Below are positions 1 to 63,167 of a DNA stretch of 63,167 bases, one piece after another. How positions within the stretch are numbered: the first letter of the stretch is position 1; every line of letters begins with the position of its first letter. Source of the stretch: Akkermansia muciniphila (lineage in GTDB: Bacteria; Verrucomicrobiota; Verrucomicrobiia; Limisphaerales; BJHT01). The position numbers and the translations under genes are program-made. The stretch is taken from contig CAMAUZ010000044.1 of assembly GCA_945861535.1 (NCBI GenBank), forward strand, positions 1-63,167, read 5' to 3'. The notes under the pieces were generated by a model. The model was not told the DNA's origin. It made no database searches and saw only the letters and a list, made by a program, of their open reading frames with translations.

Positions 1-488
1 AGGGTGATGGCGGGGCGAATGTTGGGGGGGATTCTGCGCAAACACCAGGAAAGTCGCGCGAAATGATTCCACATTCGCACCCGCAGAGAGCCGCCGAGAC
101 CAATGTTTACAGGCCGATGAATCCATGTCGGCCCGTCACTAATTATGGCGTGACCCCGACCGGTGGAATTTCCCCGTTCGCCGGCGTGGTTTCGGTAGCC
201 GGTCGCAACATGACCATTGGTGGGGCAACGCAGCCGGAGTTGGTACCCGCGATTGGGCAGAACGAATTGGCGTTGCCGACCGCGTTGCCCTCTGGAGAGG
301 TTGTTGTGCCGCTGGCAACGCGGCCCGGCCATGTCTATGTGGTTCAGGTTTCGGATGATCTGACGCTGCCGATCACGAACCGGTGGAGGTCCGTGTGGAC
401 CAATAGTCCATCCGGTGGAAACCTGCTCTATCGGGAAATCCCCACCGGCGTCCGCACGGGCCGGTTTTACCGCGTGATCGAGCGGTAG
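1..488 (+). CDS. C-terminal part of a secreted protein with FYRV tail (5' end outside window)
   Basis: The frame is open from base 3 to the TGA-type end at 488, so this is the last ~161 residues of a longer protein; the ATG at 63 is probably internal. No enzyme motif is visible. The last ~60 residues (RPGHVYVVQVS ... RFYRVIER) form the short beta-rich module with a conserved Trp and a final FYRV that commonly closes secreted proteins in Verrucomicrobiota; the next gene ends in the same way. I infer an exported or surface protein. A 14-bp-stem hairpin follows the stop codon. The function is unknown. Confidence 0.6.
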   Translation, partial: GDGGANVGGDSAQTPGKSREMIPHSHPQRAAETNVYRPMNPCRPVTNYGVTPTGGISPFAGVVSVAGRNMTIGGATQPELVPAIGQNELALPTALPSGEVVVPLATRPGHVYVVQVSDDLTLPITNRWRSVWTNSPSGGNLLYREIPTGVRTGRFYRVIER

Positions 489-527
489 GGCGGTCAATCA
501 TTTACTGCGGCTCGTGTGAGCCGTGGG

Positions 528-568
528 CACGGCGGGTCTGGCAAAACTGTGCGCCCAGACCCGCCGTG
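528..568. terminator. Strong hairpin between two secreted-protein genes
   Basis: A perfect 14-bp GC-rich stem (528-541 with 555-568) has a 13-nt loop. It lies 40 bp after the upstream stop codon and ahead of the next start at 607. There is no T-run, so it may be a factor-independent terminator of weak type or a repeat half-element; no GTAG motif precedes it. Confidence 0.45.
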
Positions 569-606
569 TGTAGTGAAGATTCAGTGTGCGTGTTGGGGAA
601 CTTGAT

Positions 607-1506
607 ATGAAGTGTAAGTCTCAATCGTTTTCTTTCCCAAAATTGCAAAAGATGGGCTTTCATGGCTTACAGGCCATCAAGTGCGGGATGCTGATCATCC
701 AATTCCTTGCCGCCACTGCAATGTGGGGAAGGGCACAGTTTTTCGTAAACCTCGATTTTGAGGCTGCAATCGTAGTCCCGGGCGATCCTTTCTTTGGATT
801 TTTGGATTGGGAATTGGCGGTTCCAGGCTGGCGTCATAGCGACGGCTCGGATACGTCGATAGTCTATTGGGGAATGCAGCATATCGGGATGGGGCAATAC
901 TACCTTCTGATGGATTCGAGCAGTCCGGTATATGCTCCCGGCACTCAACTGGCGGGCAATTACTCGCTGGCATTCGCGAGCGGGGTCAGACAATCGAGCG
1001 ACCCAAGTACGCCGTGGGTGAATGCGTTCATCGCTCAGACGGGACTGATTCCCCCAGGAACACGCTCGTTGCAATTGCTGGCAAGAGGGCCTTTCCGGGT
1101 GGTGGTTGGTGGGGTTGATATTCCGATGTATCCCGGGAGCGGAACCAGCTACAGCGGCGACATTTCCCGGTTTGCTGGCACGGTTGCGGAAGTAAAGATC
1201 ATCAATACCGCGACGACGATTCACACCCCGACAGTTGTTGATAACATTGGGTTTTCGTCGGCTTCCGCGCCGGCACCCTTCAGTCTTTCAATCCGGATTC
1301 CTCCGGCCGAACTTTGTTGGGATACTGTCCCCAATGCGTGGTACCAATTGCAGTCACGGGCGAATTTTGCCACCAACCAGTGGGAGGCAATCACTCCGTG
1401 GTTACCCGGAGATGGGAGTCGATTTTGCACGAACGACACGATCGTTGGAACGGTCCTGCAGCGTTTTTACCGGGTGGCCCGCACAAATGCATTGCCCGTG
1501 CCCTGA
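607..1506 (+). CDS. Secreted protein, beta-rich, with C-terminal FYRV module
   Basis: A 299-residue protein of no recognised enzyme family. I chose ATG 607 because GGGGA lies 8 nt upstream; a GTG at 586 and an ATG at 652 are alternatives. A hydrophobic stretch followed by WGRAQ (about residues 25-45) reads as a signal peptide, though the N-terminal extension is long. The body (NLDFEA ... VDNIGFS) resembles the beta-sandwich of secreted proteins that begin with a description of a 'figure' domain and end in DNIGF. The last ~65 residues repeat the Trp ... RFYRV module of the preceding gene, so the two may belong to one family of surface proteins. It is followed at once by the 140-bp repeat array. 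Confidence 0.65.
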   Translation: MKCKSQSFSFPKLQKMGFHGLQAIKCGMLIIQFLAATAMWGRAQFFVNLDFEAAIVVPGDPFFGFLDWELAVPGWRHSDGSDTSIVYWGMQHIGMGQYYLLMDSSSPVYAPGTQLAGNYSLAFASGVRQSSDPSTPWVNAFIAQTGLIPPGTRSLQLLARGPFRVVVGGVDIPMYPGSGTSYSGDISRFAGTVAEVKIINTATTIHTPTVVDNIGFSSASAPAPFSLSIRIPPAELCWDTVPNAWYQLQSRANFATNQWEAITPWLPGDGSRFCTNDTIVGTVLQRFYRVARTNALPVP

Positions 1507-1540
1507 GCAATCCCCACCACATCCGTTCCGCATCGTTCGG

Positions 1541-2210
1541 CACGGACGCGCGCTGCTGCGCGTCCGTAACCTTCCCGCGTCTCCGCCGTTGCGCTCGACT
1601 GCAACCGGCGTCTTGGAAAATCCCACGCGTCTGGTTGGGAAACGGTCAGGGCCGCGCGGCAACGCGGCCCTACCCTGATCGGTAGGGACGCGCTGCTGCG
1701 CGTCCGTAACCTTCCCGCGTCTCCGCCGTTGCGCTCGGCTGCCACCGGCGTCCTGGTAAATCCCCCGCGCCCGGTGAGGAAAAAGTCAGGGCCGCGCGGC
1801 AACGCGGCCCTACCTTGATCGGTAGGGACGCGTTGCTGCGCGTCCGTAACCTTCCCGCGTCTCCGCCGTTGCGCTCGACTGCAACCGGCGTCCTGGTAAA
1901 TCCCGCGCGCGCGGTTGGGAAAAGGTCAGGGCCGCGCGGCAACGCGGCCCTACCTGGATCGGTAGGGACGCGCTGCTGCGCGTCCGTAACCTTCCCGCTG
2001 CTCCGCCGTTGCGCTCCGCTGCAGCCGGCGTCCCGGTAAATCCCGCGCGCGCGGTTGGGAAAAGGTCAGGGCCGCGCGGCAACGCGGCCCTACCCTGATC
2101 GGTAGGGACGCGTTGCTGCGCGTCCGTAACCTTCCCGTGTCTCCGCCGCTGCGCTCGACGGCAAACGGCGTCTTGGGGGTCTCCGCGCGCCCGGTTGGGA
2201 AAATTTCAGG
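1541..2210. repeat. Tandem array of five 140-bp units, each an inverted pair of GTAG hairpins (BIME-like)
   Basis: Units start at 1541, 1681, 1821, 1961 and 2101 with an exact 140-bp spacing; the first lacks the GTAG and the last is cut short. Each unit opens with GTAG followed by a perfect hairpin (GGACGCGC-TGCT-GCGCGTCC or a one-base variant) and closes with GGGCCGCG ... CGCGGCCC-TAC, which read on the other strand is again GTAG plus a hairpin. A 10-nt linker joins the units. It fills the space between two convergent genes. Long Arg-rich frames on both strands are by-products of the repeat and are not genes. Confidence 0.9.
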
Positions 2211-2246
2211 GCTTGTTTGGGAAGTTTCTCGTTCCGCGAGGGACTG

Positions 2247-2320
2247 GGTTTGGAGTTCCGCGTTTACGCGGCCTGCGGGGCGCCCGACGCACGATCCGCG
2301 TAAACGCGGAACTCCAAACC
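2247..2320. repeat. Inverted repeat with 25-bp arms and GGAG-hairpin ends
   Basis: Arms 2247-2271 and 2296-2320 are perfect reverse complements. Each arm carries GGAG two bases before a small hairpin, CCGCG-TTTA-CGCGG. A diverged single arm of this family lies at 37787-37811. Confidence 0.85.
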
Positions 2321-2379
2321 GTGGTTTTCAAACACGCTCCCAGATGAAATGACGGGAGCGCGGAGTTTGAGGCTTGTTG

Positions 2380-2421
2380 CTTGGAGTTTCCCTTGAGCTT
2401 TGAGCTTTGAATTTTGAGCTT
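2380..2421. repeat. AAAGCTCAA-type tandem repeat just after a gene end
   Basis: On the minus strand this reads as tandem copies of AAAGCTCAA ending in GGGAAACTCCAAG. It begins about 16 bp past the stop codon of the minus-strand gene at 2437-3639. The same family occurs at 13449, 52029 and 53528. Confidence 0.75.
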
Positions 2422-2436
2422 ATTTTTCCGCTGGTT

Positions 2437-3639
2437 TCAGGGGGTCGCGGGGCGCGCGGACGTCTGGGGTTTGGGGCAGAAGAGGTCGCTGCAGGCTTCG
2501 GGGAGGTAGCGGGTTTTGGAGTCGAATTTGCGGGCGAAGGGGGCGATGGCGGAGTTGGTGAGGGCGGCGCGGAAGGCGTCGTAGGTGAGGTTTTTTCCAA
2601 TGACGGTGGTGAGGACGGGGCGGCAGCCGTCGCCGACATCGACCATGATTTTTTCGGTGGCGATGGGGTTGGCGACGGGCTGGGCTTGCTGGGTGGAGTT
2701 GGGCGGGACGGAGATGAGGTCCACCTGCGCGGAGGCGAGGGGGACGAGGGCGACGTGGGGCGGCTCGAAGACGCCGCGGAGGCCGTCGAAGAATTGGGCC
2801 ATGGGGCGGCCATCGGCGGTTTCGAAGAGGAACAACTGGACGTGGCGGTCGAGGGTGAAGCTCTGGCGGAAGGTGGCTTTGAGCGGGTAGCCGGCGTAGG
2901 GCGAGAGGTCGGGGCGAATCTCGGCGGGGCGCGTGTTGCCGAGGTAGCGGCCCATGAAGGCGGAGTATTTGGCGAGGCAGCCGCCCCATTGCTGGCCGAG
3001 GGCGACGAGGCGGAGGCGGGCGGGATCGTAGGTGAGGTGGCGGCGGCGGAATTCGGCCTTGAGGCCTTCGGTCCAGCGGCGGGCGTTGGTGGAGGTCCAC
3101 ATTTCATAGGGCGTCCATTCGCTGATCATGCCGCGCTGGTTGAAGCTGGCGGTGAGGTCGTCGGCGAGGAGGGCTTTGGTGGCGGGGCTTTTGTCGTCGG
3201 GATCGACGATGCAACGGGGGCCGAAGAGTTGGCGGGCGAGTTCGACGGTGGCGGAGGCTTCGGGTCCGCTGGTGAGGAAGCAGACGGCGGTGTCGGGCTT
3301 GGGGCCTTCCGCGGTCAGCAGTGCGCGCCATTTGGCGGTGTATTCGTTGCGCACGCCGTCGTGGTCCCAACTGCCGAGGCAGTGGATGAAGAGGTAGAGG
3401 GTGGTGATGTTTTGTTCCGCCGTGGGGGTGGGAGGAACGACAGCGGCGGCACCCGGAGCGGACGTGTCGGCGGTGGATGAAACGGCGGAAGATGGAACCG
3501 GCGACGACGCGACGGCGGTGGCGGGAGCGGCGGGAGCGGTTTGGGCGCTGAGGTGGGTGGCGGAGAAAATCAGCAGTGCGGCGAGCCAGCGCAGCAGTCC
3601 GGCGCGGGCGGGGCAGGGGAGGTGCGGTTGGTTGGGCAT
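2437..3639 (-). CDS. Exported protein of unknown function
   Basis: A 400-residue protein that I do not recognise. Residues 14-33 are a hydrophobic signal-peptide core ending in THLSAQ, followed by a Pro/Ala/Ser-rich linker to about residue 75. The rest is a compact domain with several Trp and Cys residues and no catalytic signature I can name. It is the last of three minus-strand genes for exported proteins (9082 to 2437), with a 73-bp gap to the GH28 gene, so it may be co-transcribed with it and act on the same substrate; that is inference. High GC leaves long overlapping frames on both strands, but only this frame has a signal peptide and normal protein composition. Confidence 0.6.
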   Translation of the reverse strand: MPNQPHLPCPARAGLLRWLAALLIFSATHLSAQTAPAAPATAVASSPVPSSAVSSTADTSAPGAAAVVPPTPTAEQNITTLYLFIHCLGSWDHDGVRNEYTAKWRALLTAEGPKPDTAVCFLTSGPEASATVELARQLFGPRCIVDPDDKSPATKALLADDLTASFNQRGMISEWTPYEMWTSTNARRWTEGLKAEFRRRHLTYDPARLRLVALGQQWGGCLAKYSAFMGRYLGNTRPAEIRPDLSPYAGYPLKATFRQSFTLDRHVQLFLFETADGRPMAQFFDGLRGVFEPPHVALVPLASAQVDLISVPPNSTQQAQPVANPIATEKIMVDVGDGCRPVLTTVIGKNLTYDAFRAALTNSAIAPFARKFDSKTRYLPEACSDLFCPKPQTSARPATP

Positions 3640-3712
3640 GGCGGGATTCGGGTGGAGCGATGGTTCGGAGCGGCGACGGCGAGCGCCCGGCTGGAGGTGC
3701 GGGAGGTGCCCG

Positions 3713-5272
3713 TCACGGCGTGGAGAGGATGTAGCCGCCGGGCGGGATGGTGAGGTTGGTGGTGGCGGAGATCGTGATGGACGGAGAATTGGTCACGAAG
3801 TACATGGAGGCGCCGGTGCGGTTGGTCATGTTGGGATAGCCGGCGACGACGTTGCTGATGCTCAGACCGCTGACATCGTTGAAGGCCAAGGCGGGGCGGA
3901 CATCGGGATTTTGCGGGAGGAGATTCAGGTTTTGCAGCGTGATGGCTTGCGCGTGGCGGCAGAAAAGGCCGAAGGCGGGAATCCAGCCGAACATATCGAC
4001 GCTCGGGTAGTCGGCCTCTTTCTCGGGCACGACCAATTGCGCGATGTTGGTCACGCCGAGGTGGGAGAAGCGGACATCGCCGCGGGGAATGATGGTGATG
4101 TTGCGCAGGTGGATGTTCGAGACCGTCGTCGAGGGGAGGCCGTGAATTTGAATGCCGAACTCGCGGTTGGTCGAAACGCCGGTGGCGTACACGTCCTCGA
4201 TGAGGATGTCCTGAATTTTGCCGGGAGTAAACGGCGGGCCGGCCTGGCCGACGCCGCGGTTGCCGAGGCGGATGAAGATGGGCGAGCGCACGCCCACGGA
4301 CTGGATGCGGGTGACGCGGACGTTGCGGAGGATGCCGCCATCCATGGACTGGAGCGCGATGCCGGAGTGATTGCCGAGGTCCGGGCGGTGGGGGTAGGTG
4401 CGGCAGTCGGTGTAGATGACGTTCTCGATCACGCCCACGCGGCTTTCCGTCCCAATCTTGAGGGAGTAGCTGGGGCTGGTGAGGTCGCAATTGGTGATGG
4501 TGATGTTGCTGCTGTAATTGTCGGCGGCGACGGTATCCATGTTTTTGATGGCGATCGGGTCGTCGCCCGTGGAGACGCGACAGCCCGTGATGAGGACATT
4601 TTTGGACTGACAGACGTTGATGCCATCCGTGTTGGGACCGTAGAGATCGTTGATGATGGTGACATTGCGGATGGTGACGTTGGTCGAGGTGTAGGGGGAC
4701 AAGGCCCACGAGGGCGAGTTCACAATCGTAATGCCGTCCACGACGACGTTGCTGCAACTGCGGAACTGCACGAGCGGCACGGGGGCGCTCTGGCGGCTGG
4801 AATACCAGGTCGTCGGATTGGGCACCACATTCCAGTAGTTGGAACCCTGGCCGTTGATGATGACGGGGCCGCGCATGACCACGTTGGTGACGTAGGCGGC
4901 GCGGAAGAGAAATTTCAACGGGGTGTATTCGGAATAGAGGCGCGGGCCGTCAACGAAACTTTCCTTCTCGAACAGCAGCGTGACGTTGTCTTTGAGCGAC
5001 ACCATGCTGAGGCGGTAGCGGCCCGGCGGAAACACCACGTTGCCGCCGCCTGCGGCAGTGCAGGCGTCGATGGCTTTCTGGACGGCGGTGGTGCTCCAGG
5101 TGCGGCCGGTGACGTCGGCCCCGTAGCTGAGGATGTTGAAGGGCGCGGCGGCGCGGGCGGCGGGCGCGGTGAACAGCAGGGTCGCGAGCAGCCACAGCGC
5201 GCTGAGCCGGAGCGGGTGGAGACGACGGCGGCAGTGCGGCGCGGAGGACGCGGGGGGAAGGAGGGCGTTCAT
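3713..5272 (-). CDS. Glycoside hydrolase family 28-like protein (polygalacturonase type), exported
   Basis: A 519-residue right-handed beta-helix protein with a signal peptide (cleavage near residue 42, AARAA). The start FNILSYGADVTG ... AVQKAIDAC followed by GGGNVVFPPGRY is the usual GH28/pectate-lyase opening. GH28 active-site blocks NTDG (214-217) and TGDDPIAIK (acid pair 237-238) are present. The third block, normally GHG with a catalytic His, reads YSLKIGTES, and the RIK block is not clear, so the enzyme may act on an unusual uronide or be altered. GH28 enzymes cleave galacturonan or rhamnogalacturonan outside the cytoplasm. The start codon is 18 bp from the stop codon of the large fibre-like gene upstream, which suggests an operon. 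Confidence 0.85.
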   Translation of the reverse strand: MNALLPPASSAPHCRRRLHPLRLSALWLLATLLFTAPAARAAAPFNILSYGADVTGRTWSTTAVQKAIDACTAAGGGNVVFPPGRYRLSMVSLKDNVTLLFEKESFVDGPRLYSEYTPLKFLFRAAYVTNVVMRGPVIINGQGSNYWNVVPNPTTWYSSRQSAPVPLVQFRSCSNVVVDGITIVNSPSWALSPYTSTNVTIRNVTIINDLYGPNTDGINVCQSKNVLITGCRVSTGDDPIAIKNMDTVAADNYSSNITITNCDLTSPSYSLKIGTESRVGVIENVIYTDCRTYPHRPDLGNHSGIALQSMDGGILRNVRVTRIQSVGVRSPIFIRLGNRGVGQAGPPFTPGKIQDILIEDVYATGVSTNREFGIQIHGLPSTTVSNIHLRNITIIPRGDVRFSHLGVTNIAQLVVPEKEADYPSVDMFGWIPAFGLFCRHAQAITLQNLNLLPQNPDVRPALAFNDVSGLSISNVVAGYPNMTNRTGASMYFVTNSPSITISATTNLTIPPGGYILSTP

Positions 5273-5290
5273 GGTGGCGAGAGCGGGCGC

Positions 5291-8200
5291 TCAGTTGAGG
5301 GTGATCGTGCCCTCGTGACTCACCGCCACAAACACGCCGCCACCGAGATGCACCAGTTCGAGTGCCGCCCATTGTCCGCCGCTGGCGGTGCCGCCAGCAC
5401 CAACCGTGCTCGCGGCCGCGCCGAGGCGGATTCGTTGCCCGGCATTCTGCGCGATCACCCAGCCGCCGGCACCGGTGCCGAGCACGCGGACCACCTCGCC
5501 GACGGCGGGCGTCGCGGGGAGGGTGACGGTGGAGAGGGCGGCGTTGGCGAGGAGATAGCCGGTGTTGCCCACGGCCGCATGGGTGGTGCCGGCGACGTTT
5601 TGCCAGATCAGTGAACCGGGCAGGGGGCCGCTGATTTTGGCAGCGGTCACGGAGGCGTCGGCGAGTTGCGCCGTCTTGACGGCCCCGGCGGCGAGCTGGG
5701 ATTCGCTCATGGATTGCCACACGCCGTTGCCCAGATATTGCATGGCCGCGCTGGCACCGGCACCGCCGGAGTAGGGGCCGGGCGAACCACCGGACTGGAA
5801 CTGGCCCGCCGCGCTCGCGTTCCACGTCACGCCGGAATCGGTCGAGAGGTAGATCTGGCCGGTGCCGGGCAGGCCGTAATTATCGACGGCTTTCTCGACC
5901 GCCACGAGGCGGGTGCCGTTGGCGGAGGAGGCGACGGAGGTCCAGCGGCGATTGCTCGCGCGCGGAGTCCAGGTCACGCCGGCGTCCGACGAGGTGTAAA
6001 TCCGGCCGCCGCTGAAGGTGGGGCCGAGGTAATCCACCGCCGCCAGATTTGTCCCGTTGGCCGACGAGGCGACGCAATACCAGTAGCGATTGGTTTCCCG
6101 CGCGGTCCACGCGACGCCGGAATTGGTCGAGGTGAAGAGTTGGCCGCCGCGCACCGCCGCGACGAGATTCACGCCGTCGGCGGAGGACGCCAGCGACTGC
6201 CAGGCCGAGCTGGTCGCGCGTGCGGTCCACGTCACGCCCGAGTCGGTCGAGGTGTAAATCTGACCGCTGTCCGCCGCGGCGACGAGCTTCACGCCGTCGG
6301 CGGAGGAAGCGACGGCGTTCCAGTAGCGATCGCTTTGGCGAGCGGTCCACGTCACGCCCGAGTCGGTGGAGGTGTAGATTTTTCCGCCGGTGAAGGACGC
6401 GCCGAAATAATCAATGGCCACCAGTTTCACACCATCCGCAGAGGAGGCGACGCCACCCCAGAACCGGTTGTTTTCGCGCGCCACCCACGTCACGCCGGAA
6501 TCGCTCGAAGTATAAATCTGCCCGCCCGTGAAATTGGTCCCGACCGAATCCACGGCCACCAGCTTGACGCCATCCGCCGATGATGCGACCGCGAACCAGA
6601 AGTGGTTGTTGCCGCGCGGGGTCCACGCGGCCCCGCCATCGGTCGAGGTATAGATCTGCCCGCCCGCCGAGGCCGGCCCGAGGTAATCCGCCGCGACGAG
6701 TTTGAGACCGTCGGACGAGGACGCGACCGCCTGCCAGCCGCGATTGGCAATGCTGGTGCCGGCGCCCCAGACGCCGCCGGTGCTGCCCTGAAAGCCGACA
6801 ATCGACTGGCCGGCATTGGTCATCCATTGCCAGCCGGTCGCATTGGCGGAGGTCACGCGGACGATGTCCCCGACGCCGGGCGCAGCGGGCAGCGTGATGG
6901 TGCTCTGGGCGACGCCATTGACGAGATAGCCCGCGTTGGGCTGCGCACTCTGCGTCGCGCCCGACACCGCGAACCACGGGAAACCGCTGCCGCCGCCGCC
7001 GCCGCCGCCGCCCGGAAGATTTGTTAGCAGCGAGCCGTCGCCGATGAATTTCCCGGTGAACTCGCTGTTGGGGCCGTTGATGACCGTGGTGCCGCCGAAG
7101 GTGTTGGCGCTGGTGAACGTGTTCACGCCGTTAAGCGTGGGCACGTTGGGCGAGAGGCGCGCGTCGGCGAACGTGCCGGTCGTAATTTTCGAGGCGTCGA
7201 GATTGGGGATTTGCGACGGGCTGAACTGGCCGCCGAAATTCGCTCCGGAGAGATTGAGATTCGTCAGGCCGATGCCGTTGCCGGCGAAGCTGGTCGCCGT
7301 CACGGTGCCCGCGACGTGCAGCGCGCTGGCCGGTTGCGCGGTGCCGATGCCAACGCCGCCGGCGGCGCGGATGAGGAACTGGTTATTCGCGGTCGAGCCG
7401 AAGTCGGCGGCAGTCGAGTCCGCCCACACGAAGGCGCCGCGATGATTCGCCTTGGCGCGGTTGCCGGCGGCCAGGGTGTAATTGCCCGCTGCCAGATTTT
7501 GATTTCCCCCGACCACGGTGGCGTAGAAGGCGTCGTTGGAAATCACGTTCTGATAACCGCCGGCGATGGTGGAATATTGCGCGTTGGGTTGGATGGTGTT
7601 CTGCCGCCCGCCACTGATCAATGCACTGGCAGCGTTGGTCGCGATGGTGTTCGCATTGCCGCCGCCGATGACGGTGTAGAGGGCGTTGGATTGGATCAGG
7701 TTTTGGAGGCCGCCGCCAATGACGGTGTAGTGCGCCGCCGTCTGGTTGGTGTTGCGGTAGCCGCCGGCGATGGTGGCATAGGAGACATTCGATTGGATCG
7801 TGTTTTCCCGGCCGCCCGACACGAGCGAATACAACACGCCAAGTTCGATCCTGTTCCCGAAACCGCCGCCAACCAGGTTGTACTGCGCATTGGACTCGAT
7901 TGTGTTGAGCGTGCCGCCGCCGATGGCCGAGTAGTTGGCTGCCGCCTGGTTGGTGTTGCGACTCCCCCCGGCGATGCTGGCAAACGTGGTGTTGGCCTCG
8001 ATCTGGTTGTCCTTGCCGCCGTTCACCAGGGAATAGTTGGCGCCGGCCCCGATGGTGTTGCCGAAGCCGCCGAAAATCATCGCCGCCTGGGCGTTGCTCA
8101 GCACACGATTGTTGAAGCCCCCACCGATGAAGGCGTAGGAGGAATTGGCCTGAATCTCGTTGCCGTTGCCTGTGGCGATCCCGGCGATGGACGAGTTGCT

Positions 8201-9082
8201 GCGAATGCTGTTGCCCCGGCCGCCGCCGATGAACGCCCAGTGACTCCCGGTACCAATGGTGTTGGTGCCGCCGCCCGCGATCACGCTCCCCACCAAGCCT
8301 GCGGCGAGCGCGTTGTTGGTATTGCCGACGATAAAGTTGGGCTGCCCGGCCCCGCTGAGTTCGAGGCGCAGCGCCCGCGTGTTGTTTACGCGCAGTTCCA
8401 GCGGCTTGTCATCCGCCGTGCCGACAAAATTGCTCGCCGTCGTGCCGAGGTTGCCGCCTATGCCCCACGACGGGCCGTTTGAACCGGCCGGGGTCGTGGC
8501 CGAGATGGTGATCGTGTTTCCCACCGTGTTCAGCGCCACGTTGGCCCCGGCCTGGAGCGTCACCGCGTCCTTGAGATTGTTGATGCCCTTCACGACTTCA
8601 GCCGGCGCGATCTTGGCGGCCGTCACTGCGTTGGCCGCCAGCGCGGCGCTGCTGATCGACCCGTTGGCGGCGCCGCCCGCCTGCATGGCAAACACCGCGT
8701 AGGGAGCTACCGGCACGCTCTGCCGGGGCACGACCGTGGTGAAGGCGGCCGCCGACCCATTCGTGCGCACCGCCGCTTGAATCCAGCGCGGCTGGCCGTT
8801 CAACGCGCCCGCGCCGAAATCCAGCACCACCGCGAACAAGCCGTTCGTGACGCCCACGCCCCCGGGCGTGCCCAACGTGGCGGCGGACGCCTGCGCGCCC
8901 GCGCTGACGCTGTCCCACAGCGTGAATTGAAATTCATACCGTCCCGTGGCCGGGCTGCCGCCGTCGGACAACTGGCCTTGGTAATTGAAGGCGGTGGATT
9001 GCGCCTGGACCCCGGAGGAAAACAACAGCCCCGCGACGAGGCAGAAGGGGAGGAGAATGCCGTTCGGACAGACGAGTTTCAT
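5291..9082 (-). CDS. Large exported fibre/propeller protein (YadA-like head repeats plus BNR-type repeats)
   Basis: A 1263-residue protein with a signal peptide (residues 1-27, ending GVQA). Residues about 30-130 form the FNYQGQL ... APYAVFAM domain common to such proteins in Verrucomicrobiota. About 240-545 holds some 13 repeats of ~22 residues (IGGGxxNxIxxNAxY), like trimeric autotransporter heads, ending in AAGNRAKANHRGAF. Next comes a tail-fibre-like stretch (GVGIGTAQPASALHVAGT). A run of eight Gly near residues 690-698 is encoded by a CCG microsatellite at 6988-7013. Seven repeats (SSADGVKLVAV ... GGQIYTSTDSGVTW) at about 750-1080 look like BNR/YCF48 propeller blades. Probably a surface adhesin or glycan binder; no anchor was seen. 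It heads a three-gene operon with the GH28 gene. Confidence 0.8.
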   Translation of the reverse strand: MKLVCPNGILLPFCLVAGLLFSSGVQAQSTAFNYQGQLSDGGSPATGRYEFQFTLWDSVSAGAQASAATLGTPGGVGVTNGLFAVVLDFGAGALNGQPRWIQAAVRTNGSAAAFTTVVPRQSVPVAPYAVFAMQAGGAANGSISSAALAANAVTAAKIAPAEVVKGINNLKDAVTLQAGANVALNTVGNTITISATTPAGSNGPSWGIGGNLGTTASNFVGTADDKPLELRVNNTRALRLELSGAGQPNFIVGNTNNALAAGLVGSVIAGGGTNTIGTGSHWAFIGGGRGNSIRSNSSIAGIATGNGNEIQANSSYAFIGGGFNNRVLSNAQAAMIFGGFGNTIGAGANYSLVNGGKDNQIEANTTFASIAGGSRNTNQAAANYSAIGGGTLNTIESNAQYNLVGGGFGNRIELGVLYSLVSGGRENTIQSNVSYATIAGGYRNTNQTAAHYTVIGGGLQNLIQSNALYTVIGGGNANTIATNAASALISGGRQNTIQPNAQYSTIAGGYQNVISNDAFYATVVGGNQNLAAGNYTLAAGNRAKANHRGAFVWADSTAADFGSTANNQFLIRAAGGVGIGTAQPASALHVAGTVTATSFAGNGIGLTNLNLSGANFGGQFSPSQIPNLDASKITTGTFADARLSPNVPTLNGVNTFTSANTFGGTTVINGPNSEFTGKFIGDGSLLTNLPGGGGGGGGSGFPWFAVSGATQSAQPNAGYLVNGVAQSTITLPAAPGVGDIVRVTSANATGWQWMTNAGQSIVGFQGSTGGVWGAGTSIANRGWQAVASSSDGLKLVAADYLGPASAGGQIYTSTDGGAAWTPRGNNHFWFAVASSADGVKLVAVDSVGTNFTGGQIYTSSDSGVTWVARENNRFWGGVASSADGVKLVAIDYFGASFTGGKIYTSTDSGVTWTARQSDRYWNAVASSADGVKLVAAADSGQIYTSTDSGVTWTARATSSAWQSLASSADGVNLVAAVRGGQLFTSTNSGVAWTARETNRYWYCVASSANGTNLAAVDYLGPTFSGGRIYTSSDAGVTWTPRASNRRWTSVASSANGTRLVAVEKAVDNYGLPGTGQIYLSTDSGVTWNASAAGQFQSGGSPGPYSGGAGASAAMQYLGNGVWQSMSESQLAAGAVKTAQLADASVTAAKISGPLPGSLIWQNVAGTTHAAVGNTGYLLANAALSTVTLPATPAVGEVVRVLGTGAGGWVIAQNAGQRIRLGAAASTVGAGGTASGGQWAALELVHLGGGVFVAVSHEGTITLN

Positions 9083-9225
9083 GGAGTTGAGCTTCCGTGT
9101 TCCCAGCCAATCCGCAATCGGGAATTCCGACCGGGCCAGATGGGCGAATTACTCACGCGCGCCCGTGCCCTTCGGTCACGAGCGTGGTCGGTCCGCGGGC
9201 GGGGTGCCGCAGGGGGCCAAGCCGC

Positions 9226-9280
9226 CGGTACCTACACGGTGCGAGACGCCTCGAGACCTCGCAGACGGGACGCCTGCGGC
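9226..9280. repeat. Single half of the GTAC double-hairpin repeat
   Basis: Read on the minus strand, this gives a GCAGGCGTCCCGTCTGC hairpin followed by a second hairpin with a GTCTC loop. It matches one half of the element at 10920-11026, with several changes. The partner half is missing. Confidence 0.6.
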
Positions 9281-9333
9281 CCGCGAGGACTTTGCAGAGT
9301 TGTAGAGCAGAGCGGCGGAGCCGCCAACGAAGC

Positions 9334-9441
9334 GGAGCGCGACCGGTCCCCCGGTCGCAGCGGCAACATCGGCGCCGGGTACTGAGAATTTGCGGCGTTG
9401 TCGCAGGTGCGGCGCCGCTGCGAGTGGGGACCGCCCGCGCG
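9334..9441. repeat. Degenerate inverted repeat, CCGGTC family
   Basis: The left part carries the hairpin GCGACCGGTCCCCCGGTCGC followed by GGCAACATCGGCGCCGGG. The right part carries GGGGACCGCCCGCGC. The same order of blocks recurs at 11927-12034. Confidence 0.6.
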
Positions 9442-9474
9442 CCGAAATCCTCGCGGCGTGCGAGGGTTTTTCCA

Positions 9475-9603
9475 GGAGTGCGGCTGTGTGCGCGGAGCAC
9501 CAGCCGCAGCAGGTCGGCCGCACGGGAGGCGTCTGGTTGCAATGTGCGCCCACGCCGTTTCAGGGCCGCTGCGACTGGTCCTCGGCGAACACAGGCGCGC
9601 TCC
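9475..9603. repeat. Inverted repeat with GGAG ends, CGGCTGTGT family
   Basis: Both ends begin with GGAG on their own strand and continue GCGGCTGTGTGCG ... ACCAGCCGCAGC, allowing several mismatches. The same family occurs at 24566-24689 between two ABC transporter genes. Confidence 0.65.
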
Positions 9604-9975
9604 TTGGGTTGCGGCTCCGCCGCCCTGTGATCATCGCAAAAATGGTTTAGCGCCTGCACATCCGCGGCGAAATGGCTGCAAGCACTTTGCCATAAACGAG
9701 TTTAGCTAAACCGAGCCGTTGGGCGGCGGGAACTTTCGTTGCGAGCGGAGCGCGGCATCTATCCCTCTTCCGCGTGGGGGCGGTTGGGCGCCTGCGAAGG
9801 CGCGAAGTGTGGAAGGTCAGACGCCGGACGGCGGCCCCACGGCGGGGGGCGCTTCATCACCACAAGGGTCCCCATTCACCCGGTCGTTCATCGACAGCAT
9901 CGCGAGGTTTCGCATTTCTTGTCCCGGCTAACGAGTAGCTGGACGCCCCTGCGGTTCCTACCTAACCTCGCGGCC

Positions 9976-10803
9976 ATGACACTCGAAGATCACGTCGGCG
10001 ACATTCTCTCCAAGGCCCGCAAATCCGCCAACCTGCCAGCGGATGCCGCCGCCGCCGCCGCCGCCGCCGGCCTGAGCGCCGCCGATTACGCCGCGCTCGA
10101 AAGCACCGGCAAATCCCCCACGCCCGCCAACCTCCAGAAACTCGCCACCCTCCTCCGTCTCAACGGCATCAAGCTCGAAGGTATCGCCCGCGGCTGGCAT
10201 CCGCCCGTGATTGATCTCTCGCCGTGGCGCGAACTCCGTCAGATCGCCACCACCGAAGGCGGCAACACCGTCAACTGCTACCTCATCTGGGACGAGGTCT
10301 CCCGCGAGGCCGCGCTCTTCGACACCGGCTGGGACGCCGCGCCCATTTTCCAGCTCCTCGACGCCGAGCAGCTTCAGCTCAAACACCTCTTCATCACCCA
10401 CACCCACGCCGACCACATCGCGGCGCTCGGTCCCATCCGCGCGCGCTTTCCGAAGGTGAAACTGCATTCCAGTTCCAAAAACGCCCCCGTGGATCAGCGC
10501 ACCCGCGCCAACGACTTCATCCATCTCGGGAGCCTGCGCATCACCTACCGCGACACTCCCGGCCACGCGGAAGACGGCGCCACGTTCATCATCGGGACCT
10601 GGTCGGAAGACGCGCCCCACGTCGCCGTCGTCGGCGACGCCGTCTTCGCCGGTTCCATCGGTGGCGCGCGCGAGCACCTCGATCTCGCCCGCGAGAAAAT
10701 CCAGCAACAAATCTTCAGCCTGCCCGCCGACACGCTCATCTGCCCCGGTCACGGCCCGGTCACCACCGTCGCGCTCGAGAAACAGCACAACCCGTTTTTC
10801 TGA
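9976..10803 (+). CDS. MBL-fold metallo-hydrolase with helical N-terminal domain
   Basis: A 275-residue cytoplasmic protein of the metallo-beta-lactamase superfamily. I chose ATG 9976 because the predicted domain begins there; the frame is open further upstream only by chance. The metal-binding motif THTHADH is at 141-147. Further ligands are likely the His of DTPGHAEDG, the Asp of VVGDAVF and the His of CPGHGPVTT. This pattern fits glyoxalase II-like or hydroxyacyl-thioester hydrolases, but the substrate cannot be told. Residues 1-70, with an Ala-rich stretch, read like a small XRE-type helix-turn-helix, which is unusual in this family. The gene stands alone, with repeats on both sides. Confidence 0.85.
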   Translation: MTLEDHVGDILSKARKSANLPADAAAAAAAAGLSAADYAALESTGKSPTPANLQKLATLLRLNGIKLEGIARGWHPPVIDLSPWRELRQIATTEGGNTVNCYLIWDEVSREAALFDTGWDAAPIFQLLDAEQLQLKHLFITHTHADHIAALGPIRARFPKVKLHSSSKNAPVDQRTRANDFIHLGSLRITYRDTPGHAEDGATFIIGTWSEDAPHVAVVGDAVFAGSIGGAREHLDLAREKIQQQIFSLPADTLICPGHGPVTTVALEKQHNPFF

Positions 10804-10825
10804 TCCGCCGTCGCCGTTGGCCGTT

Positions 10826-10911
10826 GTAGGAGACGACGTGAGGAGACTCTGACCTCCTTTTGCCCGCCCCCACTTTGCCCACAGGAAAGATCAGAGTCTG
10901 CCAACGTACGG
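10826..10911. repeat. GTAG repeat of the GACGTGAGGAG family, diverged
   Basis: It starts GTAGGAGACGACGTGAGGAG and ends with the reverse complement of GACTCTGA. It is related to the perfect element at 13617-13692; a similar single arm lies at 37529-37550. Confidence 0.6.
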
Positions 10912-10919
10912 TTGCTCAA

Positions 10920-11026
10920 GGGTACCGCAGGCGTCCCGCCTGCGAGTTCTCGGGGCGTCTCGCCCCGAGTCGGGACGACCGGTGAGGCGCCGGCCGAACT
11001 CGCGGGCGAGGACGCCTGCGGTACCC
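10920..11026. repeat. Double-hairpin inverted element, GTACCGCAGGCG family
   Basis: The left half has hairpin CGCAGGCG-TCC-CGCCTGCG, spacer AGTT, then CTCGGGGCG-TCT-CGCCCCGAG. The right half mirrors this order on the other strand (CGCAGGCG-TCCT-CGCCCGCG, then GGCCGG ... CCGGTC). The inner copy at 59947-60053 is the same family. Confidence 0.85.
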
Positions 11027-11129
11027 GGCCTGCGCCCGTGCTGCTGCCAGTTTTCCACCGAGCCGTGACGGACCGCAGCTACGCCGTAACCTTCCCCCAC
11101 CCGCCGCCGTCCGAAGAGCGAACTCATTT

Positions 11130-11918
11130 ATGAAATCCCACTCGTCCCTCCACTCCGTCCTGCTCCTCGCCGCATGCACCGTTTCCGCTGCGCTCGCCGA
11201 TGAATCTCTTCCCCAAACCCTGATGACTGAGCGCGGCAAGCTGCTGCTCAGCGAAGATTTCGCCAAACGAGTCACGACCGCCGCCCTGCCAGCGCCCGCC
11301 GCGAAAGGCGCGCCCAAGCCCGCAGCCAAGCCAGCCGACGGCCCAGCGGTCAAGCCAGCGGCGGCGGCCCGCGCCGCGTGGACCACCGGCTGGCGGTTGC
11401 GTCCGGGCAAGTGGGAATTCGTCGCGGGCGCAATGAAAGGCAGCGAACAGAAGGAGGACATGCACGGCGCGGTCGCCCGCTTTCCGTTCCAATTCAAGGA
11501 CGCGGTCATCCAATACGACGTGCGCCTCGATGGCTGCCGGATGACCACCTTCAGCGTGAACGACGCCAAGGACCACGTCTGTCGCGTGCTCCTCAACCAG
11601 GACGGTTTTCGGGCGCAGAAGGACGACCACGATCACGACGGGCCGGACAAAGCCAAGCCCTTCAACATCGTGGCCGCGCCGCCCGCGCCGGGGACGTGGC
11701 AGACCGTGCTGATCGAAATCAAGGGCGACGAACTGGTGGCGACGATCAACGGCAACAGCAGCGCGGGCGCCGATCCGCTCATCGCCACCGAGAAGGCGAA
11801 TTTCGGTTTCACCGTGGCGGGCGAAAGCGCGAGTTTCCGCAACCTCCGCGTCTGGGAAGCGCTGCCGAATCCAAACTGGGCCGCCAACAAGAAGCTCATC
11901 CCGACGGCGAAGCCGTAA
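11130..11918 (+). CDS. Exported LamG/DUF1080-like protein
   Basis: A 262-residue protein with a signal peptide (residues 1-23, ending SAALA) and a low-complexity Ala/Pro/Lys linker at about 53-88. The remainder (WEFVAGAMKGSEQKEDMHGAV ... FGFTVAGESASFRNLRVWE) has the rhythm of concanavalin-like domains of the DUF1080 type (glycoside-hydrolase-related or sugar binding): strands, a central FKDAVIQYDVRL, and a final SFRNLRVWEA. No catalytic residues can be assigned. The next gene is a PQQ-type propeller, and such pairs are common in PVC genomes; co-expression is possible, but a repeat of ~100 bp lies between them. Confidence 0.65.
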   Translation: MKSHSSLHSVLLLAACTVSAALADESLPQTLMTERGKLLLSEDFAKRVTTAALPAPAAKGAPKPAAKPADGPAVKPAAAARAAWTTGWRLRPGKWEFVAGAMKGSEQKEDMHGAVARFPFQFKDAVIQYDVRLDGCRMTTFSVNDAKDHVCRVLLNQDGFRAQKDDHDHDGPDKAKPFNIVAAPPAPGTWQTVLIEIKGDELVATINGNSSAGADPLIATEKANFGFTVAGESASFRNLRVWEALPNPNWAANKKLIPTAKP

Positions 11919-11926
11919 CTTGAGCA

Positions 11927-12034
11927 GAGCGCGGCCGGTCGCCGGTCGCAGGGGCAACGTCGGGGCCGGGGTGCCGGATGTTCCTGGCACCCGCGCGGGT
12001 GGGCGGACGTTGGGGGCGAGGACCGCCCGCGCTC
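11927..12034. repeat. Inverted repeat, CCGGTC family
   Basis: The ends begin GAGCGCGG(C/G)CGGTC on each strand, and the internal GGCAACGTCGGGGCCGGG block matches the locus at 9334. It begins 9 bp after the stop codon of the LamG-like gene. Confidence 0.65.
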
Positions 12035-12192
12035 CGCGACCGGGCGCAAACCCGCGTCCCCATTGCGACGGCTTCAGAGTGCCCCGCCGCCCATCCTTGC
12101 CGGTCCGTGGTTTCGGGTTTTCCCATCCCTTTTGCGGCGCGGATGAATTCCCGCGCGATTCGCGCCCGTCAGAGGCGCCGCATTTTTGCCTT

Positions 12193-13440
12193 ATGAAAAA
12201 CACCGCCTTCCTCCTCGCCCTGCTCGCCTCCACCACCTTCGCCAGCGCCGAGAACTGGCCCGCGTGGCGCGGCCCGCGGCGCGACGGCACGAGCACCGAA
12301 AAATCCGTGCCCGTCAAATGGAGCGCGACCGAGAACCTCGTCTGGAAAACCCCGATCCCCGGCGTGGGCCATTCCTCCCCCATCGTCTGGAACGACCGCG
12401 TGTTCGTCGTCAGTGCGATCCCCGCTTCCGAAGGCCGTGACCTGCTCGCGCTGGACGCCAGGTCCGGCAAAGTCCTCTGGCAGCACAGCGTCGTGAAAAG
12501 TCCGCTCGAGAAAAAACACAAGCTCAACAGCCACGCTTCGAGCACGCCCGCGACCGACGGCAAGCTCGTCTATGTCGCCTTCCTCGACGTGCAGGACATG
12601 GTCGTGGCGGCGTATGACTTCGATGGAAAACAGCAGTGGCTCGTGCGCCCCGGCAAGTTCAAGAGCGTTCACGGCTTTTGCAGTTCGCCCGTGCTGCACA
12701 AGGACAAGGTCATCGTCAACGGCGACCACGACGGCGAATCCTACATCGTCGCGCTGCACCGCGAGACCGGCGAAACCCTGTGGAAAACCCCGCGCCAAAA
12801 CCGCACCCGCAGCTATTGCGTGCCGATCATTCACGAACTCAGCGGGCGCACCCAGATGATCCTCTCCGGCGACAAATCCGTCGCCAGCTACGACCCCGAC
12901 ACCGGCAAAGCGCACTGGTATCTCAAAGGCCCCACCGAGCAGTTCGTCGCCTCGCTCGTCTACAATCCCAAGGCCGACCTTCTCTTCATGACCGGCGGCT
13001 TTCCCGAGCATCATCTGCTCGGCCTGAAGCACACGGGCAGCGGCATCATCGGCACCAACGAGATCGCCTGGCATCACACCAAGGCCAGCTACGTCTCCTA
13101 CGTCCCCTCGCCCATCAGCGAAGGCGACTACTTCCTCGTGGTTTCCGACACCGGCATGGCCAACTGTTTCGTCGCCGCCACCGGCGAACTCGCGTGGCAG
13201 GAAAAAGTCGGCTCGCACCACGCCTCGCTCGTCTCCGCCAATGGCCTGGTCTATTTCCTCGCCGACGACGGCGTGACAACCGTCGTAAAACCGGGGCCGA
13301 AATACGAAGTCATCGCGCGCAATCCCCTCGGCGAACCCAGCTTCGCCTCGCCCGCCATCAGCAACGGACGGCTCTTCATTCGCGGCGAGAAAAATCTCTT
13401 CTGCATCGGGCAATCCTCCGTGGCGCAAGCCGCACGCTGA
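12193..13440 (+). CDS. Exported PQQ-binding-like beta-propeller protein
   Basis: A 415-residue protein. ATG 12193 gives a good signal peptide (residues 1-19, TFASA). The mature start NWPAWRGPRRDGTSTEKSVP is typical of the PVC outer-membrane/periplasmic PQQ-like repeat family. Blades are marked by LLALDARSGKVLWQHS, IVALHRETGETLWKTP and NCFVAATGELAWQEKV, the AxDxxTGxxxW pattern of PQQ propellers. No quinoprotein active site (catalytic Asp with Ca2+ ligands) can be confirmed, so it may be a binding scaffold rather than a dehydrogenase. An AAAGCTCAA-type repeat starts 9 bp after the stop codon. Confidence 0.85.
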   Translation: MKNTAFLLALLASTTFASAENWPAWRGPRRDGTSTEKSVPVKWSATENLVWKTPIPGVGHSSPIVWNDRVFVVSAIPASEGRDLLALDARSGKVLWQHSVVKSPLEKKHKLNSHASSTPATDGKLVYVAFLDVQDMVVAAYDFDGKQQWLVRPGKFKSVHGFCSSPVLHKDKVIVNGDHDGESYIVALHRETGETLWKTPRQNRTRSYCVPIIHELSGRTQMILSGDKSVASYDPDTGKAHWYLKGPTEQFVASLVYNPKADLLFMTGGFPEHHLLGLKHTGSGIIGTNEIAWHHTKASYVSYVPSPISEGDYFLVVSDTGMANCFVAATGELAWQEKVGSHHASLVSANGLVYFLADDGVTTVVKPGPKYEVIARNPLGEPSFASPAISNGRLFIRGEKNLFCIGQSSVAQAAR

Positions 13441-13448
13441 GCCGAGCG

Positions 13449-13475
13449 AAAGCTCCAAGCTCAAAGTCCAAAGCC
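13449..13475. repeat. AAAGCTCAA-type tandem repeat after a gene end
   Basis: Copies read AAAGCTCC, AAGCTCAAAG, TCCAAAGC in the sense direction, 8 bp past the stop codon of the propeller gene. Confidence 0.65.
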
Positions 13476-13616
13476 CGACGGAAGCACGGGAACAAACGAA
13501 ACGGCGAACCTTTGCCGGCGGGAGACCAGCGGCGGCGCGCGCGCCGGTGGCCAGCGTTTCGAGTGTGGCTCTGCAGCCCTCTCATTGGCATCCGCTCTCA
13601 CAGACGGTGTGAAAAC

Positions 13617-13692
13617 GTAGCCGCCGACGTGAGGAGGCGGATGGGACGTGCCTGAAATCCGGGGCAATCCGCCTCCTCACGTCGGCGGCTAC
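13617..13692. repeat. Perfect GTAG inverted element (25-bp arms, 26-bp spacer)
   Basis: Arms 13617-13641 and 13668-13692 are exact reverse complements. Each begins GTAG and can fold CCGCC ... GGCGG. This is the reference copy of the GACGTGAGGAGG family, also found around the insertion at 59895-60102 and as single arms at 29201 and 49217. Confidence 0.92.
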
Positions 13693-13939
13693 AGGAACCG
13701 AGGGAGAGCGGGCGACAATGTGCGACGTGCCAGCGGCAGTCCGTTGAAAACTCGAACAGCGCCGCGTCCATGCCGGCACGTCGGGGCTTGTCGCGAGTGC
13801 GGCGAGCCTGGCCCACCGCCGCGTTCCGGCACTGCGCTCGGACGCGCCCAGACCCAACCCGCCGCGAGGATTTAGGATGCGCCGTTTGTCCGGCCGGGAA
13901 ATAACTGGCGACACATCAATCAGTGAATTTCAAAAACCT

Positions 13940-15151
13940 ATGCAACCGACGTCCTTCATGTTCATCGCGGGCGAGGCCAGCGGCGATTCGCTGGCGGCGG
14001 AACTGGTGCGCGAACTTCAAGCGCAGTTCGCCGCGCATGGCTCCGGCTTTGGTCCGCGCTTCTTCGGCGCGGGCGGACCGGCGATGGCCGCCGCCGGAGT
14101 GGAACTGGCCTGCGACCTGACCCAGCACTCGGTCATCGGCCTGTTCGAGGCGCTCCAGAGCTACGGCAAGTTCAAGCGGCTGTTCGATCAACTGCTCGAC
14201 CTCGCCTTCGCGCGGCAGCCTGACGTCATCATTTGCGTCGATTTCTCCGGCTTCAACCGGCGCTTCGCCCACGCCGTGCGGCAACGCCTCGCCCGCCAGC
14301 AAAGCGCCTTCCACAACTGGCGTCCGCGCCTGGTGCAATACGTGTCGCCGCAGGTGTGGGCCTCGCGCGCGGACCGCGCCGTGACCATGGCGCGCGACTT
14401 TGATTTGCTGCTCTGCCTCTTCCCGTTCGAGCGCGACTGGTACGCGGTGCATACGCCGGATTTTCGCGTCGAATGCGTCGGTCATCCCATGCTGGACCGC
14501 CACGCTCCGGCCGCACTTGCGCTCGCGCCCGCGTCGGCAGCCAACGCCGCAGGCACGGCCCGGGCAAGCGATGTGCCCGAGGTGCTCCTGCTTCCCGGCA
14601 GTCGCGTCGGGGAATTGCGCCGCCACCTGCCGCCGATGATCGAGGCGGCCCGCCTCATCGCCGAGGTCGAGCGCGTGGCGCTGCGCATGGTGGTGCCGAA
14701 CGACGCCCTTGCCGCCCTCGCCCGCCCGTCCACAGAGGCGGTGCCCGGTCTGCGCGTGCAAGTCGGCGGACTGGCCGAAGCCTTGCGTGCCGCGACCGTG
14801 GCGCTCGCCTCGACGGGCACGGTGACCATGGAATGCGCCTGTTTCGGGGTGCCGACGGTCGCGCTCTACAAAACGTCGTGGAGCACCTACCAGATCGGTC
14901 GGCGCATCATCCGGGTGGAGTATCTGGCCATGCCAAACCTGCTCGCCGGTGAGGCCGTGTTCCCGGAGTTCATCCAGGACGACGCCACCGCGCTGAATCT
15001 CGCCGACGCCGTGGTGGAACTCCTCCGCCTCCCGGAACAACGCGCCGCCGTGCAGCGCAAACTCGCCGCCGTCATCGCTTCCCTCGGCGGCCCCGGGGCC
15101 ACCCGCCGCGCCGCGACGGCGGTGCTGCGCTTGCTTGCGGAGACGCACTGA
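13940..15151 (+). CDS. lpxB: Lipid-A-disaccharide synthase
   Basis: A 403-residue GT19 enzyme that joins UDP-2,3-diacylglucosamine and lipid X to form the lipid A disaccharide at the inner membrane. The diagnostic GEASGD is at 11-16. FFGAGGPAMAAAGVEL, the SPQVWA block, CVGHPMLD and LLPGSRVGELRRHLP follow in the usual order, and STGTVTMECACFGVPTVALYK is the nucleotide-sugar side. The length is normal for the family. I chose ATG 13940 rather than the upstream frame start because it places the motif at the usual distance from the N-terminus. Other lpx genes are not in this window. It implies a lipid A-bearing outer membrane. Confidence 0.95.
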   Translation: MQPTSFMFIAGEASGDSLAAELVRELQAQFAAHGSGFGPRFFGAGGPAMAAAGVELACDLTQHSVIGLFEALQSYGKFKRLFDQLLDLAFARQPDVIICVDFSGFNRRFAHAVRQRLARQQSAFHNWRPRLVQYVSPQVWASRADRAVTMARDFDLLLCLFPFERDWYAVHTPDFRVECVGHPMLDRHAPAALALAPASAANAAGTARASDVPEVLLLPGSRVGELRRHLPPMIEAARLIAEVERVALRMVVPNDALAALARPSTEAVPGLRVQVGGLAEALRAATVALASTGTVTMECACFGVPTVALYKTSWSTYQIGRRIIRVEYLAMPNLLAGEAVFPEFIQDDATALNLADAVVELLRLPEQRAAVQRKLAAVIASLGGPGATRRAATAVLRLLAETH

Positions 15152-15231
15152 GAAGGTGCGTCACGGGCGTCCTCGCCGATGCAATGATGCAACCGCTCCC
15201 GCCCTTCGTCCGCCTTCGCGCCAGCCACATT

Positions 15232-17553
15232 ATGAAATCACCCACTCGCTCGCGCCCCACCGTCTCCGCCGCTGTTTTGCTGGCGTTTTCTCTCGGTCTC
15301 GCATCGGTCGCACGCGCGGCCGACGCTGCTCCCGCCGCGCCCGCCGTGGTCCGCGGCATCACGGTGCTGCCGGACAAGGCACCGGATTGTTCGTCGCTGA
15401 AGGCCATTGCCGCGAGCGTCACGCGGGGCCTTCAGTCCAACGACCAGAAGGCCATCGCGATCTACAATTTCATGCGGCTCACGCATTATCATCGCGCGTA
15501 TCCGAGCGAGCCGGGCGGCGTGCCGGTGCTCAAGGAAATCAACACCTACGGCTGGAGCCTCTGCGGCGGACTGCACGCCGAACAATCGGCGCTGTGGCGC
15601 GAGCTGGGCTGGAACTGGCGCTTCGTCGGCTGGCCCGGTCACACAACGGTCGAGGCGCAGTACGACGGGCGCTGGCATTACCTGGATGTGTTTCTGAAAT
15701 TCTACGCGTGGATGCCCGACCCGAACCGCCCCGGTGGCCGCACCATCGCGGGTCAGGATGATCTCGCGGCGAACCCGCAGGAACTCGTGCTGGACGCCTT
15801 CGTGCTCGATCCCGCCCGCAAGGTCGCCTACGCGCGCGGCAATGAATTCGACCTGCGCGGGGACAAGGCCAACTGGCAGGCCCCGGCGTTTCTCACCTGC
15901 GGCGATGATCTCGCCGGCGTCGTCGCCGGCGTGAAGGCGCGCAGCCGCGCCGGCTCGCCCGAGGGCTGGGCGGGCATGAACCACGCGACCGGCAACTATT
16001 CCGCCGACGTGAGCCTCGCGCCCGGCTTCGCGCTCACCAGCTCGTGGGACAAGCGCGCCGACGCGTGGTATTGGCCCGGCTCGAAGGTCCCGCCGTCCCA
16101 TACCTGCGGCGACAAGGAGATTCGCAACTCGCCCGAGAAAGGCCCCATCGCCGAGCCGTATCTGGCGAGCGACTGGAACGCCGAAAGCTACGCCAGCGGG
16201 CAGCTCGTGTTCCGTCCCGATTTCTCCAACGCGGCGGTCCTGCGCTCGTTCGCGACGGTCGAGAACACCAAGGTCGCCGGCGGCGCGCTCGTCGCGGCGG
16301 ACCCCGCGCAGCCCGGGCGCGTCACGGTGCTGCTGCAATCGCCCTACGTCCTCACGCAGGCCGGCGGCACGGCGGACGGCGTCGAGCAATGCCAAGTGAG
16401 CATCGACGGCGGCAAAATCTGGAAGCCGGCGAATCTCGCGGACTTTGGAAAACTGGTCAGCGGCCAGGTGACCGCGCGCGTGCGGTTGAGCTTCCGCACC
16501 ATGAAAGATCTGCGCCTCGAGGCCACCGTGCAGAACAACCCGTTCGCGCTGCCGTTTCTTTCGCCGGGCAAGAATGAAATCAGCGTCGCCGTCGCTGACC
16601 CGGCGGCGCTGGGCGACAACCGCCTCGTCGTCACGTACGCCTACCGTCCCGGCGCGCGCCGCCGGAGTTACGAACAGCTTTTCCTCGCCGGCAAGGAGAT
16701 CGCCCGCGCCCACGACGCGAGCTGGGACACGACACCGACCGTGGTGCAAAAAGTTTTCACCGCTCGCGATCTGCCGGCGAAATTCGATCTCGACGTGCCC
16801 ACGCCCAAGGGCCAGCACGCGGTCTATCCGCGCATGGTCTTAGTGCGTCGCGAGGTGCTCGCGCCCGGCCAGTCGCCGCTTCCGCTCCCGGCCGATGCCC
16901 ATCCGCCGAAGTCCCAGCCGGGCGATGAACTGAAGACCCTGCCGAACCCGTTGCACGTCGGCACGCAACCGCCTCCGCCACGCGTCGTGCGTCCGCTCAA
17001 GACCGTGATGCTGCCGCTGGTGCCGGGAAAATTCGTCACCAAATCCGGCGAACCGCCCGCGGCCAATGCGCTGCGCTGGCCGAAGACCGCGCAGGAAAAA
17101 GTGGACCCCGTCGCGTTCCTGATCGGCGGCGAACTCAAGGGCCTGCCCGCGCTGAAGGAACTCGCTGGCGCGCGCCTCGTGTTCCCAGTCGCCCGCGCGC
17201 ACGACAAGGCCCCGACCAAGTTCGGCGTGACCGCGTTGCGCACGCCGTTCGCGCCGGGTGCCGCGTTCGATTTCAACCAGCTCGGCGACGTGCTCGGCAC
17301 GGTGATCCTCCCCAAGCTCGCGGCCGACGCGCCCAACTGGAATCCCGCGCAGGAGTTCAAACTCGACGTGACGCGACACCTCCGCGCGATCCTGAGCGGC
17401 GACGCGAAATTCCACGGCTTCGCACTGCGCGTCCTGCCTGATCGCGGCGTGGACGACGGCTGGACCGTCCGCGTCCAACTCGCGGCGCAGCCGAAAATGT
17501 TTCTGGAGATCGACACCTACACCGACGCCCCGGCGACGACTGCGGGGAAGTGA
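15232..17553 (+). CDS. Exported transglutaminase-like protein
   Basis: A 773-residue protein starting at ATG 15232, which gives a signal peptide (residues 1-29, ASVARA). Residues about 60-200 form a transglutaminase-like/papain-fold domain: WSLCGGLHAE with Cys111, WPGHTTVEA with His137, and WHYLDVF with Asp152 complete a plausible triad. Residues 200-450 contain beta-rich regions and a possible Ig-like segment. The C-terminal third (about 590-773) has strand-rich DNRxxx-type sequence without a recognised motif. It may cut or crosslink peptides or act as a peptidase outside the cell; the substrate is unknown. It follows lpxB by 80 bp and converges on the M81 gene, with a strong double hairpin between. 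Confidence 0.8.
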   Translation: MKSPTRSRPTVSAAVLLAFSLGLASVARAADAAPAAPAVVRGITVLPDKAPDCSSLKAIAASVTRGLQSNDQKAIAIYNFMRLTHYHRAYPSEPGGVPVLKEINTYGWSLCGGLHAEQSALWRELGWNWRFVGWPGHTTVEAQYDGRWHYLDVFLKFYAWMPDPNRPGGRTIAGQDDLAANPQELVLDAFVLDPARKVAYARGNEFDLRGDKANWQAPAFLTCGDDLAGVVAGVKARSRAGSPEGWAGMNHATGNYSADVSLAPGFALTSSWDKRADAWYWPGSKVPPSHTCGDKEIRNSPEKGPIAEPYLASDWNAESYASGQLVFRPDFSNAAVLRSFATVENTKVAGGALVAADPAQPGRVTVLLQSPYVLTQAGGTADGVEQCQVSIDGGKIWKPANLADFGKLVSGQVTARVRLSFRTMKDLRLEATVQNNPFALPFLSPGKNEISVAVADPAALGDNRLVVTYAYRPGARRRSYEQLFLAGKEIARAHDASWDTTPTVVQKVFTARDLPAKFDLDVPTPKGQHAVYPRMVLVRREVLAPGQSPLPLPADAHPPKSQPGDELKTLPNPLHVGTQPPPPRVVRPLKTVMLPLVPGKFVTKSGEPPAANALRWPKTAQEKVDPVAFLIGGELKGLPALKELAGARLVFPVARAHDKAPTKFGVTALRTPFAPGAAFDFNQLGDVLGTVILPKLAADAPNWNPAQEFKLDVTRHLRAILSGDAKFHGFALRVLPDRGVDDGWTVRVQLAAQPKMFLEIDTYTDAPATTAGK

Positions 17554-17571
17554 AGTGCGGCGGGGGGACGT

Positions 17572-17706
17572 GTGGGGCAGGCATCCCTGCCTGCCAGTTC
17601 ACGGGGCATCCCTGCCCCGTGTTTCTGATTCCGTTGCAGCGTAAGTCCCTTGTTGCAACGGGCGGCAGGATGCCGCCCGAACTGGCAGGCTGGAAGCCTG
17701 CCCCAC
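17572..17706. repeat. Double-hairpin inverted element between convergent genes
   Basis: The left half has hairpins GGCAGGC-ATCCCT-GCCTGCC and CACGGGGCA-TCC-CTGCCCCGTG. The right half, on the other strand, has GGCAGGC-TTCCA-GCCTGCC and CGGGCGGCA-TCC-TGCCGCCCG. The stems differ but stay paired. It starts 18 bp after one stop codon and ends 10 bp before the other, so it could also act as a two-way terminator. Confidence 0.88.
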
Positions 17707-17716
17707 CCCCGGCCAA

Positions 17717-19222
17717 TCACTTCGCAGCCCCGATCTTATCCACCTCATCCAGCGGAAAAACCGGACGGCGGACGCGTTGGTACGGGAGCGAGCGGACGTT
17801 GCTGGTGCAGGGGCCGGGCGTGTCCACCCACAGCATCCGCGCGGCGATGGGATCGTAGGCGCGACGATGCGCGACGGCGGCCTTGACGCCGATGACGGAG
17901 AGGCGCGCGGGATCAATCCCCTGGCTGCGCCATTGCCCGAGATCAAACGGCGGCGTCTTGCGGCTGGTGAGGAGGATCGTGAGGCCCTGGTGCCGGACGA
18001 CGGCGCAATAGCCCATTTCAAAAGCGTCGCCGCACATCGAGGCGAGATGGCTCTGTTTGTCCTCGAGTTGAAAATGGCCGTCGCTGCGCGAGACGAGTTC
18101 GACCTCCAACGTGAGCGGGCCGGGATCGAGCCGGCTGCCGCGGCCGCCGAGCGGCAACGTGAGGCGTTGGCCTATGGCCAAGCTGGTGAGCGCGATGACC
18201 GCGTCGGGATCGTTGATGGCGATGGCGGCGTTGGGGATTTGATGCGCGACCAAGGCGCGCAACAGGCCGGTGCCATCGCCGGGCGCGCCGCCACCGATGT
18301 TGTCGGACGGCTCGACGAGCACGGTCAACCCGGGCGGCAGCGGCTGCAATTGCCGCATGATCTGTTCGAGCGGCGGATCGGTGACGTCGCCCGAATTCTT
18401 CAGTGCCAGTGCGTGCTCCGCGAGTTCGCCGAGTCTCGCGCGCGCGGTGGCTTCCGCGCCGGTGGTCGCGATGACGAGGCTCATTCCGGTGTCCGGCGTG
18501 TCGGCGAAGGAGAAGCCGGCGACGATGCTGACGGACCAGAACTCGGGAAGTTCCGCCTCGAGCCGGCGCGCGTGGGTTTCGAGCGCGCGCATGGGATCGT
18601 TCGCCGTGCCGGTGCCGGTCGGCGGCCAGATGATTGGCGGGTGGTGCCAGAACTGGCGCGGCGTCACGCCGGTCTTGAGGCAACGGTCGAGCAACGCGGC
18701 GGCGATCAGCGTCGCCTCGCGGGCGTCGGTGTGAGGATTCTCACGGTAGGCGACCAGGCAGTTGGCGTGGTCCGCCATGCGTTGCGTGAAGTTTGCGTGC
18801 AAATCGAAGACGCCAAAAATCGGGACGTTTTCCAGTCCCGGCACGCGGCGCATGCGCGCGAGCAATTCGCCCTCCACGTCCGGAAACGACTGCGACACCA
18901 TCGCGCCGTGCAGCACGAAAAAAATGGCTTCCACCCCCCCGGCCAGCGCGGTCAGCGCGCGTTTGTGGAATTCGTTCCAGAAAGCCGTGACCACCTCGTC
19001 CTCGACGATCGCACTGGGCGCGGCGCGAAAGTCGATGGTCGGGAGAATTTCCCAATTGTAGTCCAGCGCGGCCGCCAGCAGCCCGCCCAGCGGCGAGCTG
19101 TCGCCACAGCAGCCCCGCAGCGCTTCGCCGCGGAGAATGGCGAAGTCCTCAAGACCCGTGGTGCCATCGAGAAAGGTGTGCGTTTCATGGAACAAGCCGG
19201 CGATCAAAATGCGGTGGGACAT
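17717..19222 (-). CDS. M81 family metallopeptidase (MlrC-like)
   Basis: A 501-residue protein. ATG 19222 gives MSHRILIAGLFHETHTF, the standard N-terminus of the MlrC/DUF1485 family; the longer frame upstream is chance. The family includes microcystinase C-type zinc peptidases that finish breakdown of linear microcystin or similar peptides. Likely metal ligands are Asp/His of FDLHANFT, the His of ENPHTDA and the acidic residues in the HGAMVSQ region. The C-terminal domain includes DNIGGGAPGDGT, also typical. No signal peptide is present, so it acts in the cytoplasm. The true substrate here is unknown. It stands alone on the minus strand. Confidence 0.9.
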   Translation of the reverse strand: MSHRILIAGLFHETHTFLDGTTGLEDFAILRGEALRGCCGDSSPLGGLLAAALDYNWEILPTIDFRAAPSAIVEDEVVTAFWNEFHKRALTALAGGVEAIFFVLHGAMVSQSFPDVEGELLARMRRVPGLENVPIFGVFDLHANFTQRMADHANCLVAYRENPHTDAREATLIAAALLDRCLKTGVTPRQFWHHPPIIWPPTGTGTANDPMRALETHARRLEAELPEFWSVSIVAGFSFADTPDTGMSLVIATTGAEATARARLGELAEHALALKNSGDVTDPPLEQIMRQLQPLPPGLTVLVEPSDNIGGGAPGDGTGLLRALVAHQIPNAAIAINDPDAVIALTSLAIGQRLTLPLGGRGSRLDPGPLTLEVELVSRSDGHFQLEDKQSHLASMCGDAFEMGYCAVVRHQGLTILLTSRKTPPFDLGQWRSQGIDPARLSVIGVKAAVAHRRAYDPIAARMLWVDTPGPCTSNVRSLPYQRVRRPVFPLDEVDKIGAAK

Positions 19223-19350
19223 TGGCGTAGCGTAGGTGGGCGACGGAGAAAACTCAACGGCGCGATTGGGATGGGGGCTGGCGGATGGGGTCTGGCGGAT
19301 GGGGCTGACAAATCGGGGTCTCCGCCATTGGCGTGGAATGCTCACCGGTG

Positions 19351-19428
19351 GGTAGGGCGCGTCTGTCCTCAGCGCGCCGCGGACCGTGCGCACCCGCAGG
19401 CGCCGCGCTGAGGACAGACGCGCCCTAG
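19351..19428. repeat. GTAG inverted element, GGCGCGTCTGTCC family, copy 1
   Basis: The left arm is GTAGGGCGCG-TCTGTCCTCAG-CGCGCC; the right arm is its near-perfect complement ending CGCGCCCTAG (CTAG in place of CTAC). Copies 2 and 3 are at 37868 and 42509; a damaged single arm is at 49127. Confidence 0.9.
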
Positions 19429-19520
19429 CAGCGAAGCTCCCGGATCACGGTAGGCATCCGGCGAATCCAGCCGTGATTGCGCGGTTACAATGCCGGGTCT
19501 GGGACTTCACAAAAGGCCGA

Positions 19521-19628
19521 GTTGGCAAAGGAATCGCGGCAAAGGAATATCCCAAAAAAACCAAGCCCGTTCCCCATTCCCCTGCCCAAAATTCCCCTGC
19601 CAAATCCGGGGCCGAATATTCCCCTGCC
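19521..19628. repeat. Inverted cluster of ATTCC(C/T)TTGCC-type tandem repeats
   Basis: The left side has GGCAAAGGAAT twice; the right side has ATTCCCCTGCC(A/C) several times, joined by an A-rich centre. Related loci are at 21751, 31370 and 37650. It ends 3 bp before the stop codon of the AlkD-like gene. Confidence 0.75.
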
Positions 19629-19630
19629 GC

Positions 19631-20338
19631 TCAGCACTTCGCCGATTTGCGTTTCTTTCCAATGGTCCCGCGTTTCTCTACCTTGCGGATGTAGTCCGGT
19701 GCGAAGGGCACCTGACACTCGGTGTTGCCCATGTCCACCTGCACCCGACCGATCTCCTCGCCGAGGCGCAACGCCAGCGCGGTGAGCGCCGGCACGAAGC
19801 ACCCGGTGGCGATCACAAACTGGTTCATCGCATAGCGCGTGTGGTTCGGGGCCTGCTGAATGGTCTGCCGCACGCGTTGCAACAACCGCTGCAACTCCGC
19901 GAGATCGAGTTCCGCATCGGGCGTGATCGACACCAGATGCACGAGCGTCGCCCAACCCGCGGCGGCCACGAAGTCCTGCGGTGACTCGATCCATTCCAAC
20001 GCCAGCTCGCGCCCGTGCGGACCGCCGGCCGCCACGCCCGACACCGTGTAGCCAGCCAGCCCGCCGCAAGTGGCCTTCTTCACCCAACGGCGCAGATCGG
20101 CCTTCGTCATCCGCGCGTCATCGGCGATCAGGCCGGCCAGATACATCGCGTCGTAATTGCCGGTGTCGTAGAGATCGAGCGCGAGGCGGTAATCCCGCTT
20201 GATGCGCTTCTGGATCTTCTTGAGGTCCTCGATTTTCACACCGAAGAACGGCTCCTTCACGCCGTGATTCAGCATCACTTTCTTGTAGCTCTCGCGACCC
20301 AGCGGTTTGAGTTCCTCCAAGATGGCTTGCGCGTTCAT
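19631..20338 (-). CDS. AlkD-like DNA alkylation repair protein (HEAT-like fold)
   Basis: A 235-residue cytoplasmic protein of the DNA alkylation repair family, all-helical HEAT-like proteins. In characterised AlkD enzymes these excise positively charged alkylated bases (3-methyl- and 7-methyl-purines). The N-terminus (LKPLGRESYKKVMLNHGVKEPFFGVKIEDLKKIQKRI) and LYDTGNYDAMYLAGLIADDARM match the family closely. The catalytic Trp/Asp/Arg set of AlkD cannot be placed with certainty, and some members lack glycosylase activity. The gene is 27 bp downstream of the CPXCG gene, and a GT2 gene lies before that, all minus strand, so a small operon is possible. Confidence 0.85.
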   Translation of the reverse strand: MNAQAILEELKPLGRESYKKVMLNHGVKEPFFGVKIEDLKKIQKRIKRDYRLALDLYDTGNYDAMYLAGLIADDARMTKADLRRWVKKATCGGLAGYTVSGVAAGGPHGRELALEWIESPQDFVAAAGWATLVHLVSITPDAELDLAELQRLLQRVRQTIQQAPNHTRYAMNQFVIATGCFVPALTALALRLGEEIGRVQVDMGNTECQVPFAPDYIRKVEKRGTIGKKRKSAKC

Positions 20339-20365
20339 GGGTTCAATTTGGGGTTTTGAATTGAT

Positions 20366-20545
20366 TCAATTCGCCGGCACCTCCACCGACAGCACCTCGC
20401 CGGGTTCGCACTCGGCGAACACCTCGAACGGGCGGCAGCACACCTCGCAATCCGTCGTGAAGCGCTGCGACGCCACGCTGGTGTCGAGCACCAGGTCGTT
20501 GCTCTGCCCGCAGAACGGGCACTGGATGGTTTCAGATTCTTGCAC
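20366..20545 (-). CDS. CPXCG-motif cysteine-rich small protein
   Basis: A 59-residue protein from a GTG start at 20545. CPFCG near residue 9 and CEVCC near residue 33 are two CxxC-type pairs, likely binding zinc. The pattern, including the C-terminal VxVEVPAN, matches the CPXCG family of small bacterial proteins of unknown role. The open frame continues upstream to 21217 but there is only an antisense-type shadow of the GT2 gene, so the short form is preferred. The AlkD-like gene starts 27 bp downstream. Confidence 0.8.
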   Translation of the reverse strand: MQESETIQCPFCGQSNDLVLDTSVASQRFTTDCEVCCRPFEVFAECEPGEVLSVEVPAN

Positions 20546-20820
20546 GTCGGCGACCTTCGCAGGCGCACCGCGGAACGCAAACCCCCACCCCCCGCCGCCA
20601 CGCCCCACGGAGCGCGGCTGTCTCCCAAGCCGCGCGGGATCAACCGCAGCGGCTGCGTGCGGAGCGGCGCAGTTTCGACATCGGCGGCCAGTCAGCATTC
20701 CTGCGTGACCCGCACCCGCCCGCTGGCGAGGCGCTGGCGGACCTTCGGTTCGCGTCGCCGCGCTGCGGCGAACACCGCGCGCGGCGACCAGCACAATCAG
20801 GAGCAGCCGTGGTGGCGAGT

Positions 20821-21546
20821 TCACCGTCGCCCGTCGTACCACGGCTGGCAGGCCTCGCGGCTGCGGAGGGTGCGTCCGGGCATCAACGACCCGCGCAGCA
20901 GGAAGCGCGCGTATTCCCAGTGCGAATAGAGATGCAACTTGCGCGCTGACGTGAGCAGCGGATGCCGGTGAAGAATGAGCAGCTTTTTTCCCTGCGCGCG
21001 GGCCAGCTTCTTCAGCCGCTCGCTCAGGTCGATCTCCTCGGAGGCGAACAAATCCTTGCTGAACCCACCCACCGTGCGAAACGCCGCGGCCTCGACCCAG
21101 ATGAACGATCCCGCCGCCCAGCGCCGCCAGCGGCTGATGCGATTCCACGATCCTACCAGCAGCTCCGTGATGAAATAGCGCTCGTCGAGCTTCACCGTGC
21201 AGCCGCCGCCCAGCCACCGGCCCTCCTGAATTTTCTCCGCCACTTCAGCGAACAGCGCCTCGCTCGGCTGCGAATCCGCATCGACAAAGATGAACCACTC
21301 GCCCGTGGCCACCGACGCGCCGCGATTGCGCGCCCGCCCGATCTGGTTCATCGGCTCGAACACCACCGTCGCCCCCGCCGCGCGCGCCAACTCGGCCGTG
21401 CGGTCCGTCGAGTTGTTGTCGCAGACGACCAACTCGGCCTCCCAACCGAGTTTCGTGAAACCCGCCGTGGCCGCGCGGATGCTGGCCAGCGTGGCGGCAA
21501 TGAGCTTCTCCTCGTTGAAGGCGGGGACGATCACGGAGATTTTCAT
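20821..21546 (-). CDS. Family 2 glycosyltransferase
   Basis: A 241-residue inverting GT-A enzyme starting at ATG 21546. MKISVIVPAFNEEKLI is the usual N-terminus, DNNSTDRTAELA follows, and FVDADSQPS is the DxD-type motif for the metal-nucleotide sugar. GGCTVKLDE and AAAFRTVGGF are also typical. No membrane segment is seen; the enzyme is expected on the cytoplasmic side of the membrane, adding a sugar to an envelope or secreted glycan. Acceptor and donor are unknown. The 275-bp gap to the CPXCG gene holds a degenerate copy of the GGAGCGCGGCTGT motif and no gene. Confidence 0.9.
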   Translation of the reverse strand: MKISVIVPAFNEEKLIAATLASIRAATAGFTKLGWEAELVVCDNNSTDRTAELARAAGATVVFEPMNQIGRARNRGASVATGEWFIFVDADSQPSEALFAEVAEKIQEGRWLGGGCTVKLDERYFITELLVGSWNRISRWRRWAAGSFIWVEAAAFRTVGGFSKDLFASEEIDLSERLKKLARAQGKKLLILHRHPLLTSARKLHLYSHWEYARFLLRGSLMPGRTLRSREACQPWYDGRR

Positions 21547-22287
21547 TCCGGCCAGTGTGCGCGCCCGCCCGCGCAAAAGCCAAGCGTGACGGCGGCGCTG
21601 GAGCGCGGCGTTCACGCCGCTTCAGCGTCCGTCAGCTCAAAGGTCAATCGTCTCAACACCGACAAACCAACGCCGAGGTGACGAGGCGGAGCCACTCCCG
21701 CAAACGACACGGGAATCCGCCTGAATCTAAACCCCACAACCCGCAACCGATTTGGCAAAGGAATGGAGGCAAAGGAATGAGAACAAAAAGTTTCCCTGTC
21801 CCCATTCCTTTGCCTCCATTCCTTTGCCCATAAATTTCGCTGCCCCACTCCCCTGCCGTCGGCTCCTGCAACGTGGGCAGGGGATTTGGCAGACGAATGG
21901 GGGCAGACGAATAGGACTGGAAGCGGAGCCTTGGTGGTTCCCATTCGCCTGCCCCGATTCGTCTGCCAAACCGGTTTCTGCGGTATTTTCCATCCCCAAC
22001 AGCCGGCGCGCACCCGACCAGAAACCGGGTGCAATGGGAATCCGCTGCCGACTTCGTAGGCGACGACGTCGGGAGTCTGACAACAGCGGTCCCGACCTTG
22101 GGAAAAATCCTTCTCTCACTCCCGTCCCCGTGTAGCCTCCGCGCACACATCCACTGCAAACCGCGATTCGCGGTGAACCACGAACCCAGAAGGCAACGCC
22201 CCAGCCATCCTCCACCCGCTCCGAGCGGCACCTGTAGTTCACCGCCAGCCGCTCTGGCGGAGGTGGAAATCAACGAAAGCAAAACCT
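21547..22287. other. Gene-free 0.74 kb between divergent genes
   Basis: It holds two ATTCC-type inverted clusters (21751-21828, 21887-21968) and a degenerate GTAGGCGACGACGTCGGGAG hairpin near 22052. Short frames on both strands are low-complexity and not genes. Promoters for the GT2 gene and the membrane-protein gene must lie here. Confidence 0.6.
21751..21968. repeat. Two adjacent inverted clusters of 14-bp tandem repeats
   Basis: The first pair, 21751-21828, is GGCAAAGGAATGGA x2 facing ATTCCTTTGCCTCC x2. The second, 21887-21968, is the same architecture with different bases: GGCAGACGAATGGG x2 facing ATTCGCCTGCC and ATTCGTCTGCC. Together they suggest that the arms evolve in concert. Confidence 0.85.
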
Positions 22288-23298
22288 ATGGACCAAGCCG
22301 CTCCCTCCCCGCTCACGCCGCCCGTCGCGCCTCCCGCAGAGTTCAAAGACCGCCGCACCGGTCTCCAAATCTTCGGCGCTTTCACCATCCTGCTCGGCGC
22401 CCTGTTCGCCCTGCTGATCCCGCTGATGATCTTGGGCCAGACGATCAACGCGAAAGCCACCGGCACGCCCGTGAGATTTCGCGAACTGCTCTTCCTGGTT
22501 GTTTTGTACGGCGGCATGGCCGCCGCGCTGGTCTGGTTGGGGATTGGCTCGTGCATGATCCGGCGCTGGGCGCGGGCGCTGCTGCTGATCGGCTCGGCGA
22601 GCGGGCTGGCCATCGGCGTGGGCGCGATGGTGGTGCTGGCTTTCGTGCTGCCGCAATTCGGCGCCCTCATCAAATCGGCCCAGCCAGTCGGCGCTCCACC
22701 GCTGGCGGAAGCAGCGCAGACCGTCGCCATGATCCTCATCGGCGGGACGGTCTTCGTGATCTATGTCGTGTTGCCGGGAGCGTGGTTCTTCTTCTACCGC
22801 AGCCCCCATGTGAAGGCGACGTGCGAGGCGCACGACCCGGTGCCGCGCTGGACGGATGCCTGCCCCCTGCCCGTGCTGACGGTGAGCCTCTGGCTGGCGC
22901 TCGGCGTGCCGATGCTGCTGTTGATGCCGGTGATCTACAATGGCGTGCTGCCCTTTTTCGGCGTGTTCCTCTCCGGCTGGCCAGGCACGCTGGGCTATCT
23001 GGTCCTCGCCACGGTCTGGGCATGGAGCGCGCGGGCGCTTTACCGGCTGGACGTGCGGGGCTGGTGGGTGGTGGTGATCGCCATTGGCGTGTTGTCGCTC
23101 TCGCATCTCGTGACCTACGCCCAGCGCGATTTGATGGAGATGTACTCGCTCATGGGGCTGCCGGCGCAGCAGCTCGAGCAATTCAAGAAACTCAATTTTC
23201 CGAGCCGCAGCATGATGCTGTGGGGGTCGGTGTTTTTCCTGGTGCCCTTCCTCGGATACTTGATCTACCTGAAAAAATTCTTCCACCGCTCCGCCTGA
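22288..23298 (+). CDS. Integral membrane protein of unknown function
   Basis: A 336-residue protein with about eight hydrophobic segments (near residues 27-50, 67-88, 95-120, 146-170, 200-222, 232-250, 258-276 and 311-330) after a Pro-rich cytoplasmic N-terminus. I see no conserved transporter or enzyme motif. It precedes an ABC ATPase and an ABC-2 permease in the same direction, so it may be a partner of that exporter, but each gap in the cluster is filled with repeats. The function is not assigned. Confidence 0.7.
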   Translation: MDQAAPSPLTPPVAPPAEFKDRRTGLQIFGAFTILLGALFALLIPLMILGQTINAKATGTPVRFRELLFLVVLYGGMAAALVWLGIGSCMIRRWARALLLIGSASGLAIGVGAMVVLAFVLPQFGALIKSAQPVGAPPLAEAAQTVAMILIGGTVFVIYVVLPGAWFFFYRSPHVKATCEAHDPVPRWTDACPLPVLTVSLWLALGVPMLLLMPVIYNGVLPFFGVFLSGWPGTLGYLVLATVWAWSARALYRLDVRGWWVVVIAIGVLSLSHLVTYAQRDLMEMYSLMGLPAQQLEQFKKLNFPSRSMMLWGSVFFLVPFLGYLIYLKKFFHRSA

Positions 23299-23370
23299 AC
23301 ACGCCTTCCGATCCCGCGCCGTCCCCACCGCAGCCCTGCACCTTGAAAAAGCAGCGGAAACTGAACTGGA

Positions 23371-23488
23371 AAACCACACGGATAAACACGGATGAAAACC
23401 AAGCTACGCCGCCTCCCTCACCGCGTGACCACGGGGTTGCGAACGAGCCGTCCCTATCCGTGTCCATCCGTGTCCATCCGTGGTTAAA
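23371..23488. repeat. CCACGGAT-type inverted tandem repeat before the ABC ATPase gene
   Basis: The left side reads AACCACACGGATAAACACGGATG; the right side has three copies of ATCCGTGTCC ending CCGTGGTTAAA. The last A is 14 nt before the ATPase start codon at 23503. Confidence 0.85.
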
Positions 23489-23502
23489 CTCCGTCTTCTA
23501 AG

Positions 23503-24264
23503 ATGAATGTCGCCCTTGAAACCTCCGGCCTGACGCGGGACTTCGGACCCTTCCGCGCCGTCCATCCACTCAGCCTCCGCATCGCCACGGGCTGCTTCTA
23601 CGGCTTCCTTGGCCCCAACGGCGCGGGCAAATCTACCACCATCAAGATGCTCACCGGCCTGCTCGCGCCCAGCGGCGGCAGCATCCGCATCCTCGGCGAG
23701 GACGTGAGCGATCCGCGTCGCGCGCTGGAGGTGAAGCGCCGCATCGGCGTGGTGCCCGAGAACCTCGCATTATTCGACAACCTCACCGCGCGCGAATACC
23801 TCACCTTCATCGGCCGCATGTATCTCCTTCCGCCCGCGACCGTGCGCGAACGGAGCGAGGAACTGCTCGCCATGATGGACCTCACCAAGGAGCCGAAGAA
23901 ACTCACGCTCGAATATTCCCACGGCATGAAGAAGAAGCTCGCGCTGGCCGCCGCACTGATTGCGAACCCCGACCTGCTCTTCCTCGACGAACCCTTCGAG
24001 GGCGTCGATGCCGTCGCTTCGCGCGTGCTGCGCGACACGCTCAAGCAATGCGTGCAACGCGGCGCGACGGTCTTCCTCACCTCGCATGTCCTCGAGATCG
24101 TCGAGAAACTCTGCACGGACGTCGGCATCATCGCCGGCGGGCAGCTCGTGCATCAGGGCACAATGGCGGAACTGCAGCGCGATGGATCGCTCGAGGACAA
24201 GTTCATCGCCGTCGTGGGCAAGCACAGCGCGGAGCCGCAGAAACTGAGCTGGCTCGAAGGATAG
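23503..24264 (+). CDS. ABC transporter ATP-binding protein
   Basis: A 253-residue ATPase of an ABC-2-type exporter. Walker A GPNGAGKST is at 37-45; the signature YSHGMKKKLALAAAL takes the place of LSGGQ, as in many ABC-2 exporters; Walker B is LLFLDEPFEGVDA; the H-loop is TSHVLEIVE. It should dimerise on the inner face of the membrane and energise the permease encoded at 24746-26509. The cargo cannot be told from sequence. The start codon lies directly after a CCACGGAT repeat with only a weak ribosome-binding site. A 481-bp repeat-filled gap separates it from the permease gene. Confidence 0.93.
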   Translation: MNVALETSGLTRDFGPFRAVHPLSLRIATGCFYGFLGPNGAGKSTTIKMLTGLLAPSGGSIRILGEDVSDPRRALEVKRRIGVVPENLALFDNLTAREYLTFIGRMYLLPPATVRERSEELLAMMDLTKEPKKLTLEYSHGMKKKLALAAALIANPDLLFLDEPFEGVDAVASRVLRDTLKQCVQRGATVFLTSHVLEIVEKLCTDVGIIAGGQLVHQGTMAELQRDGSLEDKFIAVVGKHSAEPQKLSWLEG

Positions 24265-24358
24265 GCGCGCTTGGCGGCAGGCGGTGGAAGCGAGGAAACA
24301 TGGATAAAAGCCAATCAAATCGACGACGCGCGGCCGCAATCGGCGGCACGCAAACTAT

Positions 24359-24542
24359 GGAGTGCGGTGACTCGTCACCGCTTTCGCGCAGGCGAGTGGT
24401 CGCCGTCGAACTCAGATACGCGTCCGGTCACGCGAGCACGCCTGCGCTGGCGCGAGCCGTGAGCGCCCCAGTCCCGCACGCACGCCTCCCTCAGTTCGAC
24501 GGCGACAAGTCGCCTCGAAAAAGCGGTGACAAGTCCCCGCAC
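24359..24542. repeat. GGAG-ended double-hairpin inverted element, GCGGTGAC family
   Basis: The left half is GGAGT + GCGGTGAC-TCGT-CACCGC, then GGCGA-GTGG-TCGCC. The right half, on the other strand, is GGAGT + GCGGGGAC-TTGT-CACCGC, then GGCGAC-TT-GTCGCC. Confidence 0.85.
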
Positions 24543-24565
24543 TCCACACGCCGCGCTCGCGCGCC

Positions 24566-24689
24566 CCGGAGCGCGGCTGTGTCGCAGACCAGCCGCAGCA
24601 CGCACGCCCCGCCAAGCGGCCCGAAGAATCCCAAGGCTGCCGACCCGCTCAACGCGCTGCGGCTGGTGCTCCGCACACAGCCGCGCTCC
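24566..24689. repeat. GGAG-ended inverted element, CGGCTGTGT family
   Basis: Both ends begin GGAGCGCGGCTGTGT on their own strand, and CAGCCGCAGC completes the hairpin. The more degenerate relative is at 9475-9603. Confidence 0.8.
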
Positions 24690-24694
24690 TTTTC

Positions 24695-24731
24695 CATCCG
24701 TGTCCATCCGTGTCCATCCGTGGTTAAAAAA
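24695..24731. repeat. CCACGGAT-type repeat before the ABC permease gene
   Basis: Three direct copies of ATCCGTGTCC end in CCGTGGTTAAAAAA. The last A is 14 nt before the start codon at 24746, the same spacing as at the ATPase gene. The opposing left arm is missing. Confidence 0.8.
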
Positions 24732-24745
24732 TTCTTCACCCTGAG

Positions 24746-26509
24746 ATGAACTGGGAACATCTAAAAACCATCGTCTGGCTGCGCTGGCAGCTCACCCGCA
24801 ACCAATTGCAGCGCGGCGGCGGGGTCGGCGCGGTGATCGCGCTGCTGGTCGCCATCGGCGCGCTGCTGCTGTGCGCGGCGGGCTTCGTCGGCGGGTTGCT
24901 CGGGGGAGCGCTCGGTCTGGCCACAGCCTCACCGCGCGTGGTGCTCGGCGTGTGGTTCGGGCTGACGGCGCTGTTTTTGTTCGGGTGGCTGCTCGGGCTG
25001 ATGACCGAGGTGCAGCGCTCGGAATCCATCGACCTGCAACGCCTCCTGCACCTGCCCGTCGCGCTCGGCCAGCTCTTCGTGATGAACTACCTCGCGTCGC
25101 ATCTGACCCTGAGCATCCTCCTCTTCGTGCCCGCCATGCTGGGTCTGGCGCTCGGCCTCACGTTCGCGCGCGGGCCGGCCATGCTGCTGCTCGTCCCGTT
25201 GGCGCTCAGCCTCGTGTTCCTCGTCTCCGCGTGGTCCTACTGCCTGCGCGGCTGGCTGGCGGCGATGATGACCAACCCGCGCCGCCGTCGCTCGATCATC
25301 ATGGGCATCACGCTCGCCATCATGCTGCTCGCGCAGGCGCCGAATTTTTATTTCAACGTCTTCCAACGCCAACGCCCCGCTCCCGCGTCGTCCACCCGCA
25401 CCCCCGAGGAGGCGCAACGCCAGGCCCGCGAGCGCCTCGCCGCCGAGACCGCGAAGTTCGAACAACTCCTGGCCGTGGCGAAATTCATCCCGTTCCTCTG
25501 GCTGCCGGTCGGCGCGGGATCGCTCGCGGAAGGCAGCGTGTGGCCCGCTGTGTTGGGCGCGCTCGGCGGCGGTGCGCTCGGCGCGCTGGGATTGCGCCGC
25601 GCCTATCGCAGCACGATGCGCTTCTACCACGGCGAGATCGGCGGCAGCACCCCCGCGAAACTGGAATCCCCCGAGAGCCTCGCCGCCGCCGTCACCACCG
25701 CCCGCGCGGACGCGCGCTTTCTCGAAATGCGCCTGCCCGGCGTGCCGGAACCTGCCGCCGCGCTGGCGCTCGCCACCTTCCGCTCGCAGCTCCGCGCACC
25801 CGAGATCAAGCTGGCGCTGGCCACATCGTTCATCGTTCCGGTCCTCGTCGGCTCGTCGCTGCTGCTCGGCACCGGGCAGCAGATTCCCGCGGTGGCAAAA
25901 CCGTTTTTTGCCACCGGCGCGGCGGCGTTCGCGCTCTTCCTGCTCGTGCAATTTCTCGCCAATCCGTTCGGCTACGACCGCGACGGCTTCCGCGCGCTGG
26001 TGCTTTCGCCCGCGGATCGACGGCACATTTTGCTCGGCAAAAATCTCGCCTGCCTGCCCATCGGCGCGGCCTTCGGCCTGACCATGATCGTGCTTGCCGC
26101 CATTGCCTTCCGGCTGCCGGCCCTGACCATCGCGGCGACCGTCGTGCAGCTCATCGCGATGCTCCTCATCAGCGCGCTTGGCGGGAATCTCCTCGCGATC
26201 TTCATGCCCTTCCGCGTCCCCGCCGGCTCAATGAAACCGGCCAAAATGCCGGGCCTGAAAATCTTCCTGCTTGCCCTGTGCCAGATGTTTTTCCCCGTCG
26301 TGCTGCTGCCCGCGTTCCTGCCGCCCCTGGCCGCGTTGCTCTGGGACAAGGCCGGCGGTTCGGACCTCGTGCCGGTGAACCTGCTGCTCTCCCTCGCGCT
26401 CGCCGCGTTGATGGTGGTCGCCTACGGCTGCGCGCTCCATCCGCTCGGCCGACTCCTCCAACGTCGCGAGACCAAAATCCTCAGCGTGATCACGGCGGAG
26501 GTGGAATAA
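24746..26509 (+). CDS. ABC-2 type transporter permease
   Basis: A 587-residue membrane protein with roughly ten to twelve hydrophobic segments in two blocks (about residues 25-230 and 360-580). A soluble, charged central region (about 230-330, EAQRQARERLAAETAKFEQ) may be a coiled coil. It starts MNWEHLKTIVWLRWQLTRNQ, typical of large verrucomicrobial ABC-2 permeases. It pairs with the ATPase at 23503-24264. The substrate is unknown. A GTAG element follows 74 bp after the stop codon and a C39-type peptidase gene converges from the other side. Confidence 0.85.
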   Translation: MNWEHLKTIVWLRWQLTRNQLQRGGGVGAVIALLVAIGALLLCAAGFVGGLLGGALGLATASPRVVLGVWFGLTALFLFGWLLGLMTEVQRSESIDLQRLLHLPVALGQLFVMNYLASHLTLSILLFVPAMLGLALGLTFARGPAMLLLVPLALSLVFLVSAWSYCLRGWLAAMMTNPRRRRSIIMGITLAIMLLAQAPNFYFNVFQRQRPAPASSTRTPEEAQRQARERLAAETAKFEQLLAVAKFIPFLWLPVGAGSLAEGSVWPAVLGALGGGALGALGLRRAYRSTMRFYHGEIGGSTPAKLESPESLAAAVTTARADARFLEMRLPGVPEPAAALALATFRSQLRAPEIKLALATSFIVPVLVGSSLLLGTGQQIPAVAKPFFATGAAAFALFLLVQFLANPFGYDRDGFRALVLSPADRRHILLGKNLACLPIGAAFGLTMIVLAAIAFRLPALTIAATVVQLIAMLLISALGGNLLAIFMPFRVPAGSMKPAKMPGLKIFLLALCQMFFPVVLLPAFLPPLAALLWDKAGGSDLVPVNLLLSLALAALMVVAYGCALHPLGRLLQRRETKILSVITAEVE

Positions 26510-26825
26510 CGGGAGGGACCGTGTCGGAGCGGGCGGGAGCGAGAAGATGCCGCGTCCCCGAGCCACGGAGTGGCGGCAGACAACAGCCCACGGTGTGAGC
26601 CGTGGGATGACGACGATAAATGTCCCAGGCCCCGGCAGGGGCGAAAGAACCGTGGGCGAGTCGCGCGGCTTCTGTCGCCCCTACCGGGGCTTGGTTCCGT
26701 TACGCGCGAGGCACCCACGGCTCACGCCGTGGGCTACTCTCTTGCGCTGCTCCGCAGCTAAACAGGGCGAGGAAATCCCTCGGCCCGCAGGCCGCGTTTG
26801 TCTGATGCCGGCCCAATTGCTGAAC
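26510..26825. other. Convergent intergenic region with one inverted element
   Basis: The 316 bp lie between two convergent genes and are mostly the repeat 26583-26737. I see nothing else. Confidence 0.65.
26583..26737. repeat. GTAG inverted element, CCCACGG family
   Basis: The right end on the minus strand is GTAG + CCCACGG-CGTGAG-CCGTGGG, then GCCCCG-GTA-GGGGC. The left end is ACAG + CCCACGG-TGTGAG-CCGTGGG, then GCCCCG-GCA-GGGGC. The left tetranucleotide has lost GTAG. Confidence 0.85.
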
Positions 26826-27641
26826 TCACCGCGTTCGTTTCACCACCACGCCCACAAACCGCCAGCGCGCTTTGAAATCCGCGTGCGACTCGCGGATCAG
26901 GCCGGCCAGCGGATCACCGACCACCACGTCCGTCGCCGTCACCTCCAGCACCGTCACCCAGTGGTCCAGCGTGAAACTGAACTTCACCAGCGCCAGTGTC
27001 AGCCCGGCCGCGCGCAACTCCTCGACATTGCGAAAGGCCCGATATTCCGCCGTCAATCCGTCCGGCCCGTAGTGCTCCGTCAACGCGCGCGCCAGAATGT
27101 CCGGCGGTGTGCCCGTGGCCGTGCTGGTGTGGGCGAGGATGGCCAGTTGCCCTTCCTCGGCGGGCAATCCGAGGCGGCGCAGAGCTGTCACCGCCGAGGC
27201 CGGACCACAGTTGTAGTCGTTGCTCTGAAGGCAGATGCCGTCGCCATCGATCCGGGTTTTGAGGCCCTCGAGATGACGGCGGTTGAAGGCTGGCGCGAGG
27301 AACGGCCAGACCGCGCTGTGCATGACCCCGACGATGATGAAGACACAGACGGCGTTCCGGTCCGGTCGCCGCTGCAGCCGCGACAGCAGCGTGCTCAACA
27401 CCATCGCAATCACGAAGCCGATCACCGCGTATTGATTGCGCCCCATCATCATCCACGACAGCGGCGGCTCGAAGGACAGCGGCGGAAAACGCCGCGCCAA
27501 TCCGTACGAAATCATCAGGCCCAACGGGATGAAATAGCCAGCCAGCCACCACGGTTTCGGGCGGCGCGAGAACCATTGGCCGAGGAAAAATCCAACGGCC
27601 GCCAGCAGCGCCGCAGCGAGGGATTCAAGCCAAGGATTCAT
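26826..27641 (-). CDS. Membrane-anchored C39-type cysteine peptidase
   Basis: A 271-residue protein with three or four N-terminal membrane segments (about residues 5-23, 31-50, 70-88, 98-116) followed by a peptidase C39-like domain. ICLQSNDYNCGPASA places the oxyanion Gln139 and nucleophile Cys145; DHWVTVLEV gives His227 and VGDPLAG gives Asp243, a complete set. C39 peptidases usually form the N-terminus of bacteriocin exporters and cut double-glycine leaders. Here the domain is separate and tethered, and probably faces the periplasm. An ABC-2 transporter gene converges on it, but a shared role is only a guess. Confidence 0.85.
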   Translation of the reverse strand: MNPWLESLAAALLAAVGFFLGQWFSRRPKPWWLAGYFIPLGLMISYGLARRFPPLSFEPPLSWMMMGRNQYAVIGFVIAMVLSTLLSRLQRRPDRNAVCVFIIVGVMHSAVWPFLAPAFNRRHLEGLKTRIDGDGICLQSNDYNCGPASAVTALRRLGLPAEEGQLAILAHTSTATGTPPDILARALTEHYGPDGLTAEYRAFRNVEELRAAGLTLALVKFSFTLDHWVTVLEVTATDVVVGDPLAGLIRESHADFKARWRFVGVVVKRTR

Positions 27642-27976
27642 GCCGGGACGCTGCGCGGAGAACGGCGCGTTTCCAAATCAAAAGCCGAAAGGGCACGAGG
27701 CGCGTCCGGAGGTGTGCGAACGCGGTGGGATTTTGGGACGGGCACTCTCACGCACCGCAACCGGGTAGCGCAGACTTCCAAGTCTGCTGTATCGCGGGTT
27801 TCCAAACCCGCAGGCGGTCCGACCACCGGAAGCGCCTCGGCTTGTCGCGCACGCCCGAAACCCCGCGGCCCCTGCCGATTTGGAAATCGGCGACACAGCA
27901 GGTTTGGAAACCTGCGCTACACGGGGGAATGTGCGGACGCTCCCGTTTGAGCACGGAGGCGGCGCTCCGCTCCCGC
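27642..27976. other. Gene-free 335 bp with a double-hairpin element
   Basis: It lies between the C39 gene start and the end of bioB, both minus strand. Element 27764-27921 fills half of it; the rest shows no clear motif. Confidence 0.6.
27764..27921. repeat. GTAG double-hairpin inverted element with covarying stems
   Basis: The left half is GTAG + C + GCAGACTT-CC-AAGTCTGC, then GGGTTT-CC-AAACCC. The right half on the other strand is GTAG + C + GCAGGTTT-CC-AAACCTGC, then CCGATTT-CC-AAATCGG. Both stems differ between halves by paired changes that keep base pairing. Confidence 0.93.
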
Positions 27977-29068
27977 CTACGCCGTCACCAATTCCGCCGC
28001 GGCAGGCTTGGGCGCGCAGCCGCAGGCCGCTTCGTCCTGATCGCGGAAATCGTGGCTCTCCCAATTCGGGTCGAGGCCGAGGTCCTTGAGCATTTGCAGG
28101 TCCTGCTCGACGGACTGGTTCAACGTCGTGAGATAATTTCCCACCATCAACGCGCTGGCCCCGGCGGTGAAAATCATGCTCTGGAGATCGCGCAGATTCA
28201 CCGTGCGCCCGCCGGCGATCATGATTTCGCGGCGCGGGAGCAGCAGGCGGAAGCACGCGATGGTCTTGAGAATCTCCAGCGGCGGCAGCTTCGGATTGCT
28301 GGCGAAGGGCGTGCCGGGAATGGGATTGAGGATGTTGATCGGGACGACGTTCGCGCCGATGTCGCGCAACGACAGCGCGAGATCGCAGCGGTCCTCGCGT
28401 GTCTCGCCCATGCCGATGATGCCGCCGGAGCAGATTTTGATGCCCGCCTTTTTCAGGTAGCCGATGGTCTCGACGCGGTCCTCGTAGGTGTGCGTGGTGC
28501 AATGTTTCGGGAAAAAGCTCCGCGAACTTTCGAGGTTGTGGCCGTAGCACTCGAGGCCGGCTTCCTTGAGTCGGTCGGCCACCTTCTGGCTCTTGATGAT
28601 GCCGAGCGAGGCGTCGGGCCGGGTCTTGCCGGATTTGGCGAGATCGGCGATGCGGTCGCAGACTTCGTCGAGCATCGGGCCTTCGTTCAGCCCTTTCCAC
28701 GCGGCCACCAAACCCACCGCGGTCACGCCGTGTTGATTGGCCTCGTCGGCCGCCTGCATCACCGGCTCGGGATCGACAAAGCCGTAGCGCGGCGAGCCGG
28801 TCTGGTGAAAAGACGACTGCGCGCAGAAGCTGCAATTCTCGGAGCATCCGCCGGCCTTGGCGTTCACGATGGAGCAAAGGTGAACCTTGTTGCCCTTGAA
28901 GTGCTCGCGAATCCGGTTGGCCCACGCGAGCAAGTCGAAGATGTCCGCGCTCGCCTCCAGATGGAACAGCCACAACGCCTCGTCGCGGTTGATGCTTCCC
29001 CCCGCCAGCACGCGCGCGCCCAAGGCCGCGATGCGCTGGTGATTTGTCTCGTCAAGTGCCGGTGTCAT
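27977..29068 (-). CDS. bioB: Biotin synthase
   Basis: A 363-residue radical SAM enzyme that inserts sulfur into dethiobiotin, the last step of biotin synthesis in the cytoplasm. The [4Fe-4S] motif CSENCSFC has Cys75, Cys79 and Cys82. VHLCSIVNAKAG, YGHNLESS, THTYEDRVETI, GIIGMGE and NPIPGTP are in family order, and GGRTVNLRDLQSMIFTAGA is the C-terminal block. I chose ATG 29068; a longer frame to 29176 has no family match. Other bio genes are absent here, and no BirA or BioR operator palindrome was seen in the 160 bp upstream. The tail CGCAPKPAAAELVTA extends slightly past the usual end. Confidence 0.96.
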   Translation of the reverse strand: MTPALDETNHQRIAALGARVLAGGSINRDEALWLFHLEASADIFDLLAWANRIREHFKGNKVHLCSIVNAKAGGCSENCSFCAQSSFHQTGSPRYGFVDPEPVMQAADEANQHGVTAVGLVAAWKGLNEGPMLDEVCDRIADLAKSGKTRPDASLGIIKSQKVADRLKEAGLECYGHNLESSRSFFPKHCTTHTYEDRVETIGYLKKAGIKICSGGIIGMGETREDRCDLALSLRDIGANVVPINILNPIPGTPFASNPKLPPLEILKTIACFRLLLPRREIMIAGGRTVNLRDLQSMIFTAGASALMVGNYLTTLNQSVEQDLQMLKDLGLDPNWESHDFRDQDEAACGCAPKPAAAELVTA

Positions 29069-29200
29069 GATGGTTGACAGCGTACCGACGGCGGTTTCCG
29101 ACGCAAGCTTTTCGATCCCACTGACTGGAGCGCCGGATGCGGGAGATCCGCCCGTCCGGTTCGGAGGGAGGGACAAGGTTCAAACCCTTGTCACGGGGAT

Positions 29201-29223
29201 TCCGCCTCTTCACGTCGGCGGCG
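29201..29223. repeat. Single arm of the GACGTGAGGAGG repeat family, diverged
   Basis: TTCCGCCTCTTCACGTCGGC matches the right arm of the 13617 element with few changes, but it ends in GGC and not CTAC. It abuts the end of the FAD oxidoreductase gene at 29230. Confidence 0.6.
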
Positions 29224-29229
29224 GCGGGG

Positions 29230-31338
29230 TCAGGGGACGGGGAGGAGGTGGAGGCCGTCGATGACGACGTGGCCGGTGGTGTTGGCGTTGGAGAGGGTGA
29301 CGGTGAGGGTTTTGCCGCGGGCGAGGGTGTAGGTGCCGAGGGTGTGGGCGCCGGCGGGGGCGGTGAGGCGTTGGTTAAGGAAGAGGTTTTTTGGGGCTTC
29401 GCCGGCGAGGGTGAGGGTGACGGGGACTTTGGAGGCGCGGTTGGCGGCGGGCGGCGCGTAGAGGATGATTTCGTAGCGGCCGGCGGCGGGGATGTCGGGG
29501 GTAAAGGTAATGGTGCATTGCCCTTTGTTGGCGTCGCCGTCGTGGAGGTAGCCGGAGCCGACTTTCCAGAGGACGGAACTGGATTCAGACCACTCGCCGG
29601 TTTTGGTGGCGTCCTTGTCGTCGAGGGCGACGCCTTTGAGGGATTTGGGATCGACGAAGACGCCAGTGGGGCTGGTGATGCCGGGGCCTTTCCATTCGAG
29701 GATTTGTTTGTCCGCGAGCAGGCGGGCGCGGAGTTTTTCGTAGTTCACTTTTTGCACCGGAACATTGTCGTCGATGGCGAGGGCGGCGGCGGTGGCGGCG
29801 GATTGGGCGAGGATCATGAAGACGGGTTCCATGCGGATGGAGCCGTAGGCGATGTGCGAGGCGGCGAGGCAGACGGGGACGAAGAGGTTGTCGCATTCGG
29901 CGGCCTTGGGGATGAGGGCGCGGTAGGCGATGGGATAGGGTTTGGAGGGGGCGACCTGGACGTCGCCTTCGTTTTCGACGCGGCCGTTTTTCACGATGCG
30001 CTGGCAGTTGTGGGAATCCATGTTGTAGGCGGCGAGGCCGACGGAATCGGTGATGACTTCGACGCCGCGGCAGTTTTTCTCGGTCATCACATAGTCGCTG
30101 ATGAGGCGGCGGGCTTCGCGGACGTACATCTGGTTGGGCCAGCCGGCGGTGTCGGTGAATTCGTCCTTGGCCGGTCCCCATTGTTTCATTTCGTCGCGGA
30201 GGTGTTCGGGCACGCGGGGGCTGGTGGCCATGTAGGTGATGAAGCCGCGGATGTAATCCTCGTGCTCGCGGGCGATGCGGTCGCGCGTGGCGTAGTCGGC
30301 TTCGGGATAGGTGTAATTGGCGCCGATGAAGTCGGTGGAGAAACCGCCGTTGTTGTTGATGTCGGTCTTGTGGTTGGGCATCCAGATGGGGTTCCAGAAC
30401 TGGCCGAGGGTGGTCTTTTGTTTCGCGGCGGTGAGGGCGTCGAAGTAGCGGCCGAGGAGTTCGAAGCGCGCGGGGTCGTAGTTGGCGGGCGGGGTGACGG
30501 GGAGGCGGTTGGCGGGGTCGGTGGTGAAGCACAGGCGGTAGTTGTAGGCCTGCACGGAACGGTCGCCGTCGCCGGGTTTGCCGCCGTCGCCGGGTTGGAT
30601 GAAGGGGAGGAGGCCGCTGGTGGGGTCGCCGGTGCGGACGTCGGGATCGACGGCGACGCGGAACTGGTGGTGCGGGGTTTGGGCGCGGATGCCGTTGAGG
30701 GTTTCGCCGTAAGTGGCGTTGGCCTCGCGTCCGACGTGGTAGGCGACGCCGGCTTTGGCCATGAGGTCGCCTTCGTAGGTGGCGTCGATGAACATTTTGG
30801 CGCGGAAGACGGTGCCGTTTTCCATGGTGATCTCGGTGATGCGGGGGCCGGTTTTTTTCACGGAGGCGAGGCGTTGCAGCGTGTGGACGGGGACTTTGGC
30901 TTCGCGCAGGAGGTCTTGGAAAATGGCGAGGGCGACCTTGGGTTCAAAGGTCCACATGGTGGCGTCGGGGCCGTCGAGGGAGCTGGCGCCGGCCTGGCCG
31001 CCGCGGCGTTTGCCGAAGTAATCGGGGGCGGTCTCGAGTGTCCACGAGGCGGGCTTCGCATAGTGCTGGGCGATGCGGTGGTAGAACTCGCGGGAGAGGC
31101 CGCCGACGGCGGCTTTGTTGCCGATGTCGGTCGCGCCGAGGCCACCGGTGGTGAGGCCGCCGAGGTATTTGCCGGGTTCAGCAAGGACGACGGTTTTGCC
31201 CATGCGGCTGGCGTGGACGGCGGCGGCGATACCCGCAGAGGTGCCGCCGAAGACGCAGAGGTCGGCGTCGATGATGGCGGCGGGCAGGGGGCGAGCCGTG
31301 AGCAGGAGGGCGAGGAGCAGGGGGGGGCGGAGTTTCAT
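29230..31338 (-). CDS. Exported FAD-dependent oxidoreductase with golvesin-like C-terminal domain
   Basis: A 702-residue protein with a signal peptide (residues 1-21, ARPLPAA). ADLCVFGGTSAGIAAAVHASRMGK carries the dinucleotide motif GGTSAG at 31-36, as in the FAD-dependent oxidoreductase family PF12831, and KMFIDATYEGDLMAKAGV and GSIRMEPVFMILAQSAA are typical blocks. Residues about 580-702 (GSGYLHDGDANKGQ ... AGRYEIILYAPP ... GHVVIDGLHLLPV) match the golvesin C-terminal-like beta-sandwich. Such proteins are abundant in PVC polysaccharide regulons; the substrate is unknown. Its start lies downstream of the glutathione peroxidase gene, on the same strand, with an inverted repeat in the 137-bp gap. 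Confidence 0.88.
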   Translation of the reverse strand: MKLRPPLLLALLLTARPLPAAIIDADLCVFGGTSAGIAAAVHASRMGKTVVLAEPGKYLGGLTTGGLGATDIGNKAAVGGLSREFYHRIAQHYAKPASWTLETAPDYFGKRRGGQAGASSLDGPDATMWTFEPKVALAIFQDLLREAKVPVHTLQRLASVKKTGPRITEITMENGTVFRAKMFIDATYEGDLMAKAGVAYHVGREANATYGETLNGIRAQTPHHQFRVAVDPDVRTGDPTSGLLPFIQPGDGGKPGDGDRSVQAYNYRLCFTTDPANRLPVTPPANYDPARFELLGRYFDALTAAKQKTTLGQFWNPIWMPNHKTDINNNGGFSTDFIGANYTYPEADYATRDRIAREHEDYIRGFITYMATSPRVPEHLRDEMKQWGPAKDEFTDTAGWPNQMYVREARRLISDYVMTEKNCRGVEVITDSVGLAAYNMDSHNCQRIVKNGRVENEGDVQVAPSKPYPIAYRALIPKAAECDNLFVPVCLAASHIAYGSIRMEPVFMILAQSAATAAALAIDDNVPVQKVNYEKLRARLLADKQILEWKGPGITSPTGVFVDPKSLKGVALDDKDATKTGEWSESSSVLWKVGSGYLHDGDANKGQCTITFTPDIPAAGRYEIILYAPPAANRASKVPVTLTLAGEAPKNLFLNQRLTAPAGAHTLGTYTLARGKTLTVTLSNANTTGHVVIDGLHLLPVP

Positions 31339-31369
31339 GGGAGGGGAATTTTCAGGATCGGAGGGAAGG

Positions 31370-31468
31370 GGAATTGGCAGGGGAATTTGGGGCAGGGGAA
31401 TTTTTGGGAAGGAATGTTTTTTCTCATCCGTTTGTACCCATTCCCTTGCCCCAAATTACCCTGCCAAA
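31370..31468. repeat. Inverted cluster of ATTCCCTTGCC-type repeats
   Basis: GGCAGGGGAATTTGG twice on the left faces ATTCCCTTGCCCC and AATTACCCTGCC on the right. It fills the gap between two minus-strand genes; further GGGGAATT copies reach to within 8 bp of the oxidoreductase start codon. Confidence 0.75.
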
Positions 31469-31475
31469 TATCGGG

Positions 31476-32030
31476 TCAGGGTTTTTTGGCGAGGGCTGAT
31501 TCGAGGGCTTTGAGGAGGTCGGTGTCGTCGGGTTCGACGGAGGTGTCGAAGCGTTTGAGGAGCTTGCCGTCGCGACCAACGAGGAACTTGGCGAAGTTCC
31601 AGCCGACGTCGCCGGGGAGCGGGGACGCGGGGCCGGTGAGGGCGGTGAAGACGGGGTTTTGTTCGGGGCCGGGCTTGACCTGGCTCTTGGCGAAGAGGGG
31701 GAAGGTGACGTTGTAAGTGGCGGTGCAGAATTTTTTGATCGCGGCGTTGTCGGCGGGTTCTTGTTCACCGAAGTCGTTGGAGGGAAATCCGAGGACGGCG
31801 AAACCGCGGGTGCCGAATTTTTTGTGGAGGGCTTCAAGGCCGGCGTATTGCGGGGTGGAGCCGCATTGGGAGGCGGTGTTGACGATGAGAAGGACTTTGC
31901 CGGCGTAGGGTTTGAGGGTGGTGGCTTTGCCGGCGATGTCTTTGACCGGGGCGTCGAGGAGGGACTTGTCGGCGGCGTGGAGCGTGGGGAGGGCGAGGGT
32001 GAGCGCGAGGGTGAGGAGAGTGAGTTTCAT
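31476..32030 (-). CDS. Exported glutathione-peroxidase-family protein
   Basis: A 184-residue thioredoxin-fold peroxidase with a signal peptide (residues 1-19, PTLHA), so it acts in the periplasm. NTASQCGSTPQY holds the peroxidatic Cys56; GFPSNDFGEQE gives Gln90; DVGWNFAKFLV gives Trp144 and Asn145, completing the Cys-Gln-Trp-Asn set. No selenocysteine codon is used. Bacterial members usually take electrons from thioredoxin rather than glutathione and reduce hydrogen peroxide or lipid peroxides. Its neighbour downstream is an exported FAD oxidoreductase, a possible source of peroxide. A defence role against that peroxide is inference. Confidence 0.92.
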   Translation of the reverse strand: MKLTLLTLALTLALPTLHAADKSLLDAPVKDIAGKATTLKPYAGKVLLIVNTASQCGSTPQYAGLEALHKKFGTRGFAVLGFPSNDFGEQEPADNAAIKKFCTATYNVTFPLFAKSQVKPGPEQNPVFTALTGPASPLPGDVGWNFAKFLVGRDGKLLKRFDTSVEPDDTDLLKALESALAKKP

Positions 32031-32467
32031 GAGGTGATTGGGGTTGGTGTTGGTGTGTGAAGTGGGACGGATGGGTTGCGAGGACTCAGGCCATTTCGAC
32101 GCCGCGCAGCGGGGCGTCATGGGCGTGGGGTTGGTTGCGAGCGCTGATTATCGGCAAACATTGCGTGGGAGCGAAAGTAGGGCGGGGCCGGCGAGGTGGC
32201 GAATCAAAAACCCGGTGCGGGTGACTGCGGGGAAACGCGGATCGGATGCCAGTCGGGTTACACCCCATGGCCCGGGCGATGGGGGGGACGTAGGTTGCGG
32301 AAGAGTTGAAACCGTAGCGGTGTAACTGAGACGCGGTGGCGCAAAGCCGGCTGGCACCCGCTGCCATCGCTTCCGGGAACGGAGTCGGTACTAAGTAGAA
32401 CTCCGTAAATTGGGCTGAATTCTTGACGGTACGGCGGGTGCCCGGTCTGCTACGCCGGCGGAAAGAT
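32031..32467. other. Long leader without repeats; possible structured RNA
   Basis: One of few long gaps here without an inverted repeat. Between 32283 and 32395 several short stems can form, around GGCGCAAAGCCGG, TGGCA ... TGCCA and CCGGGAACGG. GAAACCG ... CGGTGGCGCAAAGCC recalls the core of c-di-GMP-I riboswitches, but the exact conserved bases (GGCAAACC, ACGCAAAG) are not kept. It precedes the sugar dehydrogenase gene. I do not call a riboswitch. Confidence 0.2.
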
Positions 32468-35182
32468 ATGTATATGACGTTGTTTATGGGTTCGGGAATG
32501 CGGTGGTGGCAGGGAAACGGTGGAGGGAAAATTTCACTGCGTTGGGGTGCGGTAGCCGTTTTGACATGGCTGGCGCTGGCCGCGGTTACGGGGCTGCGAG
32601 CGCAGACGCTGCTGCCCGCGGGCTTTTCCGAAACCGAGGTGGTGGCGCCGGGCGGTCTGATTCGACCAGTGGCGATGGAGTTCGCGCCGGACGGGCGGCT
32701 GTTTGTGTGCGAACAGGGCGGGCGGGTGCGGATCGTGAAGGATGGGATCTTGCTGGCGCAGCCTTTCGCGACCGTTGCCGCCGATCTGCGGAACGAGCGC
32801 GGATTGCTGGGCATTACCTTCGATCCGGGATTTGCGCAGAATGGCTGGGTTTATCTTTTTTACACCGTCCCTACGCCGCAGCCGCACAATCGCATCAGTC
32901 GCGTGACGGCCGCGGGCGACGTGGCGGTGCCGGGAAGCGAGCAGGTGATTTTTGAGCTGCCGGCGCTGGGCGGGGCGGCGATTCACAACGGCGGTGCCAT
33001 TCATGTCGATGCCGAGGGCAAGCTGTTTGTCGCGGTCGGCGATAATTCGGTTTCGACCAATGCGCAGTGGTTGGGAAGTCTGAATGGAAAAGTGCTGCGG
33101 TTGAATCTGGACGGGACGATTCCCGAGAGCAATCCGTTCTATGCGACGACGACGGGACAGTCGCAGGCGATCTGGGCGCTGGGATTGCGGAATCCATTTA
33201 CGTTTACGTTTCAACGGACGTCGGGGCGGATGTTCATCAACGATGTGGGCGAAGGGCGGTGGGAGGAAATCAACACGGGCGTGGCCGGGGCGAACTACGG
33301 CTGGCCGCTGGTGCAAGGGCCGGAAGATACCAACCGGTTCGTCGCGCCGACGCATGCGTATCCGCGACCGTCCACGCCGGGGGCCAGCCTGGCGATCACG
33401 GGGGGCGCGTTTTACGAGCCGGCGGTGGCGAATTTCCCCGCGGAGTTTTCGGGGCGCTATTTTTTCCTCGATGGCGGGCAGCAATGGATCCGGGTGCTGG
33501 ATCCGGCAACGGGCGGGGTGACGGAGTTCGCGACGCGGCTGGGAGCGGGCGCGGGGGAGATGCCGCTCGGGCTGACGGTGGGTGACGACGGGGCGTTGTA
33601 TTACGCGAACAACCGCACGGGGTCGCTGCTGCGGATACGGTTCAACGGACAGGCGGCCCCGCAACTGGGCACTCAGCCGCGCGATCAATTGGTCACGGAA
33701 GGCCGCACGGCGGAGTTTGCCGTCACGGCGTACGGGGCGGGGCCGCTGGTTTATGTCTGGGAATGGGATGTGAATGGCGACGGGATTTTTGGAGGAATGC
33801 TCGATGGCAACGCCGCGGTGGTGCGCCTGCCGGCGGTGACCCCGGCGCAGAACAATCTGCGGCTGCGGTGCCGGGTGCGGAATGATTACGGCGAGGTAAT
33901 CAGCGCGGTGGCGACGTTGCGCGTGACGAGCAACCGGCCGCCGGTGGTCGTGATCAACAACCCCGCCGGCGGGCTGACCTATCGCGCAGGGCAGGCCATC
34001 ACCTTCGGCGGCGGAGCGACGGACAGCACCGACGGCATCCTGCCGGCGCGCGCGCTGACGTGGTGGGTGGATTTTCATCATCACGACCATTTGCATCCGT
34101 TTATCGCGCCGCTGAGTGGTGTGAGCGGTGGCAGTTTTGTGGTGCCGCAGACGGGCGAAGTCAGCGCGGACGTCTGGTATCGGATTCATCTGCGGGCGGT
34201 GGATGGCGGCGGGCAGGGCGCGGAAGTGACGCGCGATGTCCTGCCGCAGAAAAGTGTGGTGACGTTGGCGACCCAACCGACGGGGCTGCGACTGACGCTG
34301 GATGGTTCGCCGGTAAGCGCGCCGTATGCGTTTACCGGGGTGGTGGGAATGTTGCGGAGCGTCGGCGCGGCGGGGCAGACGAGCGGCGGCGTGGGATATG
34401 ATTTTGCGGGCTGGTCGGACGGGGGCGCGGCGACGCACACGGTGACGACGCCGGCGGCGAACACGACGTACACGGCAAGGTTTGTCCCGCGGCTGGCGGC
34501 CCGCGATGCGGCGGCGTTTGCGCTGCAAACGGTGCCCGCGGTGATGGCCCCGGGGCAGAGCTACTTCGTGACCGTGGCCTTTACGAACACCGGAACCACG
34601 GTCTGGACCGAAGGCGCACTCTATCGGTTGGGGGCGGTCAATCCGGTGGATAATACGACGTGGGGAGTGAACCGGGCGCTATTGCCGGGGCCGGTCAATC
34701 CCGGGCAGGTCGCCACGTTCCGCTTTCCGGTGCGGACACCGGCGGCGGCGGGGACTTACAATTTCCAGTGGCAGGTGCTGCGCGAAGGCGCGGCGATGGT
34801 CGGGACGCCGTCACCCAACCGGCGGATCGCGGTGGCGGCGGTCCAGCGGGACGCGCGGTTCGTCAGCCAGACGGTGCCGGCGAGGATGGTCAGGGGGGCG
34901 ACGTACCGGGTGAAGGTGCAGTTTGCCAACGTGGGCTGGCAAACGTGGCGCGCGGTGGACTCCGTGCGGTTGGGCGTGCAGATGCCCATGGACAATCGCA
35001 ATTGGGGCGTCTGGCGCGCGGTGCTGACCACGGACGTGCCAACGGGCGGTGTGGCGACGTTTGAGTTCGATGTCCGCGCCCCCGCGACGGCTGGAAATTA
35101 CGCGTTCAGTTGGCAGATGTTGCAGGAGGGGATCGCGATGATCGGCACGCGGTCGCCGGTGGTCAACGTGACCGTGCAGTAG
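32468..35182 (+). CDS. Exported PQQ-type sugar dehydrogenase with Ig-like and NBR1-like domains
   Basis: A 904-residue protein; ATG 32468 has GAAAGA just upstream. An atypical long signal peptide ends near residue 45 (LRAQTLLP). Residues about 50-385 are a six-blade propeller of the soluble aldose/glucose dehydrogenase type: RPVAMEFAPDGRLFVCEQGGRVRIV, NERGLLGITFDPGF, AIHNGGAIHVD, GLRNPFTFTF and GANYGWPLVQG. These enzymes oxidise sugars with PQQ outside the cytoplasm. After it come an Ig-like domain (about 395-475), a further beta region with an HHHDHLHP patch, and two tandem NBR1-Ig-like domains (about 675-790 and 795-904). The long binding-type tail is unusual and suggests glycan or surface attachment. 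Confidence 0.88.
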   Translation: MYMTLFMGSGMRWWQGNGGGKISLRWGAVAVLTWLALAAVTGLRAQTLLPAGFSETEVVAPGGLIRPVAMEFAPDGRLFVCEQGGRVRIVKDGILLAQPFATVAADLRNERGLLGITFDPGFAQNGWVYLFYTVPTPQPHNRISRVTAAGDVAVPGSEQVIFELPALGGAAIHNGGAIHVDAEGKLFVAVGDNSVSTNAQWLGSLNGKVLRLNLDGTIPESNPFYATTTGQSQAIWALGLRNPFTFTFQRTSGRMFINDVGEGRWEEINTGVAGANYGWPLVQGPEDTNRFVAPTHAYPRPSTPGASLAITGGAFYEPAVANFPAEFSGRYFFLDGGQQWIRVLDPATGGVTEFATRLGAGAGEMPLGLTVGDDGALYYANNRTGSLLRIRFNGQAAPQLGTQPRDQLVTEGRTAEFAVTAYGAGPLVYVWEWDVNGDGIFGGMLDGNAAVVRLPAVTPAQNNLRLRCRVRNDYGEVISAVATLRVTSNRPPVVVINNPAGGLTYRAGQAITFGGGATDSTDGILPARALTWWVDFHHHDHLHPFIAPLSGVSGGSFVVPQTGEVSADVWYRIHLRAVDGGGQGAEVTRDVLPQKSVVTLATQPTGLRLTLDGSPVSAPYAFTGVVGMLRSVGAAGQTSGGVGYDFAGWSDGGAATHTVTTPAANTTYTARFVPRLAARDAAAFALQTVPAVMAPGQSYFVTVAFTNTGTTVWTEGALYRLGAVNPVDNTTWGVNRALLPGPVNPGQVATFRFPVRTPAAAGTYNFQWQVLREGAAMVGTPSPNRRIAVAAVQRDARFVSQTVPARMVRGATYRVKVQFANVGWQTWRAVDSVRLGVQMPMDNRNWGVWRAVLTTDVPTGGVATFEFDVRAPATAGNYAFSWQMLQEGIAMIGTRSPVVNVTVQ

Positions 35183-35260
35183 TGTCAGTGTCAGCGCACG
35201 CCTCCGATTGGCCCCGCAGGCCCTGACCGCCAGCGCTGATCACGGATCACGAGTCACGGA

Positions 35261-36526
35261 TCACTCTTTCCCCCGCCCCAGCTCATGCCGGCTCCATAGC
35301 ACCCACAGGCAGAGCAGCCCCACCACCGGTGCCAGCCCGGCCGCGGCCATGCCGAGATCGAATGATCCAGTGCGGTCGATGAGCTTTCCGAAATATTTGT
35401 GAACCGGCGAACTGCTCGCCCACACCCACGTGCCGAGCAGGCCCATGAATTTTCCCACGTGCTTCGCGGACAGCTCCTGCACGAACGAGTAGTAGCACGG
35501 GAACAACCCGAGTGATCCCGCCGCGACGACCAGCAACACCGCGAGCAGCGCCGGGCCTTTCGGCAGGAAAAACAGCAGCACGCTGGCGGTCGTCAGCACC
35601 GAGCAACCCGCGTACACCCAGACACGCGCGCGGTGCGCGGTGAAGCCCCAGCGCCGGTTCAGCCACACCGTCGCCGCGCCCGCGGCGATGCAGCCGATGT
35701 CGGTGGCGATGTAGAAAAACGCGTTGAAATTCAGCGCCTCCGCCTCCGAGTAGCCGCGCCCTTCCTGCATGAACTTCGGCAGCCACACGCGGAACAAATG
35801 CCAGCAGGTGTGGATGCAAAACACGACGAGCGCGAGCGCCAGGCAGCGGCGGCTGAAGACGATGCGCCAGAACGATTCCTCCGCGGGCGGGGCGGTTGCG
35901 CCGGGGGCGAGGGGTTCCTCCGGCTTTGACTTCAAGTCATCGCTGCGAATGGTGGCGAACCATAGTACGATCCAGATCAGCCCGACCAAGCCGATGGCCT
36001 GAAACGCAAACCGCCAGCTTCCCGGCTGGTCGGTCATCAGTGCGCGCATGATGAGCGGCGTGATGATCGCGCCGACAGACGCGCCGCTTTGCAGCACGCT
36101 GTTGCCCATCGTGCGGTCCTTGGGCAACAGCAGCGCGTAGGTGGTCTTGATCGCGCACGGCCAGTGCCCGGCCTCGAACAGGCCGAGGAAGGCGCGGCAC
36201 ACGAGCAGGTTTTCGTAGCTCTGCACGAGGCCCGAGAGAAAACCCATCGCCGACCAGAGCAGCAGCACGGTCGGATAAAGCCACCGCACGCTGAAACGAT
36301 CCGCGACGTAGCCGAAGAGCAGCGAGCCGAGCGCGAACGCCCAACCGAAGGCCAGCTCGATGTTGCCGTATTGCTCCTGGCTGAGATGGAACTCCTGCGT
36401 GATGCGCCGCGACGCGTTGGCCAGCGTCTGGCGATCCATGTAGTTGATCGTCGTGGCGAGCAGGAGCAGGCCGCAGACCCACCAGGTCCACGAGCGACCG
36501 CGTGCGGGAGGAGCGGCGGCGCTCAT
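35261..36526 (-). CDS. MFS transporter, hexuronate/ACS type
   Basis: A 421-residue transporter of the major facilitator superfamily with 12 expected membrane helices and a cytoplasmic loop near residues 200-225. INYMDRQTLANASRRI is the hallmark first loop of the anion:cation symporter family that includes ExuT hexuronate carriers. FGYVADRFSVRWLYP is the MFS signature between helices 2 and 3. The start at 36526 is preferred to the upstream in-frame codon 36550. A CCACGGAT repeat begins 16 nt before it. The creatininase-family gene lies upstream on the same strand. With the GH28 protein of this window, uptake of uronates is a fair but unproved guess. Confidence 0.9.
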   Translation of the reverse strand: MSAAAPPARGRSWTWWVCGLLLLATTINYMDRQTLANASRRITQEFHLSQEQYGNIELAFGWAFALGSLLFGYVADRFSVRWLYPTVLLLWSAMGFLSGLVQSYENLLVCRAFLGLFEAGHWPCAIKTTYALLLPKDRTMGNSVLQSGASVGAIITPLIMRALMTDQPGSWRFAFQAIGLVGLIWIVLWFATIRSDDLKSKPEEPLAPGATAPPAEESFWRIVFSRRCLALALVVFCIHTCWHLFRVWLPKFMQEGRGYSEAEALNFNAFFYIATDIGCIAAGAATVWLNRRWGFTAHRARVWVYAGCSVLTTASVLLFFLPKGPALLAVLLVVAAGSLGLFPCYYSFVQELSAKHVGKFMGLLGTWVWASSSPVHKYFGKLIDRTGSFDLGMAAAGLAPVVGLLCLWVLWSRHELGRGKE

Positions 36527-36542
36527 GCGGAGGGGAATGATT

Positions 36543-36670
36543 TTAACCACGGAGGGATACGGAGGGACACGGAGGGGAAACGGGAAAGGGAAGGGTCAAC
36601 TGTGCGGGCGTTCATGGCTGGTCGGAAGCTTGTCTTTATCCGTGTTTATCCGGGTTAATCCGTGGTTGAA
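36543..36670. repeat. CCACGGAT-type inverted repeat before the MFS transporter gene
   Basis: TTAACCACGGAGGGATACGG starts the left side, and TTATCCGTGTTTATCCGGG ... CCGTGGTTGAA forms the right. The TTAA end is 16 nt from the start codon of the minus-strand gene, the same orientation as at the other loci. Confidence 0.85.
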
Positions 36671-36697
36671 AAAAATTCCCGCCGTCCGGCTTCAGGC

Positions 36698-37459
36698 TCA
36701 CCCATTCCAAGTCTTGCCATCCCACGCGAGCACGCGGTCGAGCATCGCCGCGACGTCGTCGGAGAAAATGCGGAAGAGCGATTCGCCTTTCTCCGCCGTG
36801 GCGAGCTGGGGATCACCGATGTGGCCGGGCGTGGTGCGTTCGCTGGTGATCCAGCCGCGGTGCGCCGGCTCGAAGGCGTTGCCGAACTCGACCGGTTTCA
36901 GCGCCTTCACGTCGCCCACGACGAGGTGCGGCGCCAGGCGCAGCATCATCGAGGTCTCCCATTCGCACGCGTGGCCCATGCGGTTCTGGTGGAGAGTGCG
37001 GTCCATCTCGTGGGGCTTCGCGCCGAGGCTCCAGTAGGTGGCGAAAAGAAGCATAAGATCATCGCGGTGACGGTGGCGCTGGCGGACCTCGAAGACGGTT
37101 TGTCTGCCGGGTGTGTCGTTGCCGCCGTGGCCGTTGAAAATCACCAGCCGCTTGAAACCGTGCATGATGAAGTTCTCGTACAAGCCCGCCAGAGTATCGA
37201 GATACGTGCGCGGCGGCGACGAGAGCGTGCCGGGGAAATCCAGGTGATGATCGGAGTTGCCCAGCCACAGCAGCGGCGCGAAGACGACGCGGCTTTTGTA
37301 TTCGTCGGCGACGCGGCGGATGACTTCGCCGAGCAGCAGGCTGTCGGTGAAGAGCGGCATGTGGTGGCCGTGTTGTTCGAGCGCGGCCACCGGGAAAACG
37401 ATGGGCGTGTCCTTGTTGAGCGATGCGACAAACGGAGAGGTGAGATCGGTGAGTTGCAT
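36698..37459 (-). CDS. Creatininase family protein
   Basis: A 253-residue metal-dependent amidohydrolase-like protein starting at ATG 37459. Conserved ligands are visible: ALEQHGHHMPLFTDS (Glu28, His30, Asp39), GNSDHHLDFPGT, FNGHGGND, and HACEWETSMM. The family includes creatinine amidohydrolase and enzymes such as the MftE peptidase and FAPy deformylase, so the reaction cannot be fixed. There is no signal peptide. It is upstream of the MFS gene on the same strand, with a repeat between, so it may process what the transporter imports; that is inference. Confidence 0.9.
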   Translation of the reverse strand: MQLTDLTSPFVASLNKDTPIVFPVAALEQHGHHMPLFTDSLLLGEVIRRVADEYKSRVVFAPLLWLGNSDHHLDFPGTLSSPPRTYLDTLAGLYENFIMHGFKRLVIFNGHGGNDTPGRQTVFEVRQRHRHRDDLMLLFATYWSLGAKPHEMDRTLHQNRMGHACEWETSMMLRLAPHLVVGDVKALKPVEFGNAFEPAHRGWITSERTTPGHIGDPQLATAEKGESLFRIFSDDVAAMLDRVLAWDGKTWNG

Positions 37460-37649
37460 GGTGTTGAGAGTCGCGGAGGCTAGGCAGCGAGTGGGGGCAA
37501 AGCAAGCGGGCGGAGAAACAAATCGTTGTGCAGGAGACGACGTGAGGAGAACCCGAGCGCCGAGACAGCGCAGCATGGGGCAAACTTAGGCGGTGGGCGG
37601 AGGGCGCGTTGGCGGCGAGCGGCGCCGTGCCGAGGGGAGCACGGGAACG

Positions 37650-37736
37650 GGGCAGGGGAATTTGGGGCAAGGGAATGGAGGCAAAGGAATGGGGACGTTT
37701 TTTTGTCTTCATTCCTTTGCCTCCATTCCTTTGCCA
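37650..37736. repeat. Inverted cluster of ATTCCTTTGCCTCC tandem repeats
   Basis: GGCAGGGGAAT, GGCAAGGGAATGGAG and GGCAAAGGAATGG face CATTCCTTTGCCTCCATTCC on the right, with a T-rich centre. Confidence 0.85.
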
Positions 37737-37786
37737 GATCCGTTTTGGGAAGCGGGGGCAGTTTCAGGTTGGCCACGACGCGTTCG

Positions 37787-37811
37787 CCGCGTGAAGGCGG
37801 GACTCCAAACC
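37787..37811. repeat. Single arm of the GGAG family seen at 2247
   Basis: On the minus strand it reads GGTTTGGAGTCCCGCC followed by TTCACGCGG, about 20 of 25 bases as in the perfect pair at 2247-2320. Confidence 0.55.
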
Positions 37812-37867
37812 GCTGCCGCAGATCGCGCATCGGGGGATTCGCGGGAGGCTGCCAGCCCGGTGCGAGT

Positions 37868-37946
37868 GGTAGGGCGCGTCTGTCCTCAGCGCGCCGGTTG
37901 CGCGTCCGCACGTCCTGCGGCGCGCTGAGGACAGACGCGCCCTACC
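37868..37946. repeat. GTAG inverted element, GGCGCGTCTGTCC family, copy 2
   Basis: Both ends carry GTAG on their own strand followed by GGCGCG-TCTGTCCTCAG-CGCGCC. It ends 10 bp before the stop codon of the CxxCH gene. Confidence 0.92.
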
Positions 37947-37955
37947 AGCGCTCCG

Positions 37956-40670
37956 CTACTCGAACGGTGACTTCGCCGGCGTGACCGCGCCGGTTTTCAT
38001 CACCGGCATTTCGCCGGCGCGGAAGACCTCCAGTTCGGCGACGGACCAGAACTTGCCGTCCACGCTGCCGGTCTGGGTCACGCGGATGAACTTCGCCTTG
38101 GTGGCCGGGAACTCGATGGTCGTGACCGCGCCGACGCCTTTGCCTTCGGCGATGGGCTTGCCCCACGCCTTGCCGTCGGGGGAGACCTCGACCTTGTAGC
38201 CGCGCGGATAATCGTTGCGCGACTTGCCCGCATCGAGGCGCACGGCGGCGACGCTCAGCTCGATGGGCAGTTCGAGCTGCAACCACTGGCCGTTGGTCTG
38301 CGACGCCTTGGTGTCCCAGCGCGTGTCAATCTTGCCATCCACTGCGCCCCGCACGGCGCTGGCGTTGTGGCTGGCGGTGAGGGTCCACGACGGCGTGATC
38401 TTGAGCGGCTGCGGCGCGGCGGCGCGCAGGGTCTCGACGGTCCACGGCTCGGTGCGCGTGGCGGTGGCCTTGCGCAGGCGCGCGACGTCCTGCTTGGTGA
38501 TCATGCCAGCGCGGTTGCCAAAACTGTTGCGCACATACGAGCCGACGGCGGCAATCCAGTCGTCGTCGTTGTTCGCCATCGGCACCATCTGCGCCTCGTA
38601 GGTCTTGCCGTTGATGGGGCCGGTGAGGCCGTGGAGCATGACGAGAATGATGCCGTCTTTGCTGCCCGTGATGGTCTTCGAGCCGGAGAGCGGCGGGGCC
38701 ATCGTGAGGCCCGCGACCGCGCCCTGCTGCGGCATTCCTTTGCCATCGAAGCCGTGGCACGAGAAGCAGAGTTCCTTGAAAATCACGTCGCCGCGCTGGA
38801 GCACCTTGATCTCGTCCCTGGTGAATTCCGAGCCGCCGACGGACTGCTGGGCGGTGAGCATTTGTTTGCCGATCTCCTGCACGCCGCGCGATTTGCTGCT
38901 CGCCACGAGCACCTGCGCGGTTTGCTGCCAGTTGGTGAAATTGAGCACCTTCGACGTGCCGATGACCTGGAGCACGACGTTCGGGTCAGGGTCCTGGCCG
39001 AGCGCGAGCACGTCGGGCGCGAACGATTTGTCCCCGGCCTTGTAGAGGCTCTCGCTCACGCGGATGGCGGTCTCGCGCACGCGCGGATGGGCGTCGGCGA
39101 ACTTCTCGCGCAGCAGGCCGGCGTCCACTGCGCCGAGGCCCTCGAGCGCCCACAGCGCGTGCATTCGGGCCAGGTAGTTTTTGCTCTCGCGTGCGAGCGC
39201 CGTGAGCGCGGGCACGACGGATTTGTCGCCGCGGACGACGAGGAGTTTTTGCGCGGTGTCGCGCCACCAGCCGTTCGGATGTTCGAGATGCTTGACCCAC
39301 TGGGCCGGCGTTTCCTCGAGCATCCGCGGTTGCGGGCCGGGCTGGAAATCTTGATGCACCAGCCGCCAGATGCGGCCGCGGCCGACGTTTTTGTCGAGGC
39401 TGTATTGCTGGATGGCCTTGCGCAGATAGGAGCCGGGACGCGTCCAGTTGCCCTCCTGGATGATGCCGCGGTACATGTCCACGATGTAGAGGCAGCCGTC
39501 GGGGCCGGTCATCATGTTGACCGGGCGGAAGTTGGCGTCGCGCGAGCGGATGAACTCCGAATTGGGATACGGGTTGCTGATGCAGGTGATGCCGTCTTTG
39601 ACCTCGACCTTGGCGCGGCGGATGAGGCGTCCGACCGGCTCGGGGATGAACGCATTGCCGCGCATGTCGGCGGGAAGCCGGTCGCCGCGGAAGACTTCCT
39701 GGCCGCAGGTGGCGGTGAAGTGGTTGAGCGTTTTATCCTCGGGCCGGAAGCGATTTTTTCCTCCCTGCACATCGGCGAGACCGACGAGCGGATAGACCAC
39801 GCGGAAGTCAGCGGCCTGTTGCTCGGGCACGTCGATCGCGCCGTAGAGGACGTGCGTTTGAAAATGCCAGAGGCCCTTTTCGCCGCCGCCGCTGGACCAC
39901 CAAGGTTTGCCGTGATCGTCCTGCGTCAGGCCCCATTGACCGCCGTTGGCCGGGGTGGGTTCCTTGAGCGCGTTGGTGCCGGTCCAGCGAAGGCGATAGG
40001 CGTTGTAGGTGGTGTAGAGCCAGTTATCCATCGCCCACAGGAGGCCGCTGGGTTGGTGCTCCATGTTGCCGCCGCGCGGGCCGCCTTCGTAAAACGGCCG
40101 CTTTTCATCGGCAACGCCGTCGTCGTTCGTGTCGCGGTGGACGGTGATGTCGTTGGAATCGGTGAGGCCGACGAGCACGCGGTCGTCGAGCGGCTGGACC
40201 ATGCGGGGGAGGAGGAGGTTGTCGAGATAGACGGTGTGGCGGTCGAACGTGCCGTCGCGCTTCGTGGACTCGTGGCGCGAGATGCGGCTGGTCGGGGCGT
40301 GTTCGCCGGTGCCGTCGATGTCCTGCATGTAAGTGCGCATCTCGACGACATAGAGGCGGCCATTGCCATCGAACGCGATGGCTGAAGGCTCCTTGATGTC
40401 GGGTTCGCTGAGGACGAGTTCGAGGCGGTAGCCGGCGGGCAGCTCGATGGTCTTGAGTTCGTCCGCGGGTGACAGCGCGGGGATGGGCGGCTGCGGGGGA
40501 AAATCGTCCGCGACGGGGGTGGCTGGTTTGGCGGCGGGGGCCTTGGGCGCGGGCGGAGACGTGGGCTTGTCCGCGGCGTGAGCGAGGGTGAGGGCGAGCG
40601 CGCCGACGAGCGCGAACGCGCACGCGCACGCGGACCGGAGCATGAGCGAGGATGGGGAACGATGTTTCAT
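37956..40670 (-). CDS. Exported PVC-type heme-binding CxxCH protein (propeller, HEAT, cytochrome c, discoidin-like)
   Basis: A 904-residue protein from ATG 40670 with a signal peptide (ALALTLAHA). Codons 40676 (ATG) and 40700 (GTG) are other possible starts. After a Pro/Ala linker, residues about 75-450 are the membrane-bound-dehydrogenase-type propeller common in PVC bacteria (AFDGNGRLYVVEMRTYMQD, GPDGCLYIVDMYRGIIQEGNW). HEAT-like repeats follow (about 470-600). A single c-type heme site CFSCHG is near residue 645, with a probable Met ligand later. The C-terminus (about 755-890) is an F5/8-type C (discoidin-like) carbohydrate-binding domain. It is probably a periplasmic electron-transfer protein or sugar dehydrogenase; the substrate is unknown. 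Confidence 0.88.
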   Translation of the reverse strand: MKHRSPSSLMLRSACACAFALVGALALTLAHAADKPTSPPAPKAPAAKPATPVADDFPPQPPIPALSPADELKTIELPAGYRLELVLSEPDIKEPSAIAFDGNGRLYVVEMRTYMQDIDGTGEHAPTSRISRHESTKRDGTFDRHTVYLDNLLLPRMVQPLDDRVLVGLTDSNDITVHRDTNDDGVADEKRPFYEGGPRGGNMEHQPSGLLWAMDNWLYTTYNAYRLRWTGTNALKEPTPANGGQWGLTQDDHGKPWWSSGGGEKGLWHFQTHVLYGAIDVPEQQAADFRVVYPLVGLADVQGGKNRFRPEDKTLNHFTATCGQEVFRGDRLPADMRGNAFIPEPVGRLIRRAKVEVKDGITCISNPYPNSEFIRSRDANFRPVNMMTGPDGCLYIVDMYRGIIQEGNWTRPGSYLRKAIQQYSLDKNVGRGRIWRLVHQDFQPGPQPRMLEETPAQWVKHLEHPNGWWRDTAQKLLVVRGDKSVVPALTALARESKNYLARMHALWALEGLGAVDAGLLREKFADAHPRVRETAIRVSESLYKAGDKSFAPDVLALGQDPDPNVVLQVIGTSKVLNFTNWQQTAQVLVASSKSRGVQEIGKQMLTAQQSVGGSEFTRDEIKVLQRGDVIFKELCFSCHGFDGKGMPQQGAVAGLTMAPPLSGSKTITGSKDGIILVMLHGLTGPINGKTYEAQMVPMANNDDDWIAAVGSYVRNSFGNRAGMITKQDVARLRKATATRTEPWTVETLRAAAPQPLKITPSWTLTASHNASAVRGAVDGKIDTRWDTKASQTNGQWLQLELPIELSVAAVRLDAGKSRNDYPRGYKVEVSPDGKAWGKPIAEGKGVGAVTTIEFPATKAKFIRVTQTGSVDGKFWSVAELEVFRAGEMPVMKTGAVTPAKSPFE

Positions 40671-40795
40671 GGGCATTTTGGCGGCGAAATTGGATTTCAC
40701 GGGCGGCGGACGCTAACGGTGCCTCTGTGGTTCGACAAGGACTTCGAGCCGTCGCCACCGGCGCCCGCAGTGGGGCAACGAACCGCCAAAGATTT

Positions 40796-40857
40796 CCCGC
40801 AGATTCAAGGCGATCACAGATGGGGAATTTAATCTGTGGTCGCCTTGAATCTGCGGG
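40796..40857. repeat. Inverted repeat with 26-bp arms, one mismatch
   Basis: Arms 40796-40821 and 40832-40857 (CCCGCAGATTCAAGGCGATC and on) flank a 10-bp A/T-rich loop. The arms carry CGCAGAT/CACAGAT half-repeats, like the short-tandem class of repeats. One mismatch (A/G) lies in the middle. Confidence 0.88.
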
Positions 40858-40890
40858 AGGTTTCCGAAAAGCCCTCACGCTCAACCGCGG

Positions 40891-40959
40891 CGGAGCGCCG
40901 AGCATCGCTCGGCATGGGCGACTGCGGACGGTTCGGGCCGAGCAATGCTCGGCGCTCCG
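40891..40959. repeat. GGAG inverted element, CGCCGAGC family
   Basis: The left end is GGAG + CGCCGAGC-ATC-GCTCGGC; the right end on the other strand is GGAG + CGCCGAGC-ATT-GCTCGG. Confidence 0.88.
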
Positions 40960-41129
40960 GTTCCGGGGACAAAACGGCGACGGGTCGCCCTGTGCCAGCG
41001 ATCCCGACCTTTTCCGTCAATCGGATCGCAGGGGTGGACCGCCGACAAAACTCCGAAACCATCGTTGCCCATATGGCTAGCAGTCTTCAGCGTGGGAGCA
41101 TCGACCGCCGACCGCCGTCTAACCGCACC

Positions 41130-42488
41130 ATGCAACCGCAACGCCTCCGACTTGTCTCAACGCTCGCCGTTTTCTGCGCGGCCTTACTGTGCGTGTGCGC
41201 GCCGCCCCCGCTCACCGCCCGCGTGAACGTTGTCACGCTGCCCGGCCGCGATTCGGTGCAGTTGACCATCTATAACTCCGCCGACCTGACAATGGTGAAG
41301 GAGACGCGCGTGCTGACGTTCCGCAACGGCGTCAACAAGCTCGAGTTTTCCTGGGCGAACACCCTCATTGATCCCACCAGCGTCGAGTTCCGCGCGCTCA
41401 CTCATGCGGACGCCGTGGACGTGCTGGATGTGAGCTTTCCCCCGCGCGTGACCAACACACTCGAATGGCGGATCAAGAGTGACTTCGCCGGCGAGGTGCA
41501 GGTGGAAATCCGCTACTTCACCAGTGGGATAAGTTGGAGCGCCGACTATGTCGTCGCGGCGGACAAGACAGAGAAGCAGATGACCTTGGCGGGCCAGGTG
41601 CGGGTGAACAATAACAGCGGCGAAGACTACGAGGACGCGCAGGTGCGACTGGTGGTCGGTGTCATCCGGCTGGTGGAAAACATCGCGGAACTGGCGCAAC
41701 GGCAGGACCGGGCGTTGGGCGAGGAGAAGGAACTCAAAGCGGTGACGAAGCTGCCGGCGCTGAACTGGGCGATGCCATTGGGAAGTGCATTTCGGGAGAG
41801 GTCGAACATGGCCCGGGCGGTGGACCGATTGGAACGCGAGGTGGTCAAAGAAGCGCTCGGCGAATATTTCCTCTACACCGTCGGCGGTCGCGACACGATT
41901 CCCACCGGCTGGGGCAAGCGGCTGCCGTCCTTCAAGACCGCCGCCGTACCGATCACAAGCTACTATAAGTTCGAGCGCGAACGCTGGGGCGATGCGGTGA
42001 TGCGCTACTACCGATTCACCAACTCCGTCCCCAGCAAGCTCGGCAGGGAACCGTTGCCCGACGGCGTCGTGCAGGCCTTCCGCACCGTGACCGACGACCA
42101 GCTCTACGCGTTCATCGGCCGCACGAGCGTGAAATACATCCCCATGGGTGAGTCAGTGGAACTGGAACTCGGCGCCGACCCGGAAGTGTTGGTGAAGCCA
42201 ACGCTGATGAATTGGGAAAAGACTAATCTTGGCTTTGCCGCGAACGGCAATGTAACCGGCTGGACGGTGCGCGAGACCTGGGAGATCGAGGTGCAGAACA
42301 GCCGAGACATTGACGTGGTGCTGGACATCCGGCGCACCTTCGCCGGCGACTGGTCGGTAAAGACCGAGACTCAATTCGAGAAGGTGGATGCGACCAAGGT
42401 TAAGTTTGTGCTGCCGTTGAAATCCCGCGAGAAACAGAAGTTCAGCTACGAACTGACTACTAAGATGGGGACAAACGCGACGAAGTAG
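41130..42488 (+). CDS. Exported DUF4139-like protein
   Basis: A 452-residue protein. ATG 41130 gives a signal peptide (residues 1-30, ending PPPLTA); an ATG at 41073 in the same frame would add a non-matching extension. Mid and C-terminal parts (WRIKSDFAGEVQVEIRYFTSGISWSADYVV, VRVNNNSGEDYEDAQVRLVVG, RETWEIEVQNSRDIDVVLDIRR) match the DUF4139 domain of MuiA-like proteins, which have beta-rich folds and unknown biochemistry. The usual N-terminal DUF4140 domain is short or absent. A role in the envelope is inferred from export. A GTAG element follows 20 bp after the stop codon. Confidence 0.75.
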   Translation: MQPQRLRLVSTLAVFCAALLCVCAPPPLTARVNVVTLPGRDSVQLTIYNSADLTMVKETRVLTFRNGVNKLEFSWANTLIDPTSVEFRALTHADAVDVLDVSFPPRVTNTLEWRIKSDFAGEVQVEIRYFTSGISWSADYVVAADKTEKQMTLAGQVRVNNNSGEDYEDAQVRLVVGVIRLVENIAELAQRQDRALGEEKELKAVTKLPALNWAMPLGSAFRERSNMARAVDRLEREVVKEALGEYFLYTVGGRDTIPTGWGKRLPSFKTAAVPITSYYKFERERWGDAVMRYYRFTNSVPSKLGREPLPDGVVQAFRTVTDDQLYAFIGRTSVKYIPMGESVELELGADPEVLVKPTLMNWEKTNLGFAANGNVTGWTVRETWEIEVQNSRDIDVVLDIRRTFAGDWSVKTETQFEKVDATKVKFVLPLKSREKQKFSYELTTKMGTNATK

Positions 42489-42508
42489 AGTGACAAGGAC
42501 CGCCGGTG

Positions 42509-42588
42509 GGTAGGGCACGTCTGTCCTCAGCGCGCCGTTTGCGAGTACGCACGATGCAGCGGCGCGCTGAGGACAGACGCGCCCTACC
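42509..42588. repeat. GTAG inverted element, GGCGCGTCTGTCC family, copy 3
   Basis: The left arm is GTAGGGCACG-TCTGTCCTCAG-CGCGCC, with one change (CAC for CGC); the right arm keeps the standard sequence and ends CCCTAC. The rest of the gap to 42783 shows only a weak promoter-like AT-richer stretch. Confidence 0.9.
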
Positions 42589-42783
42589 ACCTACCTTCCT
42601 TCACCTGCTTGCAATCACACTCATTCGGGTTGGCGGCAAAGAAACACGATTGACACCCGCTCCCACAGGCAGAAATTCGCCGCCGATGAACCCGACGCGA
42701 ATACTATTCTACCCATGCCGCATCGCGTTGGATAACCCTTCTCGCTCACGACTCATCCCGTGCGCCCATAACTTCCTCCCCTC

Positions 42784-44100
42784 ATGCAAATCCTGAACAC
42801 TCGCCGTCACTTCCTCAGAACCTCCGCCGCGGTCGCCGCTGCGACCACGCTGCCGCAATGGTTTCTCGACGAATCCATCCACGCGGCAACCAAGCCGCTC
42901 GGCCCGAATGACCGGCCCGGGGTGGCGCTCATCGGATGCGGCGGGCGCGGGCGCGGTGTCGCCCGCGAGGCCGCGGCGCTGGGTCAGATGCTCGCCGTGT
43001 GCGACGTGGACGAGGCGAATCTCGCGCAGGCCACCAAGACCTGGCCGGACGCGAAGCCTTACGCCGACTTTCGCAAGCTGCTTGAGCGCGATGACGTTCA
43101 CCTCATCGTCAACGGCACGCCCGACCATTGGCACACACTGGTCAATCTCGCCGCGCTCAAGGCGGGCAAGGACATCTACAGCGAGAAGCCGCTGACGCTC
43201 ACGATTGACGAAGGCAAGCGCTTGGTAAAAGCCGTGGGCGAATCCAAACGCATCCTCCAGACCGGCAGCCAGCAGCGCAGTGACAAGAATTTCCGCCTCG
43301 CCTGTGAGTTGGTCCGCAACGGTCGTCTCGGCAAACTCAAGCACATCAATGTTTGGCTGCCGCATGGCCGCCGCGAGGGACCGTTTGACAAAGCGCCCGT
43401 GCCCACCGGTTTGAACTGGGATATGTGGCAGGGACAGACCCCGGCGGCCGATTATGTGAAGGAGAAGACGCATGTGACCTTCCGCTATTTCTACGAATAC
43501 TCCGGCGGCACGATGACCGACTGGGGCGCGCATCATAATGACATCGCGCTGTGGGGTGCGGGTTTCGAGCGTGGCGGACCCACGCGCGTCGAGGGGAAGT
43601 CGCTGGTGGCCATGATTCCCGGAGGCTTCTCGGCGGCCAGTGAGTACGAACTCACCCACACTTACCCGAATGGAGTGACGCAACTTATACGCAGCACCCG
43701 CGGCAATGACTGGAAGGGTTCCGTCTTGGACAAGACCCTCCAGCAACATGGCGTCCGTTTCGAGGGGGCCGATGGCTGGATATTTGTCACTCGTGGCCGG
43801 ATCGAGGCCAGTCATCCCGACCTGCTCACCACGCCGCTTCCGGCTAATGCCACGCGCCTCTACGCGAGCGAGAATCACATGCAGAACTTCTTTGGCTGCG
43901 TGCGTTCGCGGCAACAGCCGATTTGCGATGTGGAAATCGGGCATCGTTCGGCGACCGCCTGTCATCTCGGAGTTATCGCCGTGCGGCTGGGCCGTCCGCT
44001 GAACTGGAATCCGGTGGCGGAGGAATTCACCGATGACAAGGAGGCCAACGGCTGGCTCGCCCGTGAGATGCGTCAGCCGTGGAGTTACTCGATGGTCTGA
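42784..44100 (+). CDS. Tat-exported Gfo/Idh/MocA family oxidoreductase
   Basis: A 438-residue NAD(P)-dependent oxidoreductase. NTRRHFLRTSAAVAAATTLP is a twin-arginine signal. The Rossmann start GVALIGCGGRGRGVAREAAALGQ, the segment VHLIVNGTPDHWHTL and SEKPLTLTIDEGK (with the conserved Lys of EKP) define the family; GTMTDWGAHHNDIALWG is the C-terminal substrate block of the PVC subgroup. These enzymes oxidise or epimerise sugars and cyclitols with bound cofactor. Export by Tat suggests a periplasmic sugar-modifying step. No partner gene is adjacent; a direct tandem inverted repeat follows the stop codon. Confidence 0.92.
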   Translation: MQILNTRRHFLRTSAAVAAATTLPQWFLDESIHAATKPLGPNDRPGVALIGCGGRGRGVAREAAALGQMLAVCDVDEANLAQATKTWPDAKPYADFRKLLERDDVHLIVNGTPDHWHTLVNLAALKAGKDIYSEKPLTLTIDEGKRLVKAVGESKRILQTGSQQRSDKNFRLACELVRNGRLGKLKHINVWLPHGRREGPFDKAPVPTGLNWDMWQGQTPAADYVKEKTHVTFRYFYEYSGGTMTDWGAHHNDIALWGAGFERGGPTRVEGKSLVAMIPGGFSAASEYELTHTYPNGVTQLIRSTRGNDWKGSVLDKTLQQHGVRFEGADGWIFVTRGRIEASHPDLLTTPLPANATRLYASENHMQNFFGCVRSRQQPICDVEIGHRSATACHLGVIAVRLGRPLNWNPVAEEFTDDKEANGWLAREMRQPWSYSMV

Positions 44101-44152
44101 GGCACGAAGTGAGTGAACCTGAATCGGATGCCTGGTGTAAAAGGAACCGGTT

Positions 44153-44268
44153 GAAACCACTAACCGGCACTAACTGGCACTAATAAGACATCTAGTTCGG
44201 CGCTGCTGCGCCGGTCGGGAGCATGTCTGGCTTCCCATTAGTGCCGGTTAGTGCCGGTTAGTGGTTTC
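44153..44268. repeat. Inverted repeat of ACTAACCGGC tandem units
   Basis: Arms 44153-44184 and 44237-44268 (32 bp, one mismatch) are built from ~11-bp copies of CACTAACCGG. A small GCGC-rich hairpin (GGCGCTGCTGCGCC) lies in the spacer. Confidence 0.9.
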
Positions 44269-44341
44269 TTGTCACTTCCGCGCGCCCTCGGATTCGGCCG
44301 GTGCCGCCGGCCCTCCGCGGTGAGACCGCCGAAGCCATCGT

Positions 44342-44575
44342 TCACCCGCGCCGCAGGATTTCCACGGGTCTCTCGATCGGCCCGGCATTCTCCATCATCT
44401 CGCGCAGCAACTGCGCCATCGGCTTGCCATCCGACTGTCCCTCGCCGCGCCCACCCATTTCGCAGATGGCGATTTGTTTCTCGTTCATCGCCGACACGGT
44501 GCCGACAAAACCCGCGTAGCCCAGGTTCACCCAGGCATGCCCGCGGTCCACGGGGTTCCGGATCTCCTTGCGCAT
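44342..44575 (-). pseudogene. Remnant of a C45-family acyltransferase/peptidase
   Basis: A 77-codon frame whose residues GYAGFVGTVSAMNEKQIAIC, EMGGRGEGQSDGKPMAQLL and EMMENAGPIERPVEILRR match the central block of C45 (acyl-CoA:6-APA acyltransferase-type) proteins in order. The family is normally over 300 residues: the N-terminal catalytic Cys region and the C-terminal half are missing, and a stop follows ILRRG. ATG 44575 is a possible but weak start, without family support. The frame continues upstream only as an out-of-frame shadow of the GT4 gene. I read it as a broken gene between two repeats. Confidence 0.65.
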
Positions 44576-44618
44576 CGGCAGGAGTAGAGCCGCGTCCGAA
44601 GCCCGTTTCAAACCGCCT

Positions 44619-45794
44619 TCACCCGTGTCTCCCCGCAGTGCTCGGGGCGGTGAGGCGCTGATACAGTTGGTGTGTTTCAGCGACCATGCGCTCGACGGAA
44701 AAGGAATCGCGCACGAGGGCCTGGCCGCGCTGGCCGAGGCGGGCGCGGAGGGCGGGGGCGGCGGCGAGTTGTGCGACGCGCTCGCGGAGGGGCGCGAGGT
44801 CGCCGGGCGGGATGAGGAAGCCGGTTTCGTTTTCGAGGCAGACTTCGCGCGCGCCATCGCAGTCGTAGGCGACGACGGGCTTTGCGGCGGCGAGGGCCTG
44901 GGGCAGGGCGCGCGGCAGCCCCTCGCGGCGGGAGAGATGCACCACCGCATCCATGATTCCGATGAGCGCGGGGACTTCCTCCGGCGGTACGAGTCCGGTG
45001 AAAATGAAACGCCGCTCCAGGCCGAGCGCGCGGGCCATTTCCTCGAAGCGCTGCCGCCAGAGGCCGTCGCCGACGAAGAGGAATTTTAAGCGGGGAATCG
45101 CGGCAACCAGCGCCGGGGCGATGGCGAACAAATCGTCGTGGCCTTTGAGCCGGAAAAGCCGCGCGATTTTCCCAAGGACGAAGTCATCGGGCGCCAGACC
45201 GAGGCGACTGCGGAGGGCTGGGGAGTTCTCCGCCTGGAGAAATGGAGCGAGATCGAAGCCGCTGAAGATGCGGGTGTATTGCTCGCGCTGGCCAATGCCC
45301 GCGCGGAGATATTGCTCGGTCATCGCGTTGGCCACGACGCTGAAATGGGTCGTGCTGCGCGCGGCGAGTTTCTCGGCGGCCAGGAAGACTTGGTTGGCGA
45401 GCGCGCCCTGGAAATCGCCGAAGGACGGGCCGTGGATGGTGTGGATGATGACCGGCACGCGGGCGCTGCGGGCAGCGAGGCGGCCGAGCACGCCGGCCTT
45501 GCCGCTGTGGGTGTGGACGATGTCGGGGCGTGCGTCGCGGAACATCTGGCGGAGGTGTCGCCACGCGAGTACGTCGCGCCACGGATGTACGGGCCGGACG
45601 AGTTCGGGGATGACGGTGAGCAGGCCGGGCGCGGCGGCGAAGCGCGGCTCGAGGGTGCCTTCGGGGCCGGTGGTGGGGCCGGAGATCAGGCTGACTTCGA
45701 CGCCGGCGATGGCGCGCAATCCGAAGACGGTGGCGACGGTGTTTTCCTGGGCACCACCGACGATGAGGCGCGTGATGACGTGGACGACGCGCAT
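44619..45794 (-). CDS. Family 4 glycosyltransferase
   Basis: A 391-residue retaining GT-B enzyme. The N-terminal half starts MRVVHVITRLIVGGAQENTV, with VHTHSGKAGVLGRLAA; the C-terminal nucleotide-sugar half has GKIARLFRLKGHDDL, LFVGDG, FTGLVPPEEVPALI and the E-x7-E-type block SRREGLPRALPQALAAAKPVVAYDCDG. It is likely to build a cell-surface polysaccharide or glycan on the cytoplasmic side. A CCACGGAT repeat lies 26 nt before the start codon. The larger DUF2723/TPR gene is upstream on the same strand. Confidence 0.93.
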   Translation of the reverse strand: MRVVHVITRLIVGGAQENTVATVFGLRAIAGVEVSLISGPTTGPEGTLEPRFAAAPGLLTVIPELVRPVHPWRDVLAWRHLRQMFRDARPDIVHTHSGKAGVLGRLAARSARVPVIIHTIHGPSFGDFQGALANQVFLAAEKLAARSTTHFSVVANAMTEQYLRAGIGQREQYTRIFSGFDLAPFLQAENSPALRSRLGLAPDDFVLGKIARLFRLKGHDDLFAIAPALVAAIPRLKFLFVGDGLWRQRFEEMARALGLERRFIFTGLVPPEEVPALIGIMDAVVHLSRREGLPRALPQALAAAKPVVAYDCDGAREVCLENETGFLIPPGDLAPLRERVAQLAAAPALRARLGQRGQALVRDSFSVERMVAETHQLYQRLTAPSTAGRHG

Positions 45795-45820
45795 GGGCGG
45801 TTCAGGCGGGAAGGGGATTT

Positions 45821-45968
45821 TTTAACCACGGATGGACACGGATGCACACGGACGGGGACGGAGAATTTGCTGCGTCATTTTCCACCGGGGGAATCAGGGA
45901 GCGGCAGCCGGTTTTCATCCGTGTTAATCCGTGTTAATCCGTGTTAGTCCGTGTTAGTCCGTGGTTAT
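45821..45968. repeat. CCACGGAT-type inverted repeat before the GT4 gene
   Basis: The left side is TTTAACCACGGATGGACACGG plus one more copy; the right side has CATCCGTGTTAATCCGTG and four further 11-bp copies ending CCGTGGTTAT. The TTTAA end faces the start codon at 45794, 26 nt away. Confidence 0.88.
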
Positions 45969-45993
45969 CAATTTCCCTCTGCGACTTCGCGGA

Positions 45994-48888
45994 TCACCGG
46001 GGCGGGCCTTTGAGTTCACCGATGCGTTTCTCGAGCGAGCGGAATTCGGGCGAACCGGGGGCGGTCAATTGTTGGGCGGCTTCGAAGTGTTTGATGGCGT
46101 CGTTGGTGCGTTGGCGGCGGAGGGCGATTTCGGCCAGGCCGATGGAGGCGGAGTTCAGGGTGGGTTCGAGGCGGCGGAGGGCCTCGATGTCGCGTTGGGC
46201 GAGGTCGAGGCGGTTGAGGTTCAGGTGGGCGATGCCGCGGTTTAGCAGCGCCGGCGCGTGCTCAGGCCGTGTGCGCAGCAGCGTGTCCAAGGGCACGAGG
46301 GCCTTCTCGTATTGTTTCAGTTCCACGAGAATCGCGCCTTTGTTCAGGAGGGCGCGCTGGTTGTTGGGCGTGAGGCTGAGTTCGCGTTCCACGGAGCCAA
46401 GGGCGTTGGTAAACCGTCGCGAGAAGAGGTTGAGCTTGGTCTGCGTGGCGGGCACGCGGGGATCACGCGGGAATTTTTCGAGGGCGTCGGCGAGCAGTTG
46501 TTCGGCGGCGGTGTAGTTGGTTTTGTTGTAGAGCGCCACGGCTTCCGCGCAGGTGAGTGTGACCTGGTTGGTGCTGATGAGCAGCGCCTGCGCCGAGGCG
46601 GTGCGGGTCTCGCGAATCACCTCGAGCGCGAGGTCGGGCATTCGCACTTGGGTGAAGACATCGGCGAGGCCGACGCGGGGTTCAAAGGCTTCGGGGTCGA
46701 GGGACTCGGCGCGGAGAAATTGCTGTGCCGCCTGGCGCAGCAGTCCGCCCTTGGCGAAGGCTTCGCCGATTTGCGTGCAGTAGCGCGGTTCGTCGATGGG
46801 GCCGTGGGAATTGAGGATCAGCGCCCAGGTGCGCTGGCGCGCGAGTTTCTGGTCCGTGGCGGGATCGGCTGCGACGGGCTTTTCGCGGCCTTCGCGCAGC
46901 TTGCGGTTCACGACGAGATTGACGGCGGCGACGGCGTTGTCGGGGTTGATGGCGAGGGCGCGGGCAAAATGTTTTTCCGCCTCGGCAAGCGAGCCGGCGC
47001 GCTGGAGTTCCACGCCCCAGGAATTAAGCCCCTGCGAATAGCTGGCGGCGATGATGGCGTGGCTGCGCGGGGCGGCCGGGCCGGTCTTGCCCAAACCGCC
47101 GAGCGATGCGTCCGCGCGTTTCCAGAAGTTCTCATTGAAGGCGACCTCGGGCGCGGTGAGGGGCGGTGCGAGGACGGCGTCCTGCATTTTGGAATTGAGT
47201 TTGTAGCGTCCCGGCGTGGGCGTTCCGGCGGGGGGCGCGGCGCTGGCGGTAGCGGGGGACGGATAGGGAATCAAGCGGCTGGCCAGGCCGTTCGGACGGC
47301 ACTGGAGGGACTCAAAGAGCTGGCTGCCGTGCGTGGCGTGGAGATGGTAGAGCGCGTTGGTGAGCGCGAGGCGGGTGAGGATCTGGTTCTGGACGGATTG
47401 CGGGAGCGAGTTGGTCGGGAGCTTGCCGCCGAAGATATCGGGCCACAGCGCCGGCGCGCGGCGCTGGAGCATCTGGTGATAAGCCGGCACGCCGAGCGAG
47501 CGTTTGTCCACGAGCAGATTCTGGCTCGCGAGCGCGGGATTGGCGGCCGCCATCAGGACCAGCCACGAGGCGTCGTCGGCGAGGATGATGGTTTTCTCCG
47601 GCGGCACGGACTGGGCGAGATGACCGGCAAACTGGCGGAGCGCGGGACCGTTCTCGGCTTGGATGGACGGCAGATTGCGGAGGAACAGCGCCGTCGGCAC
47701 GCCAAGCGACGTGGCAAGGACGACGCCCACGACGGCGGCGTAGCCCAGTTTGAAAATGCCTTTCGGACGTTCCCACGCATTCGGCTTTTCCTCGCCGAAA
47801 ACGAGCAGCAGGTAGCCGCTGAAGTAGCCGATGCTCAATGCGCCGAGATAATAAAACGGCAGGAACGGAAGGCCGTAGCCGAGCGCGCGCGGGCTGAACA
47901 CGGGGTTGAAGGCGACCGCGGTGCAGGCCACCAGAAACACCGTGTGGACGATGTAGAACATGACCGTGGTGATGCGGTTGCTCAGCGCATTGGAATCGCC
48001 GAGCGACGCGGACCAGCGGATGCCCATCATGAACAGCGGCAGGATCGCGGTGAGCGAGAGCAGCAGCGCGCGGCCCTTGGGATATTGGAAGAGGAAATTT
48101 TTTTGCGATCCCAGTTCCATCCGCAGCGATTGCCAGAAGCCGGCGGGGGCGTCGGGTCCGCGGCTGGCGATCCACGGCAGGACGATGTAGAGCGAAAGGC
48201 CGAGCGCCGCGAGCAGCGCGAGACGCAGCAGCAGCGCGCGATTGAACAGCGCCGTGCCTTTGATCCAGACCAGCGCCACGGCGAAGAACGGGAGGAAGCC
48301 GAGCATCGCCCAGTTGTTGGTCACGGCGATGGCGGTGAGGAAGGCAAAGGCGTGGAGCCAGCGGTCGTTGCGCGAGAGGCGGTATTCGAGCAGGCACCAG
48401 ACAAGGGCAGCAAAGAGGAGCAGGTTGAGCATTTCGCCGGTGGCGGCGGTGGCGTGTTCCCAGAAGGTTTGTTCGAGACCGCACGCGAGCACGGCGAGGA
48501 TGACGGGCGCCCAAGCCCAGCGGGTGATGAGCAGGCCGCGCGAATCGCGGTTCAGCCAGCGTTGTTCCTTGGTGCGATCGTGCGGGAGCAGCGCGACGGA
48601 GCGGGCGAGCAGTCCCAGCGTGGCGGCGGCGCAGAGGGCGGTGAAGAGGTTTAGCGCCAGCGGCTGGGCACCGGGTGGCAGCCAACGGATGGGATAGGTG
48701 AGGATCAGGAGTACGGGGGCTTGGAGCGTGGGCGTCCACCAATCCCAGCCGGTGATTTTCGCCACCAAGCCCAGGCTGGCGAGAGTGATCCAGTGGTTCA
48801 GGGTCGCGAGGAAGAGCACCAAGCCTGCGACGGCCAGCAGCCATGGGAGCTTGGTGGCGGAGAATGTGGAATTCGGAGGATTGGCCAT
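45994..48888 (-). CDS. DUF2723 (GT117/TMEM260-like) membrane protein with TPR domain
   Basis: A 964-residue protein from ATG 48888. Residues about 10-430 contain some ten membrane segments with the blocks WWTPTLQAPVLLILTYPIRW, EQTFWEHATAATGEMLNLLL and TNNWAMLGFLPFF, characteristic of the DUF2723 family related to TMEM260 O-mannosyltransferases. Residues about 640-964 are tetratricopeptide repeats (GVELQRAGSLAEAEKHFARALAINPDN and further units). The combination suggests a membrane glycosyltransferase or assembly protein for surface glycoproteins; activity is not shown. It lies upstream of the GT4 gene on the same strand. The palindrome at 49051 is 160 bp before its start. Confidence 0.85.
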   Translation of the reverse strand: MANPPNSTFSATKLPWLLAVAGLVLFLATLNHWITLASLGLVAKITGWDWWTPTLQAPVLLILTYPIRWLPPGAQPLALNLFTALCAAATLGLLARSVALLPHDRTKEQRWLNRDSRGLLITRWAWAPVILAVLACGLEQTFWEHATAATGEMLNLLLFAALVWCLLEYRLSRNDRWLHAFAFLTAIAVTNNWAMLGFLPFFAVALVWIKGTALFNRALLLRLALLAALGLSLYIVLPWIASRGPDAPAGFWQSLRMELGSQKNFLFQYPKGRALLLSLTAILPLFMMGIRWSASLGDSNALSNRITTVMFYIVHTVFLVACTAVAFNPVFSPRALGYGLPFLPFYYLGALSIGYFSGYLLLVFGEEKPNAWERPKGIFKLGYAAVVGVVLATSLGVPTALFLRNLPSIQAENGPALRQFAGHLAQSVPPEKTIILADDASWLVLMAAANPALASQNLLVDKRSLGVPAYHQMLQRRAPALWPDIFGGKLPTNSLPQSVQNQILTRLALTNALYHLHATHGSQLFESLQCRPNGLASRLIPYPSPATASAAPPAGTPTPGRYKLNSKMQDAVLAPPLTAPEVAFNENFWKRADASLGGLGKTGPAAPRSHAIIAASYSQGLNSWGVELQRAGSLAEAEKHFARALAINPDNAVAAVNLVVNRKLREGREKPVAADPATDQKLARQRTWALILNSHGPIDEPRYCTQIGEAFAKGGLLRQAAQQFLRAESLDPEAFEPRVGLADVFTQVRMPDLALEVIRETRTASAQALLISTNQVTLTCAEAVALYNKTNYTAAEQLLADALEKFPRDPRVPATQTKLNLFSRRFTNALGSVERELSLTPNNQRALLNKGAILVELKQYEKALVPLDTLLRTRPEHAPALLNRGIAHLNLNRLDLAQRDIEALRRLEPTLNSASIGLAEIALRRQRTNDAIKHFEAAQQLTAPGSPEFRSLEKRIGELKGPPR

Positions 48889-49050
48889 TGATCGTGCGGG
48901 CAGAGTTGAGAACAACGGCCGGGGGGAAACAAGCTTGAAGGCCGGGGAATGGCGGAAAAATGGGGGCAGAAAAATGGGGAAGAATTTCCTGCTGCTACCT
49001 ATCGCGCCGGGAAAGCCTGACTTTCCGGCGACGGATTTTGTGTCGCATAT

Positions 49051-49068
49051 GCAACAAAGTTTTGTTGC
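49051..49068. promoter_or_regulatory. Palindromic site GCAACAAAGTTTTGTTGC
   Basis: A perfect palindrome, except for the central GT, preceded by TGTCGCATAT. Its twin at 57458-57473 has the same core with paired changes. It is 160 bp upstream of the DUF2723 gene start. It could be an operator; the protein is unknown. Confidence 0.4.
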
Positions 49069-49126
49069 GGGCTTTTGGGGTGAAAGTCGGCTTGGGTGCT
49101 CCGCTGTTCTGAGTTGAGTGGATTGG

Positions 49127-49168
49127 GTAAGGCGCGTGTGTCCACCACAGCGAACATCTCAGCGCGCC
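49127..49168. repeat. Damaged single arm of the GGCGCGTCTGTCC family
   Basis: GTAAGGCGCGTGTGTCC and CTCAGCGCGCC are both present, but about 14 bp of extra sequence separate them and there is no second arm. Confidence 0.55.
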
Positions 49169-49216
49169 GTGGCGGGGACGGCGGCGCAATTGGTACGCTC
49201 AGGAGAGACGCGGCCG

Positions 49217-49241
49217 TCCGCCTCCTCACGTCGGCGGCTAC
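49217..49241. repeat. Single GTAG arm that supplies the methyltransferase stop codon
   Basis: An exact 25-bp copy of the right arm of the 13617 element. On the minus strand its GTAG end overlaps the methyltransferase gene, so that TAG (49238-49240) is the stop codon. Confidence 0.85.
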
Positions 49242-50422
49242 GCGTTCTCCTTGCGGCGCACATCGACCACGCATTCGACGTGCTGGGTTTGCGGGAACAT
49301 GTCGAGCGGGATGACCCGGCGGACTTCGTAGGCGTCGTCGGCGCACACCGCGCCGAGGTCGCGCGCGAGGGTCGCCGGATGGCACGAGACGTAGATGACC
49401 TGCCGCGGCCGGACCTGCCGCAGCAACTGGATGCTCGCAGGCGAACAGCCCGTGCGCGGCGGATCGATGACGATGGTGGTGTCCGCCGGCGCGAAGCGGG
49501 TGATGAGGTTGGGGAGCACTTCTTCGGTGCTGCCGGCAATGAACTCGCCGTTGGTGAGGTTGCGGTTGGCGGCGTTCTTGCGCGCGGCCTTGATGGCGGG
49601 GATGTCGATCTCGACGCCGGCGAAATGCTCGACGAGATCGCCCAGTTCAACACTGAAAAAACCCACGCCGCAGTAGGCGTCGATCAGGAACTTGGTCCCG
49701 GCGGACTGGAGGGTTTCGCGGACCGCCGCGACCATTTTCGGCAGGAGGAAAAAGTTGTTCTGGAAAAAGGAATCGCGCGGCAGTTCCCAGCCCTCGGGGG
49801 CGATGCGAACGACAACTTTGATGCCGCCCTTCGGCGGCGGATGCGCGCGAACGTGGAGGATTTGTTCGTTCAACGCCGGCTCGCCGATCTTGCATTCGTC
49901 GATGTCCACGACGAGGCGGCTGTCGGCGCGGAGGAAGCCGATGACCAGCGCCTGCGTGTCGCGATTCCACTGGCTGCGGACCATCAGGCGGTTGCGGTAG
50001 CCGTAGGGCTGCGGACACGGGATGACCGGCTCGATGACGGCGGACGCGAAGCCACCGATGCGGCGCAGCAGGTCGGAGATTTGTTTGTGTTTCAACTGCA
50101 ACTGCGCCGGGTAGGCGAGGTGCTGGTACTGGCAGCCGCCGCACTGCATGTAGTAGCGGCATTGCGGCTCGACGCGGTCGGGTGAAGCGGTGAGGACCTG
50201 GAGCAATTTGGCGCGCGCAAAACTTTTCTTCAGTTCCGTCACCTCGGCGGTGACGGTCTCCCCGCGGCCGACGAAGGGCACGAAAACCACGAAGCCATCC
50301 ACGCGGCCGACGCCCTCCCCGCCGAACGCGATGTCCTGAATCTCGAGCGTGATGGCGTCGCCGATCTTGAAGGGCGGCGGCGGTGTTGGTGTCGGCGGCG
50401 GTGTCGTCGGGTGGTCGTTCAT
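49238..50422 (-). CDS. TrmA/RlmD-type RNA m5U methyltransferase
   Basis: A 394-residue SAM-dependent enzyme that methylates C5 of uridine in tRNA or 23S rRNA. A Pro/Thr-rich start is followed by a TRAM domain (about residues 18-78) for RNA binding. Cys88, Cys94 and Cys97 in CRYYMQCGGC, with the Cys of DIDECKIG, should bind a [4Fe-4S] cluster as in RlmD. The SAM domain has LIDAYCGVGFFSVEL; VIDPPRTGC and YVSCHPATLARD carry the catalytic Cys. The SCHP form replaces the common SCNP. Which RNA is the target cannot be told. The stop codon lies within a repeat. Confidence 0.9.
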   Translation of the reverse strand: MNDHPTTPPPTPTPPPPFKIGDAITLEIQDIAFGGEGVGRVDGFVVFVPFVGRGETVTAEVTELKKSFARAKLLQVLTASPDRVEPQCRYYMQCGGCQYQHLAYPAQLQLKHKQISDLLRRIGGFASAVIEPVIPCPQPYGYRNRLMVRSQWNRDTQALVIGFLRADSRLVVDIDECKIGEPALNEQILHVRAHPPPKGGIKVVVRIAPEGWELPRDSFFQNNFFLLPKMVAAVRETLQSAGTKFLIDAYCGVGFFSVELGDLVEHFAGVEIDIPAIKAARKNAANRNLTNGEFIAGSTEEVLPNLITRFAPADTTIVIDPPRTGCSPASIQLLRQVRPRQVIYVSCHPATLARDLGAVCADDAYEVRRVIPLDMFPQTQHVECVVDVRRKENA

Positions 50423-50522
50423 GAGGGGAAAAAATTAGGCGCCGGCCTTGCCTGCGCCGGCGCCATCTGGGGAGCGGCCGGTTCGCCGCGCGATCGCGCG
50501 CGGCGGGTCCGGCGGCGGGGAA

Positions 50523-51578
50523 TTACTTCTTCGGATGCGCTTCCTGCTCGTAGTGGGCCTTGAGAAGGTCTTCGCCGAAGTCGCCGTTGAAGTCGCGCCA
50601 GACGGCGTGGATGTGGTTGTTGCCGTTCTGGGTGTTGTCGTACTCGAGCAGAAAGGTCGGGCCTTGGACGCGGTAGTAGTGGCCCTGCCCGGCCTCGATG
50701 CCGCCGGCCCAGGCGAAGAGGATTTTGTCGAAGCCCGCCGCCTGAATCTTGGCGAGGTCCTTGGCGGCCACTTCGGTGCGCACGCGGCCGACGTATTCCT
50801 CGATCAGCTTTTTGAGCAGCGCGGTTTGCTCGGGGTTCAGCTTCGACGCCGGGAGGCCGACTGCGGCTAGCGGGGTGACTTTGCGGGCTGCGGCCGTGTA
50901 GATGTCGGCCGGCGCGGTGTTGGTGATGATCGTCGCGGCGCTCTGCTCGGCGTTGAGCGATTTCACGAGCTGGCGGGCGAGGTCCTCGACGGCGGCGAGC
51001 ACGCGGAGTCCCTTGCGTTCGCCGGTGCGGACTTCGGCGGGATTGGTGCCCATGAAGTTGGGCGTCGCCGCGATGGCGCCGCCCTTGGCGACGGTGAAGT
51101 TCGAGGAGAAATGGTGGCCTTCCACGCGCCAGCCCCAGTTCTGGCTCACGTCGGGCGTGCCGAAAATCGAGACGTAATAGAGTTCCGTATCGCGCACCAT
51201 TCTCGGATTGGCCTTCTCGAGTTCACGGAGGATTTCTTCGAGGCTCATGATCGTGGTGGCGGCCACGTAGCCGCGCTGGCTGAGGCCGGACTTGAGCAAC
51301 GCCAGGGCAAGTCCGCGCTGGGCGGGTGTCATTTCTTTCAAGGGCAGCCCCTTGCGCGCCTTGGGGATGAAATGCCAGTTGAGGCGCTCGTCGCTCTTGA
51401 GTTCGAAGGTCGCCTTCGTTTTCTGCGCGGGATCGAGTGCACCGAGGAATTTGTTGGCGGCGGCGACCATCTCGTCAGCGGCGATGCTCACCTCGGTGCG
51501 CGCGAACGCGCCCGGAGCGGCGAGACCAAAACCGAGGGCGAGGAGCAGGGAGAAATGGCGGATAAATCGGAGTTTCAT
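50523..51578 (-). CDS. Exported DUF3500 protein
   Basis: A 351-residue protein with a signal peptide (residues 1-26, APGAFA). The blocks NWHFIPKARKGLPLKEM, LLKSGLSQRGYVAATTIMSLE, YYVSIFGTP and WGWRVEGHHFSSNFTV, and the final YDNTQNGNNHIHAVWRDFNGDFG, match the DUF3500 family, which is common in Planctomycetota and Verrucomicrobiota. The conserved His-rich blocks hint at metal binding, but the reaction is unknown. It lies 100 bp upstream of the methyltransferase gene in the same direction; a shared transcript is possible. Confidence 0.85.
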   Translation of the reverse strand: MKLRFIRHFSLLLALGFGLAAPGAFARTEVSIAADEMVAAANKFLGALDPAQKTKATFELKSDERLNWHFIPKARKGLPLKEMTPAQRGLALALLKSGLSQRGYVAATTIMSLEEILRELEKANPRMVRDTELYYVSIFGTPDVSQNWGWRVEGHHFSSNFTVAKGGAIAATPNFMGTNPAEVRTGERKGLRVLAAVEDLARQLVKSLNAEQSAATIITNTAPADIYTAAARKVTPLAAVGLPASKLNPEQTALLKKLIEEYVGRVRTEVAAKDLAKIQAAGFDKILFAWAGGIEAGQGHYYRVQGPTFLLEYDNTQNGNNHIHAVWRDFNGDFGEDLLKAHYEQEAHPKK

Positions 51579-51945
51579 AGGCGCGCGAGTCAACGGCAGG
51601 GTGCGCGAAAGGTAAACAGAAAACTGGGCGATGGCCGGCGCATACGCCAAGCCGCGTTCAAGAAACTGAGATGCGCCCGCGGGCGACGAGGAGTGATGCC
51701 CGTGGGATTCCCAAGGGCAGGCCGCGCTCCGACGGGCCGAAATCCCCATTCCCGCGTTGCTCCGCCGCAATACTGCTTGCCAGTCGCTTTTGAGTCTCCG
51801 TAAGGTGGCGGCGTTGATTCGTTCCGGGGCCGCAGTCGGCCGGGGAGGATTGGCGCAGTCGAGCGATAATTCCGCTCACCAACCCGCACCGCGCGGGTGC
51901 GCCGGAAGCCGCCTGGCCGGGCAGCGGATACGAGTCGCGTGGTTC
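51579..51945. other. Region upstream of the tRNA gene
   Basis: A divergent gap between the DUF3500 gene (minus) and the tRNA gene (plus). I see no gene or inverted repeat. The tRNA promoter should be within the last 60 bp, but no clear -35/-10 pair is visible. Confidence 0.5.
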
Positions 51946-52020
<75 letters not shown>

Positions 52021-52028
52021 TTTTTCAG

Positions 52029-52072
52029 GGAAGCTCAAAGGACAAAGCTCAAAGCTCAAAGCTCAAGGAAAG
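52029..52072. repeat. AAAGCTCAA tandem repeat just after the tRNA gene
   Basis: AAGCTCAAAGGACAAAGC and two further AAAGCTCAA copies end in GGAAAGG, starting 9 bp after the CCA end of the tRNA. Confidence 0.85.
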
Positions 52073-52138
52073 GCCCAAGTCGCCAAGGCTCCAAACTGTC
52101 ACGACGCCGTCCGGGCGACGGGAGCTCGACCTCCAGAC

Positions 52139-52163
52139 CGCGGAAGCGGGCACCCGCAGCTAC
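52139..52163. repeat. Possible single GTAG arm
   Basis: On the minus strand GTAG is followed by CTGCGGGTGCCCGC. There is no second arm. The remaining bases of the 295-bp gap before the M29 gene end (52316) hold nothing clear. Confidence 0.4.
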
Positions 52164-52315
52164 GGTCGCGGTCCCAGCCAACCCGAGCGCAAGCAATCCT
52201 CGCCCCTTGATGAGCCGGGAGATTTCCGTTTGCAAACTCGCGCCGCCTTGGTCGGACGCACGTTTCTGCGGCCTGGAACCCGCACGCCACGGCGGCGGGC
52301 CGGCCCCGCATGTGG

Positions 52316-53425
52316 CTACTTCAGATTCTCCGGATTCAGCGGCTGGAGATCCTTGGGCACGAACACGCCGTCTCTGCGGATCACCTCGTCATCGAGTCGC
52401 ACTTCGCCGCCGCCCCATTCGGGCCGCTGGATGAGCACCATGTCCCAGTGAACGGCCGAGCGGTTGCCGTTGTCGGCGACCTCGTAGGCTTGGCCGGGCG
52501 TGAAGTGCAGCGAGCCGGCGATCTTTTCATCAAAGAGAATGTCGCACATCGGACTCATGATGTACGGATTGAAGCCGAGCGAGAATTCGCCGATGTAGCG
52601 GGCGCCGGCGTCGGTATCGAGGATTTCGTTGAGGCGCTTTTCGTTGCTGCCGGTGGCCTTGATGATTTTGCCGTTCTTGAACTCGAGGCGGATGTTCTCA
52701 AACCGCGTGCCCGAATAGAGCGTCGGCGTGTTGAACTGGATGTGGCCGTTGACCGAGTTCTTGAGCGGACAGGAGAACACCTCGCCGTCGGGGATGTTCC
52801 GCGCGCCTTCGCACAGGATCGCACCGATGCCCTTGATGCTGAACTTGAGATCGGTGCCGGGCGCGGTGATGTGGACGCGGTCGGCGCGGCTCATGCGGTC
52901 GCGCAACGGCACCATCGCCTTGGCCATGCGGCCGTAGTCCATCGTGCAGACATCGAAGTAAAAATTCTCGAAGGCCTCGGTGCTCATGCCCGCCGCCTGC
53001 GCCATGCTCGGCGTCGGCCAGCGCAATACGCACCAGCGGGTTTTGTTCACGCGATAGTTCAGCACCGGCCGCAGCGCCTTGGAGTACAACGCCATCTTGT
53101 CGCTGGCGACATCGCTGGACTCGTTGGCGTTGTGGCTGCCGCGAATCGCAATGTACGCCTGTACCTTGCGCATCCGGAACAGTTCGACGTCGCGCACCAG
53201 GCTGGCGTGCGCCTGATCCGTGGCCCGGACGATTTCGCGCGTGATGCGGCTGTGCCGGACCTCGACGAGCGGAATCGCACCGATGGCGCGGACCGCGCGC
53301 ATCATCTCGACCGTGAATTCATCGGGCACGTCGATCATGTCGAGCAGGACACGTTCGCCCTTTTTGAGGCTGGCGGAATAATTGATGAGCAGGTTGGCGA
53401 GTTTGGAATAGCGGGGGTCAGTCAT
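52316..53425 (-). CDS. M29 family aminopeptidase
   Basis: A 369-residue metallo-aminopeptidase of the thermophilic aminopeptidase (AmpS/AmpT) family, acting on N-termini of peptides in the cytoplasm. MTDPRYSKLANLLINYS is a normal N-terminus. Conserved blocks: RNIPDGEVFSCP with an acidic ligand, GEFSLGFNPYI, GSLHFTPGQAYEVADNGN and SAVHWDMVLIQ with ligand His and Asp. Two divalent cations are expected. No export signal is present. It lies alone; the AAAGCTCAA repeat at 53528 is 100 bp upstream of its start. Confidence 0.93.
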   Translation of the reverse strand: MTDPRYSKLANLLINYSASLKKGERVLLDMIDVPDEFTVEMMRAVRAIGAIPLVEVRHSRITREIVRATDQAHASLVRDVELFRMRKVQAYIAIRGSHNANESSDVASDKMALYSKALRPVLNYRVNKTRWCVLRWPTPSMAQAAGMSTEAFENFYFDVCTMDYGRMAKAMVPLRDRMSRADRVHITAPGTDLKFSIKGIGAILCEGARNIPDGEVFSCPLKNSVNGHIQFNTPTLYSGTRFENIRLEFKNGKIIKATGSNEKRLNEILDTDAGARYIGEFSLGFNPYIMSPMCDILFDEKIAGSLHFTPGQAYEVADNGNRSAVHWDMVLIQRPEWGGGEVRLDDEVIRRDGVFVPKDLQPLNPENLK

Positions 53426-53794
53426 ATTTGAGGGCGAGAAAATATGGAGCGCCGCCGCGATGTCGAGCGGGGAATCGGTGGCGGACGCGGAAGCAGGGCA
53501 GGGCGGCGCGGGCGGTGGAAGGCCGGGGGAAGCTCAAAGAATAAAGTTCAAAGCTCACGGGAAACACCAAGGAACAAGCGGGTTCGGGCGCATCCGGATG
53601 ATGTCGGGGGAAACTGGCCTGATGTCGGTATGGGGATTTGCGCCACGCGGAAGCGTGGCCGGAGAGCGCCCGTCCCCGGGCGCAGCTGGTGGAGCGCGGT
53701 GAAGTGCTGGACTATTCCGAAGCCCCCGTGCGTGCGGACGTTCTTGCGGCCCGGAAGGCCGCACTCCGGAGCGGTGGCGGCGTTGCGCTGCAAC
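53426..53794. other. Gene-free 369 bp
   Basis: It holds the AAAGCTCAA repeat 53528-53580. Around 53643-53780 are hairpins such as GCCACGC-GGAA-GCGTGGC and CGGGCG-related stems without a clear partner. No gene is seen. Confidence 0.55.
53528..53580. repeat. AAAGCTCAA-type tandem repeat
   Basis: GAAGCTCAAAGAATAAAG and TTCAAAGCTCACGGGAAAC are followed by CACCAAGGAACAAG. This copy is in the plus orientation and does not follow a gene end. Confidence 0.75.
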
Positions 53795-54994
53795 TCAGCG
53801 CGGCGCGGGTTGGAAGGGGATTTCCAGCGTCGTCGCCACCGCCTCCGTCTCGGCAAATGCCGCGTCAAACAAACGCTGCGGACTATTTCCCGCGAGGTCC
53901 TCAAGTCGCGGGTCAACGGCGACGATGTATTTCGTGTTACGCCAAGGAAGGTGGGGGTGGAAATCCCAAACGGTCTCTTCGGAACGGACTTCGATGCGGC
54001 CGGCAACATTCTCTCCCCGCTCAGTTCTCACCGTCAGCATCCGGTCCAGCAGCGCCCGATCCATCGGTCGCGGGAACGTGATTCTCACCGGCTCGTCTGT
54101 CGCCGAGCGCGGCACGGCGAGCCGCCAGCCCTTCACCAACGGCAGCGTGCGCTCGGCTGGTTGGGTGCGGAATTTTTTCGTGAACGCCTGCCCCAGCGGA
54201 CGACCGTTCGCGTCCAGCATCGTAGCGTGAACGATCAGCGTGTAGCTCTGCCCGGGTTCCAGAACGGGACCGAGCAAATTGCCAAGCTGAATGCCTTGCT
54301 TGATGCGCCCCGGATGAATCAAAAGCGTCAGACGGCGGCCATCCTCGCTCCACAATTCCGTCCGCCGCCACGGGTCCTCGACCGGGCGGCCCTGCGGCCC
54401 GAGCAGGTCGATGTGGTCAAAGATCGCGCGCGTCTGCCGCATCGGCTGTGAGAAGTGCAGGTAGAATTTGAGCTGGTTGGCGGGCAGTTCCGCGGCGGTC
54501 GGATAGATCGCCACAACCTGGGTGGCGGGCGCGGGCTTCAACGCCGGCGCCAGATACTCGACCACCGTTTCCACCGCACCCGCCACGCCCCACGCGACCC
54601 GCGCTTGATACCGCTGCCCCGGCACCAGCGCATAGCGCGGCGTGAACATGAGCATCTCGTCGCGCCGCTCGTACTCCCCGAGCATGGCTTCCGCGGCGGA
54701 GGCCGGCTCTGCGGCGGCCACGACCAACCGGAGCCAACGTTCACCCTGCTCCGGTGCCAATTTGCCCGCGGGAATCTTCGCCTGTTGCGCCAGTGGAATG
54801 CGGGCGACGACGGTGACGTGGAGTCCGTCCCGCTGCGACTGCACTTGCAGCAGTGAACTCGCCGCCCGCCCCTCGGTCGCCGGCAGCGGTCCGACGCAGA
54901 GAAGGAGGATCGCCCCAAACGAGCCGGCCACCAGCGCACGAACGGAGCTGCGGAAGGAGCGACGGTCGCCGCTCAGGGATTTCGCGATCTGCAT
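53795..54994 (-). CDS. Exported protein with Ig-like (Big5/SbsA-type) repeats
   Basis: A 399-residue protein with a signal peptide near residues 18-45 (ALVAGSFGAILLLCVGPLPA). Three segments share the pattern of SbsA-like Ig domains: VVAIYPTAAELPANQLKFYL ... FSQPM, a middle GQSYTLIVHATMLDANGRPL, and RITFPRPMDRALLDRML with a final DPRLEDLAGNSPQRLF. No catalytic motif is seen. A structural surface or periplasmic role is inferred. The next gene upstream on the same strand is the CotH-kinase protein, 62 bp away, so they may be co-transcribed; the order CotH then Ig-like is common in PVC genomes. Confidence 0.75.
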   Translation of the reverse strand: MQIAKSLSGDRRSFRSSVRALVAGSFGAILLLCVGPLPATEGRAASSLLQVQSQRDGLHVTVVARIPLAQQAKIPAGKLAPEQGERWLRLVVAAAEPASAAEAMLGEYERRDEMLMFTPRYALVPGQRYQARVAWGVAGAVETVVEYLAPALKPAPATQVVAIYPTAAELPANQLKFYLHFSQPMRQTRAIFDHIDLLGPQGRPVEDPWRRTELWSEDGRRLTLLIHPGRIKQGIQLGNLLGPVLEPGQSYTLIVHATMLDANGRPLGQAFTKKFRTQPAERTLPLVKGWRLAVPRSATDEPVRITFPRPMDRALLDRMLTVRTERGENVAGRIEVRSEETVWDFHPHLPWRNTKYIVAVDPRLEDLAGNSPQRLFDAAFAETEAVATTLEIPFQPAPR

Positions 54995-55056
54995 ATTCTA
55001 TAAACCCGTAAGTTCTTGCGGTTGTCGCGGGGATCGTGCCGGCACGGCTCCCCGCC

Positions 55057-57351
55057 TCACCGCGCCCCTGTGCTTCCGCCGCCGGTCACCGGACCCGACC
55101 ACGGCGTGGAGGACGGCGGTCCGCCCGTCTGGCGGCGCTTGGGATCGTGAGCGCGGGCGACGAGGCGGACCTCGGGACCGAGCGGGATCGGACGGCTGTA
55201 AACCACCGCGTTGGTGCGGATCGCGCCTTGCGGCAGGCGGGGATCAGTGCCGTCCACGGTGAAATAAATCGTCGCGTTGGTATTGGCCGTGAGCGTGACG
55301 AGGGGCGTGCCGACGGGGCCGACCTCGCGCGCGAGTCGCGGCGGCTGGGTAAGCTGGCGGTCAATGAAATCCACACGGTTGGAGAGCCAGTTTTTCAGGT
55401 GATTGATTTCGCCCTGATACGAGCCGCCACGCGGACGCAGGCCCCACCGCTTGACCTCACGCGGCTGGGCTTCGCGCAGTTCGTCGGTGAGGCGGTCGAT
55501 AAGCCCGTTGATGTGAGTTTGGGAAAACTGCGCGCCCCGCAATTCCTGCCAGCGGTCCACCCAGAGCTGCCAGAAATCGGGATCGCTGAAGAGCCGCGGC
55601 CACCACGCGAAGCCGAAGAACGGCCCGGTGTTCCAGTTGCGCGGCTCGGCGTCGCGGCCGTCGGTCGAACCGAGCGCACGGTCGAAATCCCAGTGTGGAC
55701 CAAAGGTGATTTTGCCGTTGCGGGGCTTGTGGAAATACGTGCTCAACGCCATGGAATCCACGTTGCCGGTGAGCACTTCCAGAACATGGAAATCAATCGC
55801 AGCGGGGACATCGAAGTAGGCGCGGTAGCCGACGACGGGGTCTTTCCAGTTCGGGCCGTTGAGCGCGCGGACGAAGTCGTTGAAGTAGGTGGTGAGGTAT
55901 TGCAACTGCGGCGCGCGCTGGGGCAGGCGGAGAGTTTGCTCCTTGGGTTCGACGTGAACCATGCCGCCCCCGCCGGCACCGAAGCCGGATTCGCCCGGAC
56001 CCGTGCGATCAAATTTCAAAACGTAGCCGCCGGTCACTTCGGGCGGTTGCAGATCGGTGGCGCGCACGGGCGCAATGTCGATGCGGTGTTTGCCGATTTT
56101 GATTTTCTCCTCGAGCACGTAGATGCCGTGGTAGTGGGTCTCTTTCACCGCGCCCGCGCTCTTTACGAGATAAACCTCCACGAAGCGCGTGCGTGACGAG
56201 TAGCGCCCGATGTCGCGGCTCAACTGGTGCGCGAACGGATTGTGAATCATCACCGGGTCGAAGCCGTTCGGCGCGTAGAGCACCCAGTCCGATTCGGCCG
56301 GCAAACCGACCGGCGCGAGGTGGTGCTCTTGGTTGAACTCATCGAGGAACTGCAGCGCGAAGCTCGCCTGCGGCATCCCCATCGACGACGAGCCGCGCAT
56401 GTGAAAGCCGCCGCGCGTCGCGAGCGTGGGCGCGTTGGTCAGCGAGGTCCGGCCATTCACCGGCTCGAAAAACGACAACTGCGCGAAGAGGCTGCGGGTC
56501 GAAACCGGCGTGTCGCGGCCGAACGTGTCCATGACCAAAACCGGCAGCGTCGAGGTGAAGCCCGCGACATTGGTGTTCACGAGCAGAAAGGCTTCGCTGC
56601 GCGGCGGCCCGGGAAGCAGGCCCTCGCGAAAAGCCCGGGCGCGGACGTAGGCGGTGTTGGTGATGACGAGCGGCGCGGCGTACTCGGGCGAGGCGCGCGT
56701 CGGCAGCCTGCCATCCAGCGTGTAACGGATCACCGCGTCGGCCGCCGTGTTCGTGAGCGTCAGGGTGAAGGGGGCGGTAAAAGTCCCGCCCGGATGCGAG
56801 AATTTCACTTCGGGCGCAAAGCCGGGACCGCTGCTGGCATTGGGCCTTCCCGGCGTCGGCTTGGGAAAATGACCGCGCAACGCCGGTTCACCACGCACGC
56901 GCCCGTCGGAGACATCGGGCCTTTGCGAGAGCGGGGAAAACTCCGAGACGATCTGTTTCGCGGGATTCACCAGCGCCAGATAATTGCCCTGGAGATCGAG
57001 GCGAAAGCTGGCGTGGAGATGCACGAGATTGGTGGCGCGATTTTTCGCCGACGCGAATACGACAAGATATTTGTCCGGGAGCAGCACCACGCCGGGGATG
57101 CGCCATTTCGCCAGATTGGTGGCGCTATCAGTCAGAAACCATCCGCCGAGGTTCACCGCCGCCGTGCCCCCGTTGTGCAACTCGATCCAGCCCGAACGCT
57201 CCCCATCCTCGTCCAGCAAACCCTGCCGATTGTCCGCCAAAAACTCCGACAGATAAACCGTGTCGAAGCGCTCGGCCGCCCGTGCCAGAGCGGGCGAAAT
57301 CACCGCCAGCCACAGCAGCATGAGCGCGAACGCGCAGCGCGAAATGTTCAT
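55057..57351 (-). CDS. Exported CotH-kinase-like protein with lamin-tail and hexosaminidase C-terminal-like domains
   Basis: A 764-residue protein with a signal peptide (residues 1-25). Residues about 30-140 form a lamin-tail domain (SEFLADNRQGLLDEDGE ... WIELHNGG). About 175-260 is a chitobiase/beta-hexosaminidase C-terminal-like domain (AVIRYTLDGRLPT), and a second copy lies near the C-terminus (ATIYFTVDGTDPRLP). The CotH domain spans about 290-600: FHMRGSSSM, GIYVLEEKIKI, GGYVLKFDR, and GPHWDFDRALGS with the key Asp pair. CotH proteins in spores are atypical protein kinases; in PVC bacteria the target is unknown. The palindrome at 57438 lies 87 bp upstream of the start. Confidence 0.88.
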   Translation of the reverse strand: MNISRCAFALMLLWLAVISPALARAAERFDTVYLSEFLADNRQGLLDEDGERSGWIELHNGGTAAVNLGGWFLTDSATNLAKWRIPGVVLLPDKYLVVFASAKNRATNLVHLHASFRLDLQGNYLALVNPAKQIVSEFSPLSQRPDVSDGRVRGEPALRGHFPKPTPGRPNASSGPGFAPEVKFSHPGGTFTAPFTLTLTNTAADAVIRYTLDGRLPTRASPEYAAPLVITNTAYVRARAFREGLLPGPPRSEAFLLVNTNVAGFTSTLPVLVMDTFGRDTPVSTRSLFAQLSFFEPVNGRTSLTNAPTLATRGGFHMRGSSSMGMPQASFALQFLDEFNQEHHLAPVGLPAESDWVLYAPNGFDPVMIHNPFAHQLSRDIGRYSSRTRFVEVYLVKSAGAVKETHYHGIYVLEEKIKIGKHRIDIAPVRATDLQPPEVTGGYVLKFDRTGPGESGFGAGGGGMVHVEPKEQTLRLPQRAPQLQYLTTYFNDFVRALNGPNWKDPVVGYRAYFDVPAAIDFHVLEVLTGNVDSMALSTYFHKPRNGKITFGPHWDFDRALGSTDGRDAEPRNWNTGPFFGFAWWPRLFSDPDFWQLWVDRWQELRGAQFSQTHINGLIDRLTDELREAQPREVKRWGLRPRGGSYQGEINHLKNWLSNRVDFIDRQLTQPPRLAREVGPVGTPLVTLTANTNATIYFTVDGTDPRLPQGAIRTNAVVYSRPIPLGPEVRLVARAHDPKRRQTGGPPSSTPWSGPVTGGGSTGAR

Positions 57352-57723
57352 TCTGGATGCACCGTAGGGAAGCCCATCGCGAACGTCGAGCGGGGCGTGT
57401 CGCGAGCGGTCGTGCCGGGGTGCGAGATTTCACCCCTACAAAACTTTGTCGTATATGCGACAAAGTTTTGTCGATGCCCTGAGGGGCCGGAAATGCGGAT
57501 GGCGGAGTTTCCGGATGCCCTGATTTGCGGACGAAGGTCGCGGCACGAGCGGACGGCGCCGGGCCGCCCGGAGCGCCGGGGATCGGTCTGAGCGCCGCGC
57601 TTCGCCGCCGGCGGCCCGCCGCGCGCGCAATTCTTCCCGCAGCCTCAAGTTGCACCATCGCCCCAATCCCTGCGTGTCTCCGCTTCCCACCCACTGCTCG
57701 CCGTGGGATGTTGCGGGCAATCA
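57352..57723. other. Divergent intergenic region
   Basis: The 372 bp between the CotH gene and the PSD1 gene hold the palindromic hairpin 57438-57473. The rest (57474-57723) is GC-rich without clear repeats, although two arms around CGCGC can pair near 57540-57620. Confidence 0.6.
57438..57473. promoter_or_regulatory. Hairpin/palindrome CGACAAAGTTTTGTCG
   Basis: A 14-bp inverted repeat (57438-57451 with 57458-57471) has a TATATG loop, and its right half is itself the palindrome CGACAAA-GT-TTTGTCG. The twin site at 49051-49068 differs by paired changes. It is 87 bp upstream of the CotH gene and 251 bp upstream of the PSD1 gene. Confidence 0.45.
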
Positions 57724-59880
57724 ATGACTCGACCCGGTCACCAACAACTTGAGCGCGCGACCGCCCCACGCTCGGCTCCGCCGTTCGTCGCGCTCCTTCT
57801 GCTGCTTCTCACACTCCCCGCAGTTCACTCCGCCCGCGCCGCCGCCCCCGACGCCGCGGACCTCACCACGGCCCGCCAGTTCTGGTCGTTTCGGCCCATT
57901 CAGAAACCCCCGCCACCATTGGTGAAAAACACCGCGTGGGCGCAGACTCCGCTCGATTGTTTCATTCTCGCGAAGCTTGAAAAGCACGGCCTCCACCCCG
58001 CGGCGCCCGCGACGAAGGCCGAATTGATCCGCCGCGTTTCCTTCGATCTCACCGGCCTCCCGCCGTCGCCCGAGGATGTGCGCGCGTTCGTCGCCGACCC
58101 TGCGGCCGACGCCTACGAGCGGCTCGTGGACCGCCTGCTCGCCAGTCCGCATTTCGGCGAACGCTGGGCGCAGCACTGGCTCGACACCGTCCGGTTCGCC
58201 GAGACCGAGGGCTTCGAGTACGACCGCCATCTGCCCGAGGCCTGGCGCTTCCGCGATTACGTCATCGACGCCTTCAACCGCGACAAACCCTTCGATCGGT
58301 TCCTCACCGAGCAACTCGCCGGCGACGAATTCACGCCGCCGAATCCCGAGTTGCAGACCGCCGCCATTTTCCATCGCCTCGGCCCCGTGCGGCTCAATGC
58401 CGGCAATCCCGACATTGCGCTCAGTCGCAACGAAGTCCTGACCGAGCGCACCGACGTCATCGGCGCGGCGTTCCTCGGCCTCACCGTCGGCTGCGCGCGC
58501 TGTCACGATCACAAGCTCGATCCCATCCCACAGCGCGATTACTACCGGCTCCAGGCCTATCTCGCCGCCACGCACGAGCACGACATCAACCTCGGCACCG
58601 CCGCGCAACGAAGCGAGTGGGAGGAGAAAGCCAAGACGCTGAAGAGCGAAATCAGCCGTCTGCAAAAAGCCGCCGATGCCACCACGGGCGAGAAGAAACT
58701 CGCGCTCACCGCCGAGCTAAATGCCCTCGAGGCCCAGACGCCGCCGCCCCCGCCGACCATCCCCGCCGTCCGCAACGATCCCGCGCAACGCACCGCCATC
58801 CACGTCCTCAAGCGCGGCGAATGGGAGCGCAAAGGCGAACTCGTCGGCCCGCGCCCGCTCAGCGTGCTCGTGAGTGACGGCCTCGCGGAACTCCCCGCCG
58901 ACGCGACGCGTCCGCGCACCGAGCTGGCCCGCTGGCTCACCGATCCGAATCACCCGCTCACCGCGCGCGTGCTCGCCAACCGCATCTGGCAGCATCACTT
59001 CGGCACCGGCCTTGTGAAAACGCCCAACGATTTCGGCAGTCACGGCGAGCGCCCGAGTCATCCCGAACTGCTCGACTGGCTGGCGACACAATTGCTAAAG
59101 CCGGGCAAAACGGTTCAAACGTTGAAGGGTGGAAATGTTGAAGCGTTAAAAGGTGCATTAGTTACCGGGGCGTCCGCCCCCGCTTCAACCCTTCAACCTT
59201 TCAACCCTTCACCTCTTCAACCTTGGTCGCTCAAACTTCTCCACCGCCTTATCCTCCTCAGCAGCACTTATCAGCAATCCTCGCACACGCCCGCCAGCGC
59301 CGCCGTCACGCGGCTCGACCCCGACAATCGCTGGCTCTGGCGCTTCCAACGCCGCCGCCTTTCCGCCGAGGAAATTCGCGACTCGATGCTTGCCGTCGCT
59401 GGGCAACTCTCGCCGCGCGTTGGCGGTCCGAGCGTGATGGTTCCCGTTGATCCCGAAATGATCAGCCTCCTCTACAAGCCCGTGCAGTGGGCCGTCGCCA
59501 AGGACGCCACCGAGCACCACCGCCGCTCGATCTACCTCTTGAGCAAACGCAATCTGCGCCTGCCCTTCATGGAAGCGTTCGACCAGCCGCCGCAACTCGC
59601 GAGCTGCGGCCGCCGCGAATCCAGCACGCACGCACCGCAAGCACTTGAGCTGCTCAACGGCCGCCTCGCCAACGAACTCGCCACCGCCTTCGCCGCACGG
59701 CTCGCGCGAGAGTCCGACGGCGATCCCGCCCGCATCGTCGAGCGCGCCAGCCAGCTCGCGCTCGGCCGCGCACCGACGCCGCAGGAGCGCGCGCTCGGCA
59801 CCGAATTTTTGAAAACCCAGCCGCTCCGCGAGTTCGCCCTCGCCCTCTTCAACCTGAACGCCTTTCTCTATGTCGAGTGA
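57724..59880 (+). CDS. PSD1-type DUF1549/DUF1553 protein with CxxCH motif; in-frame repeat insertion
   Basis: A 718-residue exported protein from ATG 57724 (a GTG at 57703 is possible), with a signal peptide ending near residue 40 (VHSARA). It begins ARQFWSFRPI; residues 60-260 are DUF1549 (LDCFILAKLEKHGL, RRVSFDLTGLPPSPED). CARCHDHKLDPI near residue 260 is a heme-type CxxCH. DUF1553 occupies about 410-700 (LARWLTDPNHPLTARVLANRIWQHHFGTGLV). These proteins are abundant in PVC bacteria and are thought to be periplasmic, linked with sulfatases and sugar oxidation. Between LLDWLATQLL and WSLKLLHRLILLSSTYQQS lie ~40 extra residues encoded by an inverted repeat (about residues 462-500). The stop overlaps the next start by 11 bp. 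Confidence 0.9.
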   Translation: MTRPGHQQLERATAPRSAPPFVALLLLLLTLPAVHSARAAAPDAADLTTARQFWSFRPIQKPPPPLVKNTAWAQTPLDCFILAKLEKHGLHPAAPATKAELIRRVSFDLTGLPPSPEDVRAFVADPAADAYERLVDRLLASPHFGERWAQHWLDTVRFAETEGFEYDRHLPEAWRFRDYVIDAFNRDKPFDRFLTEQLAGDEFTPPNPELQTAAIFHRLGPVRLNAGNPDIALSRNEVLTERTDVIGAAFLGLTVGCARCHDHKLDPIPQRDYYRLQAYLAATHEHDINLGTAAQRSEWEEKAKTLKSEISRLQKAADATTGEKKLALTAELNALEAQTPPPPPTIPAVRNDPAQRTAIHVLKRGEWERKGELVGPRPLSVLVSDGLAELPADATRPRTELARWLTDPNHPLTARVLANRIWQHHFGTGLVKTPNDFGSHGERPSHPELLDWLATQLLKPGKTVQTLKGGNVEALKGALVTGASAPASTLQPFNPSPLQPWSLKLLHRLILLSSTYQQSSHTPASAAVTRLDPDNRWLWRFQRRRLSAEEIRDSMLAVAGQLSPRVGGPSVMVPVDPEMISLLYKPVQWAVAKDATEHHRRSIYLLSKRNLRLPFMEAFDQPPQLASCGRRESSTHAPQALELLNGRLANELATAFAARLARESDGDPARIVERASQLALGRAPTPQERALGTEFLKTQPLREFALALFNLNAFLYVE
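59111..59224. repeat. TTCAAC-type inverted tandem repeat inside the PSD1 coding sequence
   Basis: The left side is GGTTCAAACGTTGAAGGGT plus copies ending GTTGAAGCG (to 59145); the right side from 59181 is CGCTTCAACCCTTCAACC with three more ~9-bp copies. It is read through in the gene frame as ~38 residues of low complexity. Confidence 0.85.
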
Positions 59881-61534
59881 GCCATCATCCCTCCGTAGCC
59901 GCCGACGTGAGGAGGCGGAGGCGTCCGACCCCGCGAGCAATTCCCCGGTACCGCAGGCGTCCCCGCCTGCGAGTTCGAGCGGCGTCTCGCCGCCCGTACC
60001 GACTCGTGGCGAGACGCCCCGCGAACTCGCAGGCGGGGACGCCCGCGGTATCCTCGCGCGAGCGGAGCGCCCGGACCTCCGCCTCCTCACGTCGGCGGCT
60101 ACCGATCACCGCGAGCACACCCGCCCCACGCGCAACCGCCGCGAGTTCATGCGCGACGCCTTTTGCGGTTTCGGCTCGCTCGCGCTGGCGTCGCTCCTGC
60201 ACGCGCAACAGGCCCGCGCCAGTTCCGCAGTCGCCTCCAATCCGCTCGCTGCGCGCACGCCGCATCTTCGCGCCAAGGCCAAGTCCGTCATCTTCCTCTT
60301 CATGGCCGGCGGCCCGAGCCATCTCGAAACCTTCGATCCCAAGCCGTTGCTCAATCAACTCAACGGCCAGAAACGCCCGGCCGAATTTGGCGAGGCGAAG
60401 TACCAGTTCATCAAACCCGACGCCCGCCTGCTCGGCTCGAAACGCACCTTCAAAAAATATGGCCAGAGCGGCCTCGACGTCTCCGACCTCTTCCCGCACA
60501 CCGCGCAACTGGTGGACCGCCTCGCCATCATCCGCTCGTGCCATGGCGACAAAGTCGTCCATTCCGCCGCGCAGTACGAACTCTTCACCGGCCGCGTCGT
60601 CCCCGGTTCGCCGAGCATGGGATCGTGGATCACCTACGGCCTCGGCGCGGAGAGTGATTCGCTGCCGTCCTTTGTCGTCATGCCCGACCCGCGCGGCGCG
60701 GTCGAAGCCGGCCAGCCGATGTATGGGAACGGCTTTCTCCCCGCCGTTTATCAGCCCACGATGTTCCGCCCCGGCGCGCGCCCGGTGCTGAATCTCGACC
60801 TCCCCGACGGCATCACCCTCGCGCAACGCCGCCGCACCCTCGACCTCATCCGCAACCTGAACCAGGCCACGCCCGACCCGCTCGACGCCGAGTTCCGCGC
60901 GCGCATCAACGCCTACGATCTCGCCTTCAAGATGCAGACCGAATCCCCGCGCGTTTTCGACCTGAGCGGCGAATCCCCCGAGACCCTCGCGCTCTACGGC
61001 ATCGGTCGTGAACCGACCAACGACTACGGCCGCCGCTGCCTGCTGGCGCGCAAGCTCGTCGAGAACGGCACGCGCTTCGTCTGCGTCGTCGCCGGCGGCG
61101 GCGCGGGCAACCAGCAATGGGACGCCCACGGCGACATCGAGGAAAACCACTTGCGCAAGGCCAGCGAGACCGACCAGCCCGTCGCCGCCCTGCTGCGCGA
61201 CCTCGAACGCCGTGGACTCCTCGACGAAACGCTCGTCCTCTGGGGCGGCGAATTCGGCCGCTCGCCCGAAGCTGAATCCGGCAAAGGCCGCGACCACCAC
61301 AACCTCGCCTTCACCATGTGGCTCGCGGGCGGCGGCATCCGGGGCGGTCAGCACGTCGGCGCGACCGACGCCATCGGCCTGCGCCCCGTCGAGAACCCGG
61401 TCCACTTTCGAGACATCCACGCCACCATCCTCCACCAGCTCGGCCTCGATCAAAACCGCCTTACCTACCCCCACCTCGGCCGCGATGAACGCCTCACCTT
61501 CGTCGAAGGCAATGTGATCGGGCAGATTGTGTAG
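59870..61534 (+). CDS. DUF1501 (sulfatase-fold-related) Tat-exported protein with repeat-encoded N-terminal extension
   Basis: A 554-residue protein whose ATG overlaps the stop of the PSD1 gene (ATGTCGAGTGA), so the two are translationally coupled. NRREFMRDAFCGFGSLALAS at about 89-108 is a twin-arginine signal. FLFMAGGPSHLETFDPKP, GLDVSDLFPHTAQLVDRLAI, FVVMPDPRGA and LVLWGGEFGRSPE match DUF1501, a family with an alkaline phosphatase/sulfatase-like fold. Residues 9-79 are encoded by a nested inverted repeat and are low-complexity. No ATG, GTG, TTG or CTG lies in frame between the repeat and the twin arginines, so translation must pass through the repeat. Partner of PSD1 in many PVC genomes; its activity is unknown. 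Confidence 0.92.
   Translation: MSSEPSSLRSRRREEAEASDPASNSPVPQASPPASSSGVSPPVPTRGETPRELAGGDARGILARAERPDLRLLTSAATDHREHTRPTRNRREFMRDAFCGFGSLALASLLHAQQARASSAVASNPLAARTPHLRAKAKSVIFLFMAGGPSHLETFDPKPLLNQLNGQKRPAEFGEAKYQFIKPDARLLGSKRTFKKYGQSGLDVSDLFPHTAQLVDRLAIIRSCHGDKVVHSAAQYELFTGRVVPGSPSMGSWITYGLGAESDSLPSFVVMPDPRGAVEAGQPMYGNGFLPAVYQPTMFRPGARPVLNLDLPDGITLAQRRRTLDLIRNLNQATPDPLDAEFRARINAYDLAFKMQTESPRVFDLSGESPETLALYGIGREPTNDYGRRCLLARKLVENGTRFVCVVAGGGAGNQQWDAHGDIEENHLRKASETDQPVAALLRDLERRGLLDETLVLWGGEFGRSPEAESGKGRDHHNLAFTMWLAGGGIRGGQHVGATDAIGLRPVENPVHFRDIHATILHQLGLDQNRLTYPHLGRDERLTFVEGNVIGQIV
59895..60102. repeat. Nested GTAG inverted element inside the DUF1501 coding sequence
   Basis: The outer arms 59895-59919 and 60078-60102 are exact copies of the 25-bp arms of the 13617 element. 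In the spacer lies a second element, 59947-60053, of the GTACCGCAGGCG double-hairpin family seen at 10920-11026. The whole keeps the reading frame. Confidence 0.93.
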
Positions 61535-62025
61535 CCGCGATTCGACAGCGAAAGAGTCGGACCTGCGGCAGCCGGTGCCGGGCACGAAATCGGACGGACT
61601 TGCCTTTCCCACCGCCAGCGCCGCCCAAGTGTCGACTTTTTGTAATAGTTGGTCAGTTGGTCGGATGCCGGCATCCCCACGGGCGAACCCCGGCGGGGTT
61701 CCCCGTGAATAGCCGGGGGTGGAGCGAGGAACGAGCGACACCCCCGGAATCCCGCCGCAGCGTTCGTGAACCCCGGAGGGGTTCTCCAGTCACCGGACCC
61801 TCGGCACCTCAAGGGAATGGGGCCACCCCGCCGGGGTGGTGGGCATTGAGGCCGTATTTTCCGGGGGTGCGCTCGTGCCTCGCGCACCCCCGGCTATTCA
61901 GGGATAACCCCTCCGGGGTTGGGCTGGTGGGTATCTGCACCTGCTTTGCCAACGACTGATGCCCCTCTCCGGGGCACGAGGCGCGGCTTGCTTGTGCGCC
62001 TGCGGCTTCGCTACCGTGACCGCGT
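61535..62025. other. Gene-free 0.49 kb upstream of the NACHT gene
   Basis: Bases 61535-61684 show nothing definite; 61685-61926 is an inverted repeat; 61927-62025 must hold the start signals of the NACHT gene, but neither a promoter nor a good ribosome-binding site is clear. Confidence 0.6.
61685..61926. repeat. Inverted element of the AACCCCGG / GAATAGCCGGGGGTG family
   Basis: Each side carries hairpin AACCCCGG ... GGGGTT, then GAATAG + CCGGGGGTG with an 18-nt loop rich in GAGCGAGG and the matching CACCCCCGG. Sides are 61685-61750 and 61857-61926. An extra AACCCCGGAGGGGTT hairpin sits between. The tetranucleotide before the long stem is ATAG, one base from GTAG. Confidence 0.88.
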
Positions 62026-63167
62026 ATGCCGGAACCAGTCAGCACCACTTCGTTCCTGTCGTCCGCGTGGCTCAAGCCATTGTGGGAAAAGCTCCAGAAA
62101 ATCCGCGGCGCGCGCGACCAGGAGATTCAGCAGATCCTCAAGGATTTCGATGACCCGCGCCAGCTCGCCCGCTTCTACATCGAGCCGGACTGCCAGCAGA
62201 TCAATCCCGCCAATCGCCACGAGGACACCGAGCCGCAGTCCGTGGTGAAATGCCCGGTCTTTAAGACCATCAACGACTTTCTCGCGGGCGAGTTCGCCGT
62301 CGCGGCGGCGGGGCGCAACCAGATGTTCGTCCTCTCGGACGCGGGCATGGGCAAGAGTTCCCTGCTCGTCATGCTCAAGCTGGCGCAGCTCCTGAAGTTC
62401 TGGCCGTCCAAGATTCACTGCGAACTCCTCAAGCTCGGCCCCGACACGCTCGAACGGCTCAAGGCCATCTCCGCGCCCGGCGACACCGTGCTGCTGCTCG
62501 ACGCGCTCGACGAGGACCGCACGGCCTGGGGCAACATCCGCGCGCGCCTCCTCGAACTGCTCGCCGCGACCCATTCTTTCCGCCGCGTCATCCTCTCGTG
62601 TCGCACGCAGTTTTTTCCCGAGACCGAGAAGGACACATTCCAGGTGCTCGGGCGCGTGAAGGTGGACGGGTTCTCGTGCCCGATGATTTTCCTCTCGTTG
62701 TTCGACCAGGAGCAGGTCGGGAAATATCTCGAGAAACGCTACCCCGACGGGTTGCTGCATTGGTTCAGCGAGAACAGCAAGAAGGTCAAGGCGAGCCAAC
62801 TGGTAGGGCAGATGCGCGACCTGTGCTGCCGCCCGATGCTGCTGGCGCACGTCGAGGATTTGGTTGACTCCAAGCTGCTCGTCGGCGAGTGGGGCGAGTA
62901 TCAGGTGTATCAGGCGCTCACCGAGGCGTGGCTCGAGCGCGAGCAGCGGAAGCTCGCCGAGCAGGGAATCAGCGGCGTCACGACGAAGGCGCTGCGCACG
63001 GCGTGCTGGGCGGCGGCGGAGCATTTGCAGCGCAAGGGTGAGCGCACGTTGAGCGAGCGGGACCTGAACCTCCTGATCGCGCAGCACGAGGCGGTGGGGC
63101 ATCTGAGCAAGCTGCACTTCGGCGGGCGCTCGTTGCTCAACCGCAATGCGGACGGGCACTACCGCTT
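62026..63167 (+). CDS. NACHT-domain NTPase (C-terminus outside window)
   Basis: A 380-residue N-terminal part; the frame is open to the window end. ATG 62026 is the first start. After a helical N-terminus (1-75), the NACHT ATPase begins: Walker A AGMGKSSLL with Lys110, Walker B VLLLDALDED with Asp159 and the acidic pair after it, a sensor-type RVILSCRTQFFP with Arg193, then the winged-helix-like region to about 300 (RDLCCRPMLLAHVEDLV). The end (HFGGRSLLNRNADGHYRF) is where sensor repeats usually start. Bacterial NACHT proteins of the NLR type protect against phage in tested cases. It follows the DUF1501 gene by ~490 bp and is not part of that unit. Confidence 0.9.
   Translation, partial: MPEPVSTTSFLSSAWLKPLWEKLQKIRGARDQEIQQILKDFDDPRQLARFYIEPDCQQINPANRHEDTEPQSVVKCPVFKTINDFLAGEFAVAAAGRNQMFVLSDAGMGKSSLLVMLKLAQLLKFWPSKIHCELLKLGPDTLERLKAISAPGDTVLLLDALDEDRTAWGNIRARLLELLAATHSFRRVILSCRTQFFPETEKDTFQVLGRVKVDGFSCPMIFLSLFDQEQVGKYLEKRYPDGLLHWFSENSKKVKASQLVGQMRDLCCRPMLLAHVEDLVDSKLLVGEWGEYQVYQALTEAWLEREQRKLAEQGISGVTTKALRTACWAAAEHLQRKGERTLSERDLNLLIAQHEAVGHLSKLHFGGRSLLNRNADGHYR

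Follow-up and report, generated by a model that had tools for sequence, protein, structure and literature searches.

A GTAG repeat dimer with two tandem hairpins per arm, its folded shape most likely kept through recognition by a single-strand transposase

An element at positions 27765-27920 of the window (the whole stretch of DNA analysed, 63,167 nt) was found to be one copy of a small and probably transposable DNA repeat present more than 100 times. Its folded hairpin shape, carried by differing sequences, has most likely been kept through recognition by a single-strand transposase, as judged from comparisons of repeat copies and transposase genes. The element is probably a non-autonomous REPIN with GTAG tags outside and two tandem hairpins per arm, spread by a RAYT that acts on single strands and reads the folds. 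Because, at five variable stem pairs of the copies, local pairing holds and arm-to-arm pairing mostly fails, and because the dimers join unlike arms, four small hairpins, and not one cruciform, are what has been conserved.

Anatomy of the element and its copies

The element consists of two arms in inverted orientation, each of which carries, from its own GTAG inwards, a GTAGC foot, hairpin 1, GTRTC and hairpin 2. The hairpins were assigned by sequence and folding, and the features of arm B are spelled from its GTAG unless stated otherwise.

27765..27769, +, arm A GTAGC foot (GTAG tag)
27770..27787, +, arm A hairpin 1, GCAGACTT CC AAGTCTGC
27788..27793, +, arm A linker TGTATC, ending in GTATC, a five-base run similar to the GTAGC foot except for T instead of G at position 4
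27794..27811, +, arm A hairpin 2, GCGGGTTT CC AAACCCGC
27812..27873, no strand, inter-arm spacer of the long-spacer class
27874..27891, -, arm B hairpin 2, GCCGATTT CC AAATCGGC
27892..27897, -, arm B linker TGTGTC
27898..27915, -, arm B hairpin 1, GCAGGTTT CC AAACCTGC
27916..27920, -, arm B GTAGC foot, the outer end of the element (GCTAC on the + strand)

With the hairpins bracketed, arm A reads GTAGC-[GCAGACTTCCAAGTCTGC]-TGTATC-[GCGGGTTTCCAAACCCGC] and arm B reads GTAGC-[GCAGGTTTCCAAACCTGC]-TGTGTC-[GCCGATTTCCAAATCGGC]. An inverted-repeat search returned the arms as a 54-nt inverted pair, 81% complementary and 56 nt apart. The paired stems that a sequence-only reading had described in both halves are present and the anatomy at 27765-27920 was confirmed, folding as single-stranded DNA beating shuffled sequence both for single arms (z -3.0 to -4.1) and for the whole element (z -6.8). 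That reading also held that the CC loops are kept, which is right for the strand beginning with GTAG, whereas the loops of the second half read GG on the + strand. For an arm, the folding program closed a TCCA tetraloop with a 7-bp stem instead of pairing 8 bp around a 2-nt loop, and since pair 8 revealed one Watson-Crick type only across the 161 arms from genome and congener, it behaves as part of the loop. Folded as a whole, the element has a single long hairpin as its minimum-energy DNA structure, with -54.7 kcal/mol (arms -14.0 and -13.8).

Searching the 7.94-Mb draft genome with the pattern GTAGCGC-N4-TTCCAA-N4-GC resulted in 212 exact matches on many contigs and in none for the reversed control. 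A census of 1,096,729 bases (the window and parts of five contigs retrieved for the census) with a sequence-only profile, seeded with arms matching the pattern, revealed 43 arms at E<0.01. All 20 close pairs in the census were inverted with the tags outside, and their inter-arm gaps clustered at 38-39 and 56-58, with single cases of 23 and 54. Across the order, at least one exact pattern match was detected in 48 of 293 genomes and 32 of 118 genera. A 176-base query had no match in phage and plasmid collections, and an origin from either was rejected on that basis.

Further comparison of copies is based on 75 dimers, namely 30 of the host (20 from an unchosen stretch and ten from stretches picked for a pattern match) and 45 of the congener, all from stretches picked for a pattern match, where ten unpaired arms and five adjacent pairs in opposite reading were also found. 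The spacers fell into three classes of 37 (the long class), 22 and 16 dimers, with conservation of 0.75, 0.60 and 0.90, respectively, as compared to 0.94-0.98 for arms, with 0.96 in the long class, and 0.46-0.77 for flanks. The first foot of the 161 arms was GTAGC in 136, GTACC in 12 and GTGGC in four. In the congener locus L314, at about 3700-4100, two long-class REPINs stand in tandem with GGGGACAAGCTGTCCCC-like palindromes adjoining.

The window also holds two inverted Rfam matches to RF01687 (Acido-Lenti-1, called an sRNA) at 26561-26606 (-) and 26714-26759 (+). Within the host this family revealed 135 matches, 85 of them over the cut-off (150 of 2195 candidates scored), often as close inverted pairs. 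One such pair is located in L031 at 2537-2580 (+) and 2719-2764 (-), a locus where more dispersed palindromic repeats, at 1900-2800, adjoin an IS200-like gene. Read on the other strand, the copy in L346 is composed of GTAG, hairpin, linker, TAG and hairpin, and RF01687 may represent a further double-hairpin repeat with a GTAG tag and not an RNA gene.

RAYT transposases in relatives and in the host

In two other genomes of the order, RAYT genes lie between such dimers, with arms on both sides. At L161, arms at 2981 (+) and 3050 (-) precede a RAYT gene at 3150-3866, which is followed by arms at 3862 (+) and 3916 (-); its stop codon TAG is situated inside the GTAG foot of the downstream repeat (3862-3866). 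At L160, the order is arms at 3514 (+) and 3621 (-), a RAYT gene from 3694 to about 4410, and arms at 4432 (+) and 4608 (-), the last pair being interrupted. The RAYT P0001 matched NCBIfam NF047646 (REP_Tyr_transpos) with 88.1 bits at a cut-off of 80, a second relative reached 83 bits, and the best solved relative of P0001 was 4er8, TnpArep (E 1.3e-7). Throughout 19 aligned rows of the relatives' RAYTs, PNHxH and the tyrosine before xxNP were invariant. Relatives of P0001 at E<=1e-15 were present in 124 of the 293 genomes of the order, and among the best 80 of 463 relatives in named genomes the nearest P0001-type RAYTs came from metagenome bins, some titled Verrucomicrobia, which makes a verrucomicrobial host likely.

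We then looked for arms beside 88 distinct RAYTs with a motif that does not require pairing (GTRGC and YGTNYC at fixed spacing). The motif occurred within 700 nt of 20 of the 24 RAYTs with at least 54% identity to P0001, leaving four without an arm by motif, and it matched beside five of 64 more distant RAYTs, none of these with both stems paired. According to a quick tree of 73 rows with SH-aLRT support only, one clade (SH-aLRT 95) has arms in 19 of its 21 rows, a single further arm-bearing row being a chance hit, and the loop class changed three times among the rows with arms. A broader scan, for two hairpins behind GTRG, selects perfect stems and was used for presence, not for covariation; it placed arms near 42 of the 88 RAYT loci, 31 of them with arms on both sides, where shuffling predicted none. 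Thus, the double-hairpin arm extends beyond the RAYT clade of this repeat. The linker class changed three times among the 36 arm-bearing rows of that scan. Altogether, loop and linker types correspond to RAYT clade.

In the draft assembly of the host itself, no such partner was detected. None of its nine Y1 genes had the repeat within 1.5 kb, and they were rejected as cognate transposase. Three RAYT-like proteins of the host are only 37-42% identical to P0001 by local tblastn and 40-46% in a further comparison, and the draft assemblies of the host and the one congener examined revealed distant RAYTs only and none of the cognate clade, so that the host copies may be orphans, probably spread by a RAYT now lost or outside the assembly. 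A RAYT with at least 54% identity over 150 residues was present in six of 19 genomes with at least six exact pattern matches vs 15 of 274 others (Fisher p 0.001, hand tally). Repeat and RAYT are linked, yet most repeat-rich drafts are without a near RAYT.

The three RAYT-like genes of the host are each flanked by inverted repeats of their own, unlike the one studied here: a single-hairpin GTAGCTCGACATTCCAATGTCGAG repeat at L214, a GGAGCGCCGAGCATTGCTCGGC repeat at L213 and a GACACAGCCGCGCTCCG repeat at L211. The host therefore carries several repeat-transposase families.

With regard to movement, presence and absence differ between host and congener at some sites with diverged flanks. Another host REPIN is located opposite a shorter congener interval, again with diverged flanks and not a clean empty site; in this only absent-site comparison no movement was seen, and the element is presumed to transpose.

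Pairing in the stems and its explanation

Stem covariation is strong. In 61 host arms, 950 of 976 stem cells were Watson-Crick, and for host and congener together (161 arms) this applied to 2477 of 2576 cells, the remaining 99 being 33 G.T, 14 A.C and 52 other. Variation is confined to inner stem positions, in particular pairs 5 and 6 of hairpin 1 and pairs 3, 5 and 6 of hairpin 2. The arms beside RAYT genes, collected by the motif without regard to pairing, gave the same picture: among 55 distinct arms, hairpin 1 was paired in 376 of 385 cells and hairpin 2 in 365 of 371 (366 of 385 with two frame-dropped arms kept). When these RAYT-side arms were shuffled, pairing at six pairs was reached in 0 of 2000 shuffles and at two others in 3 and 43, while the rest vary too little.

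A set of 38 RAYT-side arms with 17-nt hairpins was paired in 98.5% of cells vs 84.9% when shuffled, and in only 16.7-46.4% when the partner was displaced by one, two or three columns. Changes on both sides of a pair were counted in 76 cells vs 20.9 shuffled; the count of pair types was not above shuffles (14 vs 13.3, 223/500). RNAalifold resulted in the same two helices and three invariant pairs around the first. In these sets, arms were dropped as follows: one of 62 in the host, two of 102 in the congener, two of 55 for hairpin 2 only, and one of 39 with 17-nt hairpins. Closely related RAYT loci, chosen visually on the tree as nine pairs and compared by their least different arms with at least 12 of 14 pairs, revealed 13 compensated differences, four of them from a single locus pair, vs one one-sided stem difference.

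These sets support the interpretation of the sequence-only reading, although several of its statements need rewording. It had taken the two halves of this element as proof of selection; a single comparison of that kind is insufficient on its own, and it is the genome-wide and order-wide sets that show selection. Nor is the hairpin selected rather than the sequence throughout: covariation is strong, as seen in the genome, congener and RAYT-side arm sets where the reading had named its absence in a deep alignment as decisive against it, but conservation of sequence also extends to the GTAGC foot, to the outer half of stem 1 (GC-AG) and to the loops. The differing bases in stems that stay perfect were seen as described, though the halves did not change in place: since the two arm types recur together in the genome, the congener and other families of the order, the differences between the halves have not arisen here, and compensation within the element was rejected.

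Compensation belongs to the source lineages, not to the resident copies, because the stems of two REPINs that host and congener share by position differ on one side only (read from alignments; two is a small number). Compensation in place was rejected on the same two REPINs, with the same restriction as to number.

Selection on RNA folding, with the element serving the host as a terminator, mRNA stabiliser or attenuator and its stems kept paired for that reason, appears improbable. The element is situated between two genes of the same direction, a biotin synthase-like gene with Radical_SAM and BATS domains at 27977-29176 (-) and a C39 peptidase-like gene at 26826-27641 (-), and could be transcribed. 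Moreover, G.T cells exceed A.C cells on the GTAG strand of the 161 arms (33 vs 14, p 0.008, cells not being independent), which strand-specific DNA folding predicts just as well; RAYT-side arms, however, had no G.T excess (4 vs 3). By heuristic and hence rough ORF calls, 15 of the 20 census dimers were outside ORFs, ten between tandem, two between convergent and three between divergent genes, and five inside called ORFs; compared with gaps in general (214 tandem, 84 convergent, 77 divergent), there was no excess at convergent sites, and a terminator role was rejected accordingly. Downstream of the congener biotin synthase gene (94% identical), no such element was found in roughly 370 bases, synteny being broken there. 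No Rfam family at gathering score covers the element, which argues against a known RNA family, and host RNA function does not predict that stem and loop types track transposase relationships. As to whether folded DNA or RNA is recognised, which the sequence-only reading had left undecided, the link to a transposase would favour folded single-stranded DNA.

Slightly less probable still is a purely mutational origin of the paired changes. Quasipalindrome correction, in which template switching in a palindrome copies one side onto the other, is a known mutational mechanism and would yield compensated changes, but resident copies retain mismatches (the 99 cells of 2576 mentioned above), the stem differences in the two shared REPINs are one-sided, and it would be left unexplained why loop and linker types follow the RAYT clades.

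Local and arm-to-arm pairing could be separated at the five variable pairs, where, in the 75 dimers of genome and congener, local pairing held in 726 of 750 cells vs 186 of 750 for arm-to-arm pairing, a figure lowered by choosing these pairs for variability. At all stem positions of the 30 host dimers, the respective values were 934 and 726 of 960. Each of the 75 dimers joins unlike arms with different stems, and in 72 (28 of 30 in the host, 44 of 45 in the congener) a C at pair 3 of hairpin 2 is found in exactly one arm. That the element acts as a single long hairpin or cruciform, with arm-to-arm pairing as the selected feature, is suggested by its minimum-energy fold and the 81% complementarity, but in view of these counts it is the least probable of the explanations considered; the long hairpin may form, yet paired changes do not preserve that fold.

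For the REPIN spread by a single-strand RAYT, the following course would fit these observations. The four small hairpins would fold when the DNA is single-stranded, e.g., on the lagging-strand template; a RAYT (Y1 HUH transposase) would recognise the element by its GTAG foot, its loops and its perfectly paired stems, cut, and spread it. A spreading source element would tolerate stem changes only in pairs, and inserted copies would decay one-sidedly. Hairpin 1 would guide cleavage and hairpin 2 would serve for binding or spacing, since, in the experiments on TnpAREP described in PMC8266576, position 4 of GTAG was needed for cleavage, changes at positions 3 and 4 having abolished it. Before hairpin 2, the 161 arms carry mostly GTATC (74) or GTGTC (73), with T at position 4 in 159.

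At four loci (L200, L238, L244 and L256), GTAG itself precedes hairpin 2, counting the last base of stem 1. From the sequences, we infer an origin of the arms by fusion of tandem repeats, the second foot of which would have decayed. More tentatively, and with somewhat less than even confidence, a large, mainly verrucomicrobial group of RAYTs might use composite REPs made of two GTAG-repeats fused head to tail, in which the first foot (GTAG) would guide cleavage, the second would have decayed to GTRTC or RGTT with its hairpin only holding the enzyme, and the unlike arms would be true left and right ends as in IS200/IS605. Support comes from the double-hairpin arms at 42 of 88 loci, 31 of these two-sided, from the four GTAG second feet and from the C in one arm of 72 of 75 dimers. 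If true, arms as left and right ends would explain the prevalence of REP heterodimers.

Comparison with known systems

The repeat is most similar to the GTAG REP superfamily as presented in the passages on these repeats in PMC3733652, with which it shares GTAG at one end, a short perfect palindrome, high copy number, inverted dimers with the tags outside and a RAYT nearby, as well as heterodimers and sub-families with complementary stem changes; that account also names a verrucomicrobium, O. terrae, as rich in GTAG repeats. It differs in having two stem-loops in tandem per arm where the text consulted describes one per unit, a distinction drawn on that text, so that a family listed there may overlap. 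Since the other features compared are present or open, except for RAYT linkage in the host, we regard the double-hairpin repeat as a GTAG-REP variant.

REPINs, as portrayed in part of PMC3116915, are likewise inverted REP doublets with a spacer that spread as a unit and have conserved ends and a variable spacer, and compensatory changes were noted there in a spacer hairpin. In that description, however, conserved end bases pair into one long hairpin, whereas four local hairpins and unlike ends are found here. The TnpAREP systems in the relevant parts of PMC8266576 (S. maltophilia and Marinomonas of group 3, E. coli of group 2) resemble ours in a single-strand REP hairpin with a GTAG foot and in the importance of loop bases, and for S. 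maltophilia a mismatch in the perfect stem hurts cleavage. Their substrates have one hairpin, and the E. coli enzyme needs a bulge, which is absent here.

Compared by description with the section on TnpA(Y1) subclass 2.4 in PMC6006769, the RAYTs and repeats share NHxH, FWQ and YIxxNP-like motifs, long canonical GT[AG]G REPs and a G-C-rich foot, but the 'double foot' REPs of that subclass consist of a single stem tagged at both ends, in contrast to the tandem stems found here. IS200/IS605 elements also combine a Y1 HUH enzyme with hairpins at both ends, which may differ, while the tag and inverted-dimer layout found here are REP features. In the test with NF033573, P0002 reached 20.7 bits vs a cut-off of 55 and P0001 was not listed.

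Judging from the parts of the two papers cited, GTAG REPs, heterodimers and sub-families with complementary stems (PMC3733652) as well as REPINs (PMC3116915) are known already. In the text of the open-licence literature, figures and supplements aside, GTAG REPs whose arms hold two stem-loops in tandem were not found described, and the double-hairpin arms are apparently a new variant of the GTAG REP and REPIN type. Covariation across the order distinguishes local hairpins from a cruciform and links the types of hairpin and loop to clades of the transposase, providing natural RAYT-substrate pairs for learning how folded single-stranded DNA is read. REP dimers were described in the passages of PMC3733652 as often joining unlike units 'without obvious explanation', and the element offers a direct test of why they do so.
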